Source: a virus. Taken from it: a DNA stretch of 45,501 bases. A model generated the notes under the pieces. That model had not been told where the DNA came from, searched no databases, and saw only the letters and a list, made by a program, of their open reading frames with translations. Within the stretch, counting starts at the first letter, position 1. Each line of letters starts with the position of its first letter. Shown here in pieces: positions 1-45,501 of the stretch. The translations under genes were made by a program, and so were the position numbers. The DNA lies in IMG/VR virus record IMGVR_UViG_3300044295_000355, positions 1 to 45,501 of that record; one strand, 5' to 3'.

Positions 1-134
1 CCGACGCTGCGAAGGCGCTCCTGCTCCCGGCGCGCGGCGGCACCGACGCGGTCGGCGCGATGCGTGAGGCGTGCGCGGCGCTCTCGTCGAACGAGCGCGC
101 GAAGGTCGACACGCTCATCGTGACGGACGGCTAC
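1..134. repeat. Left copy of terminal direct repeat (circular overlap)
   Basis: The first 134 bases match positions 45368-45501 at 133 of 134 positions. The only difference is base 8 (t) against 45375 (c), a silent change in an Ala codon of the VWA gene. The repeat lies inside one open frame that is continuous across the join, so it marks contig circularity or terminal redundancy rather than a duplicated gene. Confidence 0.95.
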
Positions 135-284
135 TGGCAGGACCCGACGACGGAGCAGCTTCGCGCGCTTCGTCGCGGCGGCGGCACGTTCAAGGCGGTG
201 CTCGTCGACGGAGCGGGCGAGCGTAAGGCGTGGCTCGACGGCGCGTGGACGATGGATTCGCAGGGAAAGATCGCGGTCGCCTGA
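3..284 (+). CDS. VWA-domain protein, C-terminal part (continues from the right end)
   Basis: This is the 3' end of the gene that starts at 44209. The frame enters at base 3 and stops at TGA 282-284. Its first 44 codons repeat the right end of the window; the new part is the last 49 residues, beginning WQDPTTEQL and ending GKIAVA. Joined, the protein is 480 residues. This segment carries the last MIDAS element (TDG) of the von Willebrand A fold. It has no start of its own; the ATG at 60 is internal. Confidence 0.9.
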   Translation, partial: DAAKALLLPARGGTDAVGAMREACAALSSNERAKVDTLIVTDGYWQDPTTEQLRALRRGGGTFKAVLVDGAGERKAWLDGAWTMDSQGKIAVA

Positions 285-305
285 CCGCACCGGGGTTCGC
301 GCCCC

Positions 306-344
306 GCGTTGACGCCGTGAGGGTTCGCCTTGCGACGTCAACGC
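306..344 (+). promoter_or_regulatory. Candidate early promoter overlapped by an inverted repeat
   Basis: The 85-base gap between the VWA stop and the next gene holds TTGACG (309-314), a 16-base spacer and TGCGAC (331-336). A 9-base inverted repeat, GCGTTGACG (306-314) and CGTCAACGC (336-344), overlaps both boxes, as an operator would. The -35 is good; the -10 is poor for a standard sigma70 site. The same TTGACG-N16/17-TGCRRC arrangement precedes ssb and the gene at 10804. No start site can be proved from sequence. Confidence 0.35.
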
Positions 345-369
345 CGCGCGCGAGCGGCAAGGAGGACAG

Positions 370-732
370 ATGGACAATGAGCAAACGATCGACCCGGATC
401 GAGCGCGAGAACTGTTTCTCGCGGCGGCGCATCCGACAGTCGAGAAGATCGCGCAGGCGATCGAGGGAACGCCGAAGGACGTGATGGTCGTCGTCGCCGC
501 TGCGCTGATGAGCGTCTTCGTCGATCATCTCGTGAAGGATCACGAGTCGGTCGGCTTCACGAGTCGGCAGTCGGAGTCGACGATCCACGCGCTGACCTTG
601 TTCGGACTCGAACTCGCACGAGAGATCGACGTCAACGTCGACGCAACTCGGCGCTCGTTCGACGGAAAGCTCCGCGTCGTTCGTTCCGACGAGAGCACAA
701 CGACAACCTTCGACCTCGGAGACGACGCATGA
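370..732 (+). CDS. Hypothetical helical protein, 120 aa
   Basis: I do not recognise a family. The start has an excellent ribosome site (AAGGAGG, 7 bases upstream) and this is the first gene after the candidate promoter at 306-344. The protein is acidic and predicted mostly helical, with a hydrophobic stretch DVMVVVAAALMSVFV near residues 37-51. It resembles the next gene product loosely: both have a V-rich/AAA helix in the first half and an xFGxxLxE segment in the second. It overlaps that gene by 4 bases (ATGA), so the two are translationally coupled and may be diverged paralogues. Confidence 0.75.
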   Translation: MDNEQTIDPDRARELFLAAAHPTVEKIAQAIEGTPKDVMVVVAAALMSVFVDHLVKDHESVGFTSRQSESTIHALTLFGLELAREIDVNVDATRRSFDGKLRVVRSDESTTTTFDLGDDA

Positions 733-1064
733 AGACGGACAAGAAAGACGTGCCCGACGTCGACGAGACTCGACGGCAGGCGCTCGACGTGCTCGCCGGT
801 TGGACGCCGACAGTGCAACGCAGGGACATCTCGCCGACTGCACTCGTCGTCGCTGCGGCGGCGCAGCTTTACCTCGCCGCGAAGTACCTCGAAGAGGCGA
901 CCGAGGACACGGAGCAGTCGGCGCTCGAACAGCTGATCGACGTCGCTCGCTTCGGCGAACTTCTCGAACTCCTGACGACGTTCGGACGCACGCTCGGCGA
1001 GACGGTGCATCACGAGGCAGTCAAGGAAGCGGAGCGCGTGCGCTCCGACGTGGGGGTGAACTGA
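729..1064 (+). CDS. Hypothetical helical protein, 111 aa
   Basis: No family recognised. It starts at an ATGA overlap with the gene before it and ends at an ATGA-type overlap with the gene after it, so it sits inside a tightly coupled run of small early genes. The N-terminus is charged (KTDKKDVPDVDE), followed by an Ala-rich helix SPTALVVAAAAQLYLAAKYL and a C-terminal acidic helix. The faint resemblance to the 120-aa product upstream suggests a duplication. There are no catalytic motifs. Confidence 0.7.
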   Translation: MKTDKKDVPDVDETRRQALDVLAGWTPTVQRRDISPTALVVAAAAQLYLAAKYLEEATEDTEQSALEQLIDVARFGELLELLTTFGRTLGETVHHEAVKEAERVRSDVGVN

Positions 1065-1270
1065 TGCGACCGACATCGTTCCCTGCCGACGTTCGCAAAA
1101 CGGCGAAGGAGAAGCGCCTCGCGATGGTGCGGATTCAATGGGACCAGAGGCACATCGGCGGCGAAGGCGTCGAGGTCGTCGGCCTCGCCCCGGCGTGGGT
1201 GATCGAGATGATCGAAGGACTGCTGCGCTCGTGGCGCGGCGTCGAACCGAAAGACAACGAGGTGAACTGA
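1064..1270 (+). CDS. Small hypothetical protein, 68 aa
   Basis: No family recognised. It begins at ATG 1064, overlapping the previous stop by one base, with a GGGGGTGA purine stretch upstream as ribosome site. It ends at TGA 1268-1270, again overlapping the next ATG. The product has a basic N-terminus (DVRKTAKEKRLAMVRIQW) and an amphipathic C-terminal helix (PAWVIEMIEGLLRSW). Its position and exact overlaps on both sides are the main support for it. Confidence 0.65.
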   Translation: MRPTSFPADVRKTAKEKRLAMVRIQWDQRHIGGEGVEVVGLAPAWVIEMIEGLLRSWRGVEPKDNEVN

Positions 1271-1590
1271 TGGAGGCGAGCATGATTCGCGCGGCGCTCG
1301 ACGCGCGCGGCTGGAAGAAGATTGCGATCAGCGCCGACACCGTGCTCGCCGTCCTCGACGGCGTCCACGTTGCGCTGCGCTTCGACGGCGAGATGATGTT
1401 CGACCCGGTCGACGAGAAGCACGTTCTCTGCACGTCGCTGATCGGAATGGTCGACGGCGTCGAGCGTGCGCGCGTCGAGCGTTGGCCGCTCGTCGATGGC
1501 GAGGAAGACAAGTTGCTGACCGAGGCCGCGCGTGCGGTCGAGGTCGCGGTGCGCGTCGGCGACGACGCGAAAGGAGACGAGGATGAGTGA
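1270..1590 (+). CDS. Hypothetical protein, 106 aa
   Basis: No family recognised. ATG 1270 overlaps the previous stop by one base and has GAGGTG upstream. The middle reads like a small alpha/beta domain (WKKIAISADTVLAVLDGVHVALRFDGEMMF), with an acidic tail ending in KGDEDE. It overlaps the next gene by 8 bases. It is probably one of the phage early accessory proteins; no catalytic signature is visible. Confidence 0.65.
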   Translation: MEASMIRAALDARGWKKIAISADTVLAVLDGVHVALRFDGEMMFDPVDEKHVLCTSLIGMVDGVERARVERWPLVDGEEDKLLTEAARAVEVAVRVGDDAKGDEDE

Positions 1591-1834
1591 CGAGGTTCTG
1601 AGCATCGACGAGGCGGCGGAGTTCGCGCGCCTCTCGAAGAGGATGCTTCTGCGAGCGATCGAACGCGGACAACTGAAGGCGGCGATGCCGAGTCGCGCGA
1701 ACGGTTATCGGCTCCTGAAGTCGAACGTGATTGCGTGGATCGATAACGGGTGTCCCGGCTGCGAGCCGGACGCCGACGACGTCGAGGCGGCGCGCAAGCG
1801 ACTCGGCTCGATGAAGAAGGACGGTGACGAATGA
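1583..1834 (+). CDS. Excisionase/MerR-type helix-turn-helix protein, 83 aa
   Basis: A small DNA-binding protein of the HTH_17/excisionase type. The pattern SIDEAAEFARLSKRMLLRAI, then ERGQLKA, a wing (GYRLLKSNVIAWID) and a short Cys-containing tail (CPGCEPD), is typical. Such proteins bind direct repeats as accessory factors in excision, or act as small regulators. No integrase is visible in the genome, so a regulatory role in the early operon is as likely as excision. The start at ATG 1583 has GGAGACGAGG upstream. It overlaps the exonuclease gene by 4 bases. Confidence 0.8.
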   Translation: MSDEVLSIDEAAEFARLSKRMLLRAIERGQLKAAMPSRANGYRLLKSNVIAWIDNGCPGCEPDADDVEAARKRLGSMKKDGDE

Positions 1835-2910
1835 GGATCGAAGACGTGGAGATCGGGGCGTCGGAGGCAGCGTGCGCGCTCGGCCTCAGCCCCTACAAGA
1901 CACCGGCTGGCCTATACGCCGAGAAGCTCCGGCTCGTCGAGCGCGACGGAGGAAGCGAGGCGACGTTCCTCGGAACGCACGTCGAGCACGCCATCGCCGA
2001 TGCCTTCGGCGCGCGAAACGACGTTCGCCCTCGTCGCTGGCCTACGGTGCGCGGCGCGCTGCGTCCGTGGTTGCGCGTCTCGCCCGATCGCATCCTGCTC
2101 TCGGAGGACGTCTCGCCGTCGTTCCGTCGAGAGCATGGACTCGATCCCGGCGAAGCGGTCGTCGTCGAGATCAAGACAACCGGCCTCGCCTCGTTCCGTC
2201 CGCGCACGAAGCTCGACGCGGAGTGGGGCGAGCCGGGTTCGTCGTCGATCCCGATTCAGTATTTCGTGCAGGTGCAGCTTCAGCTTGCCGCGATGCACGC
2301 CGTTCTCGTCGAGCAGGGCAAGGGGTTCGTCACGCGAGCGATCGTGCCCGCGCTGATCCCCGGTCGCGGCCTCGTCGAGTTCGTCGTGCGCTCCGACGCG
2401 GAGGCGCAAGCGCGCATCCTCGACGGACTCGACCGCTTCGTGCGAGATCATCTCGTGCCCGAGGTCGCGCCGGAGCCGTCGACGGCGGACGACTGGCGAG
2501 CCTACGCGGAGCAGGCGCGACGACCGCAGACGTCGAAGGAGATCGTGCGCGTCGACGACGGCGACCCGCTGTCGTTGCTGCTCGCGGACTACGTCGCCAC
2601 CGACGCCTTTCTGAAGGACGCCGAGGCGAACAAGGAGCGGCTGCGCGCGAAGGTGATCGAGGCGATCGGCGAGCGGTACGGGATCGAATCGCCGGCCGCG
2701 CGAGCGACGTACTCGGCAGGCAAGACCGCGCCGAAGATGTCCGCGTCAGGGTTCGCCGAAGAGGTGCTCGCGCTCGCGCGCACCGAGGTCACGTCAGACA
2801 AGAGTGAGCGGGCGAAGTTTGCCCGTTTGATCCTCGACGCTGCGGAACGAAACACCCGCAGCGTCGTCACCGGGCGCGCGTTGCGCGTCGTCACGAAGGA
2901 GAGTGAGTGA
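1831..2910 (+). CDS. YqaJ-type 5'-3' exonuclease (RecE/lambda-Exo-like)
   Basis: Alkaline-type exonuclease that resects double-strand ends for recombination; it partners the annealase encoded next. The PD-(D/E)xK core is visible: GxxVEH with E52, SPDRIL with D86, and VVEIKTT with E113 and K115, followed by QVQLQLAAMH, the usual YqaJ helix. At 359 residues it has a longer C-terminal half (about 200-359, charged and helical) than the minimal domain. It starts at ATG 1831 overlapping the HTH gene and ends against the bet start (TGATG), so nuclease and annealase are coupled. Confidence 0.9.
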   Translation: MRIEDVEIGASEAACALGLSPYKTPAGLYAEKLRLVERDGGSEATFLGTHVEHAIADAFGARNDVRPRRWPTVRGALRPWLRVSPDRILLSEDVSPSFRREHGLDPGEAVVVEIKTTGLASFRPRTKLDAEWGEPGSSSIPIQYFVQVQLQLAAMHAVLVEQGKGFVTRAIVPALIPGRGLVEFVVRSDAEAQARILDGLDRFVRDHLVPEVAPEPSTADDWRAYAEQARRPQTSKEIVRVDDGDPLSLLLADYVATDAFLKDAEANKERLRAKVIEAIGERYGIESPAARATYSAGKTAPKMSASGFAEEVLALARTEVTSDKSERAKFARLILDAAERNTRSVVTGRALRVVTKESE

Positions 2911-3974
2911 TGAACGAAGAGGGCAAGGAAGTCGCCGCGATCGCCAAGCGCGAAGCGGTGCCGACGTATCTCGTCGAGGCAGCGAAGGACATCGGAGAGG
3001 ACAAGATGCGGCTCTTACGCGACACCGTCGCGCGCGGGTTGACGCTCCCCGAGTTCGGTCTGTTCGTCGAGGTCTGCAAACGAACAGGACTCGATCCGTT
3101 CGCCAAGCAGGTCTACGCCGTGAAGCGGTACGACAGCCGCGAAGGGCGCGACGTCATGACCATTCAGCTTGGCATCGACGGCTTCCGTTCCATCGCGGAG
3201 CGGACGGGCAAGTACGCCGGGCAGCGCGGTCCGTTCTGGTGTGGCGACGATGGCAAGTGGGTGGACGTGTGGCTGTCGTCCTCGCCTCCGCGCGCGGCGA
3301 AGGTCGAGGTCGTGCGGCGCGACTTCGTCGAGCCGCTCGTCGGCATCGCGCTCTGGTCGGAGTACTGCCAGACGAAGCGCGACGGCTCGCCGATGGGCCT
3401 CTGGGGCAAGCTCCCGTCTGTGATGATTGCGAAGTGCGCCGAGTCGATCGCGCTTCGTCGAGCGTTCCCGCAGGAACTCTCCGGGTTGTACACGAGCGAC
3501 GAGATGGCGCAGGCAGACGGCGAGCGCACGTCGCACGCACCGACGCCCGCGCCGCTCGCGATGCGCGACGTGAACCCCGACAGGTTCATGCCGCTCGTCG
3601 AGGGAGAGCCGGAGCCGCCGCCGTCAACGACGCGCACGGCGACGATTCTCCCGCCGCCTTACCTCGCGGAACCAGAGACGATCTCGACGCTCGCCGAGGT
3701 CGATGCCGCAGCCGTCGCCGCTGACGACGTCGCACCGAAGCCCGCCGATGACGTCGCGCTTCTGCGCGCCGCGCTCGTCGAGATGCGCGACGCCGTCGAC
3801 GTGCCGTCAATGTCGGCGGTCGTCGCGAAGTGGAAGGGCAAGCTCGTCGACGATCTCGCCCTGCGGATGTTCGGACGCAGCCGCTACAACGAGCAGCGGA
3901 AGGCGAAGCCCGACGCAGGGATGAACGAGAACGAGAAGCGCGCGCTCGCAAAGGCGACGTCGTTGCTCGCGTGA
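2910..3974 (+). CDS. bet: Phage recombination protein Bet (single-strand annealing)
   Basis: Single-strand annealing protein of the Redbeta/RecT superfamily. The Bet signature is clear: LDPFAKQVYAVKRYD, then TIQLGIDGFRSIAERTGKYA, an AKCAESIALRRAFPQELSG block, and GLYTSDEM. Residues about 1-205 hold this core. The rest is a Pro/Ala-rich linker and a basic C-terminal domain of about 90 residues, probably for DNA or SSB contacts. An in-frame GTG at 2907 precedes ATG 2910, but the ATG has the better-placed AAGGAGAG. A strong hairpin follows the stop. Confidence 0.92.
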   Translation: MNEEGKEVAAIAKREAVPTYLVEAAKDIGEDKMRLLRDTVARGLTLPEFGLFVEVCKRTGLDPFAKQVYAVKRYDSREGRDVMTIQLGIDGFRSIAERTGKYAGQRGPFWCGDDGKWVDVWLSSSPPRAAKVEVVRRDFVEPLVGIALWSEYCQTKRDGSPMGLWGKLPSVMIAKCAESIALRRAFPQELSGLYTSDEMAQADGERTSHAPTPAPLAMRDVNPDRFMPLVEGEPEPPPSTTRTATILPPPYLAEPETISTLAEVDAAAVAADDVAPKPADDVALLRAALVEMRDAVDVPSMSAVVAKWKGKLVDDLALRMFGRSRYNEQRKAKPDAGMNENEKRALAKATSLLA

Positions 3975-3980
3975 AAGGTG

Positions 3981-4016
3981 AGGCCCGCTCGGTCAGGGGA
4001 AACCGGGCGGGCCTCT
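3981..4016 (+). terminator. Strong hairpin between bet and ssb (terminator or attenuator)
   Basis: Seven bases after the bet stop, gaggcccgctcggt (3981-3994) pairs with accgggcgggcctc (4003-4016) over 14 positions with one G-U, leaving an 8-base loop. Only a short T run follows, so it may attenuate or stabilise the 3' end rather than stop transcription fully. The hairpin at 24791-24826 has the same size and loop length. Confidence 0.65.
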
Positions 4017-4045
4017 TGACGCACAAGACGACAACGAGTGCGACG
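4017..4045 (+). promoter_or_regulatory. Candidate promoter for ssb
   Basis: TTGACG (4017-4022), a 17-base spacer and TGCGAC (4040-4045) lie directly after the bet hairpin and 46 bases before the ssb start. The boxes match those at 309-336. This would let ssb and the replication genes be transcribed independently of bet. The -10 is poor by sigma70 standards. Confidence 0.3.
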
Positions 4046-4090
4046 GCGCGAACGTAGCGTCGTCGCCGAGAAACACAAGGAGAGAGAGAC

Positions 4091-4507
4091 ATGGCTGGAC
4101 TGAACAAGGTGATGGTGATCGGCAACCTCGGCAAGGACCCGGAGCTGAAGAGCAACGGCAAGGGCTCATGGTGCGACTTGAATGTCGCCGTCAACGAACG
4201 CCGCAAGGTCGGCGAGACGTGGGAGGACAAGGTCGAGTGGGTGTCCGTGCGTGTACTCGGTCGCGCGGCGGAGAACTGCGGCAAGTACTTGAAGAAGGGA
4301 CGCAGCGTCTACTGCGAGGGTCGTCTCGAAACGTCGTCGTGGACCGACGAGAAGACGAAGGAGAAGAAGTACATGACGCGCGTCGTGTGCTTCGACGTCC
4401 AGTTCCTCGCCGATGGCAAGGGCAACGGCGGCGGCGGCGGCGGTGACGCACCGTCGAACGCGCCCGTTCCGGCGGCGCAGGCCGACGACGACGATCTGCC
4501 CTTCTGA
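4091..4507 (+). CDS. ssb: Single-stranded DNA-binding protein
   Basis: OB-fold SSB that coats single strands during replication and recombination. The N-terminal half has the standard pattern: MAGLNKVMVIGNLGKDPELK, the LNVAVNE strand, VEWVSVRVLGRAAENCGKYLKKG and VYCEGRLETSSW. A Gly-rich linker (about residues 113-120) leads to an acidic tip, DDDDLPF, the usual docking peptide for partner proteins. At 138 residues it is close to normal phage SSB length. The start follows AAGGAGAGAGAG. It lies between bet and the helicase region. Confidence 0.95.
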   Translation: MAGLNKVMVIGNLGKDPELKSNGKGSWCDLNVAVNERRKVGETWEDKVEWVSVRVLGRAAENCGKYLKKGRSVYCEGRLETSSWTDEKTKEKKYMTRVVCFDVQFLADGKGNGGGGGGDAPSNAPVPAAQADDDDLPF

Positions 4508-4527
4508 ACAACAACGACGAGGACGCG

Positions 4528-5211
4528 ATGCCCTGCACTCTTTTCTTCGGCGAGGAGCGCCGGGCGCGCGTCCTCGTCACTCTCGAAGACGGCACGACAC
4601 TGAAGCTCGAAGGCGTCGTCGCCGTCGACGTGCTCGACGAAGGCGAGCGTCGACGAACGACGATCGCTCCGGTGAAGCAGAACAAGAAGGCCGCGCGCAC
4701 CTACGGGAGCGAGGCGGCGGTGACGGACGACGAAGCGAAGGAACTGCTGCGCGGCTCCTTCGACGGACGCGCTCTCGGGCGCGACGAGCGCGAGCGACTG
4801 ATGCACGTCCTGACCCATCTTCGGCGGCGGTGCTTCAAGGCATCGGCGGCGGTGTGGGTCGTCGGCGACATCTCGATTGTCGGCTCCGCGCTGACCGCTG
4901 GCGTGAAGCCAAGCGATCTCGGCAAGGCGATCGTCGCCGCCGCGCGTGACGCGTGGTGGAAGTCGCGCGGTGACCTGTCCTTCCAGACGCTCGTCAAGCA
5001 CGTCGGTTCGCTGGCCGCGCGATACGAGCAGACGAAGGACGGCAAGCACGCGCTCGTTGCGATGCTCGTCGACGTCGGACGCGTCGACCCGATCGCGCGC
5101 GCGCAGATCGAGGAGCGGTTGTCGACGATGACCGACGCCGAGGCAACGGAACTCGTCGCAACGTGGCGACGAAAGATCGAACTCACGAACAGGGAGAAGA
5201 CCGATGGATGA
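4528..5211 (+). CDS. Hypothetical replication-region protein, 227 aa
   Basis: I do not recognise the family. It sits between ssb and the replicative helicase and overlaps the helicase start by 8 bases, the usual place of a helicase loader or replisome organiser; that role is only positional inference. Residues 1-45 look like a small beta domain (CTLFFGEERRARVLVTLEDG). The rest is helical, with a possible winged-helix-like stretch KPSDLGKAIVAAARDAWWKS. No Walker motif is present, so it is not a DnaC-type ATPase. Confidence 0.75.
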   Translation: MPCTLFFGEERRARVLVTLEDGTTLKLEGVVAVDVLDEGERRRTTIAPVKQNKKAARTYGSEAAVTDDEAKELLRGSFDGRALGRDERERLMHVLTHLRRRCFKASAAVWVVGDISIVGSALTAGVKPSDLGKAIVAAARDAWWKSRGDLSFQTLVKHVGSLAARYEQTKDGKHALVAMLVDVGRVDPIARAQIEERLSTMTDAEATELVATWRRKIELTNREKTDG

Positions 5212-6571
5212 CAACGACGACAAGCTGGAGTCGATGTTGCTCGCGGAGCGCGTGATCGGATGCGCTATGCGCGACGTGGCGATGCTGGAACGACTCGTTC
5301 GCGCCGGTGTCTCGGCGCACGAGTTCGAGAATGAGAAACACCGCGCGCTCTGGACGGCGGCGCTTGCCTGCTTCGAGCGGTACGGCGCAGCCGACAGCGC
5401 CATCGTCGCCGATCATCTGCAACGCTCGTCGGGGTGGAAGGCCGACGACGCGAAGACGTGGATCGGCGAGGCGATGCGCTCGTCGTGGGCGAGCGTCGAC
5501 GACGAGACGCTTGGCGCGTACGCCGACCGCCTCCGTCACGGCGCTGCGATGCGTCGGATGCGGAAGCTCGCGGAGCGCATCGAACGCCTTGCTGGCGATG
5601 GCGAGGAAGCCCCGGCGATCGCAGCCGAAGTCGAGGTCGAGCTTCAGTCGATCGTCGCCGGGTCCGCCCCGCGTCGAGCGCACGACGCGGAGAGCCTCGC
5701 GCGCGAGTACGCGACGGAGCTTTCCCGCGACGAGGAAGTCGTCGAGCGGATCTCGACCGGCCTCGGCGTCGTCGATCAGGCGATGCGCGGCGGCGCTCGT
5801 CGAGGCGCGGTGCTGCTCGTCGGTGCCGACACCGGCGTCGGCAAGACGACGTTCGGCACGCACATCGCGCTGACGATGGCGCGCGCCGGAGTCCCGCTCG
5901 TGTTCTTCACCTTCGAGACGAAAGCCGCGCGCATCTTCTCCGGCCTCGTCGAGATGCACGCGCGACGACGGACGGATCGCAGCAACCGCGCCGCCGTCTC
6001 CGCGCTCCTGCACTCGGCGAACGAGGTCAGCGGCTTGCCGGTGTGGGTCGACGACAGCGAGTCGATGACCGTCGAGGAACTCGCGTCGAAGGTCCACGGG
6101 CACGTCAAGCGGAACGGCGTGCGCGTCGTGTTCGTCGACTACGTTCAAGACCTCGAACGCTCGACGCGACACGCGCGCGACGACCTGAACTTCGCGCACA
6201 TCTCGAAGGTGCTCCGCCGGATGGCCGCTCGGTACAACGTCCTCGTCGTCGGCTTCGCGCAGCTTGCCGACACGCGAGAGGCGCAGCTGAAGGCGAAGAA
6301 CTACGCCGGCCCGACAGAAGCGGACATCGCGTACACGCGGCAGTTCGCAAAAGACGCTTCGTACATCGTGCTGCTCGACCGCATGAAGCTCGCCGACGAT
6401 CCGTCGCTGCGGAACCTGACGCGCGTGCGCCTCGTGAAGAATCGCGCGGAGTCGACGCTGACGACAGGATGGATGCGGTACGACCCGGCGACGACGACGC
6501 TGTCGCCGGCCGACGAGCGCGGGCGCGACAACGTGTCGGTGACGGTCGACGACGACCCGTTCGGGGTGTGA
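5204..6571 (+). CDS. dnaB: DnaB-like replicative helicase
   Basis: Hexameric RecA-fold helicase that unwinds the fork. Residues 1-110 match the DnaB N-terminal helical domain (ERVIGCAMRDVAMLERLVRA). A linker precedes the ATPase core: GADTGVGKTT (Walker A, 207-216), FFTFETK, VRVVFVDYVQDL (Walker B, about 307-317), and VVGFAQLADTRE. The C-terminus carries LVKNRAESTLTTGWMRYD, typical for the family. At 455 residues the length is normal. It starts within the end of the upstream gene. I see no primase gene, so priming may rely on the host or an unrecognised protein. Confidence 0.93.
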   Translation: MDDNDDKLESMLLAERVIGCAMRDVAMLERLVRAGVSAHEFENEKHRALWTAALACFERYGAADSAIVADHLQRSSGWKADDAKTWIGEAMRSSWASVDDETLGAYADRLRHGAAMRRMRKLAERIERLAGDGEEAPAIAAEVEVELQSIVAGSAPRRAHDAESLAREYATELSRDEEVVERISTGLGVVDQAMRGGARRGAVLLVGADTGVGKTTFGTHIALTMARAGVPLVFFTFETKAARIFSGLVEMHARRRTDRSNRAAVSALLHSANEVSGLPVWVDDSESMTVEELASKVHGHVKRNGVRVVFVDYVQDLERSTRHARDDLNFAHISKVLRRMAARYNVLVVGFAQLADTREAQLKAKNYAGPTEADIAYTRQFAKDASYIVLLDRMKLADDPSLRNLTRVRLVKNRAESTLTTGWMRYDPATTTLSPADERGRDNVSVTVDDDPFGV

Positions 6572-6572
6572 C

Positions 6573-7079
6573 GTGGATTCAATATGGATCGGACGCGAGT
6601 CGTACGACGACGACGCGAAGGCGTGGCTAGCGAGGTCTGGCCACTATCTCGACAATCCACCACCGGGCTGCTTGTACGCTGTCGCTGTGAGGGGGGGGAC
6701 GCCGGACCTGTTCGGTGGTGTCATGGCAACTGGGCCGCGTCTCGGACTGTGCCTCGTTGGTCGTCCCATCGCACGGATGCTGCCGCAGGACGGCAGCGTG
6801 GGCGAGATCACGCGGATGGTACTACTGCCCGGCCTGCCGCACGGGACGGCGTCGCGGGTGCTGCGTGTCGCTGCGGACTACGGGCGCGCGCGCGGGATGG
6901 CGGCGCTCATCTCGTATCACGACCGCACGCGACACACTGGCTGCATCTACCGCAAAGCGGGCTTCAAGCGCGACGGCGTGACAGGCGCTGCGACTGGCAA
7001 GGGATGGGGCACCCGCAACGGACGGACATCGGCGGCGTATGAGGCAACGCCGAAGAGAAGGTGGCGGTTGACGCTGTAG
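6573..7079 (+). CDS. GNAT-fold acyltransferase-like protein (XF1762-type)
   Basis: A phage protein of the XF1762-like GNAT group. Visible features are GCLYAVAVRGG and GGVMATGPRLGLCLVGRPIA (strand-rich core), GEITRMVLLPG (motif near 78-87), RVLRVAADYGRARGMAALIS (acyl-CoA helix and strand), GCIYRKAGFKRDG, and GKGWGTRNGR with a C-terminal PKRRWRL. Substrate is unknown; relatives sit in phage replication or modification regions, and Mom is also GNAT-related, so DNA modification is possible. Start is GTG 6573, 2 bases after the helicase stop, with a weak ribosome site; no in-frame ATG occurs before 6723. A run of eight G lies inside at 6691-6698. Confidence 0.75.
   Translation: MDSIWIGRESYDDDAKAWLARSGHYLDNPPPGCLYAVAVRGGTPDLFGGVMATGPRLGLCLVGRPIARMLPQDGSVGEITRMVLLPGLPHGTASRVLRVAADYGRARGMAALISYHDRTRHTGCIYRKAGFKRDGVTGAATGKGWGTRNGRTSAAYEATPKRRWRLTL
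6691..6698 (+). repeat. G8 homopolymer within the GNAT-like gene
   Basis: Eight consecutive G in codons 40-42 (AGG GGG GGG). As assembled the frame stays open to the end. Such a run is a slippage site: a gain or loss of one base would truncate the protein soon after residue 42. Whether it varies cannot be seen in a consensus. Confidence 0.9.
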
Positions 7080-7135
7080 GGACAACGCCCGCGAAGAAAG
7101 AGTGCGGGCACTGCGAGGCACAACGTGGACGCTGA
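7061..7135 (+). CDS. Possible 24-aa Cys-containing peptide (weak)
   Basis: A very short frame starting at GTG 7061 inside the end of the GNAT gene and stopping at 7133-7135. It encodes a basic peptide with a KKECGHCEAQRG segment, a zinc-knuckle-like CxxC. The purine run AAGAGAAG directly touches the start codon, so spacing is poor. The GCCCGC/GCGGGC inverted repeat at 7087-7108 may be the real reason for sequence structure here. Listed only as a possibility. Confidence 0.15.
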   Translation: MAVDAVGTTPAKKECGHCEAQRGR

Positions 7136-7487
7136 CGAACGACGACGACTGACCGAGGAGTGCCGCGCGATCATCGAGGCGCGAGTGCGCGAGCCGGGCG
7201 AGGACGACGACCGCGACGACGGGGACTTGATCCCCCTTGGCAAGGCGCTCGCCGCGATCCGTCTCGGCCTCGCGCCGCGCGTCGAGATCGAGCCACCGAC
7301 ACGCGTGCCGCCAGAGTGGCTGACGATGTGCCTCGACGGAGCCGCCGCGCTGCTCGACGGAGCACGCGAGCGATACCGCGCCGCTCCGTGGGCGGCGACG
7401 GAAGACGACATCGAGTGGGGACGCCTGCTCGCGCAACACGTCGACGAGCTTCGCGCGTTGCTCGACGACTACGAGGAGGGACGATGA
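7125..7487 (+). CDS. Hypothetical acidic protein, 120 aa
   Basis: No family recognised. The start appears to be GTG 7125; no ATG lies nearby in frame and the ribosome site (TGCGAGG) is moderate. The protein is acidic and helical, with two charged segments (REPGEDDDRDDGD; TEDDIEWGRLLAQHVDELRALLDDYEEG) around a short Pro-rich stretch. It overlaps the winged-helix candidate gene at its 3' end (ATGATG). Possibly a small regulator or anti-host factor, but nothing in the sequence specifies this. Confidence 0.65.
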   Translation: MDADERRRLTEECRAIIEARVREPGEDDDRDDGDLIPLGKALAAIRLGLAPRVEIEPPTRVPPEWLTMCLDGAAALLDGARERYRAAPWAATEDDIEWGRLLAQHVDELRALLDDYEEGR

Positions 7488-7969
7488 TGCAAGAGGACTT
7501 GTTCGCAAGGATTCCAACCGTTCACGAGAAGGTCCACGCTCGCGTCAACGATGCGCGAACGGTTGCGACCGAGGAGCAGACGCAGGTGTTGAACGCGCTC
7601 GTGCTCGCGCACGGCAAGCTGACGCAGCGCAATCTCGTCGACGCGTGCCCCGGCATCGGCGCTCACCGCCGCGAGGTCGACGCCGGAATCGTTTCGCCAA
7701 CGTCGTTGGAGACGACGCTGCGTCGCGTGAGGCAGATCGTGCGCGACCTTCGCGTCGAACTTCGCGTGCCGATCCTCTCCGACCCATCCGGCTACTGGCT
7801 CCCACGTACCGAGGACGAGGTTGCCGAGTACGTCGACCGAGTCGAGAAGCAAGCAAGGGCGACTGCGCGAGCGTGGTTCGAGACGCTGCGATCGCTCGAC
7901 GGGTTCCTGAACGACGGGCGACAGCGTGCTCTGTTCGACGTCATCGCCGCGCTCGGGGGTGAGCCGTGA
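7484..7969 (+). CDS. Putative winged-helix protein, 161 aa
   Basis: Likely nucleic-acid-binding protein. The segment TQVLNALVLAHGKLTQRNLV, followed by SLETTLRRVRQIVRDLRVEL and a wing-like IPILSDPSGYWLPR-type strand pair (about residues 68-107), resembles winged-helix domains with a helical C-terminal extension (VDRVEKQARATARAWFETL). The GYWLP ending is common to phage winged-helix proteins that choose between alternative effectors. ATG 7484 (or 7487) has GAGGAGGG upstream. It overlaps the methyltransferase start by 4 bases, so it may regulate or recruit that enzyme. Confidence 0.7.
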   Translation: MMQEDLFARIPTVHEKVHARVNDARTVATEEQTQVLNALVLAHGKLTQRNLVDACPGIGAHRREVDAGIVSPTSLETTLRRVRQIVRDLRVELRVPILSDPSGYWLPRTEDEVAEYVDRVEKQARATARAWFETLRSLDGFLNDGRQRALFDVIAALGGEP

Positions 7970-8598
7970 CCTTCCTCGCCGTGATGGACCCACCGTGGGA
8001 TCGAGAGCGTGGCGGCGGAGGACGTGGCGCGGAGAACCACTACCCACTCGCCGGACCGAAGGAGATCGCGCGTGCCGTCAAGGACAGCGGCGCGTGGGTC
8101 GACGTTGGCCCGGCGCTCGTGTGGGTGTGGACGACGTCGGCGGCGATGATGCGCGGGGACTTCGCCGCGCTCGTCGACGGCCTCGGCGTTCGCTCGTGCG
8201 CCGGCTTCGTCTGGGCGAAGGTCGACGTCGTCGACGCCTACCGCGAGAAGACGCCGTGGTCGGCGAGCGAGCCGCTGTTCTCCGCTCCGGCGAAGCCCGG
8301 CCTCGGTCAGTGGACGCGCTGCGAACACGAGCACTTGATCGTCTGCCGGCGAGGTAACGTGTCGGTACCGCCGCCGGTGCGCCGTCAACGGTCGATGATC
8401 TACGCGCCGCGCGGTCCGCACTCGCGCAAGCCCGACGCGGCGTGGTCGATCATCGAGGAGACGTCGGCGCATCTTGCGACGACGGGTGTCGAGTTCTTCG
8501 CGCGGGAGCGTCGACGTTCGAGCCTGATCAAGTGGAGCGCGTGGGGCAGGGTCGACGGCGAGTCGATGCCGGTGCGCCATGTAACGGAGGAAGCGTGA
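7966..8598 (+). CDS. MT-A70 family N6-adenine DNA methyltransferase
   Basis: Transfers methyl from SAM to adenine N6. The catalytic DPPW motif is at residues 8-11 (MDPPW), followed by GRGAENHYPL, the ALVWVWTTSAAM strand, GFVWAKVD, and LGQWTRCEHEHLIVCRRG, all in the MT-A70 order. PRGPHSRKPD and a terminal FFARERR segment complete the family pattern. At 210 residues it is a compact stand-alone domain without a specificity subunit. GTG start at 7966 overlaps the upstream gene; another GTG-start gene follows. It could protect phage DNA or prepare adenines for further modification by the GNAT proteins. Confidence 0.92.
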   Translation: MTFLAVMDPPWDRERGGGGRGAENHYPLAGPKEIARAVKDSGAWVDVGPALVWVWTTSAAMMRGDFAALVDGLGVRSCAGFVWAKVDVVDAYREKTPWSASEPLFSAPAKPGLGQWTRCEHEHLIVCRRGNVSVPPPVRRQRSMIYAPRGPHSRKPDAAWSIIEETSAHLATTGVEFFARERRRSSLIKWSAWGRVDGESMPVRHVTEEA

Positions 8599-8801
8599 CG
8601 ACAGACGACGCGCTCGACGAGGCGAGCGAACTGCGCCGACTCCTCGTCGGGCAGATCAAGAGGAACGACGAACTCACGAGAGAGAACGCGACGCTGCGGT
8701 CGATGATCGCCGCCACCGTGTTCGATCTCGACAAGGCGGGGCGCGTTGCCTCGTCGACGGAGAACGCGCTGCGAGTCGCGGCGCAGAAGGAGGGCAAGTG
8801 A
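8595..8801 (+). CDS. Small coiled-coil protein, 68 aa
   Basis: GTG start at 8595 with GGAGG upstream, overlapping the methyltransferase stop by 4 bases. The product is a leucine-heptad helix (LRRLLVGQIKRNDELTRENATL) followed by a second helix. No catalytic residue pattern is seen. It is followed immediately by another small coiled-coil gene; the two could be subunits of one complex, but the function is unknown. Confidence 0.65.
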   Translation: MTTDDALDEASELRRLLVGQIKRNDELTRENATLRSMIAATVFDLDKAGRVASSTENALRVAAQKEGK

Positions 8802-9118
8802 GCTACTGGACCGAGAGGGTTAGGAAGAAGCTCGACGAAGTCGACGCCGCCGTCGCGGCGGTGCGTGCGTCGGTCAACGACACGATCGCCGGAGCGGAGG
8901 GCGAGGCGACGCACTGGTCGACGGAGGCCGCGCGCCTACGTGCCGACAACGAGAAGCTCCGCGCGCGCATCGCGTCGTTGCTCGACGTGCTTCGCGCCGC
9001 GCGACCGGAGATCGAGGTCGATGTTGCGACCGCGCGCGAGGAGGGTCGTACGTTCCACGAGAAGCAGATCGGCGGCGTTCTCACGCGCATCGACGATGCG
9101 CTCCGAGGTGAGTCGTGA
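8798..9118 (+). CDS. Coiled-coil protein, 106 aa
   Basis: GTG start at 8798 overlapping the upstream gene (GTGA), with GGAGGG upstream. Nearly all of it is predicted helix: WTERVRKKLDEVDAAVAAVR, then ARLRADNEKLRARIASLLDV, and a C-terminal amphipathic helix. No family recognised. It is coupled to the resolvase gene by a further GTGA overlap. It may form a hetero-coil with the 68-aa product. Confidence 0.65.
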   Translation: MSYWTERVRKKLDEVDAAVAAVRASVNDTIAGAEGEATHWSTEAARLRADNEKLRARIASLLDVLRAARPEIEVDVATAREEGRTFHEKQIGGVLTRIDDALRGES

Positions 9119-9714
9119 GACAGTCAATCGATCTCCCGGCGGTGTTCGTCCACGTCGCGCGCAAGCAGTACGCGGCGAAGCCGATGGTGCTCGCCGTCGA
9201 TCCCGGCAGGAAATGCGGCGTCGCCGTCCTCGACACGGAGCGAGGAAGGTGCTTCTCATCGACGTCGTCGCTCGTCGACGTCACAACGTGCATCGCCGAT
9301 CTGCTCGACGAGGCGTATGCGCACTCCGCGTTCGCCCCGCGCGTCGTCCATGCCTTCGCGCGCGAGGCACCCTACTCGACGAGCAACGCGGCGCTCGCCG
9401 CCGGGCGCGCAAACGCGGGCGCGCTCTGGTCCCTCGGCTATGCCGCCGGATGGGTCGACGCGGCGGCAACGAGATGGATCAGGAACGCGGCGAAGTGGGA
9501 CCCGCAGCCGGTGACATGGCGCAGCGTCATCGGTCTGAACTCTGGCGAGCGAGGACGCGACGCGGTGAACGAGCGCGTGCTCGCGTGGGCGGAGGCGACG
9601 ACAAAGAAGGAACTGCGCTCGAAGCGAGGAGCGAAACTGTACGACGAGGCGAACGCAGTCGCGCTTGCCTATGCGACCGCATCGGTGTTCGACGCTGCAC
9701 GGAGGACGGAGTGA
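9115..9714 (+). CDS. RuvC-like Holliday-junction resolvase
   Basis: RNase H-fold nuclease expected to cut branched DNA during recombination or before packaging. VLAVDPGRKCGVAVLD carries the first catalytic Asp (D29) with the following Gly; FAREAPY supplies E84; LYDEANAVALAYA gives the C-terminal acidic pair D177/E178. The central region, RWIRNAAKWDPQPVTWRSVI, is usual for phage RuvC-like enzymes. GTG 9115 is chosen because it overlaps the upstream stop and the reading frame agrees with family length (about 200 aa). The neighbours are MazG-like and coiled-coil genes. Confidence 0.85.
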   Translation: MRQSIDLPAVFVHVARKQYAAKPMVLAVDPGRKCGVAVLDTERGRCFSSTSSLVDVTTCIADLLDEAYAHSAFAPRVVHAFAREAPYSTSNAALAAGRANAGALWSLGYAAGWVDAAATRWIRNAAKWDPQPVTWRSVIGLNSGERGRDAVNERVLAWAEATTKKELRSKRGAKLYDEANAVALAYATASVFDAARRTE

Positions 9715-10052
9715 ATCTCGACGACTACCAGACGAAGGCGGCACGCACGGCGAGCCGCGACAGCGACCCGCAGATGGCGCTTGCCGTCCTCGGCCTTGGC
9801 CTCACCGGCGAGGCGGGAGAGGCGGCGGACCTGATCAAGAAGCACGTCGGGCACGGGCACCCGCTCGACGTTGCGAAGTTGGAAAAGGAACTTGGCGACG
9901 TGCTCTGGTACGTCGCGGTTGCGGCGTGGCAGCTTGGCATCCCGCTCTCGCACGTCGCGGCGAAGAACATCGAGAAACTCTGGCAACGCTACCCGCAGGG
10001 CTTCTCGTCGGCGGCATCAATGGCGCGAGCACATGACACGGAGGGAACATGA
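9711..10052 (+). CDS. MazG-like nucleotide pyrophosphohydrolase, 113 aa
   Basis: All-alpha NTP pyrophosphatase of the MazG/phage type. The metal-binding signature is present: LTGEAGEAADLIKK (E34, E37) and KLEKELGDVLWYVAV (E60, D63). Phage MazG-like enzymes change nucleotide or alarmone pools; here it may also clean the nucleotide pool around DNA modification. GTG 9711 has GGAGGACGG upstream and overlaps the resolvase stop. Normal single-domain length. It overlaps the zinc protein at its 3' end. Confidence 0.88.
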   Translation: MNLDDYQTKAARTASRDSDPQMALAVLGLGLTGEAGEAADLIKKHVGHGHPLDVAKLEKELGDVLWYVAVAAWQLGIPLSHVAAKNIEKLWQRYPQGFSSAASMARAHDTEGT

Positions 10053-10354
10053 TCGACCGACCCTGCACCTACTGCGGAGCGAAGGCCGGGAACTCGTGTT
10101 CCGGCTACGGCCTCGCCAACGGAGACGTTCACGATGCGCGACGCAACGGATCGACGAAGGCGAGCGACGTTGTCGAACTTGGGCGCGCGCGGGCGCTGCT
10201 CGGGTGTTCCTCGTCGATGTCGCTGCTCGACGGCGTGCGCGTGGCGAAGGCGACGCTGACGGAGCAGATGAAGGAGATCGATGAGCTTCGTCGCGTCGTC
10301 GACGACCTCTCGCTCCGACTCGAAGCGGAGAGAATCGGGAAGGGTCGTGAATGA
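10049..10354 (+). CDS. Zinc-binding protein with C-x2-C-x7-C-x11-H module, 101 aa
   Basis: The first 35 residues make a compact zinc site: CTYCGAKAGNSC then GYGLANGDVHDARR, i.e. C-x2-C-G-A-x2-G-x2-C followed by H-x2-R. This module is widespread in small phage proteins. The C-terminal half is a coiled coil (QMKEIDELRRVVDDLSLRLE). A related module is in the protein at 41815-42849. Start ATG 10049 has GGAGG upstream. Function unknown; binding of DNA or a host protein is likely from the fold only. Confidence 0.75.
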   Translation: MIDRPCTYCGAKAGNSCSGYGLANGDVHDARRNGSTKASDVVELGRARALLGCSSSMSLLDGVRVAKATLTEQMKEIDELRRVVDDLSLRLEAERIGKGRE

Positions 10355-10533
10355 GCGGGCATCGGTTCATGTCGCGCGACGCGATCGAGTCTCGACAGCA
10401 ACACGTCCGGCGCATCCTCGAACGCGAGCCGGACCTTCCGACGAACGCAGTTCGAGAGCGAACGCGCGCGTCGTCGGACGTTGTGCGTCGAATCCGCGCG
10501 GAGGTAAAAGCCCTCCGATGTCTGATGACCTGA
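10351..10533 (+). CDS. Small HTH-like basic protein, 60 aa
   Basis: ATG 10351 overlaps the preceding stop (ATGA). The protein is basic; SRQQHVRRILEREPDLPTNA followed by VRERTRASSDVVRRIRAEVK looks like a helix-turn-helix of the type where a bacterial strand skips residues ('DLPTNAVRERTRASSDVVRRIR'). Probably a small DNA-binding regulator. Its last 16 bases overlap the next gene, and its 3' end runs through a hairpin that hides that gene's ribosome site, so translation of the two is likely linked. Confidence 0.65.
   Translation: MSGHRFMSRDAIESRQQHVRRILEREPDLPTNAVRERTRASSDVVRRIRAEVKALRCLMT
10499..10517 (+). promoter_or_regulatory. Ribosome-site-sequestering hairpin before the gene at 10518
   Basis: CGGAGG (10499-10504), the only Shine-Dalgarno candidate, pairs exactly with CCTCCG (10512-10517) directly before ATG 10518; loop TAAAAGC. 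Ribosomes finishing the gene at 10351-10533 would open it. It is therefore a likely translational-coupling device. Confidence 0.55.
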
Positions 10534-10751
10534 CGCCGCAACGACACAAGGTCAACGAGACGTGGCCGCACGCGTGGCCCTCGACGGGATGCCCGACCGA
10601 TGGATTCATGCGTGCGTGCCTCGCTCTCGTCGGCGTCGAGACAAGAGGCCGTGAGATGAAGCGCGCCGATCTCCTCCGGCTCTGCCGGGAGAACGGACTT
10701 GACTTCGCCGACCGCGCCGTTGTCGACGATCGAAACGCGACCACGCGTTGA
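10518..10751 (+). CDS. Small hypothetical protein, 77 aa
   Basis: No family recognised. ATG 10518 lies just after a hairpin that contains the ribosome site, within the end of the previous gene. The product has a Trp/Pro-rich centre (NETWPHAWPSTGCPTDGF) and a C-terminal helical part (MKRADLLRLCRENGLDFADR). Codon use is like the neighbouring genes. The unusual start context lowers confidence a little. Confidence 0.6.
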   Translation: MSDDLTPQRHKVNETWPHAWPSTGCPTDGFMRACLALVGVETRGREMKRADLLRLCRENGLDFADRAVVDDRNATTR

Positions 10752-10775
10752 CGTAGTCCAGCCTCCGTGTGCAGC
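10748..10775 (+). promoter_or_regulatory. Candidate promoter for the 10804-11798 pair
   Basis: TTGACG (10748-10753), a 16-base spacer and TGCAGC (10770-10775) span the stop of the gene before. This is the third instance of the TTGACG-N16/17-TGCRRC arrangement. It would give the last two rightward genes their own transcript, whose leader begins with the hairpin at 10761-10798. Confidence 0.3.
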
Positions 10776-10798
10776 CTTGCCGCTCACCCCACGGAGGC
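10761..10798 (+). promoter_or_regulatory. Second ribosome-site-sequestering hairpin, before the gene at 10804
   Basis: GCCTCCGTG (10761-10769) pairs perfectly over 9 bases with CACGGAGGC (10790-10798), which contains the GGAGG ribosome site for ATG 10804. Upstream translation stops at 10751, before the hairpin, so coupling cannot open it. Control by temperature, a ligand, a protein or another RNA is conceivable. Confidence 0.55.
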
Positions 10799-10803
10799 AG
10801 GCT

Positions 10804-11415
10804 ATGGGTTTCAGCATCGTCGGCGCGCCCGCGCGCGTCGTTTCTTTCAGCGGCAAGGAACAGGCGATTCGCAAGGCGAACGATGAAGGCGCGGCACTCC
10901 CGCCGCGCGTCGTCTCGTTCGTGCTCTCGCTCTCGATGGACGCCGCCGGCCACGAGATCGAACTCGCCGCCCTGTTCCCCGGCATCGACTTCTTGATCCG
11001 CGCGATGGCCGGAGACGAGAACGCCATCGCGCAGGACTGCAAGCGGCACCGCGCCCTCGGCGACGTGACGGTGAAGCTCACCGCCGCCGATGGCAGCGAG
11101 GTGCTCTCCGTCGTTGCGAAGACGAAGGGCAAGCCCGTCGCCCGCATCGCCGCTCGCGGCGAGCGCGTCGAGGTCCCGATCGCCGTCGAGTGCTCGCTGA
11201 CCGACGAGCAATTTCTAGTCGTCGCGCGGCACTACCTCGGAGCCGACGTCGTCGCGTCCATCGCAACGACGCAGCTTGACATCGGCGACGTGATCGACTC
11301 CGCCGCCGTCTCGTACGACGAGGACGAGGAACCGACCGCTCCGGCGAAGAAAACCGTGCGTCGCAAGGGCAAGGTCGCCGTCTCGCTCGCGCCCGTCGAG
11401 GACGAGTCAAACTGA
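10804..11415 (+). CDS. Hypothetical protein, 203 aa
   Basis: No family recognised. ATG 10804 is chosen because GGAGG lies 6 bases upstream within the hairpin. The N-terminus (GFSIVGAPARVVSFSGKEQA) and middle (VTVKLTAADGSEVLSVVAKT, VEVPIAVECSLTDEQFLVVA) suggest an alpha/beta protein. The C-terminus is a disordered acidic-then-basic tail (YDEDEEPTAPAKKTVRRKGK). The leader structure and own candidate promoter suggest tight control. One-base overlap (TGATG) with the XRE-type gene. Confidence 0.75.
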   Translation: MGFSIVGAPARVVSFSGKEQAIRKANDEGAALPPRVVSFVLSLSMDAAGHEIELAALFPGIDFLIRAMAGDENAIAQDCKRHRALGDVTVKLTAADGSEVLSVVAKTKGKPVARIAARGERVEVPIAVECSLTDEQFLVVARHYLGADVVASIATTQLDIGDVIDSAAVSYDEDEEPTAPAKKTVRRKGKVAVSLAPVEDESN

Positions 11416-11798
11416 TGCCGCGCGCGTCGAGGAAGACGGCCGCGAAGGCGAAGCCGGAGTCGTCGTTGCAAGACGAGATCGACGCGCTGAAGCTGCGGAT
11501 GCAGGCGATGGAGCAGCGGTTCGACAACATCGGGTCGACGCCGCTGTTCCTCGCCGATGATCAAGCCCTGCTGCGCGACGCGAGGAACGCGGCGGGCTGG
11601 TCGATGCGCGCCGTCGCCGAGGCGCTCGGCGTCTCGTCAAACCTCGTCATGTGGTGGGAGCAAGGAAAGATGCGGATGCCTGCGTGGCGCGCGCGAACCG
11701 TCGTGCGGATGTTCAGACGTAGCGGCGCGACTCCTCCGGCGTGGCCGTCGCTCGGCGTCGTGCGCGACGATGACGAGGACGAGGACGAAGCGACCTGA
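11415..11798 (+). CDS. XRE-type helix-turn-helix protein, 127 aa
   Basis: Residues 51-100 form an XRE/Cro-like HTH: LLRDARNAAGWSMRAVAEAL, then GVSSNLVMWWEQGKMRMPAW and RARTVVRMF. An N-terminal coiled coil (DEIDALKLRMQAMEQRF) probably dimerises it; the C-terminus is acidic (DDDEDEDE). As last gene of the rightward operon, facing the end of the late operon, it may regulate the early-late switch. That role is inference from fold and place only. Confidence 0.8.
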   Translation: MPRASRKTAAKAKPESSLQDEIDALKLRMQAMEQRFDNIGSTPLFLADDQALLRDARNAAGWSMRAVAEALGVSSNLVMWWEQGKMRMPAWRARTVVRMFRRSGATPPAWPSLGVVRDDDEDEDEAT

Positions 11799-11840
11799 AA
11801 AGAAACGACGCCCTTGCGGGCGTCGTCCCTTGCGCTTCTT
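11799..11840. terminator. Bidirectional terminator between the early and late operons
   Basis: acgacgccc (11805-11813), loop ttgc, gggcgtcgt (11818-11826): a perfect 9-bp stem. A-rich sequence on its left gives a T run on the minus strand, and CTTCTTTTCC follows on the plus strand. It sits between the ends of two converging operons, as expected for a two-way Rho-independent terminator. Confidence 0.85.
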
Positions 11841-11894
11841 TTCCTGTCGGGAGGGCAGGACCGACAGAACCGTTGGCGCGACGCCGTCGAAGTG

Positions 11895-12287
11895 TCAACG
11901 CATGAGACTTCGGTTCACGCGCACCGGGCAGAAGAACAAGTCGGTGTTGATGCCGTTGTGCGAGAACATGACGTGCCCTTGCTTCGTCGCGTCCGTCGTC
12001 GAGTGATCGTTGAAGACGTCGGACGGGAACGGACCGAGGACCGACGTTCCATTCTCGGTCGCGCTGCCGGGGATCGTCGCGGTCATGATCGTCCGCTCCG
12101 CGCCGTAGCGATCGGCGAAGAAAGTCACGACGCGCGCGGCCGCGTTCGTGTTGCGGCACACGAGCAAGATCGCGTCGGTGTTGTCGAACGAGTTGCCGGC
12201 GGCGGTGCCTTGCTGCTCGTCGTAGGTCGGGCCTGCTGGCGACGAACCGGGGCCGACGTTGACGAGTGTGACGGTTCCTGCGGGCAT
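11895..12287 (-). CDS. Hypothetical structural-type protein, 130 aa
   Basis: Last gene of the late operon. No family recognised. The protein is rich in beta-prone and Thr/Asn residues (TVTLVNVGPGSSPAGPTYDE, NTDAILLVCRNTNAAARVVT, GPFPSDVFNDHSTTDA), like small head or tail accessory proteins. GGAGG precedes ATG 12287. Its place beyond the lysis genes suggests a moron or virion accessory gene. Confidence 0.7.
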   Translation of the reverse strand: MPAGTVTLVNVGPGSSPAGPTYDEQQGTAAGNSFDNTDAILLVCRNTNAAARVVTFFADRYGAERTIMTATIPGSATENGTSVLGPFPSDVFNDHSTTDATKQGHVMFSHNGINTDLFFCPVRVNRSLMR

Positions 12288-12290
12288 GGA

Positions 12291-12602
12291 TCAGACCTCC
12301 TTCGAGAGTGAAGCGATGACGACGGCGTCGCTCGTCGGCGCGGCCGGGACGGGCGGGAGTTCCTCCGGCGCGGGCGTCGGATCGGGCACGAGCGCGAGAA
12401 GCTCGCGCGCGATGTCGTCGCCATCGTCCGCGTCGACGCCGTGAATCTCGACGACGTCGCCGTGATCGCCAGCGACGGCGAGTCGGGCGACTGGCAGCTT
12501 CAGGTCGTACACGAACGGCGCGGTGTACGCGCGCGGCTGAAGCTCGCCGTCGACGTGAACGAGCAGATCGCGCACAAAGCGGAAGCGAACAAGTGCCGGC
12601 AT
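12291..12602 (-). CDS. Hypothetical protein, 103 aa
   Basis: No family recognised. The N-terminal half looks like a beta-rich domain (VRFRFVRDLLVHVDGELQPR, FVYDLKLPVARLAVAG), followed by an acidic stretch and a Pro-rich tail (VPDPTPAPEELPPVPAAP). GGAAGG lies upstream of ATG 12602. It sits 3 bases before the next gene in the same transcript, downstream of the holin candidate. Confidence 0.65.
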   Translation of the reverse strand: MPALVRFRFVRDLLVHVDGELQPRAYTAPFVYDLKLPVARLAVAGDHGDVVEIHGVDADDGDDIARELLALVPDPTPAPEELPPVPAAPTSDAVVIASLSKEV

Positions 12603-12605
12603 GGT

Positions 12606-12977
12606 TCAGTCCTTCCCGACGACGGTGATTGTCGGAGCGAGGCGAGCGGGGAAGCGCGGGTCGGCGTGCAACGTGCGCGCGAACGACTGCACGAGGCGCG
12701 TCTCTGACGGGCGGAGGCTGCGACCGAGTTCGTTCTCGACGGCGCGGAGAACCTCGACGAGCTTGTCATCCAGCGTCGTCGGAGTCTTTGACGCGAACTC
12801 GCCGACCACGATCACCGCCGCCTTCGTCGCCGCGAGCAAACGTCGCCGCTGGTTCTCGTCGATCTTCTGCACGACGGGCGGGAGCGCGAACGGCGCGATC
12901 ATCACGAGCAGCGGAACCAGAAACCCGAACGCCTTCGCGGCGGCGTCGAGGGCGACAGGCAGAAACGACGACGGCAT
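12606..12977 (-). CDS. LLH-type holin candidate, 123 aa
   Basis: A membrane protein next to the endolysin. Residues about 5-30 form one hydrophobic segment (FLPVALDAAAKAFGFLVPLL, VMIAPFALPP), followed by a cytoplasmic helical domain with the pattern of LLH holins: LAATKAAVIVVGEFASKTPT, DDKLVEVLRAVENELGRSL and SETRLVQSFARTLH. It would form or trigger membrane lesions that release the endolysin, which lacks a signal peptide. ATG 12977 has GGAGG 6 bases upstream. Holin families are diverse, so this is a moderate call. Confidence 0.6.
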   Translation of the reverse strand: MPSSFLPVALDAAAKAFGFLVPLLVMIAPFALPPVVQKIDENQRRRLLAATKAAVIVVGEFASKTPTTLDDKLVEVLRAVENELGRSLRPSETRLVQSFARTLHADPRFPARLAPTITVVGKD

Positions 12978-13005
12978 GGAAACCTCCGGCGTCAGCGTAG
13001 CCGCG

Positions 13006-13542
13006 TCACGACGGCTGCGGAAGATGCGCGCGCCACGCACGCCAGCCGTTCATCTGAACGTGAAACGGGTCCCATCCGAACTCGCTGCCGACGCGACCAT
13101 CCGCCCACGCGCCGACGTTGACGCCGCCCCATTCGAGGCCGTGCTTCTTGATCAACTCTCCGAAGGTGCGGACGACGTGCGCGACGCCGGGGCGCGCGAG
13201 GACGAGTCCGCCCGCCGTTGGGTTGTAGCCGGTATCCCAGTTCGCGCCGCCGCCGCCGACGCCGATGGGTCGATCGCCGATCCCCTTCCACTCGGGCGAC
13301 TTCGGATCGAGCACGACGTCCATCGCAAGGCCCCACGGGTGCGGACCGTTCGGGCCTGCCGCCTTCGAGTAGCCCTTTGCGTGAAGCCACGCCTGACGTT
13401 CCAGCGGGCGCAGCGTCTCGAAGACCATCATCGGCAAGTGGTCCTCTGCGATCGACGCGATGAGCGCCTTCGCCTTCGCTCGGAAGGGTTCGTTCAGGCG
13501 CTCGACGTCGTTGACAATGGCGGGAATCTTCGGTGGCGGCAT
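13006..13542 (-). CDS. M15-family endolysin (D-Ala-D-Ala/L-Ala-D-Glu peptidase type)
   Basis: Zinc peptidase cutting peptidoglycan peptides at lysis. The VanY/M15 pattern is clear: FETLRPLERQAWLHAKG, GPHPWGLAMDVV with ligands H68 and D75, and GWDPFHVQM with H161. HGLEWGGVN lies before the last ligand. No signal peptide and no separate wall-binding domain are visible in 178 residues, so export needs a holin. A GTG at 13545 precedes ATG 13542; the ATG overlaps the upstream stop and is preferred. Confidence 0.88.
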   Translation of the reverse strand: MPPPKIPAIVNDVERLNEPFRAKAKALIASIAEDHLPMMVFETLRPLERQAWLHAKGYSKAAGPNGPHPWGLAMDVVLDPKSPEWKGIGDRPIGVGGGGANWDTGYNPTAGGLVLARPGVAHVVRTFGELIKKHGLEWGGVNVGAWADGRVGSEFGWDPFHVQMNGWRAWRAHLPQPS

Positions 13543-13985
13543 CACTTCGCTCCGAGCACTCGATCGACGCGTGAGGTCAAGTCGTCGAAGCGGCGATCGA
13601 GGTCGCCTCGAAGATCGACGAGCATGGCACGGATTCCGTCGACCGCGTCCCTGTTCGCCTTCTGCGCGTCGAGTCGAGCGACGTCCGCGTGCAGCCCGGT
13701 TCTATCCTGCGACGAGCGACCGAGTTCGACCTGCACGGCGGCGAGGCTCGCCGTCTGCGCCTGCATCGACGACGACAACGCCGAGAGCGCGGCGCTCGTT
13801 GCCGCCGTCGACGTCGTGAGTTCGGCGAGCTTCGTTGCCTGCGATGACACCTGCGAGGCGAGCGCGTCGACGACCTTCGCCTGCGCGTCGCTGCGTCCCT
13901 TGCCCCGCGCGTCGGCGACGAGCCACGCGATGAGAGAGCCGACGATGGACGTGCCGAGGGCGATGTACGGGAGCGCGTCGTTCAT
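13542..13985 (-). CDS. Membrane-anchored coiled-coil lysis-region protein, 147 aa
   Basis: One N-terminal membrane segment (ALPYIALGTSIVGSLIAWLV, residues 4-23) followed by a long coiled coil of about 100 residues (QVSSQATKLAELTTSTAATS, GIRAMLVDLRGDLDRRFDD). Placed directly before the endolysin and overlapping it. This layout fits a holin, antiholin or spanin-like protein; the sequence does not decide which. AGGAAG precedes ATG 13985. Confidence 0.65.
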   Translation of the reverse strand: MNDALPYIALGTSIVGSLIAWLVADARGKGRSDAQAKVVDALASQVSSQATKLAELTTSTAATSAALSALSSSMQAQTASLAAVQVELGRSSQDRTGLHADVARLDAQKANRDAVDGIRAMLVDLRGDLDRRFDDLTSRVDRVLGAK

Positions 13986-14001
13986 GGGCGTGCTTCCTAT
14001 C

Positions 14002-16800
14002 TCACGAGACGTAGGCCGTCTGCGGGCTGTCGGCGGATCGGTTTCCCATCCTGTCACAGTGGACGACCTTGACGTAGTAGGTCGTTCCCACCGTCATGCC
14101 GGTGACGATCGCGTTCGTTCCGCGAACGACGACGGCAAGCGTCGACGACGAAGGAGTGAACCCGTTCGTCGTGCTCTGGTGAACTTCCGTTTCGAGGTAG
14201 TTCCGATTCAGGTCGCCGCCGGGCACCGACCACGAGACACGAACGGTGCGGATCGCGTTCAGCGCTCCGAGGTTCTGCACGGTCGGAGCAAGTGCGCTCG
14301 CGGGCGGCGAGAGTCCTCGACCGGGCACCGCGCCCGTCTGCGAGATGATGTCGTCATACCGATCGACGCGAGCAACCGCTCCAACGTACGAGGCGTCATC
14401 CGTCACCTTGCGAAGCGTCATTGTGGTTCGAGACGACGATCGAGAGATCGAGTGCGACACAGAAACGCACGCGCCGGAAACCAAACGCCCAAAGAACGAA
14501 GCGATCTGATAGCCGGAAACAAGTTCTTCCTCAGTCAGACTGATCTTGTCTTGCGACTGCGCGCGTCGATCGAAAAGCGTTTCAACTTCGCACTCAGCGA
14601 TCGGAACCGAGAGGTCACGCAGAGCGGTGTCGGCCATCGACTGCGCCTCTGTCGATCGATTGATCAGCGAGTCGCTCGCTACGCGCACGCGAGCGAACCG
14701 TCTTCCGTAGGTCCGAATCGACGTCTTGTCGACCGCACTGACGACGTAGATCTTTCGATTCGCTCGCGGGTCCTTGTTCGCGTTGTCCGTGTACTCGACG
14801 ACCCAAGTGTTTCGAGTGTCGTCGACCTTCGTCGAGAGACGCTGAATCGAAAGCACTCCGAGAGGAGAGAAGCCGAAATCACCCCTAAACACCGACGACG
14901 ATGACGCCGGATTGAACATCGCAAGTCGGAACTGTTGGCGTAGGTCGTCCCATCGGAAACGAACTCGCCATCCGATCTGCGTTGCGATCTCGTCGAGAGA
15001 CTGAAGCACGTTCTTCGACGCAGGCTCGTTCCACTGGTAGACGGTCCACGCCGACGAGATAGGAGTCCAGAGCGTCGGCTTTCCTCCTGCGTACGATCGC
15101 GCCTCGATTCCTCGAATCTGCCCGACGTTGTTCTCCGTCGCCCACGCCGCAGTCGAGACGCGCGTGAGAGTGATCGTCGTCGACGTGACCGACGTAATGG
15201 TGTCGACGGTCCCAGTCGGCGTGTTGAAGTTCGTCGTCCCGGATACGACGAGCGTGTCGCCTACATTGAAGTGATGCGGCTTGCCGCGTCCGTTTACATC
15301 GGTCGAAACGGCTGTCGTCGAGAGAAGCGTGAGGACGATCGGAGAACCAAGCGCGGCCGTCGACGCAACGAGTAGGTCGTAACGAGCGGGATCGTTGTCG
15401 TCGATGATCTGCTGAAGCTGACCTTCGATCGCGCTTCCTCCGACGCTGCCGTAGCTTCTGTCCGTCCCGTCCTTGTTCGGTTCGATGAAGACGTCCATGA
15501 GCGCGACGCCAAGATCGCCGATTGTGACCTCGACGAAGTCGTCGCTCACGTCGACGGCTCGAATGAATCCGTCGAACATGACTTCCCAATACGGCCCGGC
15601 GTCATCGCTAGACATGCCGAACGGGACGATCGCCGTTTCAATTCTCACCGCGCGCATCGATCGAAGAAGATGCTCTCCAGTCGTCGAGTCGACGAACGGA
15701 TTGTCCTTGAACGTCGACGTCACCGAGAATGGGCTTGCGTTGTAGAGATAGAAGTTTCTGAAGAGGCGCGCCCTCGCCGTCGAGATGAAGTCGTCGACGC
15801 TATCACTCCACGAGACGGACTCGACGAAGTCGTTGTCGTCGATCTTCGTCAGGTTGATCCAGTCAATGTCTGTCTTCGAGAGGAAGTCGAATGAGTACGT
15901 CGGCGAGGTGGCGGCAGGATCGACGATCGGAGTCTTCACGAGAACGCGGGTGTATGTCGCCCACTGTCTGCGATCGCTGTCTTCAGCAACTGAAGTTCCG
16001 TCTCGCTTGATCTGAAAGTCGCGCACTCCATCGGAGTAGAGTTTGCGAAACCACGCGACGTCAGGAGGAAACTTTGTGATGATTAGATCGTCAATCGCTC
16101 CGGCGTAGAAGTTGCCATACGTCCCTACGGCTGTTCCCTGCTCTCTCGAAGCCCCAACGATCCACCTAGACGACGATCCGCCGGTCGGCCACGGACGGTT
16201 CTTTGCGCGCGCGACGTTCACGCCGTTGTGAAAGAAGTCGATCTGCATCTGCCCAATGTTGTCTGGATCAGGTTGCATCCTCACGCCGACGTGCGACCAG
16301 ACTCCAACGACGAGTCGACCCGATCCGCTGCCATTGTTTCGACTCGTCCCGACATCGTGTTCCCAGTTCATGCGGAACGAGCCGTCAGTGATCGCCTGAA
16401 GATTCATCTGGACGTTGGTCACCTCAGTCTCCGGCGACGACCACTCACCGAGTTCGATTATCGTTCCATTCGCTGCGAGCGACGTCGGACGAACCCAACA
16501 CGCGATGCCCCATCCTCCGTTGGATGCTTGGAAGATTCCCTGATCGCCGTCTACTGTCGAACGTGAGTGCGCCTGAGTCGCGCCGTCGTAGCTTCGAGCA
16601 CCTGACGTCGTGTTGTTCTGCATCGCCGCCGGAAACACGCCCGGAGTTCCGTTCAGAACCGTCATAGATCGAGCGCCGGCCCCGATGACATCAATGAGTC
16701 CGCTCGTCGACAATGTCTCGTCGAAGCGAAGCTGCATCAGGTAGTCGGCCGTCGTCCCTGCCGTCGACGCAACGTGTGCAGGTTGATCCGCTCTTGCCAT
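14002..16800 (-). CDS. Tail-tip hub protein with N-terminal LamG and C-terminal FN3 domains, 932 aa
   Basis: Large tail-tip protein in the Tal/hub position. Residues about 15-260 are a concanavalin/LamG-like domain: GARSYDGATQ, GWGIACWVRPTSLAANGTII, FRMNWEHDVG, GVWSHVGVRMQ, YAGAIDDLIITKF. The middle (about 280-800) is hub-like beta structure. The last 95 residues are an FN3 domain (TVRVSWSVPGGDLNRNY through TYYVKVVHCD). It probably joins the tail end to a host sugar. GAAGAGG precedes ATG 16800. Base composition is less GC-rich than in the head genes. Confidence 0.8.
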   Translation of the reverse strand: MARADQPAHVASTAGTTADYLMQLRFDETLSTSGLIDVIGAGARSMTVLNGTPGVFPAAMQNNTTSGARSYDGATQAHSRSTVDGDQGIFQASNGGWGIACWVRPTSLAANGTIIELGEWSSPETEVTNVQMNLQAITDGSFRMNWEHDVGTSRNNGSGSGRLVVGVWSHVGVRMQPDPDNIGQMQIDFFHNGVNVARAKNRPWPTGGSSSRWIVGASREQGTAVGTYGNFYAGAIDDLIITKFPPDVAWFRKLYSDGVRDFQIKRDGTSVAEDSDRRQWATYTRVLVKTPIVDPAATSPTYSFDFLSKTDIDWINLTKIDDNDFVESVSWSDSVDDFISTARARLFRNFYLYNASPFSVTSTFKDNPFVDSTTGEHLLRSMRAVRIETAIVPFGMSSDDAGPYWEVMFDGFIRAVDVSDDFVEVTIGDLGVALMDVFIEPNKDGTDRSYGSVGGSAIEGQLQQIIDDNDPARYDLLVASTAALGSPIVLTLLSTTAVSTDVNGRGKPHHFNVGDTLVVSGTTNFNTPTGTVDTITSVTSTTITLTRVSTAAWATENNVGQIRGIEARSYAGGKPTLWTPISSAWTVYQWNEPASKNVLQSLDEIATQIGWRVRFRWDDLRQQFRLAMFNPASSSSVFRGDFGFSPLGVLSIQRLSTKVDDTRNTWVVEYTDNANKDPRANRKIYVVSAVDKTSIRTYGRRFARVRVASDSLINRSTEAQSMADTALRDLSVPIAECEVETLFDRRAQSQDKISLTEEELVSGYQIASFFGRLVSGACVSVSHSISRSSSRTTMTLRKVTDDASYVGAVARVDRYDDIISQTGAVPGRGLSPPASALAPTVQNLGALNAIRTVRVSWSVPGGDLNRNYLETEVHQSTTNGFTPSSSTLAVVVRGTNAIVTGMTVGTTYYVKVVHCDRMGNRSADSPQTAYVS

Positions 16801-16801
16801 G

Positions 16802-17044
16802 TCACGCCTCTTCGTTCGTCGTCGACTTCTGGATGGCCTGCGATACCGCTTCGGAGAATTGACGAACAGCATCGAATCCGGCCGAAGATCTTCCGAGGAG
16901 AGCGCCGAACCTTTCCTCGATCTCCGACAACGTAGAAAGAAGAGAGATGCGCATGGCATCTCGATCTCCCTTCCTCCTGTTTTCTGTCGTCTCCAGTTGA
17001 GCCGAAAGACGCTCGACGAGAGCAAGCGCGTCGTCGTTGTTCAT
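16802..17044 (-). CDS. Small coiled-coil tail-region protein, 80 aa
   Basis: Wholly helical (NDDALALVERLSAQLETTEN, SLLSTLSEIEERFGALLG). It lies between the Dit-like gene and the hub gene, overlaps the Dit stop by two bases, and has GGAGG 4 bases before ATG 17044. Probably a tail-tip assembly or accessory factor; no family is recognised. Confidence 0.7.
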   Translation of the reverse strand: MNNDDALALVERLSAQLETTENRRKGDRDAMRISLLSTLSEIEERFGALLGRSSAGFDAVRQFSEAVSQAIQKSTTNEEA

Positions 17045-17973
17045 CGTTCCTCCAACGTCACTTCGAGAATCTTCACGTTCGGCTTCGACGTCGATCCGGG
17101 GATCGTCGCGTTGATGTGGTTGATCGAATCGACTCGACCGTAGCAGGTGACGTAGTCGGTACCTCCGGCAGACTTGTTGATGTGATCGCCTCCGACGACG
17201 AGCGCCGGGAAGAGCGGAGAGACGAACACGTTGGCTGCCGTGTAGAACTGAAGTGCCATCGCGGCGGTGAACGTGAACGGGAACACAACAAGATCGTCGT
17301 AGTTAGACGCCGACCCTACGTTCGCAATCGTCTGGTATCCCCAGATGCCGAAAACGCCGATGCCCGTCATCGAGAGGACGTATCCGAGGCCGTAACTTCC
17401 AACGACGCCGTTCCTGTACTGCGTCAGTGCAACGGGATTCGCCGCGCTTCCTCTCGTGATCGATGCGCCGGCGGTGACGATGAAATGATACCAGCCGTTT
17501 GACGGAACGCCGTCTGCCGCGATCGTACAGTATCGCCAAAAGCAAGCCGTCCATCCGTCGTTCGTCGTAGGCGCGAATCCCGACTGACCGAGTGACGCGA
17601 ACTTGTTCTGAAGATTGACCTCAAATCCCGTCGCCGATGGGACACCGAGATTCTTCGTTCCGTCTCGTGACGCCGGAGAGGTCGAGAGTGCTGCCCCCGT
17701 CGCGGTGTAATTCGTGATCCCAGACATCGACGACAGATCGTAGTTGAACGTCCACGCCTGCGCGTTTCCTTCGAGCAGAAGCGTCAGTCTCTCCGCCGTG
17801 GTCGCGTCCTGCGGAGTCGTCGAAAACCTGAACTTGCGACGGCTGTTGATTCTCGACGAGAACATCGCGCCGCCGATCGTTCGCTGGAACGAGTCTCCGA
17901 CTTGAATTCTCTCTTCGGAAAATGAGTCACCTCTGACGGGGATCGTGATTCCATTGATCGTGAGTGCCGGCAT
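17041..17973 (-). CDS. Distal-tail-like protein with inserted LamG-type domain, 310 aa
   Basis: In the Dit position, between tape measure and hub gene. Residues 1-85 (PALTINGITIPVRGDSFSEE, SRRKFRFSTTPQDATTAERL, WTFNYDLSS) and the C-terminal 50 look like a split beta domain. Between them is a LamG-like insert: GWTACFWRYCTIA, GWYHFIVTAGAS, NYDDLVVFPFTFTAAM. 'Evolved' Dits of other phages carry carbohydrate-binding inserts in this way. ATG 17973 has AAGGAG upstream; a longer in-frame extension to 18237 has no coding character. Confidence 0.7.
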   Translation of the reverse strand: MPALTINGITIPVRGDSFSEERIQVGDSFQRTIGGAMFSSRINSRRKFRFSTTPQDATTAERLTLLLEGNAQAWTFNYDLSSMSGITNYTATGAALSTSPASRDGTKNLGVPSATGFEVNLQNKFASLGQSGFAPTTNDGWTACFWRYCTIAADGVPSNGWYHFIVTAGASITRGSAANPVALTQYRNGVVGSYGLGYVLSMTGIGVFGIWGYQTIANVGSASNYDDLVVFPFTFTAAMALQFYTAANVFVSPLFPALVVGGDHINKSAGGTDYVTCYGRVDSINHINATIPGSTSKPNVKILEVTLEER

Positions 17974-17984
17974 CGTCGTCTCCT

Positions 17985-20495
17985 TCAGTTCTTTTCGTCG
18001 CCATAGCCCTTCGGCGACTGAGCCTTCTTGCCCTTGTGTCCGTTGCGAGCGAGCCGGCGGAGGTCTTCCCAGTCGCGCTGCGAGTCGCCCTTCGAGTTCC
18101 AGTTCTCGATGTGGATCGTCATCTCCATCACCTGCCTCGGCGTGAACATTCCCGCGCCGGACTCCGCGTCGGCGCTCGCGTAGATCGCGGCCATCGCCTT
18201 GAACCCCGATGGAACGTTTGCAAGGTCTTGCCCCCACGAGTCCTCTGTCTTCGTCTCCTCGCCGGCTCCGCCGCCTCCGGTTCCTCCTTCGCCGTTCGTG
18301 CCGCCTCCTCCAGTTGCTCCTTCTTCTGCACCGAGCGCTGCGGCTTCCTTCACGTCGTTGATCATGTCTCCTACTCCGACGAAAGCTGATTCATCGCGTT
18401 TCATGTATTCAGCTTTTGTCCCGAAATCCTCGAATCCGGGAATCTTCCGAATGAAATCAATGATTCCGTTGTAAGCCATGATAACGACATTGACGAACTG
18501 GATGACGGAATCGGCGAGTGGCGTCAGAAACATCTCGTCGATCCATCCGAACACTGAAACAAGCCCATCGACCCAGACGAGGATCACGGACGCAAGTAGA
18601 GAGATAAGTGGGACAACCATCAAGACTACCTGAAGAAGTCGCACGAAGATTGCGACGTTCGATCCGAACAATCTTGCAAGGATAATGATGATCGGAACGA
18701 GCGATACAATCGCGTCGCCGATCGTCACGAACAGTCCACCGAGCACTACAAGCACCGGTTGCAGTGCTCCGATGATCACTCCGATCGCATCGAAAAGAGG
18801 AGTGAGGACGCCGAGAGATTCGATTAGTTTGTCGAGTGAATCTCCGAGAAGTCCGCCAAGCATCGAACCGAGTGCGCTTCCGATTCCGGTGCCGGCAGGT
18901 CCAGCGACTGCGGTTCCGATCACGCCGCCGGCAACGCCGCCGAGAGCTTGCCCGACGCCGGACGCCCCGCCCTCGATCGCCGTTGTGGCGATGCCGGCCG
19001 CTCCGCCAAGCGAGTCGATGCCAGAGGAGAGAGCGTCGCCGAACTGTTCGAGCGGATCGCGGAGATCGAGCGCGCCCTCCGCGAGTGCGTTCGCCGACTC
19101 TCCGGCCGCGAGGAATTGCCGATTCATCTCATCGATGTCGCTCGTCGTCGCATCGACGGCGTCGACGAAGGCGAGTTCGATGACGTCGGCCGGAGCACTG
19201 AAGGCGGACCCGAGCTTGTCGAGCACTTCCTGAATCGCCGCGTCGGCCTTCTCCAAGTCGACGCCAGCGAGGTTCGCATCGAACTGTCCCTTCGACACCT
19301 CGAACACGCCGCGATCCTCTCGCGTCGCGCGGTCCTCGGCGGTGTAAGTATTCGCGCTCAGTTCGGCGTCGACATCGGCGGCGGCCTTGACTGAGTCGAG
19401 ACGACGAATGACGGACGCGTACTCCAGAGAAAGAAGGCGCTCGGCCGCCTCTTTGAGCGCCTCTTGATACTTGCGCTCCTGTTCGTTTGCGTCGTTGATC
19501 GCCTTGTCCTGATCCTCCAGCGACTTGTCGACTCCGCTGTCCTCGATCATTGATGCAAGCAAGTTCTGCTGCGCGGCAAGAGCGGCGGACGCTTTGACGA
19601 ACTTTTCGACGGCCTCTTTTCCGCCGGCCGGCATCCATCCGCCTGCCTTCGACATCTCTTGCAGCAACTGCAAAGAGTAAGCGCCGCCGCCGACTTCGCT
19701 GGCGCGAAGCTTAGCCATGCCAACGTCTTGTTGTGCTCGCTCGACTGATCGACGCTGTCCTAGAAGTTCCGGCGATTCTCCGGCGAGCTTCGCCGCCGTG
19801 CCGAGACGGATGCCGGCGGCTTTCTCGTCAAGGTCGTCAAGTGCCTTCCTTGCCTTCGCCGCCGCCTCCGCCGCTCTCGTTCCGAACAGATCGAACTTCT
19901 CGATCAGGATCGCAACGCCGGCCGTCGCCGCAGTGAGCGCGGCGAGCATGGGTCCGCCGGTGCCGAGACTCTTTGCGATGTCCGCACCAGCGCCGACAAC
20001 GTCGGTGATCGCGGACGCCTGCACGCCAAACGCCTGCGAAACGCCACCAGCGCTCGTCTGAAGAGCGCCCATGATCTCGTCGACCTTGCGCGCTTTCTCG
20101 CCAAGGTGCCCATGCGATTCGGCGAACTTCTGCGCCTCCGCCGCCGACTTCGCCGACGCCGTTGCCTGATCCTTCGTTGCTTTCTCCGCTGCCTTGACGG
20201 CGTCGGCCGCTTCTTTCGCCGCCTTCGCCGCCTCCTTCTCGGCGGCGGACTCTTCGTCGAGCTTGCCGGTCAATCTTGCGACGGCGGTTGACGCCTCCGC
20301 GTGCGCCGTCTTCAGCGCGCGCATCGCATCCTCGGAGACGTTGCCCGACGCGTTCGCCGCGTCGAGCGCCGCCTTCAGGTTCTTCTCCTTGGCGACGAGT
20401 TCGTCGAGCTTCTCGGAGACGGCCTTCATCGCGGCGGCAGCGCCGCTCGCGTCGCCGTCGAACTCCACCATCACGCCGCCAACGCTGACCGCCAT
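17985..20495 (-). CDS. Tape measure protein, 836 aa
   Basis: Scaffold that sets tail length. Residues 1-150 are Ala-rich coiled coil (EKLDELVAKEKNLKAALDAA, EKEAAKAAKEAADAVKAAEK). Glycine/alanine-rich hydrophobic stretches run from about 520 to 690 (GVAGGVIGTAVAGPAGTGIG, DAIVSLVPIIIILARLFG, VVPLISLLASVILVWVDG). The C-terminus has a Gly-rich charged linker. It is the longest tail gene after the chaperone pair, as expected. From its length a tail of the order of 100-130 nm would be expected. AGGAGG precedes ATG 20495. Confidence 0.92.
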   Translation of the reverse strand: MAVSVGGVMVEFDGDASGAAAAMKAVSEKLDELVAKEKNLKAALDAANASGNVSEDAMRALKTAHAEASTAVARLTGKLDEESAAEKEAAKAAKEAADAVKAAEKATKDQATASAKSAAEAQKFAESHGHLGEKARKVDEIMGALQTSAGGVSQAFGVQASAITDVVGAGADIAKSLGTGGPMLAALTAATAGVAILIEKFDLFGTRAAEAAAKARKALDDLDEKAAGIRLGTAAKLAGESPELLGQRRSVERAQQDVGMAKLRASEVGGGAYSLQLLQEMSKAGGWMPAGGKEAVEKFVKASAALAAQQNLLASMIEDSGVDKSLEDQDKAINDANEQERKYQEALKEAAERLLSLEYASVIRRLDSVKAAADVDAELSANTYTAEDRATREDRGVFEVSKGQFDANLAGVDLEKADAAIQEVLDKLGSAFSAPADVIELAFVDAVDATTSDIDEMNRQFLAAGESANALAEGALDLRDPLEQFGDALSSGIDSLGGAAGIATTAIEGGASGVGQALGGVAGGVIGTAVAGPAGTGIGSALGSMLGGLLGDSLDKLIESLGVLTPLFDAIGVIIGALQPVLVVLGGLFVTIGDAIVSLVPIIIILARLFGSNVAIFVRLLQVVLMVVPLISLLASVILVWVDGLVSVFGWIDEMFLTPLADSVIQFVNVVIMAYNGIIDFIRKIPGFEDFGTKAEYMKRDESAFVGVGDMINDVKEAAALGAEEGATGGGGTNGEGGTGGGGAGEETKTEDSWGQDLANVPSGFKAMAAIYASADAESGAGMFTPRQVMEMTIHIENWNSKGDSQRDWEDLRRLARNGHKGKKAQSPKGYGDEKN

Positions 20496-20504
20496 CGCCG
20501 CCTC

Positions 20505-21313
20505 CTACTCGTCGTCGTCGAGGACGATGCCGTCGGGAAGGTACTCCCGCGCCTCTCGCTCTCGCTTCCGTTCGGCGTTGCGCCTCGCTGCCTCACGGAA
20601 GCGCAGGTACTTCTCGAACGGGTCAGCGAGCAACGGATCGTCTTCGTCGACCTCGCCTAACAATGCCTCAGCGGAAACCTTGTGTCCGCCCATCGTGGCG
20701 AGGATCGCGCTGACGATCGTTGCGTGGCCGTAGCGGTGCTCGCGCTCACGGTCGATCGCGCCAGAGACGTAGTCCTCGAACTCGCCCGGCGTGAGCGACC
20801 AGCACTCGTCGAGCGAGAAGCCGAAGCGACCGGCGAGGCCGATCAGCCTTCCGAAGTCGGGCCAGCCGCCGAGGCGTTCGCGTCGTTCAAGCTCGACGTC
20901 GTCGAGGTCGTCGCCGACAGGACCGCCGCCGCCTCCGCCGCGTTCCTGTCTGCGGCGTTGGCGGCGTTGGCTTCCCCCTCGAACATCCGCTCGAAGCTCG
21001 ACGTCAACGCGGTCGAGACGGCGATGGCGAGCGGGGCAACCTTGCGCGGTTCCTCGTCGAGCCAAGCGGCCACGCGCTCCGGGGTGATCACGTCGCGCGA
21101 TCCCTTGGCGCGCCCCTCGGTCAGCCCGGCGGCGGCAAGCTCGCAGAGCACGTCGATGTCGAGCGCCTGAAGGTCGCGCACGGCGTCCTTGATCGGACGA
21201 CCGAGTCGCTTCTTCGCGATGCGGTGAGCGTTCATGGTGAAGCGGATCGTGCGGGTCGCGCCGCCGATCTCGATGGTCGATGCGTTCAACGGTGCGGACG
21301 GGTTCGTGTTCAT
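20505..21313 (-). CDS. Tail assembly chaperone, long -1 frameshift product (GT-like)
   Basis: The frame after the short chaperone (stop at 20843) continues 1 base back to a stop at 20505-20507. Its unique part (FGRLIGLAGRFGFSLDECWS, LTPGEFEDYVSGAID, then a basic helix) is a typical T-domain and has no start codon or ribosome site of its own. A -1 slip before 20843 fuses it to the first frame, giving about 270 residues. The candidate slip site is GAG GGG GAA (20972-20980), a five-G run; no perfect XXXYYYZ heptamer exists in the overlap. The product should chaperone the tape measure. Confidence 0.75.
20843..21313 (-). CDS. Tail assembly chaperone, short product (G-like), 156 aa
   Basis: First frame of the chaperone pair, between tail tube and tape measure. 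TIEIGGATRTIRFTMNAHRI, AKKRLGRPIKDAVRDLQALD and TPERVAAWLDEEPRK fit the usual domain; the C-terminus is Ala/Asn/Ser-rich and read only in unshifted molecules. ATG 21313 has GGAGG 5 bases upstream. A hairpin at 21348-21366 separates it from the tail tube gene and would lower its level relative to the tube. Confidence 0.85.
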   Translation of the reverse strand: MNTNPSAPLNASTIEIGGATRTIRFTMNAHRIAKKRLGRPIKDAVRDLQALDIDVLCELAAAGLTEGRAKGSRDVITPERVAAWLDEEPRKVAPLAIAVSTALTSSFERMFEGEANAANAADRNAAEAAAVLSATTSTTSSLNDANASAAGPTSEG

Positions 21314-21347
21314 GCCTGCCTCCGCGTCGTAGGCTACACACGACAAC

Positions 21348-21366
21348 GCCCGGCGAGAAGCCGGGC
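21348..21366 (-). terminator. Hairpin between tail tube and chaperone genes
   Basis: gcccggc (21348-21354) and gccgggc (21360-21366) form a perfect 7-bp stem with a 5-base loop. On the minus strand it is followed by a G/T-rich stretch (GTTGTCGTGTGT). Probably a partial terminator that keeps the abundant tail tube mRNA apart from lower-level chaperone and tape-measure mRNA. Confidence 0.55.
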
Positions 21367-21402
21367 GCTGCGTCGACGTTCACGGCGAGAGCGCCGCTTG
21401 CG

Positions 21403-21849
21403 TCAGGGCTGGTTGTCGCGAGTGATCGCGCCGGTGCGCTGCACGCTCACCGAGTACTTGCCGACGTCGCCCTTGTCCATCGACTCCTCGATCGACGTGA
21501 TGATGCCGAGGAAGCGGATCTGCTTTTCCGTCGTCGCGTTGCCCTTCGGGCGAACGCGGAACGCGCGAATCTGCTTCGACAGAAACGACGTCCAGAGGTG
21601 CTCCTGTCCGGTCGCGGCTTCGTCGGCGATCAGCTCGAAGCTCATCGTCCCGCCGTCCCACGTCGGCAGGTACTCCTTCGATCCGCCGCTGTCGTTGCTC
21701 GACGACTCGGCGCTGTCGAGGCTCGACGAGAACTTCGGGCTGTTGCACTTCTCGACGTCGACGTAGGTCGCGGTCGTGACGTCCGTTGATGCCGCGTTCG
21801 ACACGGCGACTTCTGCGACTCGGGCTGCGAAACTTCCTGCGGTGGGCAT
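21403..21849 (-). CDS. Major tail (tube) protein, 148 aa
   Basis: Tail tube subunit by fold pattern and place before the chaperones. TATYVDVEKCNSPKFSSSLD, WDGGTMSFELIADEAATGQE, HLWTSFLSKQIRAFRVRPKG and QIRFLGIITSIEESMDKGDV, ending in KYSVSVQRTGAI, follow the beta-sandwich pattern of lambda gpV-like tube proteins (the last element describing a 'centre-shifted' or small-range test). AGGAGG precedes ATG 21849. It is flanked by a downstream hairpin. Confidence 0.82.
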   Translation of the reverse strand: MPTAGSFAARVAEVAVSNAASTDVTTATYVDVEKCNSPKFSSSLDSAESSSNDSGGSKEYLPTWDGGTMSFELIADEAATGQEHLWTSFLSKQIRAFRVRPKGNATTEKQIRFLGIITSIEESMDKGDVGKYSVSVQRTGAITRDNQP

Positions 21850-21850
21850 G

Positions 21851-22207
21851 TCAACCTCCTGCGCCGAACGGCGACGTCTCAGCGTTGCACGCGATGCACA
21901 GCCACGCTAGGCCGCCGGCCTCTCTCATGCCGCCGACTCGTCGACACGACGGGCAGGCGTCTCGCTCGTGAGGTGCCCGGTACGCGACGCGCGTCGGGTC
22001 GGCTTGTGCGAACGAGTCGAGGCCGGCGTTGGCGAGCGCCTGTTCGCGCGCGTTCGCGGCGACGCGCGGACCGGCGACGAGGACGAGGCGGATCGACAAC
22101 GCATCGTCGTCCTTGACCTCGTACGCCTCGACGGCAAGGTCGCCGGAACGGACGTCGTCGAGCGCCTTGCCAACGAGGGCGAGCGCCTGTTCGTCGAGGA
22201 GCCTCAC
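21851..22207 (-). CDS. Hypothetical protein with C-terminal zinc ribbon, 118 aa
   Basis: Lies between the tail terminator candidate and the tube gene. The first 75 residues are an alpha/beta domain (ALALVGKALDDVRSGDLAVE, LSIRLVLVAGPRVAANAREQ). The end carries CPSCRRVGG and WLCIACNAETS, a four-Cys zinc ribbon. Start is GTG 22207, overlapping the previous stop (GTGA). An unusual component in this position; possibly a tail completion or assembly factor. Confidence 0.7.
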   Translation of the reverse strand: MRLLDEQALALVGKALDDVRSGDLAVEAYEVKDDDALSIRLVLVAGPRVAANAREQALANAGLDSFAQADPTRVAYRAPHERDACPSCRRVGGMREAGGLAWLCIACNAETSPFGAGG

Positions 22208-22638
22208 GGCAGCACCTCGGAGACGACGTCGAACGTCTCGATGAAGTATTCGGCCTCGTCGTCGCCGGGTCCGACGTAGGACGGCAGGCCCATCGTCGCG
22301 CGCACGTCGACGATCGAGACGCCGCCGACGACGCGCCGCCCGCAGAGATGAAGGGCGTCGTGGATGCGGTACGCGAGCGCGCGCGCCGCCTCGTACGACG
22401 AGCGCGACCCGCGCACGGTGACGGTAACGTTCGCTGTCGGGCGCGGTCCATCGTTCGTCCAGTCAGCGATACCGCCGCTCGCCTGCACGAAGACCATCGG
22501 CACGCCGACGTCTTGTTGCGTGCGGATTGGGCCGGCGATCGCGGTGCGGGCAGAGGCCGGCGATGTGACGATGTCGGCTGGCAGAAGCGTGGCGAGGAGC
22601 GACAGGATCGCGGCCTCGAAGTCGGGCGTCGTTGCCAT
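22204..22638 (-). CDS. Tail terminator / minor head-tail protein, 144 aa
   Basis: Matches the general form of tail-terminator (DUF3168/gpU-like) proteins: FEAAILSLLATLLPADIVTS at the N-terminus, VPMVFVQASGGIADW, NVTVTVRGSRSSYEAARALA, and IHDALHLCG. These cap the tail tube and join it to the head. Gene order (neck proteins, this, tube) agrees. GGAGAGG precedes ATG 22638. Confidence 0.7.
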   Translation of the reverse strand: MATTPDFEAAILSLLATLLPADIVTSPASARTAIAGPIRTQQDVGVPMVFVQASGGIADWTNDGPRPTANVTVTVRGSRSSYEAARALAYRIHDALHLCGRRVVGGVSIVDVRATMGLPSYVGPGDDEAEYFIETFDVVSEVLP

Positions 22639-22641
22639 CGG

Positions 22642-23253
22642 TCAGCCTCTCCCCGGCGGCGGTGCCCGTCGCCCTTGTCGTTGTGCCTCGATCGACGACG
22701 CGCTATCGCGTGCGCGCCGCTCGCGGTTCAGTTGGCGCGACGTCTCGCGCTTTGCGATCGTGCGCTTGCTCTTTCGTCGACGATAGCGGCTCGCAAGTCC
22801 TTCGAGGGCGGCGCGGTTCGTGTCGTCCATCGGTTCAGTCGGATGCAGCGGCTTCGTCGTGAAGTCGGCGAGAGTCTTTCCGGCGGCGAGCACTCCGGCG
22901 GCGATGCGTGCGATCTCGGCGAGCATAGACGACGCGTGGTAGTTCAATGCCGTCGTCAGGAACTTCCACTCGCCGACGACGTAGTCCTTGTGGATCTCGT
23001 GGACGTAGATCGAGTACGTCGCCGCGAAGCCGGCCTCGATCGTGAAGCGATCGCCGTTCATCTTCGGCAGCCGAACGTAGCGCGATTGACGGAGCCAACC
23101 AGTGTCGACGGGAGTGAGGCGCATCGCTGTCGAGATGACCGTTGCAGTCGCAAGCCACGTTCCGGCGGCGAGCGCCTCGGGCGCGATGCGTCGCAGCTTG
23201 GCGATGGACTCCATCACCTTCGCCGGTCCGGTGAACGTGACGGATTGCTTCAT
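22642..23253 (-). CDS. HK97 gp10-like neck / tail-completion protein, 203 aa
   Basis: The first 130 residues follow the gp10 pattern: VTFTGPAKVMESIAKLRRIA, TPVDTGWLRQSRYVRL, GFAATYSIYVHEI and WKFLTTALNYH. Such proteins join tail to head connector. The C-terminal 70 residues are an Arg-rich, likely disordered extension (SRYRRRKSKRTIAKRETSRQ) longer than usual. Start ATG 23253 is preceded by an in-frame GTG; ribosome site weak in either case. Confidence 0.8.
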   Translation of the reverse strand: MKQSVTFTGPAKVMESIAKLRRIAPEALAAGTWLATATVISTAMRLTPVDTGWLRQSRYVRLPKMNGDRFTIEAGFAATYSIYVHEIHKDYVVGEWKFLTTALNYHASSMLAEIARIAAGVLAAGKTLADFTTKPLHPTEPMDDTNRAALEGLASRYRRRKSKRTIAKRETSRQLNRERRARDSASSIEAQRQGRRAPPPGRG

Positions 23254-23269
23254 CACGACGACGGCTCCG

Positions 23270-23611
23270 TCAGAAGTAGACGACGACGAACACCGGCTGT
23301 CCCGTCTTCGTCGTCGCGCGGTCGATGGCGATCGGCATCCGCGCCGCGTTCGCGCTCGTCGTGTCGTCGGCAGGCTCGCCGCCGATCGACGGGAACCAGA
23401 ACACGTCTGAGAGCGAGACGTCGAGCGTGTCCGTCGCCATCGTGTACTCGCTCGTCGTCTCCATCCCGACGGCGTCGAGGACGCGCTTGCGGGTCTTCTC
23501 GACGCGCGCCTTGATCGCCGTCGCCGCGCCGTAGGTCGGGTCGCCCTTCGCGTTGCTCCCGCTGCGCTGCTTCCGCGTGACGCGGTGAACCATCCACGAC
23601 GTGATCCGCAC
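23270..23611 (-). CDS. Head-tail adaptor-type protein, 113 aa
   Basis: Short beta-rich protein (HRVTRKQRSGSNAKGDPTYG, IKARVEKTRKRVLDAVGMET, DVFWFPSIGGEP, PVFVVVYF) in the place of the head-tail stopper or adaptor. The DPTYGA..IKARVE segment is typical of SPP1 gp16/HK97 gp9-like stoppers. GTG 23611 with GGGGGAA upstream; the in-frame extension beyond it is not coding-like. Confidence 0.72.
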   Translation of the reverse strand: MRITSWMVHRVTRKQRSGSNAKGDPTYGAATAIKARVEKTRKRVLDAVGMETTSEYTMATDTLDVSLSDVFWFPSIGGEPADDTTSANAARMPIAIDRATTKTGQPVFVVVYF

Positions 23612-23622
23612 GGCTTCCCCCT

Positions 23623-24312
23623 TCAGGTCGACTGCGTCAGCGCACGGTAGGGCGCAAGCATCGCCGCGATCTCCGCCGGCATCCCGCCAGTCCACGAGCC
23701 GTCGCCGCCGACGCCGTCGCGGTAGGTGACGGAGTAGTTCATCAGCGACTCGCTCGCGACGTCCGCGCCCGCTCCGCCGCGCCGCTGGTAGGTCATCGCC
23801 GCGAGTTCGATCGCCGCCTGCTCGATGTCGTCGGGCAACGCGGTCGCCGCCGCCGGCTTCGCCGAGAGCGGCCCCTGCGCCGGGGTCCAGTAGCCGCCCG
23901 CGTAGGTCACGGCGTACAGCTTCTCCTCTGCGCCGGGGCGGAAGGGCTGCGCCACGCCGTACTCTCGCGTCGTCGTCCAGAGCCATCCTGCGCGCCGATA
24001 GATGACGCCGGAGAGCGCGTCGAGGATGTCGTAGTCCGTGGCCGCAATGGTCGCGCCGTCGAAGGCGATCGACGCGACGGACGCGATCGGGAAGCGCGAC
24101 ACGATCAGGTCCGTCGTCCCGTAGCCGCCGACGTTCTCGACGATGCCCGAGGCGTAGTGAAGCTCACGCCCGCAGAAAGAAGCGATGCGCCGCGACGCGC
24201 GATTGACGGCGCGGATCACGGCGTCGTCGTCGTCGCCGACGTTGATCCCGATCTGGCCGCACGCCTCGTCGAGAGTCGTCAGCGCGTGGTCGGCGAGGAT
24301 CGCGGAAGTCAT
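23623..24312 (-). CDS. Head-tail connector protein (HK97 gp6-like), 229 aa
   Basis: Connector ring below the portal. ALTTLDEACGQIGINVGDDD, AVIRAVNRASRRIASFCGRE, VSRFPIASVASIAFDG, YDILDALSGVIYRRAG and DDIEQAAIELAAMTYQRR are in the normal order of gp6/DUF-type adaptors, with a longer C-terminus. ATG 24312 with GGAG upstream. Confidence 0.8.
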   Translation of the reverse strand: MTSAILADHALTTLDEACGQIGINVGDDDDAVIRAVNRASRRIASFCGRELHYASGIVENVGGYGTTDLIVSRFPIASVASIAFDGATIAATDYDILDALSGVIYRRAGWLWTTTREYGVAQPFRPGAEEKLYAVTYAGGYWTPAQGPLSAKPAAATALPDDIEQAAIELAAMTYQRRGGAGADVASESLMNYSVTYRDGVGGDGSWTGGMPAEIAAMLAPYRALTQST

Positions 24313-24315
24313 CGT

Positions 24316-24486
24316 TCACTCCGTCGGCCACGAGGCCGGGTTCGACAGGATGGCGGCGGCGGTCGCTTCGTCTGCAACGAGCCAGCCGTCGCCGTCGACG
24401 GCGGAGATCGTGTGCGCCCTGATCTCGTCAGCGTCGAGACGACGACGAGGACGCGACGACGTCGCCGCTGGCGCGGTGCGCGTCAG
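24316..24486 (-). CDS. Small protein with probable CTG start, 56 aa
   Basis: An open frame fills the otherwise empty space between connector and the 87-aa gene. Read from a CTG at 24486 that overlaps the previous stop as CTGA, it starts (M)TRTAPAATSS and ends LVADEATAAAILSNPASWPTE. No ATG, GTG or TTG is present in the usable frame. The LDADEIRAHTISAVDGDGWL segment resembles HAISAVDVDD in the gene before, so the two may be related halves. CTG initiation is rare, so confidence is moderate. Confidence 0.4.
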   Translation of the reverse strand: MTRTAPAATSSRPRRRLDADEIRAHTISAVDGDGWLVADEATAAAILSNPASWPTE

Positions 24487-24746
24487 GCGCTTGTGTCGTC
24501 CTCCGCGTCGTCGACGTCGACGGCGGAGATGGCGTGAAGCGAGATGTCGCCACGAGCAACGGCGGCGGGCACGATCTCCGCGCGCATCCCGTACACGTCG
24601 CCGGGGAAGTACGCGCCAGACGCGCGACGCTGAACGACGACGACATCGCCGCGCGGGTTGAGCGCCATTCGGAGGCCGTCGACCTCGACGATGGTGCGCG
24701 TGTCGGTCGGCGTGGGCGGGACGGCTGCGGCTTTCTTCGTTGCCAT
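24483..24746 (-). CDS. Small hypothetical head-region protein, 87 aa
   Basis: N-terminus is Lys/Ala/Pro-rich (ATKKAAAVPPTPTDTRTI), followed by a small beta domain (VEVDGLRMALNPRGDVVVVQ, GAYFPGDVYGMRAEIVP). No family recognised. It lies after the hairpin at 24791-24826. AAGGAG precedes ATG 24746. Confidence 0.7.
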   Translation of the reverse strand: MATKKAAAVPPTPTDTRTIVEVDGLRMALNPRGDVVVVQRRASGAYFPGDVYGMRAEIVPAAVARGDISLHAISAVDVDDAEDDTSA

Positions 24747-24790
24747 GATGGGACTCCTTGCCTCTCTTGTACCTGCGCGCTCACGAAAGA

Positions 24791-24826
24791 CGAAGCCCGC
24801 CGAGCGTTTCCACTCGACGGGCTTCG
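24791..24826 (-). terminator. Strong hairpin after the decoration-type gene
   Basis: cgaagcccgccgag (24791-24804) pairs with ctcgacgggcttcg (24813-24826) over 14 positions with one G-U, loop of 8. Same geometry as the bet-ssb hairpin. It separates the capsid genes from the connector genes and probably reduces read-through or protects the capsid mRNA 3' end. Confidence 0.65.
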
Positions 24827-24846
24827 CGCGTGCCTGCCGTCAGGGG

Positions 24847-25272
24847 TCAGACCGCGAGGCGATCGAAGCCACCGAGGATCACGTCGACAGCGGCGGGCGT
24901 CGCGGGCGTCGTGCCGCCGGTGAAGGCGGTGACCTCGACGACGCGGATGAACCGCTTCGCCGGGAGCAGGTCGACGTCCTTCTGCACGAGGCCGGCAGTC
25001 GCGGTCGTCTTCTGCGTGATCGCAGCGCCGCTCAGGTCGGCCCACCCGGTCGAGCCATCGGCCGAGTCCTGAATCTTGCAGTCGTACGTCTGCGCCGTCG
25101 GAGCGCCCGTGGTCGCGCCGACGTTGCAGGCGAGCGTGAGCGAGTTCGCCATCGAGCCGCTCTGGAGGCGATCGATGGCCGAGCCGGTGCGCGTGCCGGC
25201 GGAGTTGGCGAGGGCGGCGAGTCCGGCGACCGGAAGAATCTCCGCGCCGATGTTGCTTGCGAGATAGGTCAT
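24847..25272 (-). CDS. Head decoration-type protein, 141 aa
   Basis: Directly downstream of the capsid gene and flanked by hairpins on both sides, which suggests high expression. Rich in Thr, Ala, Gly: SGSMANSLTLACNVGATTGA, YDCKIQDSADGSTGWADLSG, FIRVVEVTAFTGG, an Ig/beta-sandwich-like pattern. Likely coats or stabilises the capsid; no exact family recognised. GGAGAC precedes ATG 25272. Confidence 0.65.
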   Translation of the reverse strand: MTYLASNIGAEILPVAGLAALANSAGTRTGSAIDRLQSGSMANSLTLACNVGATTGAPTAQTYDCKIQDSADGSTGWADLSGAAITQKTTATAGLVQKDVDLLPAKRFIRVVEVTAFTGGTTPATPAAVDVILGGFDRLAV

Positions 25273-25316
25273 GGCTGTCTCCGTTTCGTGAAAGTGAGAG
25301 AAGGGAAGGAGAGGCC

Positions 25317-25352
25317 GACGACGGCGACGAGCGTGAACCCGTCGCCGTCGTC
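25317..25352 (-). terminator. Strong hairpin after the major capsid gene
   Basis: gacgacggcgacg (25317-25329) and cgtcgccgtcgtc (25340-25352) pair perfectly over 13 bases, loop of 10. On the minus strand a pyrimidine-rich run (CTCTCCTTCCCTTCTCTC) follows. It lies 7 bases after the capsid stop, so it is a likely attenuator or 3'-end stabiliser. Confidence 0.65.
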
Positions 25353-25359
25353 GTCGACG

Positions 25360-26673
25360 TCAGGTCGCGGTGATCGTCGCCCAGTTCAGGGCTTCGATGA
25401 CCGACGCTTCGTTGCCGTCCTGACGCAGGATCATGTCGATCCGCTGCACGAGACGGACGACGCTCTCGTCGCGCGAGAAGCCGGCGACGACGTTCGTGCC
25501 GTCGAAGTACGCCGCGCCGTCCGCCATCTGAACCTGCACGCCGAGCGGGTCGTCGCCGACCATGACGTGCGACATCTCGACGAGGTAGACCTCGCTCTGG
25601 TTCGTGCCGCCGCCGAGGTTCGACGGAATGTTCTGCGTGACGAAGAACGGGATGCCGTACAGCTTCCCGGTCGCCATCTCGGGTGCCCACACGAGCGATC
25701 CGTTCGCATCGCGCGCGGCCATGAGGCCATACTTCGTCGTCGGCGAGATGAACCACGCCGGCTTGACGAAGCGAACCTTCGCGTCCTCGATCAGGCGCAT
25801 CGCCTTGTTCAGATCGCTGGTGACGTTCGCGACGTTCGCCGTGGCGTTCGCGTTGAACTTGTTCGCCGAGGCGACCTGCGAGTACACGCCGCGCGGCGCG
25901 AACACGGATCCGGTGCCACGGATGAGCGCGGCATCGACGACGACGGCGGCGTTGTTCGACAGGTCGTCACGGACGATCGCGTCGAGTGCAGGCGACGAGT
26001 CGCGCAGCAGTTCGTTCGAGATCGCGGTGAGCACCGAGAGCTTCTTCAGGTCGAGACGACGCTGACCGAAGGTCTGCTCGCTCGCGCCGATGTTGCGGCT
26101 CTCACCTCCCCACGTCGCGGTCGCGCCCGCCGTGAGCTTCGGGACGGTCAGGTTGCCCGACGGAACCGGCAGGCGACGCGGACCGGCCGAGAGGAACGGC
26201 GCGGCGTTGTAGAGAAGTTCGATGTAGTCCTCGGAGATCGCCTGCGGCACGAACGCGCCGCCGCCGGCCATCGTCGACTCGCCGAGCGCACGCACGACGA
26301 TCTCGTCAGCGCCGGCCTTCTTCGCGATGCGATACGCGGCGTCGGGGTTGCCCGCGCCACGCATCATCCAGCCGAGGTACGAGGCGGTGTGCAAGCCGGC
26401 CTTGCCGTTGTCGCGCTTGCCGGCGCGCACGAGGTCGGACTGCTTCACCTCCCACTGCTTCGACGAGGCGACGCCGTCGCGCGAACGCACGATGTCGTCG
26501 GCGGACTTCATCGCCTCGGCGACGGACTTGCCGACCTGATCGGCGACGATGCGGACGATGTCGTCCTTCGTCGGCGCGGCGGGCGTGGTGATCACGGCGG
26601 GAGCACCGCCGACACCGGACTCAGCGGGGGCGCAGAGCATGGCGTGAGAGAGCATGGACTTCAGACGCAGCAT
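25360..26673 (-). CDS. Major capsid protein (HK97 fold), 437 aa
   Basis: Main head subunit. The first 110 residues are the removable delta-type region (helix near VRIVADQVGKSVAEAMKSAD). The mature fold begins about 120: RALGESTMAGGGAFVPQAIS, GPRRLPVPSGNLTVPKLTAG, FGQRRLDLKKLSVLTAISNE, WFISPTTKYGLMAARDANG, YGIPFFVTQNIP, and a last strand EVYLVEMSHVMVGDDPLGVQ. All are typical. AAGGAG precedes ATG 26673. Confidence 0.95.
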   Translation of the reverse strand: MLRLKSMLSHAMLCAPAESGVGGAPAVITTPAAPTKDDIVRIVADQVGKSVAEAMKSADDIVRSRDGVASSKQWEVKQSDLVRAGKRDNGKAGLHTASYLGWMMRGAGNPDAAYRIAKKAGADEIVVRALGESTMAGGGAFVPQAISEDYIELLYNAAPFLSAGPRRLPVPSGNLTVPKLTAGATATWGGESRNIGASEQTFGQRRLDLKKLSVLTAISNELLRDSSPALDAIVRDDLSNNAAVVVDAALIRGTGSVFAPRGVYSQVASANKFNANATANVANVTSDLNKAMRLIEDAKVRFVKPAWFISPTTKYGLMAARDANGSLVWAPEMATGKLYGIPFFVTQNIPSNLGGGTNQSEVYLVEMSHVMVGDDPLGVQVQMADGAAYFDGTNVVAGFSRDESVVRLVQRIDMILRQDGNEASVIEALNWATITAT

Positions 26674-26685
26674 CGTTCTTCTCCT

Positions 26686-28329
26686 TCAGTCGGGCAGTCG
26701 CCCGGTCGTTGCAAGAATCGCCTTCTCGACGGCGACCTTCGTCACTTCATCGACGAAGGCGCGGAGCGCCTGCGGCGAAGCGAAGTCAGAGTGCCAGCCC
26801 TTCGATCCGTTTGGAAGTGCAGCGGAAGCGGCGGCGCTCTCCTCGGCGCTAGCCGAGTCCTCGGCGTCCATCGCCGCAACGAGCTTCGCCGACCACGGCA
26901 CCGCCGCGTCGCCGCCCCAGAGCGCCCACGCGACGCGACCGGGTGACGGGTATCCGTCGTCGCCGGGCTTCGCTCCTTCGGCGTCGAGATCGACGGCGTG
27001 GCGCGCGAGCCACGCGTTCATCAGTCGCACCTTCTCCGGCGTGATCGGGTCGCCCGCTGCAAGCTTCTTCGCCCACGCGATCGTCTCCTCGACGAGGCCG
27101 TCGCCGCCCTTGCCCTCGTCGTACCACTCGACACCCTGCGCGCACGCCTCACGCACACCTTCCGGCGGCGAGAAGTCGATCGATTCGTACGCCTTCATCG
27201 ACTTCGTGCTTGGCTGCACGAACGCCTCTGCCTTGTCGACGTGTCCGCACTTCTTGCAGACGAGCGTTCCGGGTTCGTTCGACGGAGGGAACTCGCTCGC
27301 CTTCGCCGAGTAGCCGCACGACGGACACATCGCCATCGTCTCCTCGTCGAAGCCCATCACTGGTTCGCCCTCGCCGGAGACAGGCTCGCCCTCGCCGGAG
27401 ACGGGTTCACCCTCCTCGGACACCGGCTCGCCTTCTATCGACGGCTCCTCGCCAACGGAGACTTCGACGCTGATCTCGATCGGCGGCATCTCGGCGAGCT
27501 TCACGTCGAGGCCGCCGACACCGCCGACATCGAACACGAGCGACGAACGCTTCCCGATCTTCGCCATGCGCTCGACGGTCGCGCGCGGCAGAACGACGAC
27601 GCGGTCGCCTTCGCCGGCAAGCACGCGTTCCGCCCACGCGCGGACGACGGCGAGGTCGGCGTTGCCGATGGATTTCGCGTCGACGAGCGCCTCGGGGTTC
27701 GCGGGGATCGGGACGGCGGAGAACTCCAACAGCTTCGACTTCACGAAGTCGAGCGGAGGCTGAAGACGCGACCACGCATCGTCAGGGTTGATTCGATCCT
27801 CAGCGACGCGCACGTCGACGGGCATGAAACCAACGGATCCTGCCGAGAGGAAACCGCCCTTGACGAGACGACCTACAGTCGCGCCGAACGCGTACACGCT
27901 CTCAGGCGTGAACTTGAACGTGCCGCGCAGAGCGCCCGCGACGACGGCGGCACCGAGCGCCTTGCCGACCGGCGGCGAGTTCGCGTCGTGACCGAACAAC
28001 ATGACGGGGTTCGAGCGGAACTCGGAGAGGTCCCATCCCGTCTGATCGATGCGGTCGCCGGGTCGGTCGACGACGTCGGTGCTCATCGTGTACGTCGCCA
28101 CGACGTCGCCAGCGTCGACGCCATCGAGGGCGCGCTCGACGTCGACGTCAGGCATCTCGATCTCGCGGAGCATCCGCGCGACGGCGTCGACGTTCGCTCG
28201 CTTCGCGGCGACCTCGACGACGGCGGGAGCGACGACGAGCGGAGTCATGGCAACGCCCGCGTCGAGGCGGGCGTCGTTCTTCTTCTCAACAAAGGCGGAC
28301 TTCCACGCCTTCAGGTTCAGTAGCTTCAT
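26686..28329 (-). CDS. Prohead protease with repeat linker, zinc ribbon and extra C-terminal domain, 547 aa
   Basis: Residues about 70-235 are an HK97-type (S78) prohead protease: SNPVMLFGHDANSPPVGKAL with H114, RLVKGGFLSAGSVGFMP with catalytic S165, and LEFSAVPIPANPEALVDAK. After it come GEPVSxE repeats (about 299-325), a zinc ribbon with Cys 335/338/358/361, and a helical domain ending VAWALWGGDAAVPWSAKLVA. Families with the protease alone are about 200 residues, so more than half of this protein is additional. It matures capsid protein; the tail may act as a scaffold. AAGGAG precedes ATG 28329. Confidence 0.85.
   Translation of the reverse strand: MKLLNLKAWKSAFVEKKNDARLDAGVAMTPLVVAPAVVEVAAKRANVDAVARMLREIEMPDVDVERALDGVDAGDVVATYTMSTDVVDRPGDRIDQTGWDLSEFRSNPVMLFGHDANSPPVGKALGAAVVAGALRGTFKFTPESVYAFGATVGRLVKGGFLSAGSVGFMPVDVRVAEDRINPDDAWSRLQPPLDFVKSKLLEFSAVPIPANPEALVDAKSIGNADLAVVRAWAERVLAGEGDRVVVLPRATVERMAKIGKRSSLVFDVGGVGGLDVKLAEMPPIEISVEVSVGEEPSIEGEPVSEEGEPVSGEGEPVSGEGEPVMGFDEETMAMCPSCGYSAKASEFPPSNEPGTLVCKKCGHVDKAEAFVQPSTKSMKAYESIDFSPPEGVREACAQGVEWYDEGKGGDGLVEETIAWAKKLAAGDPITPEKVRLMNAWLARHAVDLDAEGAKPGDDGYPSPGRVAWALWGGDAAVPWSAKLVAAMDAEDSASAEESAAASAALPNGSKGWHSDFASPQALRAFVDEVTKVAVEKAILATTGRLPD
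27355..27430 (-). repeat. Tandem repeats coding for GEPVSxE units
   Basis: Three to four copies of a ~24-base unit related to ggctcgccctcgccggagac lie in tandem in the protease gene, encoding Gly-Glu-Pro-Val-Ser-x-Glu units. They form the linker between protease and zinc ribbon and could change copy number by recombination. Confidence 0.8.
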
Positions 28330-28357
28330 CGGTCTTCTCCTTGCGTCGGTCGACGCC

Positions 28358-30754
28358 TCACAGCTTGGCGAGCGCGTCGAGAACGGCGCGCTCTTGTTCA
28401 CGGAACCCGGCGGAAAGGGACTTCGAGTAGCGCGCGTCCCACGCCTGCGCCTTGCGGTCGAGCGCACGCCACACGGACTCACGCTCATCCTTCGTCATCG
28501 TCGACACGACGACCTCGCCGTTGCGATACGCGCTCGCCGGAACGACGGCGTCGTCCTCGACGACGAGCGACGGAGCGATGGCGCAGCGGCAGTTGATGTC
28601 AAGAGCACCGATGCCGAAGCCGCCGGGGTACATCGTGCGCGCGCCGGAGTACCTGCCGAGCGTGCACTCGAACGGCTTGTCGAGGTCGCGCCGCTGCTCG
28701 TCCATCGCGCGGTGCTCGTCGCGCGCGCGACCGTCCATCGTCGACAGCCACTCGTTCTGCATGACGACGCCCGACTGCGTCATCGCTTCCTTCGTTGCGA
28801 ACATCGACGAGCGACGCACCTCCGTCTCGGCGATGATGTCGCTGCGCTCGATCTCCGCGCGCGTGAACACCGCGCGCACCGCCTCCGCCGGGTCCTCGTC
28901 GTTCTCGATCGATGCCTCGATCGCCGTCTTCAGTTCGGCCTTCGTCGTCGTGTTGACGAGGCGACCGAGTCGGTCGGTGACGTACTCGCGCAGGTGCGCC
29001 TTCACGTTCGGGTCGTTCAGATCGAACGACTGACGGTCGAAGCCGGTCGTCGCGCTCTCGACGGATTTGAGCGTGTCGTTGCCCCACGCTTCGACGAGTT
29101 GACGGACGAGCGGTTCGAGGCGCTTGCCGAGCGCGTCGACGTTGACGGCTTCGAGGAGCGCGTCGATCTGCGCCTTTGAGATCGAACGGCGTACGCGCGG
29201 CAGCGAGCGGCGCGCGCGCTCGACGACGGCGGTGTTCGCCATCTGCACATCGGGCGGCAACGGCGACGTCCCGTCCGGCGAGGCGAGCAGCATGTTCGGG
29301 TCGACGTACATGCCAACGGCGCGATCGCCACCCCAGTTCGGAGCGGGCGGCAGACCGAGGCCGGCGCGGACTTCGTCGTTCGTGAGCACGCCAGCCGAGA
29401 GGTGGTAGCCGTACACCGGTGGCGTCGAGAGCTTCGACAGGTCTTCGAGATACGACTTCCCCTGCGTGACGATGAACGCGTTGCCCTTGCCATCGGGCAG
29501 CGGGTCCATCTCGGCGAGCGCGCGGATCTCGTCGATGGTGAACATCTCCGCGAACGCCTGCATCGTGCGCAGCTTGTATTCGCGGTCGCCGGGGACAGGC
29601 GACTCGTAATCGAGGATCAGCCGTTGGTCGAAGCGAGCGACGAGCTTGTTCTGAAGTTCGGCGCGCCAGAGTTCCGCACGCGGGACGAGGACGTCGTTTG
29701 CGAAGATGAACTGCGCCGACTCCGACGTCGAGCGATTCGAGTTCTCGATGATGCCGAGCTTCTCAGGCGGGACGCCGAACACCTGAACGATGGTGTTCCG
29801 CTCGAAGGAGCGGATCTCGATCAACGCCATGTCCTTGAACGCGGTGTCGAGTCGCTTGACGTCGAGCTTCGCTCCGGTCCAGTGGGTGCGATACGCCTTG
29901 GCGAATCCGCGCGTGGCGTTGTCCCATCGGCGTTTCGCTTCTTCGAGGAGAGGCCGCGACGCGCCTTCGAGCGAAATGAGCATGTCGGGCATACCCTTGT
30001 TGTGGAACCACGTTGCGACGTGCTTCGCGGCGAACTCGTCGATGTCGAGTTCGTCGGCGAGCGCGATGCCGGTTCCGACTCCGCGACCGTAGGGATCGGC
30101 GGGATTCTGGTCGCGGATGACGAGCATGTTCTCGATCGGCACGTCGAACGAGCTGCCGTCGACCTCGACGCGGAAGACAGGGTTTGTCTCCGTGGGAACT
30201 TGCTTGACCCACGTCGGCGGGATCGGCCACATCCGCACCGGCATTCCGGCGGGGTTCGTGTCGAGAACGATGTATGTCTCGCCGAGCAGGTCGAGATGAA
30301 CCTGACACACCTGCCGGAACGCGCGGCCAGACATGAGCGGGTTCGGCTTGTCGAGTAGAACCTGAAGCGGGTGCTCGTCGAGCAGCACGAGGTCGCCCGA
30401 GGCACGCGCCTTGCGAATGAGCGCAGGACGCAAAGCAGGCGGCGCGGAACGAAGGACGTTGTCGGCGACGTACTTCGTCGAGCCGTCAGCGACGCGCGAC
30501 TGTCGGGCGTAGACCTTCCATTCGATCGACGCGAACGACGACGCAATCTTGTGCGTCGTCGCGCGGAGCCACGGCGAGGACTTGAACAGGTCGAGGAGTT
30601 CGTACGATCCGCGCGGAGGCGGTGCGCTCTGCTTGTAGACGCCGCCCGATACGTGGCCGGGCATGATCGTGTCATCGATCCCCATCGTCACGACGTCGTC
30701 CGGCGTCGGCGTCACTGGGGCGGAGCGGCGAAAGAGCGTGTCGAGGAAACCCAT
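28358..30754 (-). CDS. Portal protein fused to a MuF-like head-morphogenesis domain, 798 aa
   Basis: Residues 1 to about 470 are an HK97-type portal (SSPWLRATTHKIASSFASIE, HPLQVLLDKPNPLMSGRAFR, YGRGVGTGIALADELDIDEF, FGVPPEKLGIIENSNRSTSE). Residues about 560-745 are a Mu gpF/SPP1 gp7-like domain: AETEVRRSSMFATKEAMTQS, WLSTMDGRARDEHRAMDEQ, and GALDINCRCAIAP. Normally these are two genes; here one protein would place twelve MuF copies at the vertex. No frameshift is needed. Ribosome site is weak; ATG 30754 fits the N-terminus GFLDTLFRR of portals. Confidence 0.9.
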   Translation of the reverse strand: MGFLDTLFRRSAPVTPTPDDVVTMGIDDTIMPGHVSGGVYKQSAPPPRGSYELLDLFKSSPWLRATTHKIASSFASIEWKVYARQSRVADGSTKYVADNVLRSAPPALRPALIRKARASGDLVLLDEHPLQVLLDKPNPLMSGRAFRQVCQVHLDLLGETYIVLDTNPAGMPVRMWPIPPTWVKQVPTETNPVFRVEVDGSSFDVPIENMLVIRDQNPADPYGRGVGTGIALADELDIDEFAAKHVATWFHNKGMPDMLISLEGASRPLLEEAKRRWDNATRGFAKAYRTHWTGAKLDVKRLDTAFKDMALIEIRSFERNTIVQVFGVPPEKLGIIENSNRSTSESAQFIFANDVLVPRAELWRAELQNKLVARFDQRLILDYESPVPGDREYKLRTMQAFAEMFTIDEIRALAEMDPLPDGKGNAFIVTQGKSYLEDLSKLSTPPVYGYHLSAGVLTNDEVRAGLGLPPAPNWGGDRAVGMYVDPNMLLASPDGTSPLPPDVQMANTAVVERARRSLPRVRRSISKAQIDALLEAVNVDALGKRLEPLVRQLVEAWGNDTLKSVESATTGFDRQSFDLNDPNVKAHLREYVTDRLGRLVNTTTKAELKTAIEASIENDEDPAEAVRAVFTRAEIERSDIIAETEVRRSSMFATKEAMTQSGVVMQNEWLSTMDGRARDEHRAMDEQRRDLDKPFECTLGRYSGARTMYPGGFGIGALDINCRCAIAPSLVVEDDAVVPASAYRNGEVVVSTMTKDERESVWRALDRKAQAWDARYSKSLSAGFREQERAVLDALAKL

Positions 30755-30778
30755 GCCGACACGCTACGCCGCGCGGCA

Positions 30779-31117
30779 CTAACCGGGAAGCCCGCCGTCC
30801 AGCACGCGGACGTGGAACGCGCCATCGGTCGGCACCGTCTGCGTCTTCGACGACGGCCACGCGATCACGAACTCGGCGAGGTAGTCGCCCGCGTCGTCGG
30901 TGTCGCTCGCCGTCCAGTCGTAGCGCACGGTGCCCGATGCCGGCGTGACGACGACGGCGGCGGTGTTCACCTTGTACGCTCCGCCGGAGACGCGCTGCTT
31001 CCACATGCGGAACGTCACGCCGAGCGCGATCGTCAGGTCAACGACGGTGCCGTCGCTCTCCTTCTTGATCGTGGCCTCCAACGACGGGAGCCGGTCGCCT
31101 TGCTTGATCACGAACAC
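30779..31117 (-). CDS. BppU-N-like Ig-fold structural protein, 112 aa
   Basis: Small beta-sandwich: IKQGDRLPSLEATIKKESDG, VVDLTIALGVTFRMW, GTVRYDWTASDTDDAGDYLA, EFVIAWPSSKTQTVP. This is the pattern of the N-terminal domain of BppU baseplate proteins, here standing alone. Start GTG 31117 with GGAGG upstream. It lies between the repeat protein and the portal gene; both it and the upstream gene start MFV with nearly the same leader, suggesting shuffling of the 5' end. Confidence 0.72.
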   Translation of the reverse strand: MFVIKQGDRLPSLEATIKKESDGTVVDLTIALGVTFRMWKQRVSGGAYKVNTAAVVVTPASGTVRYDWTASDTDDAGDYLAEFVIAWPSSKTQTVPTDGAFHVRVLDGGLPG

Positions 31118-31126
31118 GCGAGCCTC

Positions 31127-32281
31127 CTACGCGACGACGAGCGCCGATGGGACAAGATCGACCACGAGAGACGACGACGCAACGACCGGCACGACGGCGG
31201 TCGAGGCGACTTCGGCGGTGACGGCGGACGCAGCGAACGCAACGGCGACGGACGAGTCGACAAGCTCGACGTCCGCTTCATCGCCGCCGACGACGTCTCC
31301 GATGTACGCGAGCGACCCGGCGACGACTCCGCCCGCGACGATACCGCCCGCGACGGGCAGCCAGATGTAGCCGTCGACGAACGCCTGATCGGCGATTCCG
31401 TTTCCAGCGACGCCGATTCCGTCGAGCACGCGAGCGCCCGACGCGACGTCAACGGGAGAGGCCGACGACGTCGTCGAGACTGACGCGAGCGTGCGCGCGC
31501 CAGACGCAACGAGAACGGGAGACGCGACCGACGTCGACGCGACCGACGCGAGCGCGATCGATCCCGTGGCGGACACTCCGCCGAGCGTTCCGGCTCCGAC
31601 GAATCCGACGCCGTCGAGAGTCCGCGCGCCGTTTACGACGACGGTCGTCGTGCCAGATGCGGACTCTGCAACCGACGAGAGGGCGATCGACGCCGACGCA
31701 GCTACGGTCGTCGACGCGGCGGATGTCGTCGACACGGACGAGAGCGTGACGGCTCCCGAGGCTAGATGCGTCTGCCGGCCGGACGCGGCGAGCGTGACTC
31801 CGCCAAGCGTGACGATTCCACTCGCAACGTCGACCGGAGACGCCGCGCCCGACGCGACGACGGATGCGAGAGCGATCGACGCCGTGCCGACGTGCGTCTG
31901 CTGTCCAGAGCCTGACGCCGTGATGTTTGCGAGAGCAATCGCGCCGGTTGCGGTCGTCGTCGATCCGACGCTGCCCGCGCCGGAAACGACAACGCCATCG
32001 AGCGTGACCGCGCCCGACGAAACGTCGACGGGAGACGCCGACGAGGACGTCGACACGCCGGCAAGGATGATCGATCCGGTCGCGTCGATCGTCGTCGATC
32101 CGACCGTCGCACTACCCGAAACGGCAACGCCGCCGAGCGTGATCGCGCCGCTTGCGTTGTTCGGGTCCTCGACGAGGAGCGGGTACGACGACGGCTCCGT
32201 GCCGCGCGTCCACCAGTAGACGGACCACTGCGTCTGCCCCGGCGACTGCGCGACGAGTCCGTTGCCGGAATAGACGAACAC
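31127..32281 (-). CDS. Repeat-rich structural protein with about twelve 21-aa repeats, 384 aa
   Basis: After a short N-terminal domain (YWWTRGTEPSSYPLLVEDP) residues about 42-300 are tandem repeats of 21-23 residues, consensus roughly A-S/T-G-A-x-T-L-x-G/S-V-x(5)-A-S-P-V-D-V. The unit alternates small and beta-branched residues, so a beta-solenoid or fibrous structure is likely. The C-terminal 80 residues are Ala/Val-rich. Start GTG 32281 with GGAGG upstream. Probably a virion fibre or head-surface protein; no family recognised. Confidence 0.7.
   Translation of the reverse strand: MFVYSGNGLVAQSPGQTQWSVYWWTRGTEPSSYPLLVEDPNNASGAITLGGVAVSGSATVGSTTIDATGSIILAGVSTSSSASPVDVSSGAVTLDGVVVSGAGSVGSTTTATGAIALANITASGSGQQTHVGTASIALASVVASGAASPVDVASGIVTLGGVTLAASGRQTHLASGAVTLSSVSTTSAASTTVAASASIALSSVAESASGTTTVVVNGARTLDGVGFVGAGTLGGVSATGSIALASVASTSVASPVLVASGARTLASVSTTSSASPVDVASGARVLDGIGVAGNGIADQAFVDGYIWLPVAGGIVAGGVVAGSLAYIGDVVGGDEADVELVDSSVAVAFAASAVTAEVASTAVVPVVASSSLVVDLVPSALVVA
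31381..32158 (-). repeat. Degenerate tandem repeats in the repeat-rich gene
   Basis: About twelve diverged units of 63-69 bases, each coding for a 21-23-residue repeat of the form SGAxTLxGV. Units differ at many bases, so the protein repeat is better conserved than the DNA. They could allow recombination and length variation. Confidence 0.75.
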
Positions 32282-32301
32282 GCGGACCTCCCGTCGTCAG
32301 T

Positions 32302-33441
32302 TCAACCGGCGACCGTCGAGATGTTTCCGGTGTACGTCGTCGCCGTCGCCGATGGCTTACAGACTTCGAGAAAGCCGAGCGCGGCGTTGTCGAAAATGCG
32401 CGTCAGATTGAACGCGGTGTTGATGCCGTCGACGATCGTCAGCATGTTCGCAACCGGCATCGGCAAGAACGCGATCGGGTGTCCGATGACGCAAGCGATC
32501 GCGCCTGTCGCAACGAGCGCCGAGCAGGTCACCGATTCGAGCTTCTGAATGCCGGCATCGCCAGCCGCGAGCGGAGCGAAGAACTGCCCGACCGGATGAT
32601 CGAGGCGATTGATGATCGCCGATGCGTTCCCGGTCAACGTCGGGAGAGCGATACCGGCGTTCCCGTCATGGTCGGTGTAGGTCGCATTCCAGTTGTGGGC
32701 GGTCGCGGCGAGTGCCGTCTGCGTCTCGAAGAAAAGAAAGTTTCCGTCTGCGGCATCAGGCGTGTTTGTCACCGCTTGGTATCTCGTCGGCACTCCGGTG
32801 ACCGTCTCCGTCGCCGTCGAGTTCATCGTCTTGTTCACCTCGAAGATTCGGTCGTACATGAGCAGCGTGTTCGCGGCGACCGTTGCGAGGACGTCGGCGC
32901 GAACGAAATGCTGCGTGTCGCCAACGGTTGTCGGGTTCCACGTCAACAGCGCGCCCGTCGTCGCGTTCGTCGGGACGTTGCCGCCGGGCGCGTTGCTTGG
33001 TGCCGCTCCGGCTGCGGGCTGCGCGCCGACACGCCAGAGAGAGTTCGTCACCGAGATGACTCCAGCCGTGCCGACCTTGTTGAACTGATAGTCGGCCTTT
33101 TTGCCGCCGAGCGTTGCCTCGTTGATCAGGTCCGACAGCGACGTGAAGCCTGCCATCGACATCCGCCCAGCTGTACGACGAGCGACGCGATCTAGCGCCT
33201 GACGCGTGCGCTCGACGCAGCGTTCGGCGAGGCCAGCGAAGCCGCCGCCGTCGATGCGCCCGACGAAGTCACCGCCGCGACCGACCCAGACTCCGCGCGT
33301 CGACGGCACGTTGCCGACGAGGATGGGGCGCGTTCCGTGCCACGCCGTCATCGACGACGAGATGCGCTCGACCTCGTCCTTGCCAAGGTAGCGTTCGAGC
33401 TTGCCGGAGTGAGTGCTTCGCGCGGTGATCAGGTTCGCCAT
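32302..33441 (-). CDS. Unknown probable structural protein, 379 aa
   Basis: No family recognised. The N-terminus is basic and helical (THSGKLERYLGKDEVERISS), the rest beta-prone and Thr/Asn/Ala-rich like virion proteins. Its end reads AIACVIGHPIAFLPMPVANM, LTIVDGINTAFNLTRIFDNA. The length and the place between terminase and portal would suit a minor head or fibre protein. A small TTGAC/GTCAA hairpin (33451-33464) precedes the AAAGGA ribosome site of ATG 33441. Confidence 0.7.
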   Translation of the reverse strand: MANLITARSTHSGKLERYLGKDEVERISSSMTAWHGTRPILVGNVPSTRGVWVGRGGDFVGRIDGGGFAGLAERCVERTRQALDRVARRTAGRMSMAGFTSLSDLINEATLGGKKADYQFNKVGTAGVISVTNSLWRVGAQPAAGAAPSNAPGGNVPTNATTGALLTWNPTTVGDTQHFVRADVLATVAANTLLMYDRIFEVNKTMNSTATETVTGVPTRYQAVTNTPDAADGNFLFFETQTALAATAHNWNATYTDHDGNAGIALPTLTGNASAIINRLDHPVGQFFAPLAAGDAGIQKLESVTCSALVATGAIACVIGHPIAFLPMPVANMLTIVDGINTAFNLTRIFDNAALGFLEVCKPSATATTYTGNISTVAG

Positions 33442-33476
33442 GACATTCCTTTGACGTTCGTCAAGCTCTCTCAGGC

Positions 33477-33698
33477 TCAGACGCAGCGCTGCCCGGTGTA
33501 CTCGCCGACGTTGTCCGGCGGTGCGTTCTCGTCAGCCGTCGGCGTCGAGCCGTGCCCCTCGCGCCAGAAGCCGACAACGAAGCCGCAGCGCTCGCAGCGC
33601 CAGTAGACAAGCGAGGATGACCCCTCGCCCGGCGGAGCCGACGTCAACGACCACGATGAGTGCCCGAGGTTCTTCGACGGATCGACGTCGATCGGCAT
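33477..33698 (-). CDS. Small zinc-type protein, 73 aa
   Basis: Contains WRCERCGFVVGFW and a later C-terminal Cys (GQRCV), with a His between, so a small zinc knuckle is possible. No family recognised. ATG 33698 overlaps the upstream stop (ATGA); the GTG at 33701 is an alternative. The gene is coupled to the 134-aa structural gene. Confidence 0.65.
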   Translation of the reverse strand: MPIDVDPSKNLGHSSWSLTSAPPGEGSSSLVYWRCERCGFVVGFWREGHGSTPTADENAPPDNVGEYTGQRCV

Positions 33699-34102
33699 CA
33701 CGCGTTCCCATCAGTGATCGTCAGCGACGTGACCTGCACCGGCTGCGTCGCGACGATCGACGTCGTCGTCAGGTTCAGGTCGCTCGCGCTGACGGCGCAG
33801 TCGCCTTCTGCGACGTACGCGCCCGTCGAGTCGGTCAAGTAGAAGAACGCCGCCGTGCCGGTGTTGTTCGCGCTCGTGTCGGAGAACGGAACGCTGAAGG
33901 TGAGCACGCCACCGCTCGACGTGCCGCACGGCTTGGCGCACGTCAACTCTGCGAGGAGCGCGCCGGCCGGCGTGCCTCCCTTCGTGCCCGGCTTCGAGCC
34001 GGCGTAGATGCGGAGGAGGCCGTTGCCCGCGCCCGCGTCGATGGCGGCGCGGATCGAGTCGATGCGGGTGTTGCGAACGGTGTCGGCGATGCGGACGGCC
34101 AT
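33698..34102 (-). CDS. Phage structural protein of common head/tail-accessory type, 134 aa
   Basis: NTRIDSIRAAIDAGAGNGLL, RIYAGSKPGTKGGTPAGALL, ELTCAKPCGTSSGGVLTFSV and TGTAAFFYLTDSTGAYVAEG, ending SIVATQPVQVTSLTITDGNA, is a pattern I know from many uncharacterised small virion proteins of tailed phages. The exact role is not known. AAGGAG precedes ATG 34102. Confidence 0.75.
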   Translation of the reverse strand: MAVRIADTVRNTRIDSIRAAIDAGAGNGLLRIYAGSKPGTKGGTPAGALLAELTCAKPCGTSSGGVLTFSVPFSDTSANNTGTAAFFYLTDSTGAYVAEGDCAVSASDLNLTTTSIVATQPVQVTSLTITDGNA

Positions 34103-34151
34103 GTCGAGTCTCCTTGGTTCGCGAGCAGCCTACGGCGCAACGGATGCCGCG

Positions 34152-35480
34152 TCACCCGATAGGACTCCAGCGACGCGGGCGGAAGTCGACGTAGGTCGCG
34201 CCCGTGTCGGTCGATCGGAAGCGAGCCTTCGGCGTGTTCGTGTACCCGCTCGCGACCTGCACGACGACGGAGCCGAGCGCCACGATCTCCGGGAACGGAA
34301 GGCCGGTGAGCGTGTTGATCTCCGTCGTCGCTCCCGCGCGTGCCGCGCCCTGCGTGTCGTACTGCGCGATCCCCTGCACCGCGACGATCGGAGTCGAGAC
34401 GTCGTTCGTCGCAAACAGATGGACGAGGAAGAACTTGTTCGCCGTGACCTCGACGAGCGTCCAGTTGCCGCCGGTGCCGTCGTTGTACGGGCAGAAGCCA
34501 TTCGCGCCGGTGAAGCCGGCCGTGCCCGAGCGGATGAACGGAAACGCGTCGGCGCTCTTGCGTCGCCATGCCGTGACGCCCGATCGATAGAACACCGGGA
34601 CGGCGGCGATGGGAGCGATGTCTTGCGGCGAGCCATCGACGATCGAGTGCCTGATGTCCTCGTCGTAGAAGATGCCGTCGTCGACTGAGAGCTGCGCGTG
34701 CGTGTCGGACGCACCCGATCCGTCGACGATCATGTTTGAGAGCGCGAGGCCCGACGCGTACGCCGCGCCGCGCGTCGTGTGCTGATAGGCGTGCGTCGCC
34801 GAGTCCATGACGAGGCCGTGTCGCTCCTCCCCGAGGAAGATGGCAGTCGCGTTCGTCGCGTCGAAGTAGAGCACCGAGACGAACGCGTGCGTCGTGATCA
34901 ACGTCGTCGAGAACGTCTGCGTTGCGACGAGCGCTCCCGTCGTTGAGTCGACGTAGACGTACCAGAGGCCGTCGGTGTTCGAGAGCGTGACGGTGAGCGC
35001 CGACGTGAAGGTGCGCTTCACGCCAGCAAGGAACACGTCGAACGACGACGCAACCGGCGCGAGCGTGAAGACGCGCGTCGAGCCGTTGAAGGCGATCGTC
35101 GTGTCGGTGCGGTTCGGGAAGCCGGTCGGCTCAGACGTCGCAACGATGGCGTCACTCGGCGGCTGAAGCATCGAGGCGGGCGCATCGACGAGGACGTCGC
35201 GCGTGCCGGCGACGAACGGGATCGGAGACGTCGAGCCGGTCGCGTTCGGTCCGCTCGCTGTCTCGATCGCGACGACGACGAGGCGCGGAGGCGAGAAGCG
35301 GAACGTGTACGTCCCGACCTCGCTGTCGCCCGTCGCGCGGTCGAGGATCGAGGCGTTCACGATGTCGCCGTCGACGAAGGCGGACGCGAGCGTGCGGCAG
35401 TTGCGGATCGCGCCGCCGTCTAGCAGTCGGTCGCCGGTGCCTGTCGTTGACGAAGTCTGCCCGCAGAGGTTCTTGATCAT
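34152..35480 (-). CDS. Fibre-like structural protein, 442 aa
   Basis: Beta-rich with many Thr/Ser/Asp and aromatic repeats: FAFNGSTRVFTLAP-like strand, TSALTVTLSNTDGLWYVYVD, FVSVLYFDATNATAIFLGEE, NKFFLVHLFATNDVSTPIVA, LTGLPFPEIVALGSVVVQVA. This is typical of fibre or receptor-binding proteins. N-terminus MIKNLCGQTSS. No ribosome site precedes ATG 35480, and it lies at the edge of a ~900-base non-coding stretch, so a leaderless or atypical start is possible. Confidence 0.65.
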   Translation of the reverse strand: MIKNLCGQTSSTTGTGDRLLDGGAIRNCRTLASAFVDGDIVNASILDRATGDSEVGTYTFRFSPPRLVVVAIETASGPNATGSTSPIPFVAGTRDVLVDAPASMLQPPSDAIVATSEPTGFPNRTDTTIAFNGSTRVFTLAPVASSFDVFLAGVKRTFTSALTVTLSNTDGLWYVYVDSTTGALVATQTFSTTLITTHAFVSVLYFDATNATAIFLGEERHGLVMDSATHAYQHTTRGAAYASGLALSNMIVDGSGASDTHAQLSVDDGIFYDEDIRHSIVDGSPQDIAPIAAVPVFYRSGVTAWRRKSADAFPFIRSGTAGFTGANGFCPYNDGTGGNWTLVEVTANKFFLVHLFATNDVSTPIVAVQGIAQYDTQGAARAGATTEINTLTGLPFPEIVALGSVVVQVASGYTNTPKARFRSTDTGATYVDFRPRRWSPIG

Positions 35481-35618
35481 GCGCGCAGGGTAGCCGCGCA
35501 CGCACGCTTGCGGAACGAGCTGGCGAGGCGCACGCTGCGTGTCCCGGTGAAGAAGCGGACGGCAAGCCCGCAGCGGGCACCGGGGGCGCGGGCGGCATGG
35601 TGCCGCTCGCGTCGTTTG

Positions 35619-35644
35619 CGGGTGAGTCCGTTTCGACTCACCCG
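35619..35644 (+). terminator. Hairpin in the non-coding region
   Basis: cgggtgagtc (35619-35628) pairs perfectly with gactcacccg (35635-35644), loop cgtttc, then TTTCC on the plus strand. It looks like a short Rho-independent terminator, though no plus-strand gene lies upstream; it may instead be a processing site or operator for the late transcript. Confidence 0.4.
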
Positions 35645-36103
35645 TTTCCACGAACCGTTGACGCTACGCGCGCGGCGCGCCCACGATGGCGCGTCGGGCA
35701 TGGCGCTCGACCGGAGGGCAGCGAGCCAGCGGCGGGCAACGCCGACGACGTGAGCGGACGACGGGCATAGGCTTGCGGGACGACAACGCGAGCAGAGGAC
35801 GACGACGCAAGGGTCAACGCAGACACCCGAGGTCGTCGCCGGGGATCACGGCAAGGCAGCCGACGGCACGACTCGATCCCTGTACTCCGCGACGGACTCA
35901 CGCCGACCACGCCGGGATGAACGCCGATCGCTTCCGACGAGGAAGCGTGTCGGCGCATCACGGCAGGCGCAGCCCGACTCGCGCGAAGCGCGCTCCGGCG
36001 AAGCTCGCTGACTTGAACGATCACCGGCGAAGTTCGCGGGCGCGAACGCCGCCGACCTTGACGCCTGCGGCGCGAACTTGCGCCGGCCTCGTCGACGGCG
36101 TCG

Positions 36104-36128
36104 AACTGTTGCAGAAAGTGCAACGGTT
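36104..36128. repeat. Inverted repeat in the non-coding region
   Basis: aactgttgca (36104-36113) and tgcaacggtt (36119-36128) form a 10-bp stem with one G-U pair and a GAAAG loop. Six central pairs (GTTGCA/TGCAAC) are perfect. Candidate operator or RNA stem; function unknown. Confidence 0.45.
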
Positions 36129-36380
36129 CACCGAAGACGGAGACGCACGAGGCGGCGCGCCTTCGTCGGCGACCAGCCGAGGAGCACGAGCACGCGAACG
36201 GCGAGCGCGTGACGCCACGTCCAGCGACTCACGCGAGGACACCGTCGACGAGCGCGCGGATCGATCGACAGGCGAGCGGCGACTTCCGCCAGTCGAACCC
36301 GTCATGTCTTGAGCGGGCGAAGGTGAAAGCCCATCGCCACGACCTACCGATCGTCGACGCGGGAATCCAGACGAGTCGAC

Positions 36381-37709
36381 TCACACGAACGCCATCTCGC
36401 TCGCGAGCAGCAGCTCGTGAACGGCCCAGACGAGCGCGTCGAGGCGATCGGGTGAACGCTCTCCGGCGAGGCCGGTGAACGAGGTGAGTTGCTTCTCCAA
36501 CGCGCGGAACGAGCCGACGTGGAAGACGCGCGGCTCGCGGTGCGGCGTCCTCTCGTACAGGGCCGACACCGGCTCCGCGCGTGCGCGCTTGCCTTGCGCG
36601 GCGCGCACCGTGCGGACGTGCGCGAGCGGGGACACGGACGCGATCGTCTCGCTCACCATCTCGCCGCCGTTGTTCACCTCGGCGACGATGCAGTCCGCGC
36701 GGTGCTCCTCGTACGCGTCGACCGCTCGCTGCGCCCATCCTCGCGGCGGCAGCTTGCACGAGAGGTCGTCGAGGACGTACGCGTTGCCGTCGACGCCGAG
36801 GCCGACGACGACGATGCCCGTCTCGTCGGAGTGTGTCGACGAAGTCGCGGCAGGGTCGACGCTGACGACGACGCGCGAGAGTTCGGGCGGCGACTTCACG
36901 CGCACGGCGTCGATCGTCGCGCTCGTCCACAGCGCGCCGTCGACGTCGTCGAGAAGCTCCGCCTCGATCTCCTGTCGACCGAGTCGCGTTCCCTCGTACG
37001 TCTCGACGAGCTTCGAGAAGAAGGACGGATCGAGGTTGTCGCGGTTCGCGTAGCTGCTTCCGGTCGTCGTCACTGTCGAGGGTGCGGCGCGCAGGAATCG
37101 GAGCGTGTCAATGGGTCGCGGCGTCGTCGTCACGATCGCGCGCGGCGACGAGCCGTCCGGCGCGGTGAGACGCAAGCCGAGATCAAGGTTGGCGAATAGC
37201 TCGTCGCGCGTCGACGGCTTCCATGCGGCAAGTTCCTCGATCCACGCGGTGTCGTGCTGCGGACCGCGCGCGGCATTCGGGTCGTCGGACGAGAAGATCG
37301 TGGCGGTCGCTCCACCCGGCCACGTCACGCGCCGCTTCGACGGCTCGAAGATCGGACGTCCGCGCGGGTCGCTCGTCGCAAGAATGCCAGCGGGACCGAG
37401 CACCATCACGTCGCGTGCGTCGCCAGCGTCGCGCGCGGCGAGCGCGATGTATCTTGCCGCGCCGGAACGCACGCGCTCGTGGATCCACTCTGCTCCCGTC
37501 CTCGTCTTGCCGAACCCGCGCCCCGCCATGACGAGCCAGAAGCGCCACGCGCCCGGCGGCGGTCGTTGCTCTGGTCGCGCCCAGAACGGCCACGCCTGAC
37601 GGATGCGCGCACACGTCGACGGACCGAGACGACGGAGAAGCGCGCGACGATCGGCGCTGTCGAGGGAGAGCAGGCGCTCGCGCAGCGCGGCGAGGTCGCG
37701 CGGGCTCAT
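36381..37709 (-). CDS. terL: Terminase large subunit
   Basis: ATP-driven packaging motor with nuclease. FWLVMAGRGFGKTRTGAEWI has Walker A (63-69); HDTAWIEELAAWKP has the Walker B acidic pair (about 158-159); VVTTTPRP-type coupling motif AIVTTTPRPIDTL follows. The RNase H-like nuclease shows VVVSVDPAATSS (D285), CIVAEVNNGG (E344) and SPDRLDALVWAVHEL. Length 442 aa is normal for this compact class. ATG 37709 overlaps the terS stop (ATGA). No in-frame extension upstream is coding-like. Confidence 0.95.
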   Translation of the reverse strand: MSPRDLAALRERLLSLDSADRRALLRRLGPSTCARIRQAWPFWARPEQRPPPGAWRFWLVMAGRGFGKTRTGAEWIHERVRSGAARYIALAARDAGDARDVMVLGPAGILATSDPRGRPIFEPSKRRVTWPGGATATIFSSDDPNAARGPQHDTAWIEELAAWKPSTRDELFANLDLGLRLTAPDGSSPRAIVTTTPRPIDTLRFLRAAPSTVTTTGSSYANRDNLDPSFFSKLVETYEGTRLGRQEIEAELLDDVDGALWTSATIDAVRVKSPPELSRVVVSVDPAATSSTHSDETGIVVVGLGVDGNAYVLDDLSCKLPPRGWAQRAVDAYEEHRADCIVAEVNNGGEMVSETIASVSPLAHVRTVRAAQGKRARAEPVSALYERTPHREPRVFHVGSFRALEKQLTSFTGLAGERSPDRLDALVWAVHELLLASEMAFV

Positions 37710-38242
37710 CGCTTGCCTCGTCGATCGGCCATCGCGTCGAGCGCGGCGGCGAGTGCTTCCGTTGCATCGTCGAGCGTCGAGTCGACGTCGTTTCCACCAT
37801 CGAACGGGTGCCGCCCCGCCTCGATGTTCTCCTTCGCCCATCGTGAGCGGTGACGACGTTCGAGGCGATGCGCCGCCGCCTTCCAGTCCTTCTCCGCTGC
37901 CCTGCCGATGATCATGACGTCGCGCGCTTCACTCTCCGCCGACGCCTTCTCGATCTCGTGGGAGAAAGACACAAGATCGACCTCGTGTCCGCGCGGAGTG
38001 TACCCTGAAGCCACGACGAGCCGACGGAGTTCCGCTCCCTCTTTCAACCATGCAAAGACAGTCGTGCGATCGATGCCCGCCGCCTGCGCCGCCGTCTCGG
38101 GAAAGTTCCCGGCGCGGACGAGGTCGATGATGCGTCGGTGCAACGAAGGATCGAGGACGAACGAGCGTGGTCTGCCCGGCTTGCCTCGCGGCGGCTTCGC
38201 CTTCGCTGTCTTCTTCTTCGTCGTCGTCTTCGACTTTGGCAT
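37706..38242 (-). CDS. terS: Terminase small subunit
   Basis: DNA-recognition subunit. Basic start (KSKTTTKKKTAKAKPPRGKP) then a clear HTH (HRRIIDLVRAGNFPETAAQA, AGIDRTTVFAWLKEGAELRR), a helical oligomerisation part (FSHEIEKASAESEARDVMII) and a basic/acidic C-terminus. First gene of the late operon; start ATG 38242 has no good ribosome site and lies only 29 bases from the divergent ATG at 38272, so both promoters must overlap coding sequence or lie elsewhere. Confidence 0.85.
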   Translation of the reverse strand: MPKSKTTTKKKTAKAKPPRGKPGRPRSFVLDPSLHRRIIDLVRAGNFPETAAQAAGIDRTTVFAWLKEGAELRRLVVASGYTPRGHEVDLVSFSHEIEKASAESEARDVMIIGRAAEKDWKAAAHRLERRHRSRWAKENIEAGRHPFDGGNDVDSTLDDATEALAAALDAMADRRGKR

Positions 38243-38271
38243 GGTAGCTATCAGACCTTCAGGAGGCAGAG

Positions 38272-38868
38272 ATGGCAACGAAGAAGGGTAGCACCGACAA
38301 CGCGGCGACCATGGCGGCAAAGATCAATCCAGCGCTCGATGCGCTTGCTCGTCCTATCGCAACGCTCAAGCTCGACGAGAGGAATGCGCGGAAGCATGAG
38401 CGGCGCAGCCTCGACACGATCAAGACATCGCTCTCGACGTACGGGCAGCAGAAACCCATCGTCGCTCTGACGAGCGGCGTCGTCATCGCCGGCAACGGCA
38501 CGCTCGAAGCGGCACGCGAACTCGGATGGGACCGCCTCGCCGTCGTCACGTTCGACAACGAGGACGAAGCGCGTGCGCGCGCGTTCGCCATCATGGACAA
38601 TCGCAGCGCAGAACTGTCGTCGTGGAATCAAGATCAACTGATCGAAAGTCTGCAATCGTTCGACGAGTCTTTGCTGAAGTCGGTCGGGTTCACCGATGAA
38701 GCATTGAAGACGATGATCGAAAAGACGCATGTCGAGTTTGATACCACTTCAAAGCTGAACTCGGCCATGTTCAGAGTCATCGTCGAGAATCTCGACGAAC
38801 GACAACAGTTGTTGTTGATCAATAATCTTGAATCGCAAGGTTTCAATTGCAAAGCGATGATGATGTGA
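38272..38868 (+). CDS. ParB-like (ParB/Srx-fold) protein, 198 aa
   Basis: Residues about 24-130 are a ParB N-terminal-type domain: LARPIATLKLDERNARKHER, SLDTIKTSLSTYGQQKPIVA, VVIAGNGTLEAARELGWDRL and DEARARAFAIMDNRSAELS. GNGT with the later DNRS is the nucleotide-binding core; the fold now covers CTP- and nuclease-type functions. AGGAGG precedes ATG 38272. It is 8 bases before the ABC-GNAT gene and forms a two-gene operon. In phages such domains often accompany DNA-modification or packaging genes. Role inferred, not proved. Confidence 0.85.
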   Translation: MATKKGSTDNAATMAAKINPALDALARPIATLKLDERNARKHERRSLDTIKTSLSTYGQQKPIVALTSGVVIAGNGTLEAARELGWDRLAVVTFDNEDEARARAFAIMDNRSAELSSWNQDQLIESLQSFDESLLKSVGFTDEALKTMIEKTHVEFDTTSKLNSAMFRVIVENLDERQQLLLINNLESQGFNCKAMMM

Positions 38869-38876
38869 GGTGAAAG

Positions 38877-39995
38877 ATGAAGATCGAAGTCAATGTCTCT
38901 GTCAAGACATCACAAAGTGGACGAGTTCGACAACTCGAAGGCATGTTCGATTGTCCAACGCCGTCGACGCAGACGAAGTCATGGTCGTTTGAGGCACCGA
39001 TCAACGAAAGACCTTGGAACGTAGGACTGATCGTCGGTCCATCTGGAGCAGGAAAGTCGACGATCGCTCGCCAGCTCTTTGGCGATGCGGTTGATCGTCC
39101 TCTTACTTGGCACAAAGATGCTGTGATCGACGACTTCGATGAATCGATCTCGATGCTCGACATCTCGGACGCATGTCGAGCTGTTGGCTTCAACACGATC
39201 CCGGCGTGGATGCGTCCTTTTCATGTTCTGTCGACGGGAGAAAAGTTTCGCGTTGAACTGGCAAGACGCATCATTGAACACGCCGATCCTGTTGTCGTCG
39301 ACGAGTTCACTTCTGTCGTTGATCGACAAGTGGCGAAGATCGCATCGAACGCCGTCGCAAAGTTCACGAGGAAGAGAGACAGAAAGTTCGTCGCCGTCAG
39401 TTGTCATTCTGACATCATTGACTGGCTACAACCAGACTGGATCATCGAGCCACATCTGGAGAAGTTTTCGTGGAGGTTACTTCAACGACGACCAACGCTC
39501 GACGTCACAATCAAAAGAGTCCATCACTCCGAATGGAAAAGGTTTGCTCCATTTCATTATCTGACCGCGGATCTAAGCGTGTCGGCTAGATGTTTTATTG
39601 GATACATAGATAACGAACCAGCGGTATTCTGCGGAGTTCTTTATCGTCCACATCCAAAAGTGGAAAACATCTATGGTCTGTCTCGTCTCGTGACGCTCCC
39701 AGACTTTCAGGGCATCGGCGCTGCGCCAGCAGTCACTGATGTCTTGGCAGCCTGTTACAAGACGTTGGGCGGTAGATTCAGAACTTATCCTGCTCATCCA
39801 GCTTTGATACAGAGCTTCGACAAGTCAAAGAACTGGAGTCTTGAACGCAAGCCCGGGCAGTTCGCAAAGTTTGGAGAATCGTCACGGATAGCTTCGATGA
39901 AGGCGAAAGAGGGCAGACCGTGCGCCGTCTTTGAGTACAGAGGCAAAGCCCATGAATCATTAGATGAAGCGCTCGATCTCGTTGGCGCTTTGTAA
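38877..39995 (+). CDS. ABC-type ATPase fused to a GNAT (Mom-like?) acyltransferase domain, 372 aa
   Basis: Residues about 35-195 are a soluble ABC ATPase: LIVGPSGAGKST (Walker A, 54-62), HVLSTGEKFRVELARRI (signature LSTGE, 118-122), PVVVDEFTSVVDRQ (Walker B D142/E143), AVSCHSD (switch H177). There is no membrane domain. Residues about 212-325 are GNAT-like: HHSEWKRFAPFHYLTADLSV, SARCFIGYIDNEPAVFCGVL and LSRLVTLPDFQGIGAAPAV with Q-x-x-G-x-A for acyl-CoA. The pattern of HYL..., LPDFQGIG and phage context recalls Mom-type proteins, but I cannot confirm homology. GAGGTGAAAG precedes ATG 38877. GC is far lower than in its neighbours. Confidence 0.85.
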   Translation: MKIEVNVSVKTSQSGRVRQLEGMFDCPTPSTQTKSWSFEAPINERPWNVGLIVGPSGAGKSTIARQLFGDAVDRPLTWHKDAVIDDFDESISMLDISDACRAVGFNTIPAWMRPFHVLSTGEKFRVELARRIIEHADPVVVDEFTSVVDRQVAKIASNAVAKFTRKRDRKFVAVSCHSDIIDWLQPDWIIEPHLEKFSWRLLQRRPTLDVTIKRVHHSEWKRFAPFHYLTADLSVSARCFIGYIDNEPAVFCGVLYRPHPKVENIYGLSRLVTLPDFQGIGAAPAVTDVLAACYKTLGGRFRTYPAHPALIQSFDKSKNWSLERKPGQFAKFGESSRIASMKAKEGRPCAVFEYRGKAHESLDEALDLVGAL

Positions 39996-40097
39996 CTAAA
40001 GAAAGAAGTCAAGCAAAAGAGCCGTCATCGGTGCGTGCGATCACTGCGCGCATCGTCGAACGAACCGAAGCGGGAAGCGCATGTTCCGCGCAAACGT

Positions 40098-40140
40098 CGC
40101 CTCGCAGACCTGAACGCATCAGGATGCGAGGCGATGTCTT
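40098..40140 (+). terminator. Rho-independent terminator of the ParB/ABC-GNAT operon
   Basis: cgcctcgca (40098-40106) pairs with tgcgaggcg (40125-40133), and inside it cctga pairs with tcagg, giving a long two-part stem. ATGTCTTTTG follows. It lies 103 bases after the ABC-GNAT stop. Confidence 0.75.
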
Positions 40141-40249
40141 TTGTGAATCGTCGCATTGACGCGACATGGTTCGTTGAACTGCTCGAATCCTAGGCGTTCC
40201 TCGTCGAGGGAATCGACACGGAACGGCGTTCGCGTTGCAAACAATCGAC

Positions 40250-40280
40250 CCGCACGCTGATCCGCACGCTGATCCGCATC
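40250..40280 (+). repeat. 12-base tandem repeat (iteron-like)
   Basis: cgcacgctgatc occurs twice in direct tandem, followed by a third partial copy beginning cgcatcgtga. It is in the control region about 60 bases upstream of the promoter. It might be a regulator site or a small iteron set; two and a half copies are too few to call an origin. Confidence 0.55.
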
Positions 40281-40292
40281 GTGAGACACGGC

Positions 40293-40314
40293 AGGCCTCA
40301 TCAGAAAGAGGCCT
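40293..40314 (+). terminator. Small hairpin upstream of the early promoter
   Basis: aggcctc (40293-40299) and gaggcct (40308-40314) form a 7-bp stem with an 8-base loop. T content downstream is low. Could be a second, weak terminator insulating the promoter at 40337, or part of an operator. Confidence 0.35.
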
Positions 40315-40336
40315 AACACGTTTCGCACACGTTCGC

Positions 40337-40366
40337 TTGACATCCGTTCGACGTTCGTGCGATGAT
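40337..40366 (+). promoter_or_regulatory. Near-consensus sigma70 promoter for the early operon
   Basis: TTGACA (40337-40342), 18-base spacer, GATGAT (40361-40366, 4 of 6 to TATAAT). It is the best promoter match I found. It points toward the 36-aa, 244-aa, 344-aa, MoxR and VWA genes; transcription would start near 40373, giving a ~390-base leader. Confidence 0.55.
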
Positions 40367-40761
40367 GTTTGTGTTCGCTCGTTCATTGAAAACCGAAGAG
40401 GAAGCGAAAGCGACGCCGACAAGGGGCTGCGAACGCGCCAGTGAGCATCCTGCCGAGAACCGCAAGGACGACGCGAATCGAACGAGGACGATTCGTCGAA
40501 GCGGAAGGCAGGGAGACAGCTGGCAGACGAGCAGCGACGTAGCGGGCCGACACGCAGCGCTTCCATCTCTCGCACATAGGAAAGCCAGAAAACATGAAGC
40601 CGCGCCCGATGCGCGACGACGACAAAGCAATGACGACGCGGACACGGTCCGGGGTTCGTTCAACGCGACGACGTCGACGCAGCATCGGGCGCAGCGACGA
40701 CGACGTGAGTTTGCTCGCGTCGCGGTCGCTGCGCATACCGCGACAGCACAACGGAGAGAAC

Positions 40762-40872
40762 ATGCAAAAAATCACCATTTACAACACCTATCACTACGAC
40801 TGGAAGTTCGTGTTTGCCGCCGCTCGCATTGGATTCCCGATCCGCGCAGTCGAGGTGAACGCGCTCTGGTGA
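40762..40872 (+). CDS. 36-aa peptide
   Basis: Short gene with GGAGAG 5-10 bases before ATG 40762. MQKITIYNTYHYDWKFVFAA then ARIGFPIRAVEVNALW: aromatic-rich and well unlike the R-rich translation upstream in the same frame, so the longer start at 40594 is not preferred (although AGGAAAG lies before it). No family recognised. First gene after the early promoter, a typical place for small host-takeover peptides. Confidence 0.55.
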   Translation: MQKITIYNTYHYDWKFVFAAARIGFPIRAVEVNALW

Positions 40873-40989
40873 GTTCGCAATCGAAGGGTGTCCGATCAGG
40901 CACCTGCATCGACGGCGCATGTCGCGCCGCGACGTCACCCGCTGCACGGATGCGGGTCTAGTCCCACGAACGGGAAACAGGGAGAAAGC

Positions 40990-41724
40990 ATGACGACCAA
41001 GACCACGAAGATCGCCGACCGCTACGCCGCTCTCGCCGCGATCGCCCAGACGCTCGACGGCGTCGCGTTCACGCCGTCGAAGAAGCCGACGACGAAGGAC
41101 TGCGATGACTTGTCCGCGATGATCGACGCGCACCGCGCGGCGCTCGCCGCCGTCGAGGACGTCGAGAACGAAGCGCCCCTTGCGACGCCGGTCGGCGCGC
41201 TCGTCGAGGCGTTGGAGACGCTCGACGCGCTCGACGGTGGCACGTCGGCGGCGGTGTTTCGGAAGGACAACGTCGACGAGCGCGCCGCCGCGATCGAGGC
41301 GAAGCGCGCCGACGCCCGCCGCCGGTTCGAGACGGCAACGAAGGCGACGACGGCGCATGGGTATGCGCTGATCGCCGCCGCGACCGCTGACGGCGACCGC
41401 ATGGAGAATCTTCGCGCGAAGCTCGTCGAGATGCCCGAGGCGGTGCGTGCTGGCGCGTGCCGTCTCGCCGCCGAGAAACTCGTGCAGCCCGGCTCGTCGA
41501 TGCAAAGCGACCTGCGCGCCCTGTTCAACGAGCAACCCGTTGCGGAACGAGTGAAGACAGGACGCGGAGCAAAGACCATTGACGAAGTCAAGGTCGGACG
41601 CATCGGAGCCGGTGCCCAGATCGTGATTCGCTCGGTCGATCTGAAGTCGAAGATCGGAACGATGTTCAAGATCGAGCGCTCGATCTCGAACGGGAAGATC
41701 GTGATCACTCTCGTCGAACAATGA
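40990..41724 (+). CDS. Hypothetical protein, 244 aa
   Basis: No family recognised. ATG 40990 has AGGGAGAAAG upstream, the same leader as the next gene. The N-terminal half is helical and acidic (YAALAAIAQTLDGVAFTPSK, LVEALETLDALDGGTSAAVF); residues about 190-244 are beta-prone and basic (DEVKVGRIGAGAQIVIRSVD, KIERSISNGKIVITLVEQ). It precedes a zinc-module protein and the MoxR-VWA pair, so it may belong to that system. Confidence 0.75.
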   Translation: MTTKTTKIADRYAALAAIAQTLDGVAFTPSKKPTTKDCDDLSAMIDAHRAALAAVEDVENEAPLATPVGALVEALETLDALDGGTSAAVFRKDNVDERAAAIEAKRADARRRFETATKATTAHGYALIAAATADGDRMENLRAKLVEMPEAVRAGACRLAAEKLVQPGSSMQSDLRALFNEQPVAERVKTGRGAKTIDEVKVGRIGAGAQIVIRSVDLKSKIGTMFKIERSISNGKIVITLVEQ

Positions 41725-41730
41725 ACCGAA

Positions 41731-41783
41731 AGCGGGCCTCGCCCGCTCGACGCGCACGGCACGCCCACGACGGGCGGCGCGTC
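41731..41783 (+). promoter_or_regulatory. Two leader hairpins before the 344-aa gene
   Basis: agcgggc/gcccgct (41731-41737/41741-41747, 3-base loop) is followed by gacgcgc/gcgcgtc (41749-41755/41777-41783) that encloses a cgccc/gggcg stem. Together they fill the gap between the two genes and could attenuate or process the transcript. Confidence 0.45.
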
Positions 41784-41814
41784 CTGATGATGGATGCCGC
41801 ACAGGGAGAAAGCG

Positions 41815-42849
41815 ATGAACGACACGATCCGATCCACCGAACCACTCTCCGTCAACCGCGTCGGGAGCGTCGTCTGCTGGCGCGCGCACTCCGTCGCAGT
41901 GTCGGCGGGCGAACTCCGCGCGGCGCTCCGCGAAACGCGGCGCACGATGTCGTGCGCACGCTGCGGCGCGGTCGACGGTCAGCCCTGCGACTCGACGATC
42001 GCGACGACCGACGCCGACGGCTTCCACGAGGAGCGCGCCGGGGTCCTGTTCGATCGCGTGCGGAACCCCGTCGAGCACGGCGCGGCGATGACGCGCGCCA
42101 TCGCTCGGCAGCGCAAGAGCGAGAACGGCCTCTCGTGGCGGCGCGGGATGCCTGACCCGAAGGCACCGAAGATCCAGCCCATCGCGCTCGTCTCCGACGC
42201 CAGCGTGACGACGACGACGGCGACCGGCGACGCGGTTGCCGTCGCTCGCTGGACGCTCGTTCACGACGAAACGACCGGCACGGTCGTCGTGCCTAACGAC
42301 CTCGACGACGAGGAGCAGGAAGCGGTCGGGCAGTTGCTCGCCCGGTACGACGTCGAGCGCACGATGCTCACGGCGACGGACGTCACCGGCATCCTCGTCG
42401 GCATCTGCAACGACCTCGGCGGCTTCAGCCTGAACGGCGGCGGGACGTACTTCGTCCCGCGCGAAGGCGACGAAGTCGTCGAGGCGTGCCGCGTCTCGAA
42501 GGCATTCGAGGCTGCGGGCTACCGGCTCACGGTGGCCGACCTCGCCGCCGGTCGCGCCGACAACGTGCGCGACGCCGCCGAGGACTCGCTGCTTGCCGCC
42601 GCCCGCGAGATCGAGGCGGAGGCGCGCAGGGCGCGCGACAAGATGGACTCCTTCCTGCTCGGCGAGGCGAAGGGCAAGCCGCGCAGCGGTGCGGTGACGG
42701 AGCGGCTCGCCGAGATCGAGGCGCTTCGTCGTCGGGGTCGCGCCCTCGCTCGCGTCCTTGGCGCGCAGATCGCCGGGATGGAGGCCGCGCTCGACGACGC
42801 GAAGGCGTCGAGTGACAAGGTGCTCGACGACCTGAGCCTCGTCGGCTGA
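41815..42849 (+). CDS. Unknown protein with N-terminal zinc module, 344 aa
   Basis: Residues about 45-75 show CARCGAVDGQPCD followed by GFHEERAG, i.e. C-x2-C-x7-C then His, the same module as at 10049-10354. Then a beta-rich region (VARWTLVHDETTGTVVVPND), a GGFSLNGGGTYFVPREGDEV segment, and a long C-terminal coiled coil (AAREIEAEARRARDKMDSFL, ERLAEIEALRRRGRALARVL). I do not recognise the family with certainty; similar proteins are known next to phage MoxR-type ATPases. AGGGAGAAAG precedes ATG 41815. Confidence 0.75.
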   Translation: MNDTIRSTEPLSVNRVGSVVCWRAHSVAVSAGELRAALRETRRTMSCARCGAVDGQPCDSTIATTDADGFHEERAGVLFDRVRNPVEHGAAMTRAIARQRKSENGLSWRRGMPDPKAPKIQPIALVSDASVTTTTATGDAVAVARWTLVHDETTGTVVVPNDLDDEEQEAVGQLLARYDVERTMLTATDVTGILVGICNDLGGFSLNGGGTYFVPREGDEVVEACRVSKAFEAAGYRLTVADLAAGRADNVRDAAEDSLLAAAREIEAEARRARDKMDSFLLGEAKGKPRSGAVTERLAEIEALRRRGRALARVLGAQIAGMEAALDDAKASSDKVLDDLSLVG

Positions 42850-42862
42850 ACGACGACGCGTG

Positions 42863-42963
42863 GCCCCGGCGATACGGGGCGCTCGTGGGGTGCTTCGGAG
42901 GGCACGACGGCGGCGCGGGATTCCCTGCGCGTCGTCGTCGTGTCGGCAGGTTCGACGCCTGCC
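42863..42963 (+). promoter_or_regulatory. Structured leader of the MoxR-VWA genes
   Basis: The 175-base gap holds three hairpins: gccccg/cggggc (42863-42880), gcgcggg/ccctgcgc (42913-42930) and ggcagg/cctgcc with loop ttcgacg (42945-42963). The last imitates a tRNA T-arm. They may form an RNA control element; the region is not a tRNA. Confidence 0.4.
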
Positions 42964-43024
42964 CGCCCCGCTTCTCGTCGCCGTCGCCTCGACGTCGACG
43001 CACAACGAACAAAGGAACCGCACC

Positions 43025-44209
43025 ATGACGACGAAGAAGATCGCCCTCGCTCCCGCGCCGGCCTCGACGCCGCGCGCCGCTGTCAACGCGACGGAGGCCG
43101 CGCTGCGCGCCGCCGTCTTCGAGCGCGACGAGATCGCGCGCCTCGCCATCGCCTGCTCCATCGCCGGACAGCACGTCCTCCTGCTCGGCGAACCGGGCAC
43201 CGGCAAGTCCTACTTCGCCGAGGCGCTCGCGTCGGCCATTGACGCGCGCTCGTTCTTGTACCTGATGACGCGCACGACGACGCCGGAGGAGATCGTCGGC
43301 GCGCCCGACATGAAAAGGTGGGCGGACACCGGCGAGCGCGTGCTGCGCACGGCGCACAAGCTCGCCGCCGCCGACGTCGGCTTCCTCGACGAGATCTGGA
43401 AGAGCAACGGCGTCGTGCTGAACGCGCTCCTGCGCTTGCTGAACGAGCGCACCTACGTTGACGACCTCGGCGAGCACCGCTCGCCGCTCCGCTTCGTGAT
43501 CAGCGCGAGCAACGAGACGCCGGAGCCGGGCGAGGTCGACGCGGTCTACGACCGCTTCCTCCTTCGGTACTTTGTCGAGCCGGTGCAGGACCCGGCGCTG
43601 CGACGTGCGATGGCGCGCCGACAGCTTCCGCCGCGCCCGGTGCAGACGATGACGCTCGCCGACCTCGACAACGCGAAGGCGGAGGCGAGCGCGCTCCCGG
43701 TCGACGACGCCGCGCTCGACGCACTCGACGCCGTCCTCCGTGACTTGCGCGCGAAGGGCATCATCGTCTCGGACCGGCGCTTCGTTGCGACGGTGTCGTT
43801 GATGCAGACGCTCGCGTGGATGGACGGACGCGCGAGCGTGTCGGCGTCGTACGTCGAGACGGCGCGGCACACGACGTGGTCAAAGGTCGAGCAACGCGCA
43901 ACGGTCGACGCCGTCGTCGAGACTCACCTGCCGAAGATCGACAGCGATCTGACGAAGCTGGCGAAGGTCGTCGCCGAACAGGACGCCGCGATCCGCGCGG
44001 CGATGAGCGGCAACGCGCCGCGAGCGAAGAAACAGGAAGTGCTCGGCGGCGTCGCCGACGAACTCGACGACGTGATCGCCGACCTCGACAAGCTCGCCGA
44101 GGAGCACCCCGGCGCGGCATCGGCGATCGACGTCGTGCGGGCGCGAGCGAAGGAGACGATGGCGGCGGCGAACGCGGCGGTGATCGCCGCCTTCAAGGGA
44201 GGAAAGTGA
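43025..44209 (+). CDS. MoxR/RavA-like AAA+ ATPase, 394 aa
   Basis: AAA+ ATPase of the MoxR class. EIARLAIACSIAGQHVLLLG, then GEPGTGKS (Walker A 55-62), TTPEEIVGAP (MoxR-specific insert), VGFLDEIWKSNGVVLNALLR (Walker B D122/E123), FVISASNETPEPGEVDAVYD, RFLLRYFVEPV (sensor/Arg region). The C-terminal 120 residues are helical. These enzymes remodel proteins with a VWA partner, which is encoded next (ATGA overlap). AAAGGAA precedes ATG 43025. Confidence 0.92.
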   Translation: MTTKKIALAPAPASTPRAAVNATEAALRAAVFERDEIARLAIACSIAGQHVLLLGEPGTGKSYFAEALASAIDARSFLYLMTRTTTPEEIVGAPDMKRWADTGERVLRTAHKLAAADVGFLDEIWKSNGVVLNALLRLLNERTYVDDLGEHRSPLRFVISASNETPEPGEVDAVYDRFLLRYFVEPVQDPALRRAMARRQLPPRPVQTMTLADLDNAKAEASALPVDDAALDALDAVLRDLRAKGIIVSDRRFVATVSLMQTLAWMDGRASVSASYVETARHTTWSKVEQRATVDAVVETHLPKIDSDLTKLAKVVAEQDAAIRAAMSGNAPRAKKQEVLGGVADELDDVIADLDKLAEEHPGAASAIDVVRARAKETMAAANAAVIAAFKGGK

Positions 44210-45501
44210 TGCGGGACCTCACGTTCAAGATCAGCGCGACGGCGTCGCGCGCGTTCGTTCGCTCCGGTGACGTCGTCGACGAGTCGGCGGCGCGCTTCTC
44301 GTCGAAGGTCGGCGAGTGGCCGTCGTTCGTACGCGAGACGTTCGGCAGGTTGTACCGTCCGCAGGACGCGGACCGCTCGTTGACGTCGCCAGAGGCGTGG
44401 GCGTCGCGGGCGACGGAACATCTGACGACGTCGCCGGAGTGGCGCGAGGCGGCGCTTGCCTCTCGTTCTCACCGGCTCGTCGCGGCAGAGACGGCGGCAC
44501 GCCTCGCCGATGGGATCGGTCGTGTTCTCGGCCTCGACGCGCTGCCCGACAGCGACGCGGCGGCGGACCCGGCGACGGCGGAGCGTGCGGCACGACGCGC
44601 GCTCGACGGGCAAGCCGAGGCGCAGGAACGGTATCGGCAGGCCAACGACGACGCTGACAGCGTCGCCGCCGTCGAGGCGGCGGAAGACGTCGCCGGGTTC
44701 GGCGCGGCGGCGCGGTCGGCGCAGGCGCTCGCAGCTCGTGGGCGTGCGCGTCGTGCCGTCATGGAGGCGACGATGCGGGAGCGCGCGAGCGACCTCGCGC
44801 AAGTCGTCGCGCAGGCGTCGAAGGAGGCGCAGGCGACGGCGGCGGCAATCGGCCTGCTCGCCGGTGCAGGCGTCGGCGGCGACGGCGAGGAGGGCGAGAT
44901 CGACGAGGCGCTCGTGAGGCTCGCTCGTGAGAGCGCCGACGTGCGCGCGATCCTCGCCGAGGTCGGACGCGAGCGACAGGCGCAGGCGAAGCGCGCCGGG
45001 TCGACGACAGGCGGGCGGCTCGACGTCGTCGGCGTCGACGGTGGGCGCGACGTGTTCGGCCTCGCGTCGGTCGAGATGATGCGCTTATCGGCGGGCGGGC
45101 TGTCCCGCCTCGACGTCCTCGCCCGCGCGGAGCAAGGCGCGGCGCTCGTCGTCCAGCGTCGCGGTGAAAGCCCGGCGATGGGCGGCGACTTCGTCCTGCT
45201 CGTCGACCGCTCCGGCTCGATGGCCGGCGAGCGACAGCGGGCGGCGCGCGCGTTCTCGATGGGCGCGATCCTTCGCGCCCTGTCGGAGCGACGGCGCGTG
45301 ATCGTCGTCGCCTTCGACGACGGACCGGCGGCGCGTGCCATCGTCGAGCGCGATGGGCGCGGACTCGCCGACGCCGCGAAGGCGCTCCTGCTCCCGGCGC
45401 GCGGCGGCACCGACGCGGTCGGCGCGATGCGTGAGGCGTGCGCGGCGCTCTCGTCGAACGAGCGCGCGAAGGTCGACACGCTCATCGTGACGGACGGCTA
45501 C
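44209..45501 (+). CDS. VWA-domain protein (MoxR partner), N-terminal part, continues at the left end
   Basis: ViaA/CoxE-like metal-ion-dependent adhesion protein, partner of the ATPase before it. Residues about 1-320 are helical (WREAALASRSHRLVAAETAA; MRERASDLAQVVAQASKEAQ); then FVLLVDRSGSMAGERQRAAR starts the VWA fold with the MIDAS D-x-S-x-S (D333), followed by VIVVAFDDGP, GGTDAVGAMRE (T401) and TLIVTDGY (D429). All metal residues are kept. AGGGAGGAAAG precedes ATG 44209. 431 residues lie here and 49 more at the left end. Confidence 0.92.
   Translation, partial: MRDLTFKISATASRAFVRSGDVVDESAARFSSKVGEWPSFVRETFGRLYRPQDADRSLTSPEAWASRATEHLTTSPEWREAALASRSHRLVAAETAARLADGIGRVLGLDALPDSDAAADPATAERAARRALDGQAEAQERYRQANDDADSVAAVEAAEDVAGFGAAARSAQALAARGRARRAVMEATMRERASDLAQVVAQASKEAQATAAAIGLLAGAGVGGDGEEGEIDEALVRLARESADVRAILAEVGRERQAQAKRAGSTTGGRLDVVGVDGGRDVFGLASVEMMRLSAGGLSRLDVLARAEQGAALVVQRRGESPAMGGDFVLLVDRSGSMAGERQRAARAFSMGAILRALSERRRVIVVAFDDGPAARAIVERDGRGLADAAKALLLPARGGTDAVGAMREACAALSSNERAKVDTLIVTDGY
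45368..45501. repeat. Right copy of terminal direct repeat
   Basis: Matches positions 1-134 with one silent difference at 45375. Bases 45376-45501 equal 9-134 exactly (126 bases). This length is typical of a k-mer overlap left at the join of a circular assembly. Confidence 0.95.

Follow-up and report, generated by a model that had tools for sequence, protein, structure and literature searches.

The ParB-like gene and the adjoining gene for a fusion of an ABC ATPase with a GNAT acyltransferase domain (ABC-GNAT) probably form a phage DNA-modification cassette that acylates bases of the phage's own DNA, with the ParB-like protein and its C-terminal tail as the DNA-side partner. The gene pair carries intact ABC and acyl-CoA motifs, the tail is linked to the enzyme across relatives, and ABC-GNAT has repeatedly been exchanged with Mom in a common genome slot. 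Since base acylation by ABC-GNAT proteins has already been published as a prediction (Iyer et al. 2013, as cited in PMC7824862 and PMC8056088), the idea itself is not new. The evidence from the partner (tail and ParB) and the exchange with Mom were not found in the literature examined and are new here.

The gene pair and the ABC-GNAT protein

The window, i.e., the whole stretch of DNA that was analysed, is an entire virus record of 45.5 kb from a tailed phage, with YqaJ and RecT recombination genes, a DnaB helicase gene, terminase, portal and head genes and bpMoxR. As described in the sequence-only reading, the two open reading frames are separated by 8 nt, counted from the parB-like stop to the ABC-GNAT start, and diverge from the terminase genes, both of which lie on the minus strand (Table 1). 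The pair had also been credited with its own terminator. A strong hairpin was indeed found about 95-150 nt past the ABC-GNAT stop; however, its T run is short (TCTTTT), and a terminator pattern scan did not list it. Elsewhere in the window, a DNA methyltransferase-like gene (7966-8598, plus strand; phrog_359, 9.5e-21; DPPW motif) is preceded by a gene of unknown function (7160-7969). Judged by this methyltransferase-like gene, a second modification of the phage DNA is possible.

Table 1. Positions in the window of the gene pair, its domains and motifs, and neighbouring features
Feature	Position	Strand	Remarks
Terminase large subunit	36384-37841	minus	phrog_979, 6e-30
Terminase small subunit	37709-38242	minus	phrog_4102, 2.6e-26
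ParB-like gene	38272-38868	+	198 aa; ABC-GNAT partner
ParB N-terminal domain, approx. residues 29-115	38356-38616	+	domain model E 1.8e-47; GC about 64%
C-terminal tail domain, approx. residues 163-198	38758-38868	+	tail model E 8.4e-15; standalone version is phrog_28816
ABC ATPase-GNAT fusion	38877-39995	+	372 aa; phrog_11143 full length, 2.6e-90; AlphaFold2 model pLDDT 92.7, pTM 0.86
Walker A, GPSGAGKS	39036-39059	+	residues 54, 56, 57, 59 and 60 invariant in 59 homologs
ABC signature, LSTGE	39228-39242	+	L118, S119 and G121 invariant in 59 homologs
Walker B Asp-Glu and D-loop, DEFTSVVDR	39300-39326	+	D142, E143, S146, D149 and R150 invariant
H-loop, Cys-His	39402-39407	+	C176 and H177 invariant
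GNAT acyltransferase domain, approx. residues 207-324	39495-39848	+	model pLDDT 89.4; generic-GNAT PDB matches, E 2e-6
HYL motif of the GNAT domain	39555-39563	+	H227 and Y228 invariant, L229 nearly so
LPDFQGIGAA, acyl-CoA pyrophosphate loop (QxxGxG type)	39696-39725	+	P275, D276, Q278 and G279 invariant, G281 nearly so
Hairpin, candidate transcript end	40089-40145 (about)	+	fold -35.5 kcal/mol, z -6.2
bpMoxR-type AAA ATPase gene	42860-44209	+	about 2.9 kb downstream of the cassette

ABC-GNAT was assigned to PHROG 11143, a family without assigned function, by a match over residues 1-360 that spans both the ABC and the GNAT parts, with ATPase and acyl-CoA motifs intact. All of the motifs named in the sequence-only reading (Walker A, LSTGE, Asp-Glu, the Cys-His H-loop and LPDFQGIGAA) were present. 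Since the matching residues, among them G54, S56, G57, G59, K60, L118, S119, G121, D142, E143, H177, R270, P275, Q278 and G279, are invariant across 59 diverse homologs, the motifs are no chance reading. The HYL motif is probably the acceptor-side active site, which would give it a catalytic role. The AlphaFold2 model of ABC-GNAT is confident and comprises two domains only, ABC and GNAT. In a fold search with this model, the PDB matches of the ABC part were ABC nucleotide-binding domains; as this fold comes with the complete catalytic motifs and the protein lacks a membrane domain, it is a soluble ABC ATPase. The best PDB matches of the GNAT part were generic GNATs, including protein and small-molecule acetyltransferases, and 53 of 59 homologous GNAT domains match Pfam Acetyltransf_1/_7. 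The GNAT domain is canonical.

A tblastn search with ABC-GNAT returned 81 phage records, 40 of which cover most of the query; the weakest records match the ABC part only. The hosts of these phages range from Gordonia to Lactococcus, Streptococcus, Leptospira, Porphyromonas and Aeromonas. Further relatives were found at 13 IMG/VR loci and at hundreds of places in bacterial genomes, the best 80 of which are mostly from Planctomycetes, Nonomuraea, Streptomyces and Endozoicomonas. ABC-GNAT is located close to terminase in several annotated phage relatives (SL25, P335, LE4, Javan141, Sisko, Pmp13 and MismyG), and ABC and GNAT are encoded by separate genes in Lactococcus, Streptococcus and Oenococcus phages. 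The window protein also matches the published members pT24/QAX98348.1 (AsFcp_2; match H22) and PX29p085, and it shares 38% identity with the AsFcp_2/PX29 proteins. PX29 gp085, an ABC-GNAT, is entered in one of the two papers citing the prediction (PMC7824862, PMC8056088) as a GNAT presumed to modify DNA at an unspecified base. Public annotations are misleading at three loci (L031 3905-5346, L017 and L021): the GNAT part is called 'DNA polymerase' (Enterococcus phage 9184), the ABC part 'iron siderophore transporter' and ParB 'DNA modification methylase'.

The ParB-like partner, its tail and GC composition

The ParB-like protein matches phrog_620 ('ParB-like partition protein', 2.6e-31), which places its N-terminal domain in the ParB/Srx superfamily, as well as phrog_498 (DNA methyltransferase with a ParB N-terminus, 6e-29) and, in PADLOC, the MTase_II N-terminus (3e-17). 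The score for Pfam ParB_N was below threshold (15.9 of 26.3 bits). In a motif comparison, the window ParB showed GNGT in place of the GH[GT]R of many family members, and the Arg-containing box II (GERR or GHxR) of NTP-binding ParBs was not found in it. Thus, a CTP-driven sliding clamp is not to be assumed.

The conserved neighbour of ABC-GNAT is a C-terminal tail domain of about 35 aa, usually fused to ParB, rather than ParB as such. A tail gene lies upstream of ABC-GNAT in 94 of the 104 loci whose upstream sequence extends to 700 nt or more (77 within 150 nt of the ABC-GNAT start, 17 further upstream). The tail ends just before the ABC-GNAT start or overlaps it, most often by about 20 nt. The sequence-only reading had named the absence of a conserved pairing of ParB and ABC-GNAT in other phages among the findings that would speak against it; in this neighbourhood survey, the pairing proved to be strongly conserved. 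The tail also occurs as a lone mini-gene without ParB (PHROG 28816) in a Porphyromonas phage (L019), a Pseudomonas phage (L025) and a faecal phage (L032), and ParB, tail, ABC and GNAT are joined in a single 611-aa ORF in Gemmataceae (L232). A second candidate for a ParB-ABC-GNAT fusion (L241) was rejected, since its tail lies in another frame and the arrangement looks like a frameshift. In Hyphomicrobium (L219 3581-4718), two tandem ParB-tail genes precede one ABC-GNAT, and in Nonomuraea-type loci extra genes lie between ParB and ABC-GNAT, with no conserved gene found among them. Neither tail nor ParB was found near ABC-GNAT in eight viral loci (L012, L014, L022, L026, L027, L028, L030 and L031), mainly from T4-like and jumbo phages. 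Since ABC-GNAT occurs in these phages without a nearby tail or ParB gene, the partner is not obligatory.

The GC content of ABC-GNAT is 50.7%, as compared to 65.8% for the record and 70.1% for moxR. The value of 43-45% given earlier from two sampled lines of the gene applies to some of its 60-nt lines, which range from 38 to 58%, but not to the gene overall. Within parB, the GC content steps from about 64% to 50% near 38590-38620, at the end of the ParB domain; of 248 control stretches taken from the rest of the record, just 3 have an equally sharp step. Low GC as a trait of the family was rejected, since the difference between ABC-GNAT and its flanks had a median of +1.6% in 90 relatives. As it is not a family property, the low GC content fits local acquisition or exchange. 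The step suggests an exchange point, and by its composition the part of the window copy that follows the ParB domain probably came by exchange. A second low-GC stretch of the window (14000-19000, about 58%) contains large tail-region ORFs on the minus strand.

Relation to Mom and genes linked to ABC-GNAT

A set of Mom loci was obtained with the Mom protein of Microbacterium phage Bush (phrog_1384, 8e-55) as the query. The same ParB family lies directly upstream of Mom in 75 of 82 loci, 74 of which have a CxxC zinc-knuckle tail (CPHCGKEF type), and no ABC-type tail was found in the 82 loci. In a maximum-likelihood tree of the ParB N-domain (112 rows, built without the tails), the most economical assignment of partners requires 24 changes between ABC-GNAT and Mom, and at least 12 changes are forced by well-supported branches; since the alignment has few columns and some branches are long, the exact number of switches is rough, while a single switch is excluded. 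The Porphyromonas Mu-like phages BK068090 and BK068096 are 86% identical over the 2.8 kb before the cassette and 82% over the last 93 bp. At this shared site, one carries tail, ABC-GNAT and formyltransferase and the other Mom. Com is a translational activator of Mom, and Pseudomonas phage Komp_PAO1_1 has a Mu-type Com (PF10122, 9e-21) upstream of tail and ABC-GNAT. In view of the ParB-linked exchange, the shared Mu-like site and the link to Com, ABC-GNAT probably substitutes for Mom functionally. The earlier suggestion of a DNA-modification module gains support here, since ABC-GNAT and Mom interchange beside the same ParB and at the same Mu-like site, so that the module occupies the slot of Mom. 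Aeromonas phage PX29 (L283, L284) carries both ABC-GNAT (gp085) and Mom (PX29p046).

The further suggestion that the GNAT domain is itself of the Mom type did not hold. An hhalign comparison of the GNAT-domain profile with the Mom profile gave a probability of 0.2%, i.e., no detectable similarity, and Pfam Mom was matched by only 1 of 59 homologous GNAT domains (E 0.04), in line with the Acetyltransf_1/_7 and generic-GNAT matches given above. The solved Mom structure (8bv8) did not appear in the list of the 50 best PDB matches for the GNAT domain. Of the residues invariant in Mom (HYS, ELxR and AD), only the HY pair was found in ABC-GNAT, the other columns having no clear counterpart. Conversely, the acyl-CoA loop QGxG is conserved in the ABC-GNAT alignment and absent from the Mom alignment. 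Since the GNAT domain is canonical and has no detectable similarity to Mom, its chemistry need not be that of Mom. ABC-GNAT is probably Mom-like at the system level but stands outside the Mom family, and its product may differ.

Genes linked to ABC-GNAT in some relatives provide clues to the chemistry. Of the 29 ABC-GNAT phage records, 7 have an ASCH gene above the Pfam cut-off, as compared to none of the 41 Mom records (Fisher p 0.0013); the comparison is weakened by the many Mom records that are short fragments. The close linkage is independent of this count: all seven ASCH genes lie within about 1.3 kb of ABC-GNAT in records of 8-83 kb. The ASCH protein YqfB of E. coli hydrolyses N4-acylcytosines via a Thr-Lys-Glu triad (PMC6972931). 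On visual inspection, Lys and Arg are retained in the linked phage ASCH proteins and the Thr nucleophile is not; thus, these proteins may be readers rather than erasers. The linked ASCH genes are a hint towards acylated cytosine as the product. A Formyl_trans_N gene directly follows ABC-GNAT in three unrelated phages (L019 6131-6604, L025 5113-5730 and L023 1814-2464), whose ABC-GNAT enzymes belong to one subgroup. Formyltransferase as a general third component was rejected, since it was present in only 3 of 112 loci. The formyltransferase-type gene of Gordonia phage Sisko is publicly annotated as tRNA-methyltransferase. In one genome only, that of Gordonia/Rhodococcus phage Jace (L016 6101-6526), an aspartate decarboxylase gene (PF02261, 2e-33) directly follows ABC-GNAT, with an ASCH gene 1.1 kb beyond it. 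In the window, neither an ASCH gene nor a formyltransferase gene was found.

Proposed function, alternatives and known systems

We infer that DNA is the substrate of the cassette. ABC-GNAT would move an acyl group from acyl-CoA onto an exocyclic amine of a phage DNA base. The ParB domain would handle the DNA and the tail would dock the enzyme, bringing ABC-GNAT to the DNA, and DNA engagement or base access is probably driven by dimerised ABC domains as they bind and hydrolyse ATP. The acylated base would shield the phage genome from host nucleases or bacterial defences, in the same manner as Mom protects the Mu genome. A more general scheme is conceivable, though doubtful: ParB would be a general DNA-modification chassis with interchangeable, enzyme-specific tails for Mom or ABC-GNAT, and ABC-GNAT an ATP-driven DNA acyltransferase and the DNA counterpart of TmcA, producing, e.g., N4-acyl-cytosine, with the linked ASCH proteins of some relatives as erasers or readers.

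Several points speak against a DNA-acylation cassette. Association is not catalysis, no measured modified base was found in the literature for any ABC-GNAT carrier, and profile similarity to Mom is missing. Moreover, carriers free of tail and ParB exist, PX29 has Mom in addition to ABC-GNAT, and the best fold matches include protein and small-molecule acetyltransferases. Among the top fold matches are RimI and Naa50, both of which acetylate proteins, and phage GNATs acetylating RNA polymerase are known (Rac, as cited in PMC7824862). Acetylation by ABC-GNAT of a protein target (the RNA polymerase of the host, or a protein of the phage or of a defence system), with ParB as a DNA-binding regulator only, is nevertheless unlikely, since it leaves the repeated Mom exchange beside the same ParB, the Com-linked copy and the swap at the Mom site unexplained. 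TmcA, also an ATPase-GNAT protein, makes N4-acetylcytidine in tRNA, and its general plan, the appearance of tRNA(Met) cytidine acetyltransferase (2zpa) in the top 50 of the fold search with the GNAT domain and the linked ASCH genes of some relatives would suit a TmcA-like acetylation of RNA. This appears quite improbable, since the ATPase of TmcA is of the helicase type and not ABC, and the ParB partner, like the exchange with Mom, speaks for DNA.

That the GNAT domain is a true relative of Mom and makes its base, N6-carbamoylmethyl-adenine, would agree with the common ParB, the common Mu-like site and the HY pair in both active-site regions. It is very improbable in view of the hhalign result, the unmatched ELxR and AD motifs invariant in Mom, and the QxxGxG acyl-CoA loop, which is nearly invariant in ABC-GNAT and which Mom does not have. 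Little credence is likewise given to a toxin-antitoxin or anti-phage defence module carried on the phage. GNAT toxins exist, and PADLOC returned a weak ABC match (mad3, 9e-10) besides the ParB match to MTase_II, but these matches fall on generic ABC and ParB regions, no antitoxin-like gene was found, and the links of the cassette are with phage genomes, Com and the slot of Mom. DNA acylation is retained as the probable function. Through the exchange with Mom and the enzyme-matched tails, both the product of the ABC-GNAT family and the role of ParB become bench-testable in cultured phages. If confirmed, the acylated base would add a chemical class of phage DNA modification and provide a new DNA-labelling enzyme.

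With regard to known systems, the published ABC-GNAT proteins (AsFcp_2 QAX98348.1, pT24 and PX29p085) resemble the window protein in full-length domain order and motifs. These proteins of large phages have no nearby tail or ParB gene, whereas the window has both. Mom of phage Mu (8bv8; phrog_1384; Pfam Mom) has the GNAT fold and shares with ABC-GNAT the ParB partner of most relatives and, in Mu-like phages, the genome slot and the Com link. In comparison to Mom, ABC-GNAT retains the acyl-CoA loop, possesses an ATPase and is accompanied by a different ParB tail. In TmcA, tRNA(Met) cytidine acetyltransferase, the ATPase domain is N-terminal to GNAT as in ABC-GNAT; unlike ABC-GNAT, it combines a helicase-type ATPase with an RNA substrate and is not part of a phage cassette. 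ParB-type domains or genes have also been described beside phage DNA-modification enzymes, their role being given as unknown (PMC12783734). These ParB-linked phage DNA methyltransferases and CmoX carboxymethyltransferase systems differ from the ABC-GNAT cassette in enzymes and chemistry and share with it a ParB-type domain that adjoins, or is fused to, an enzyme modifying DNA bases.
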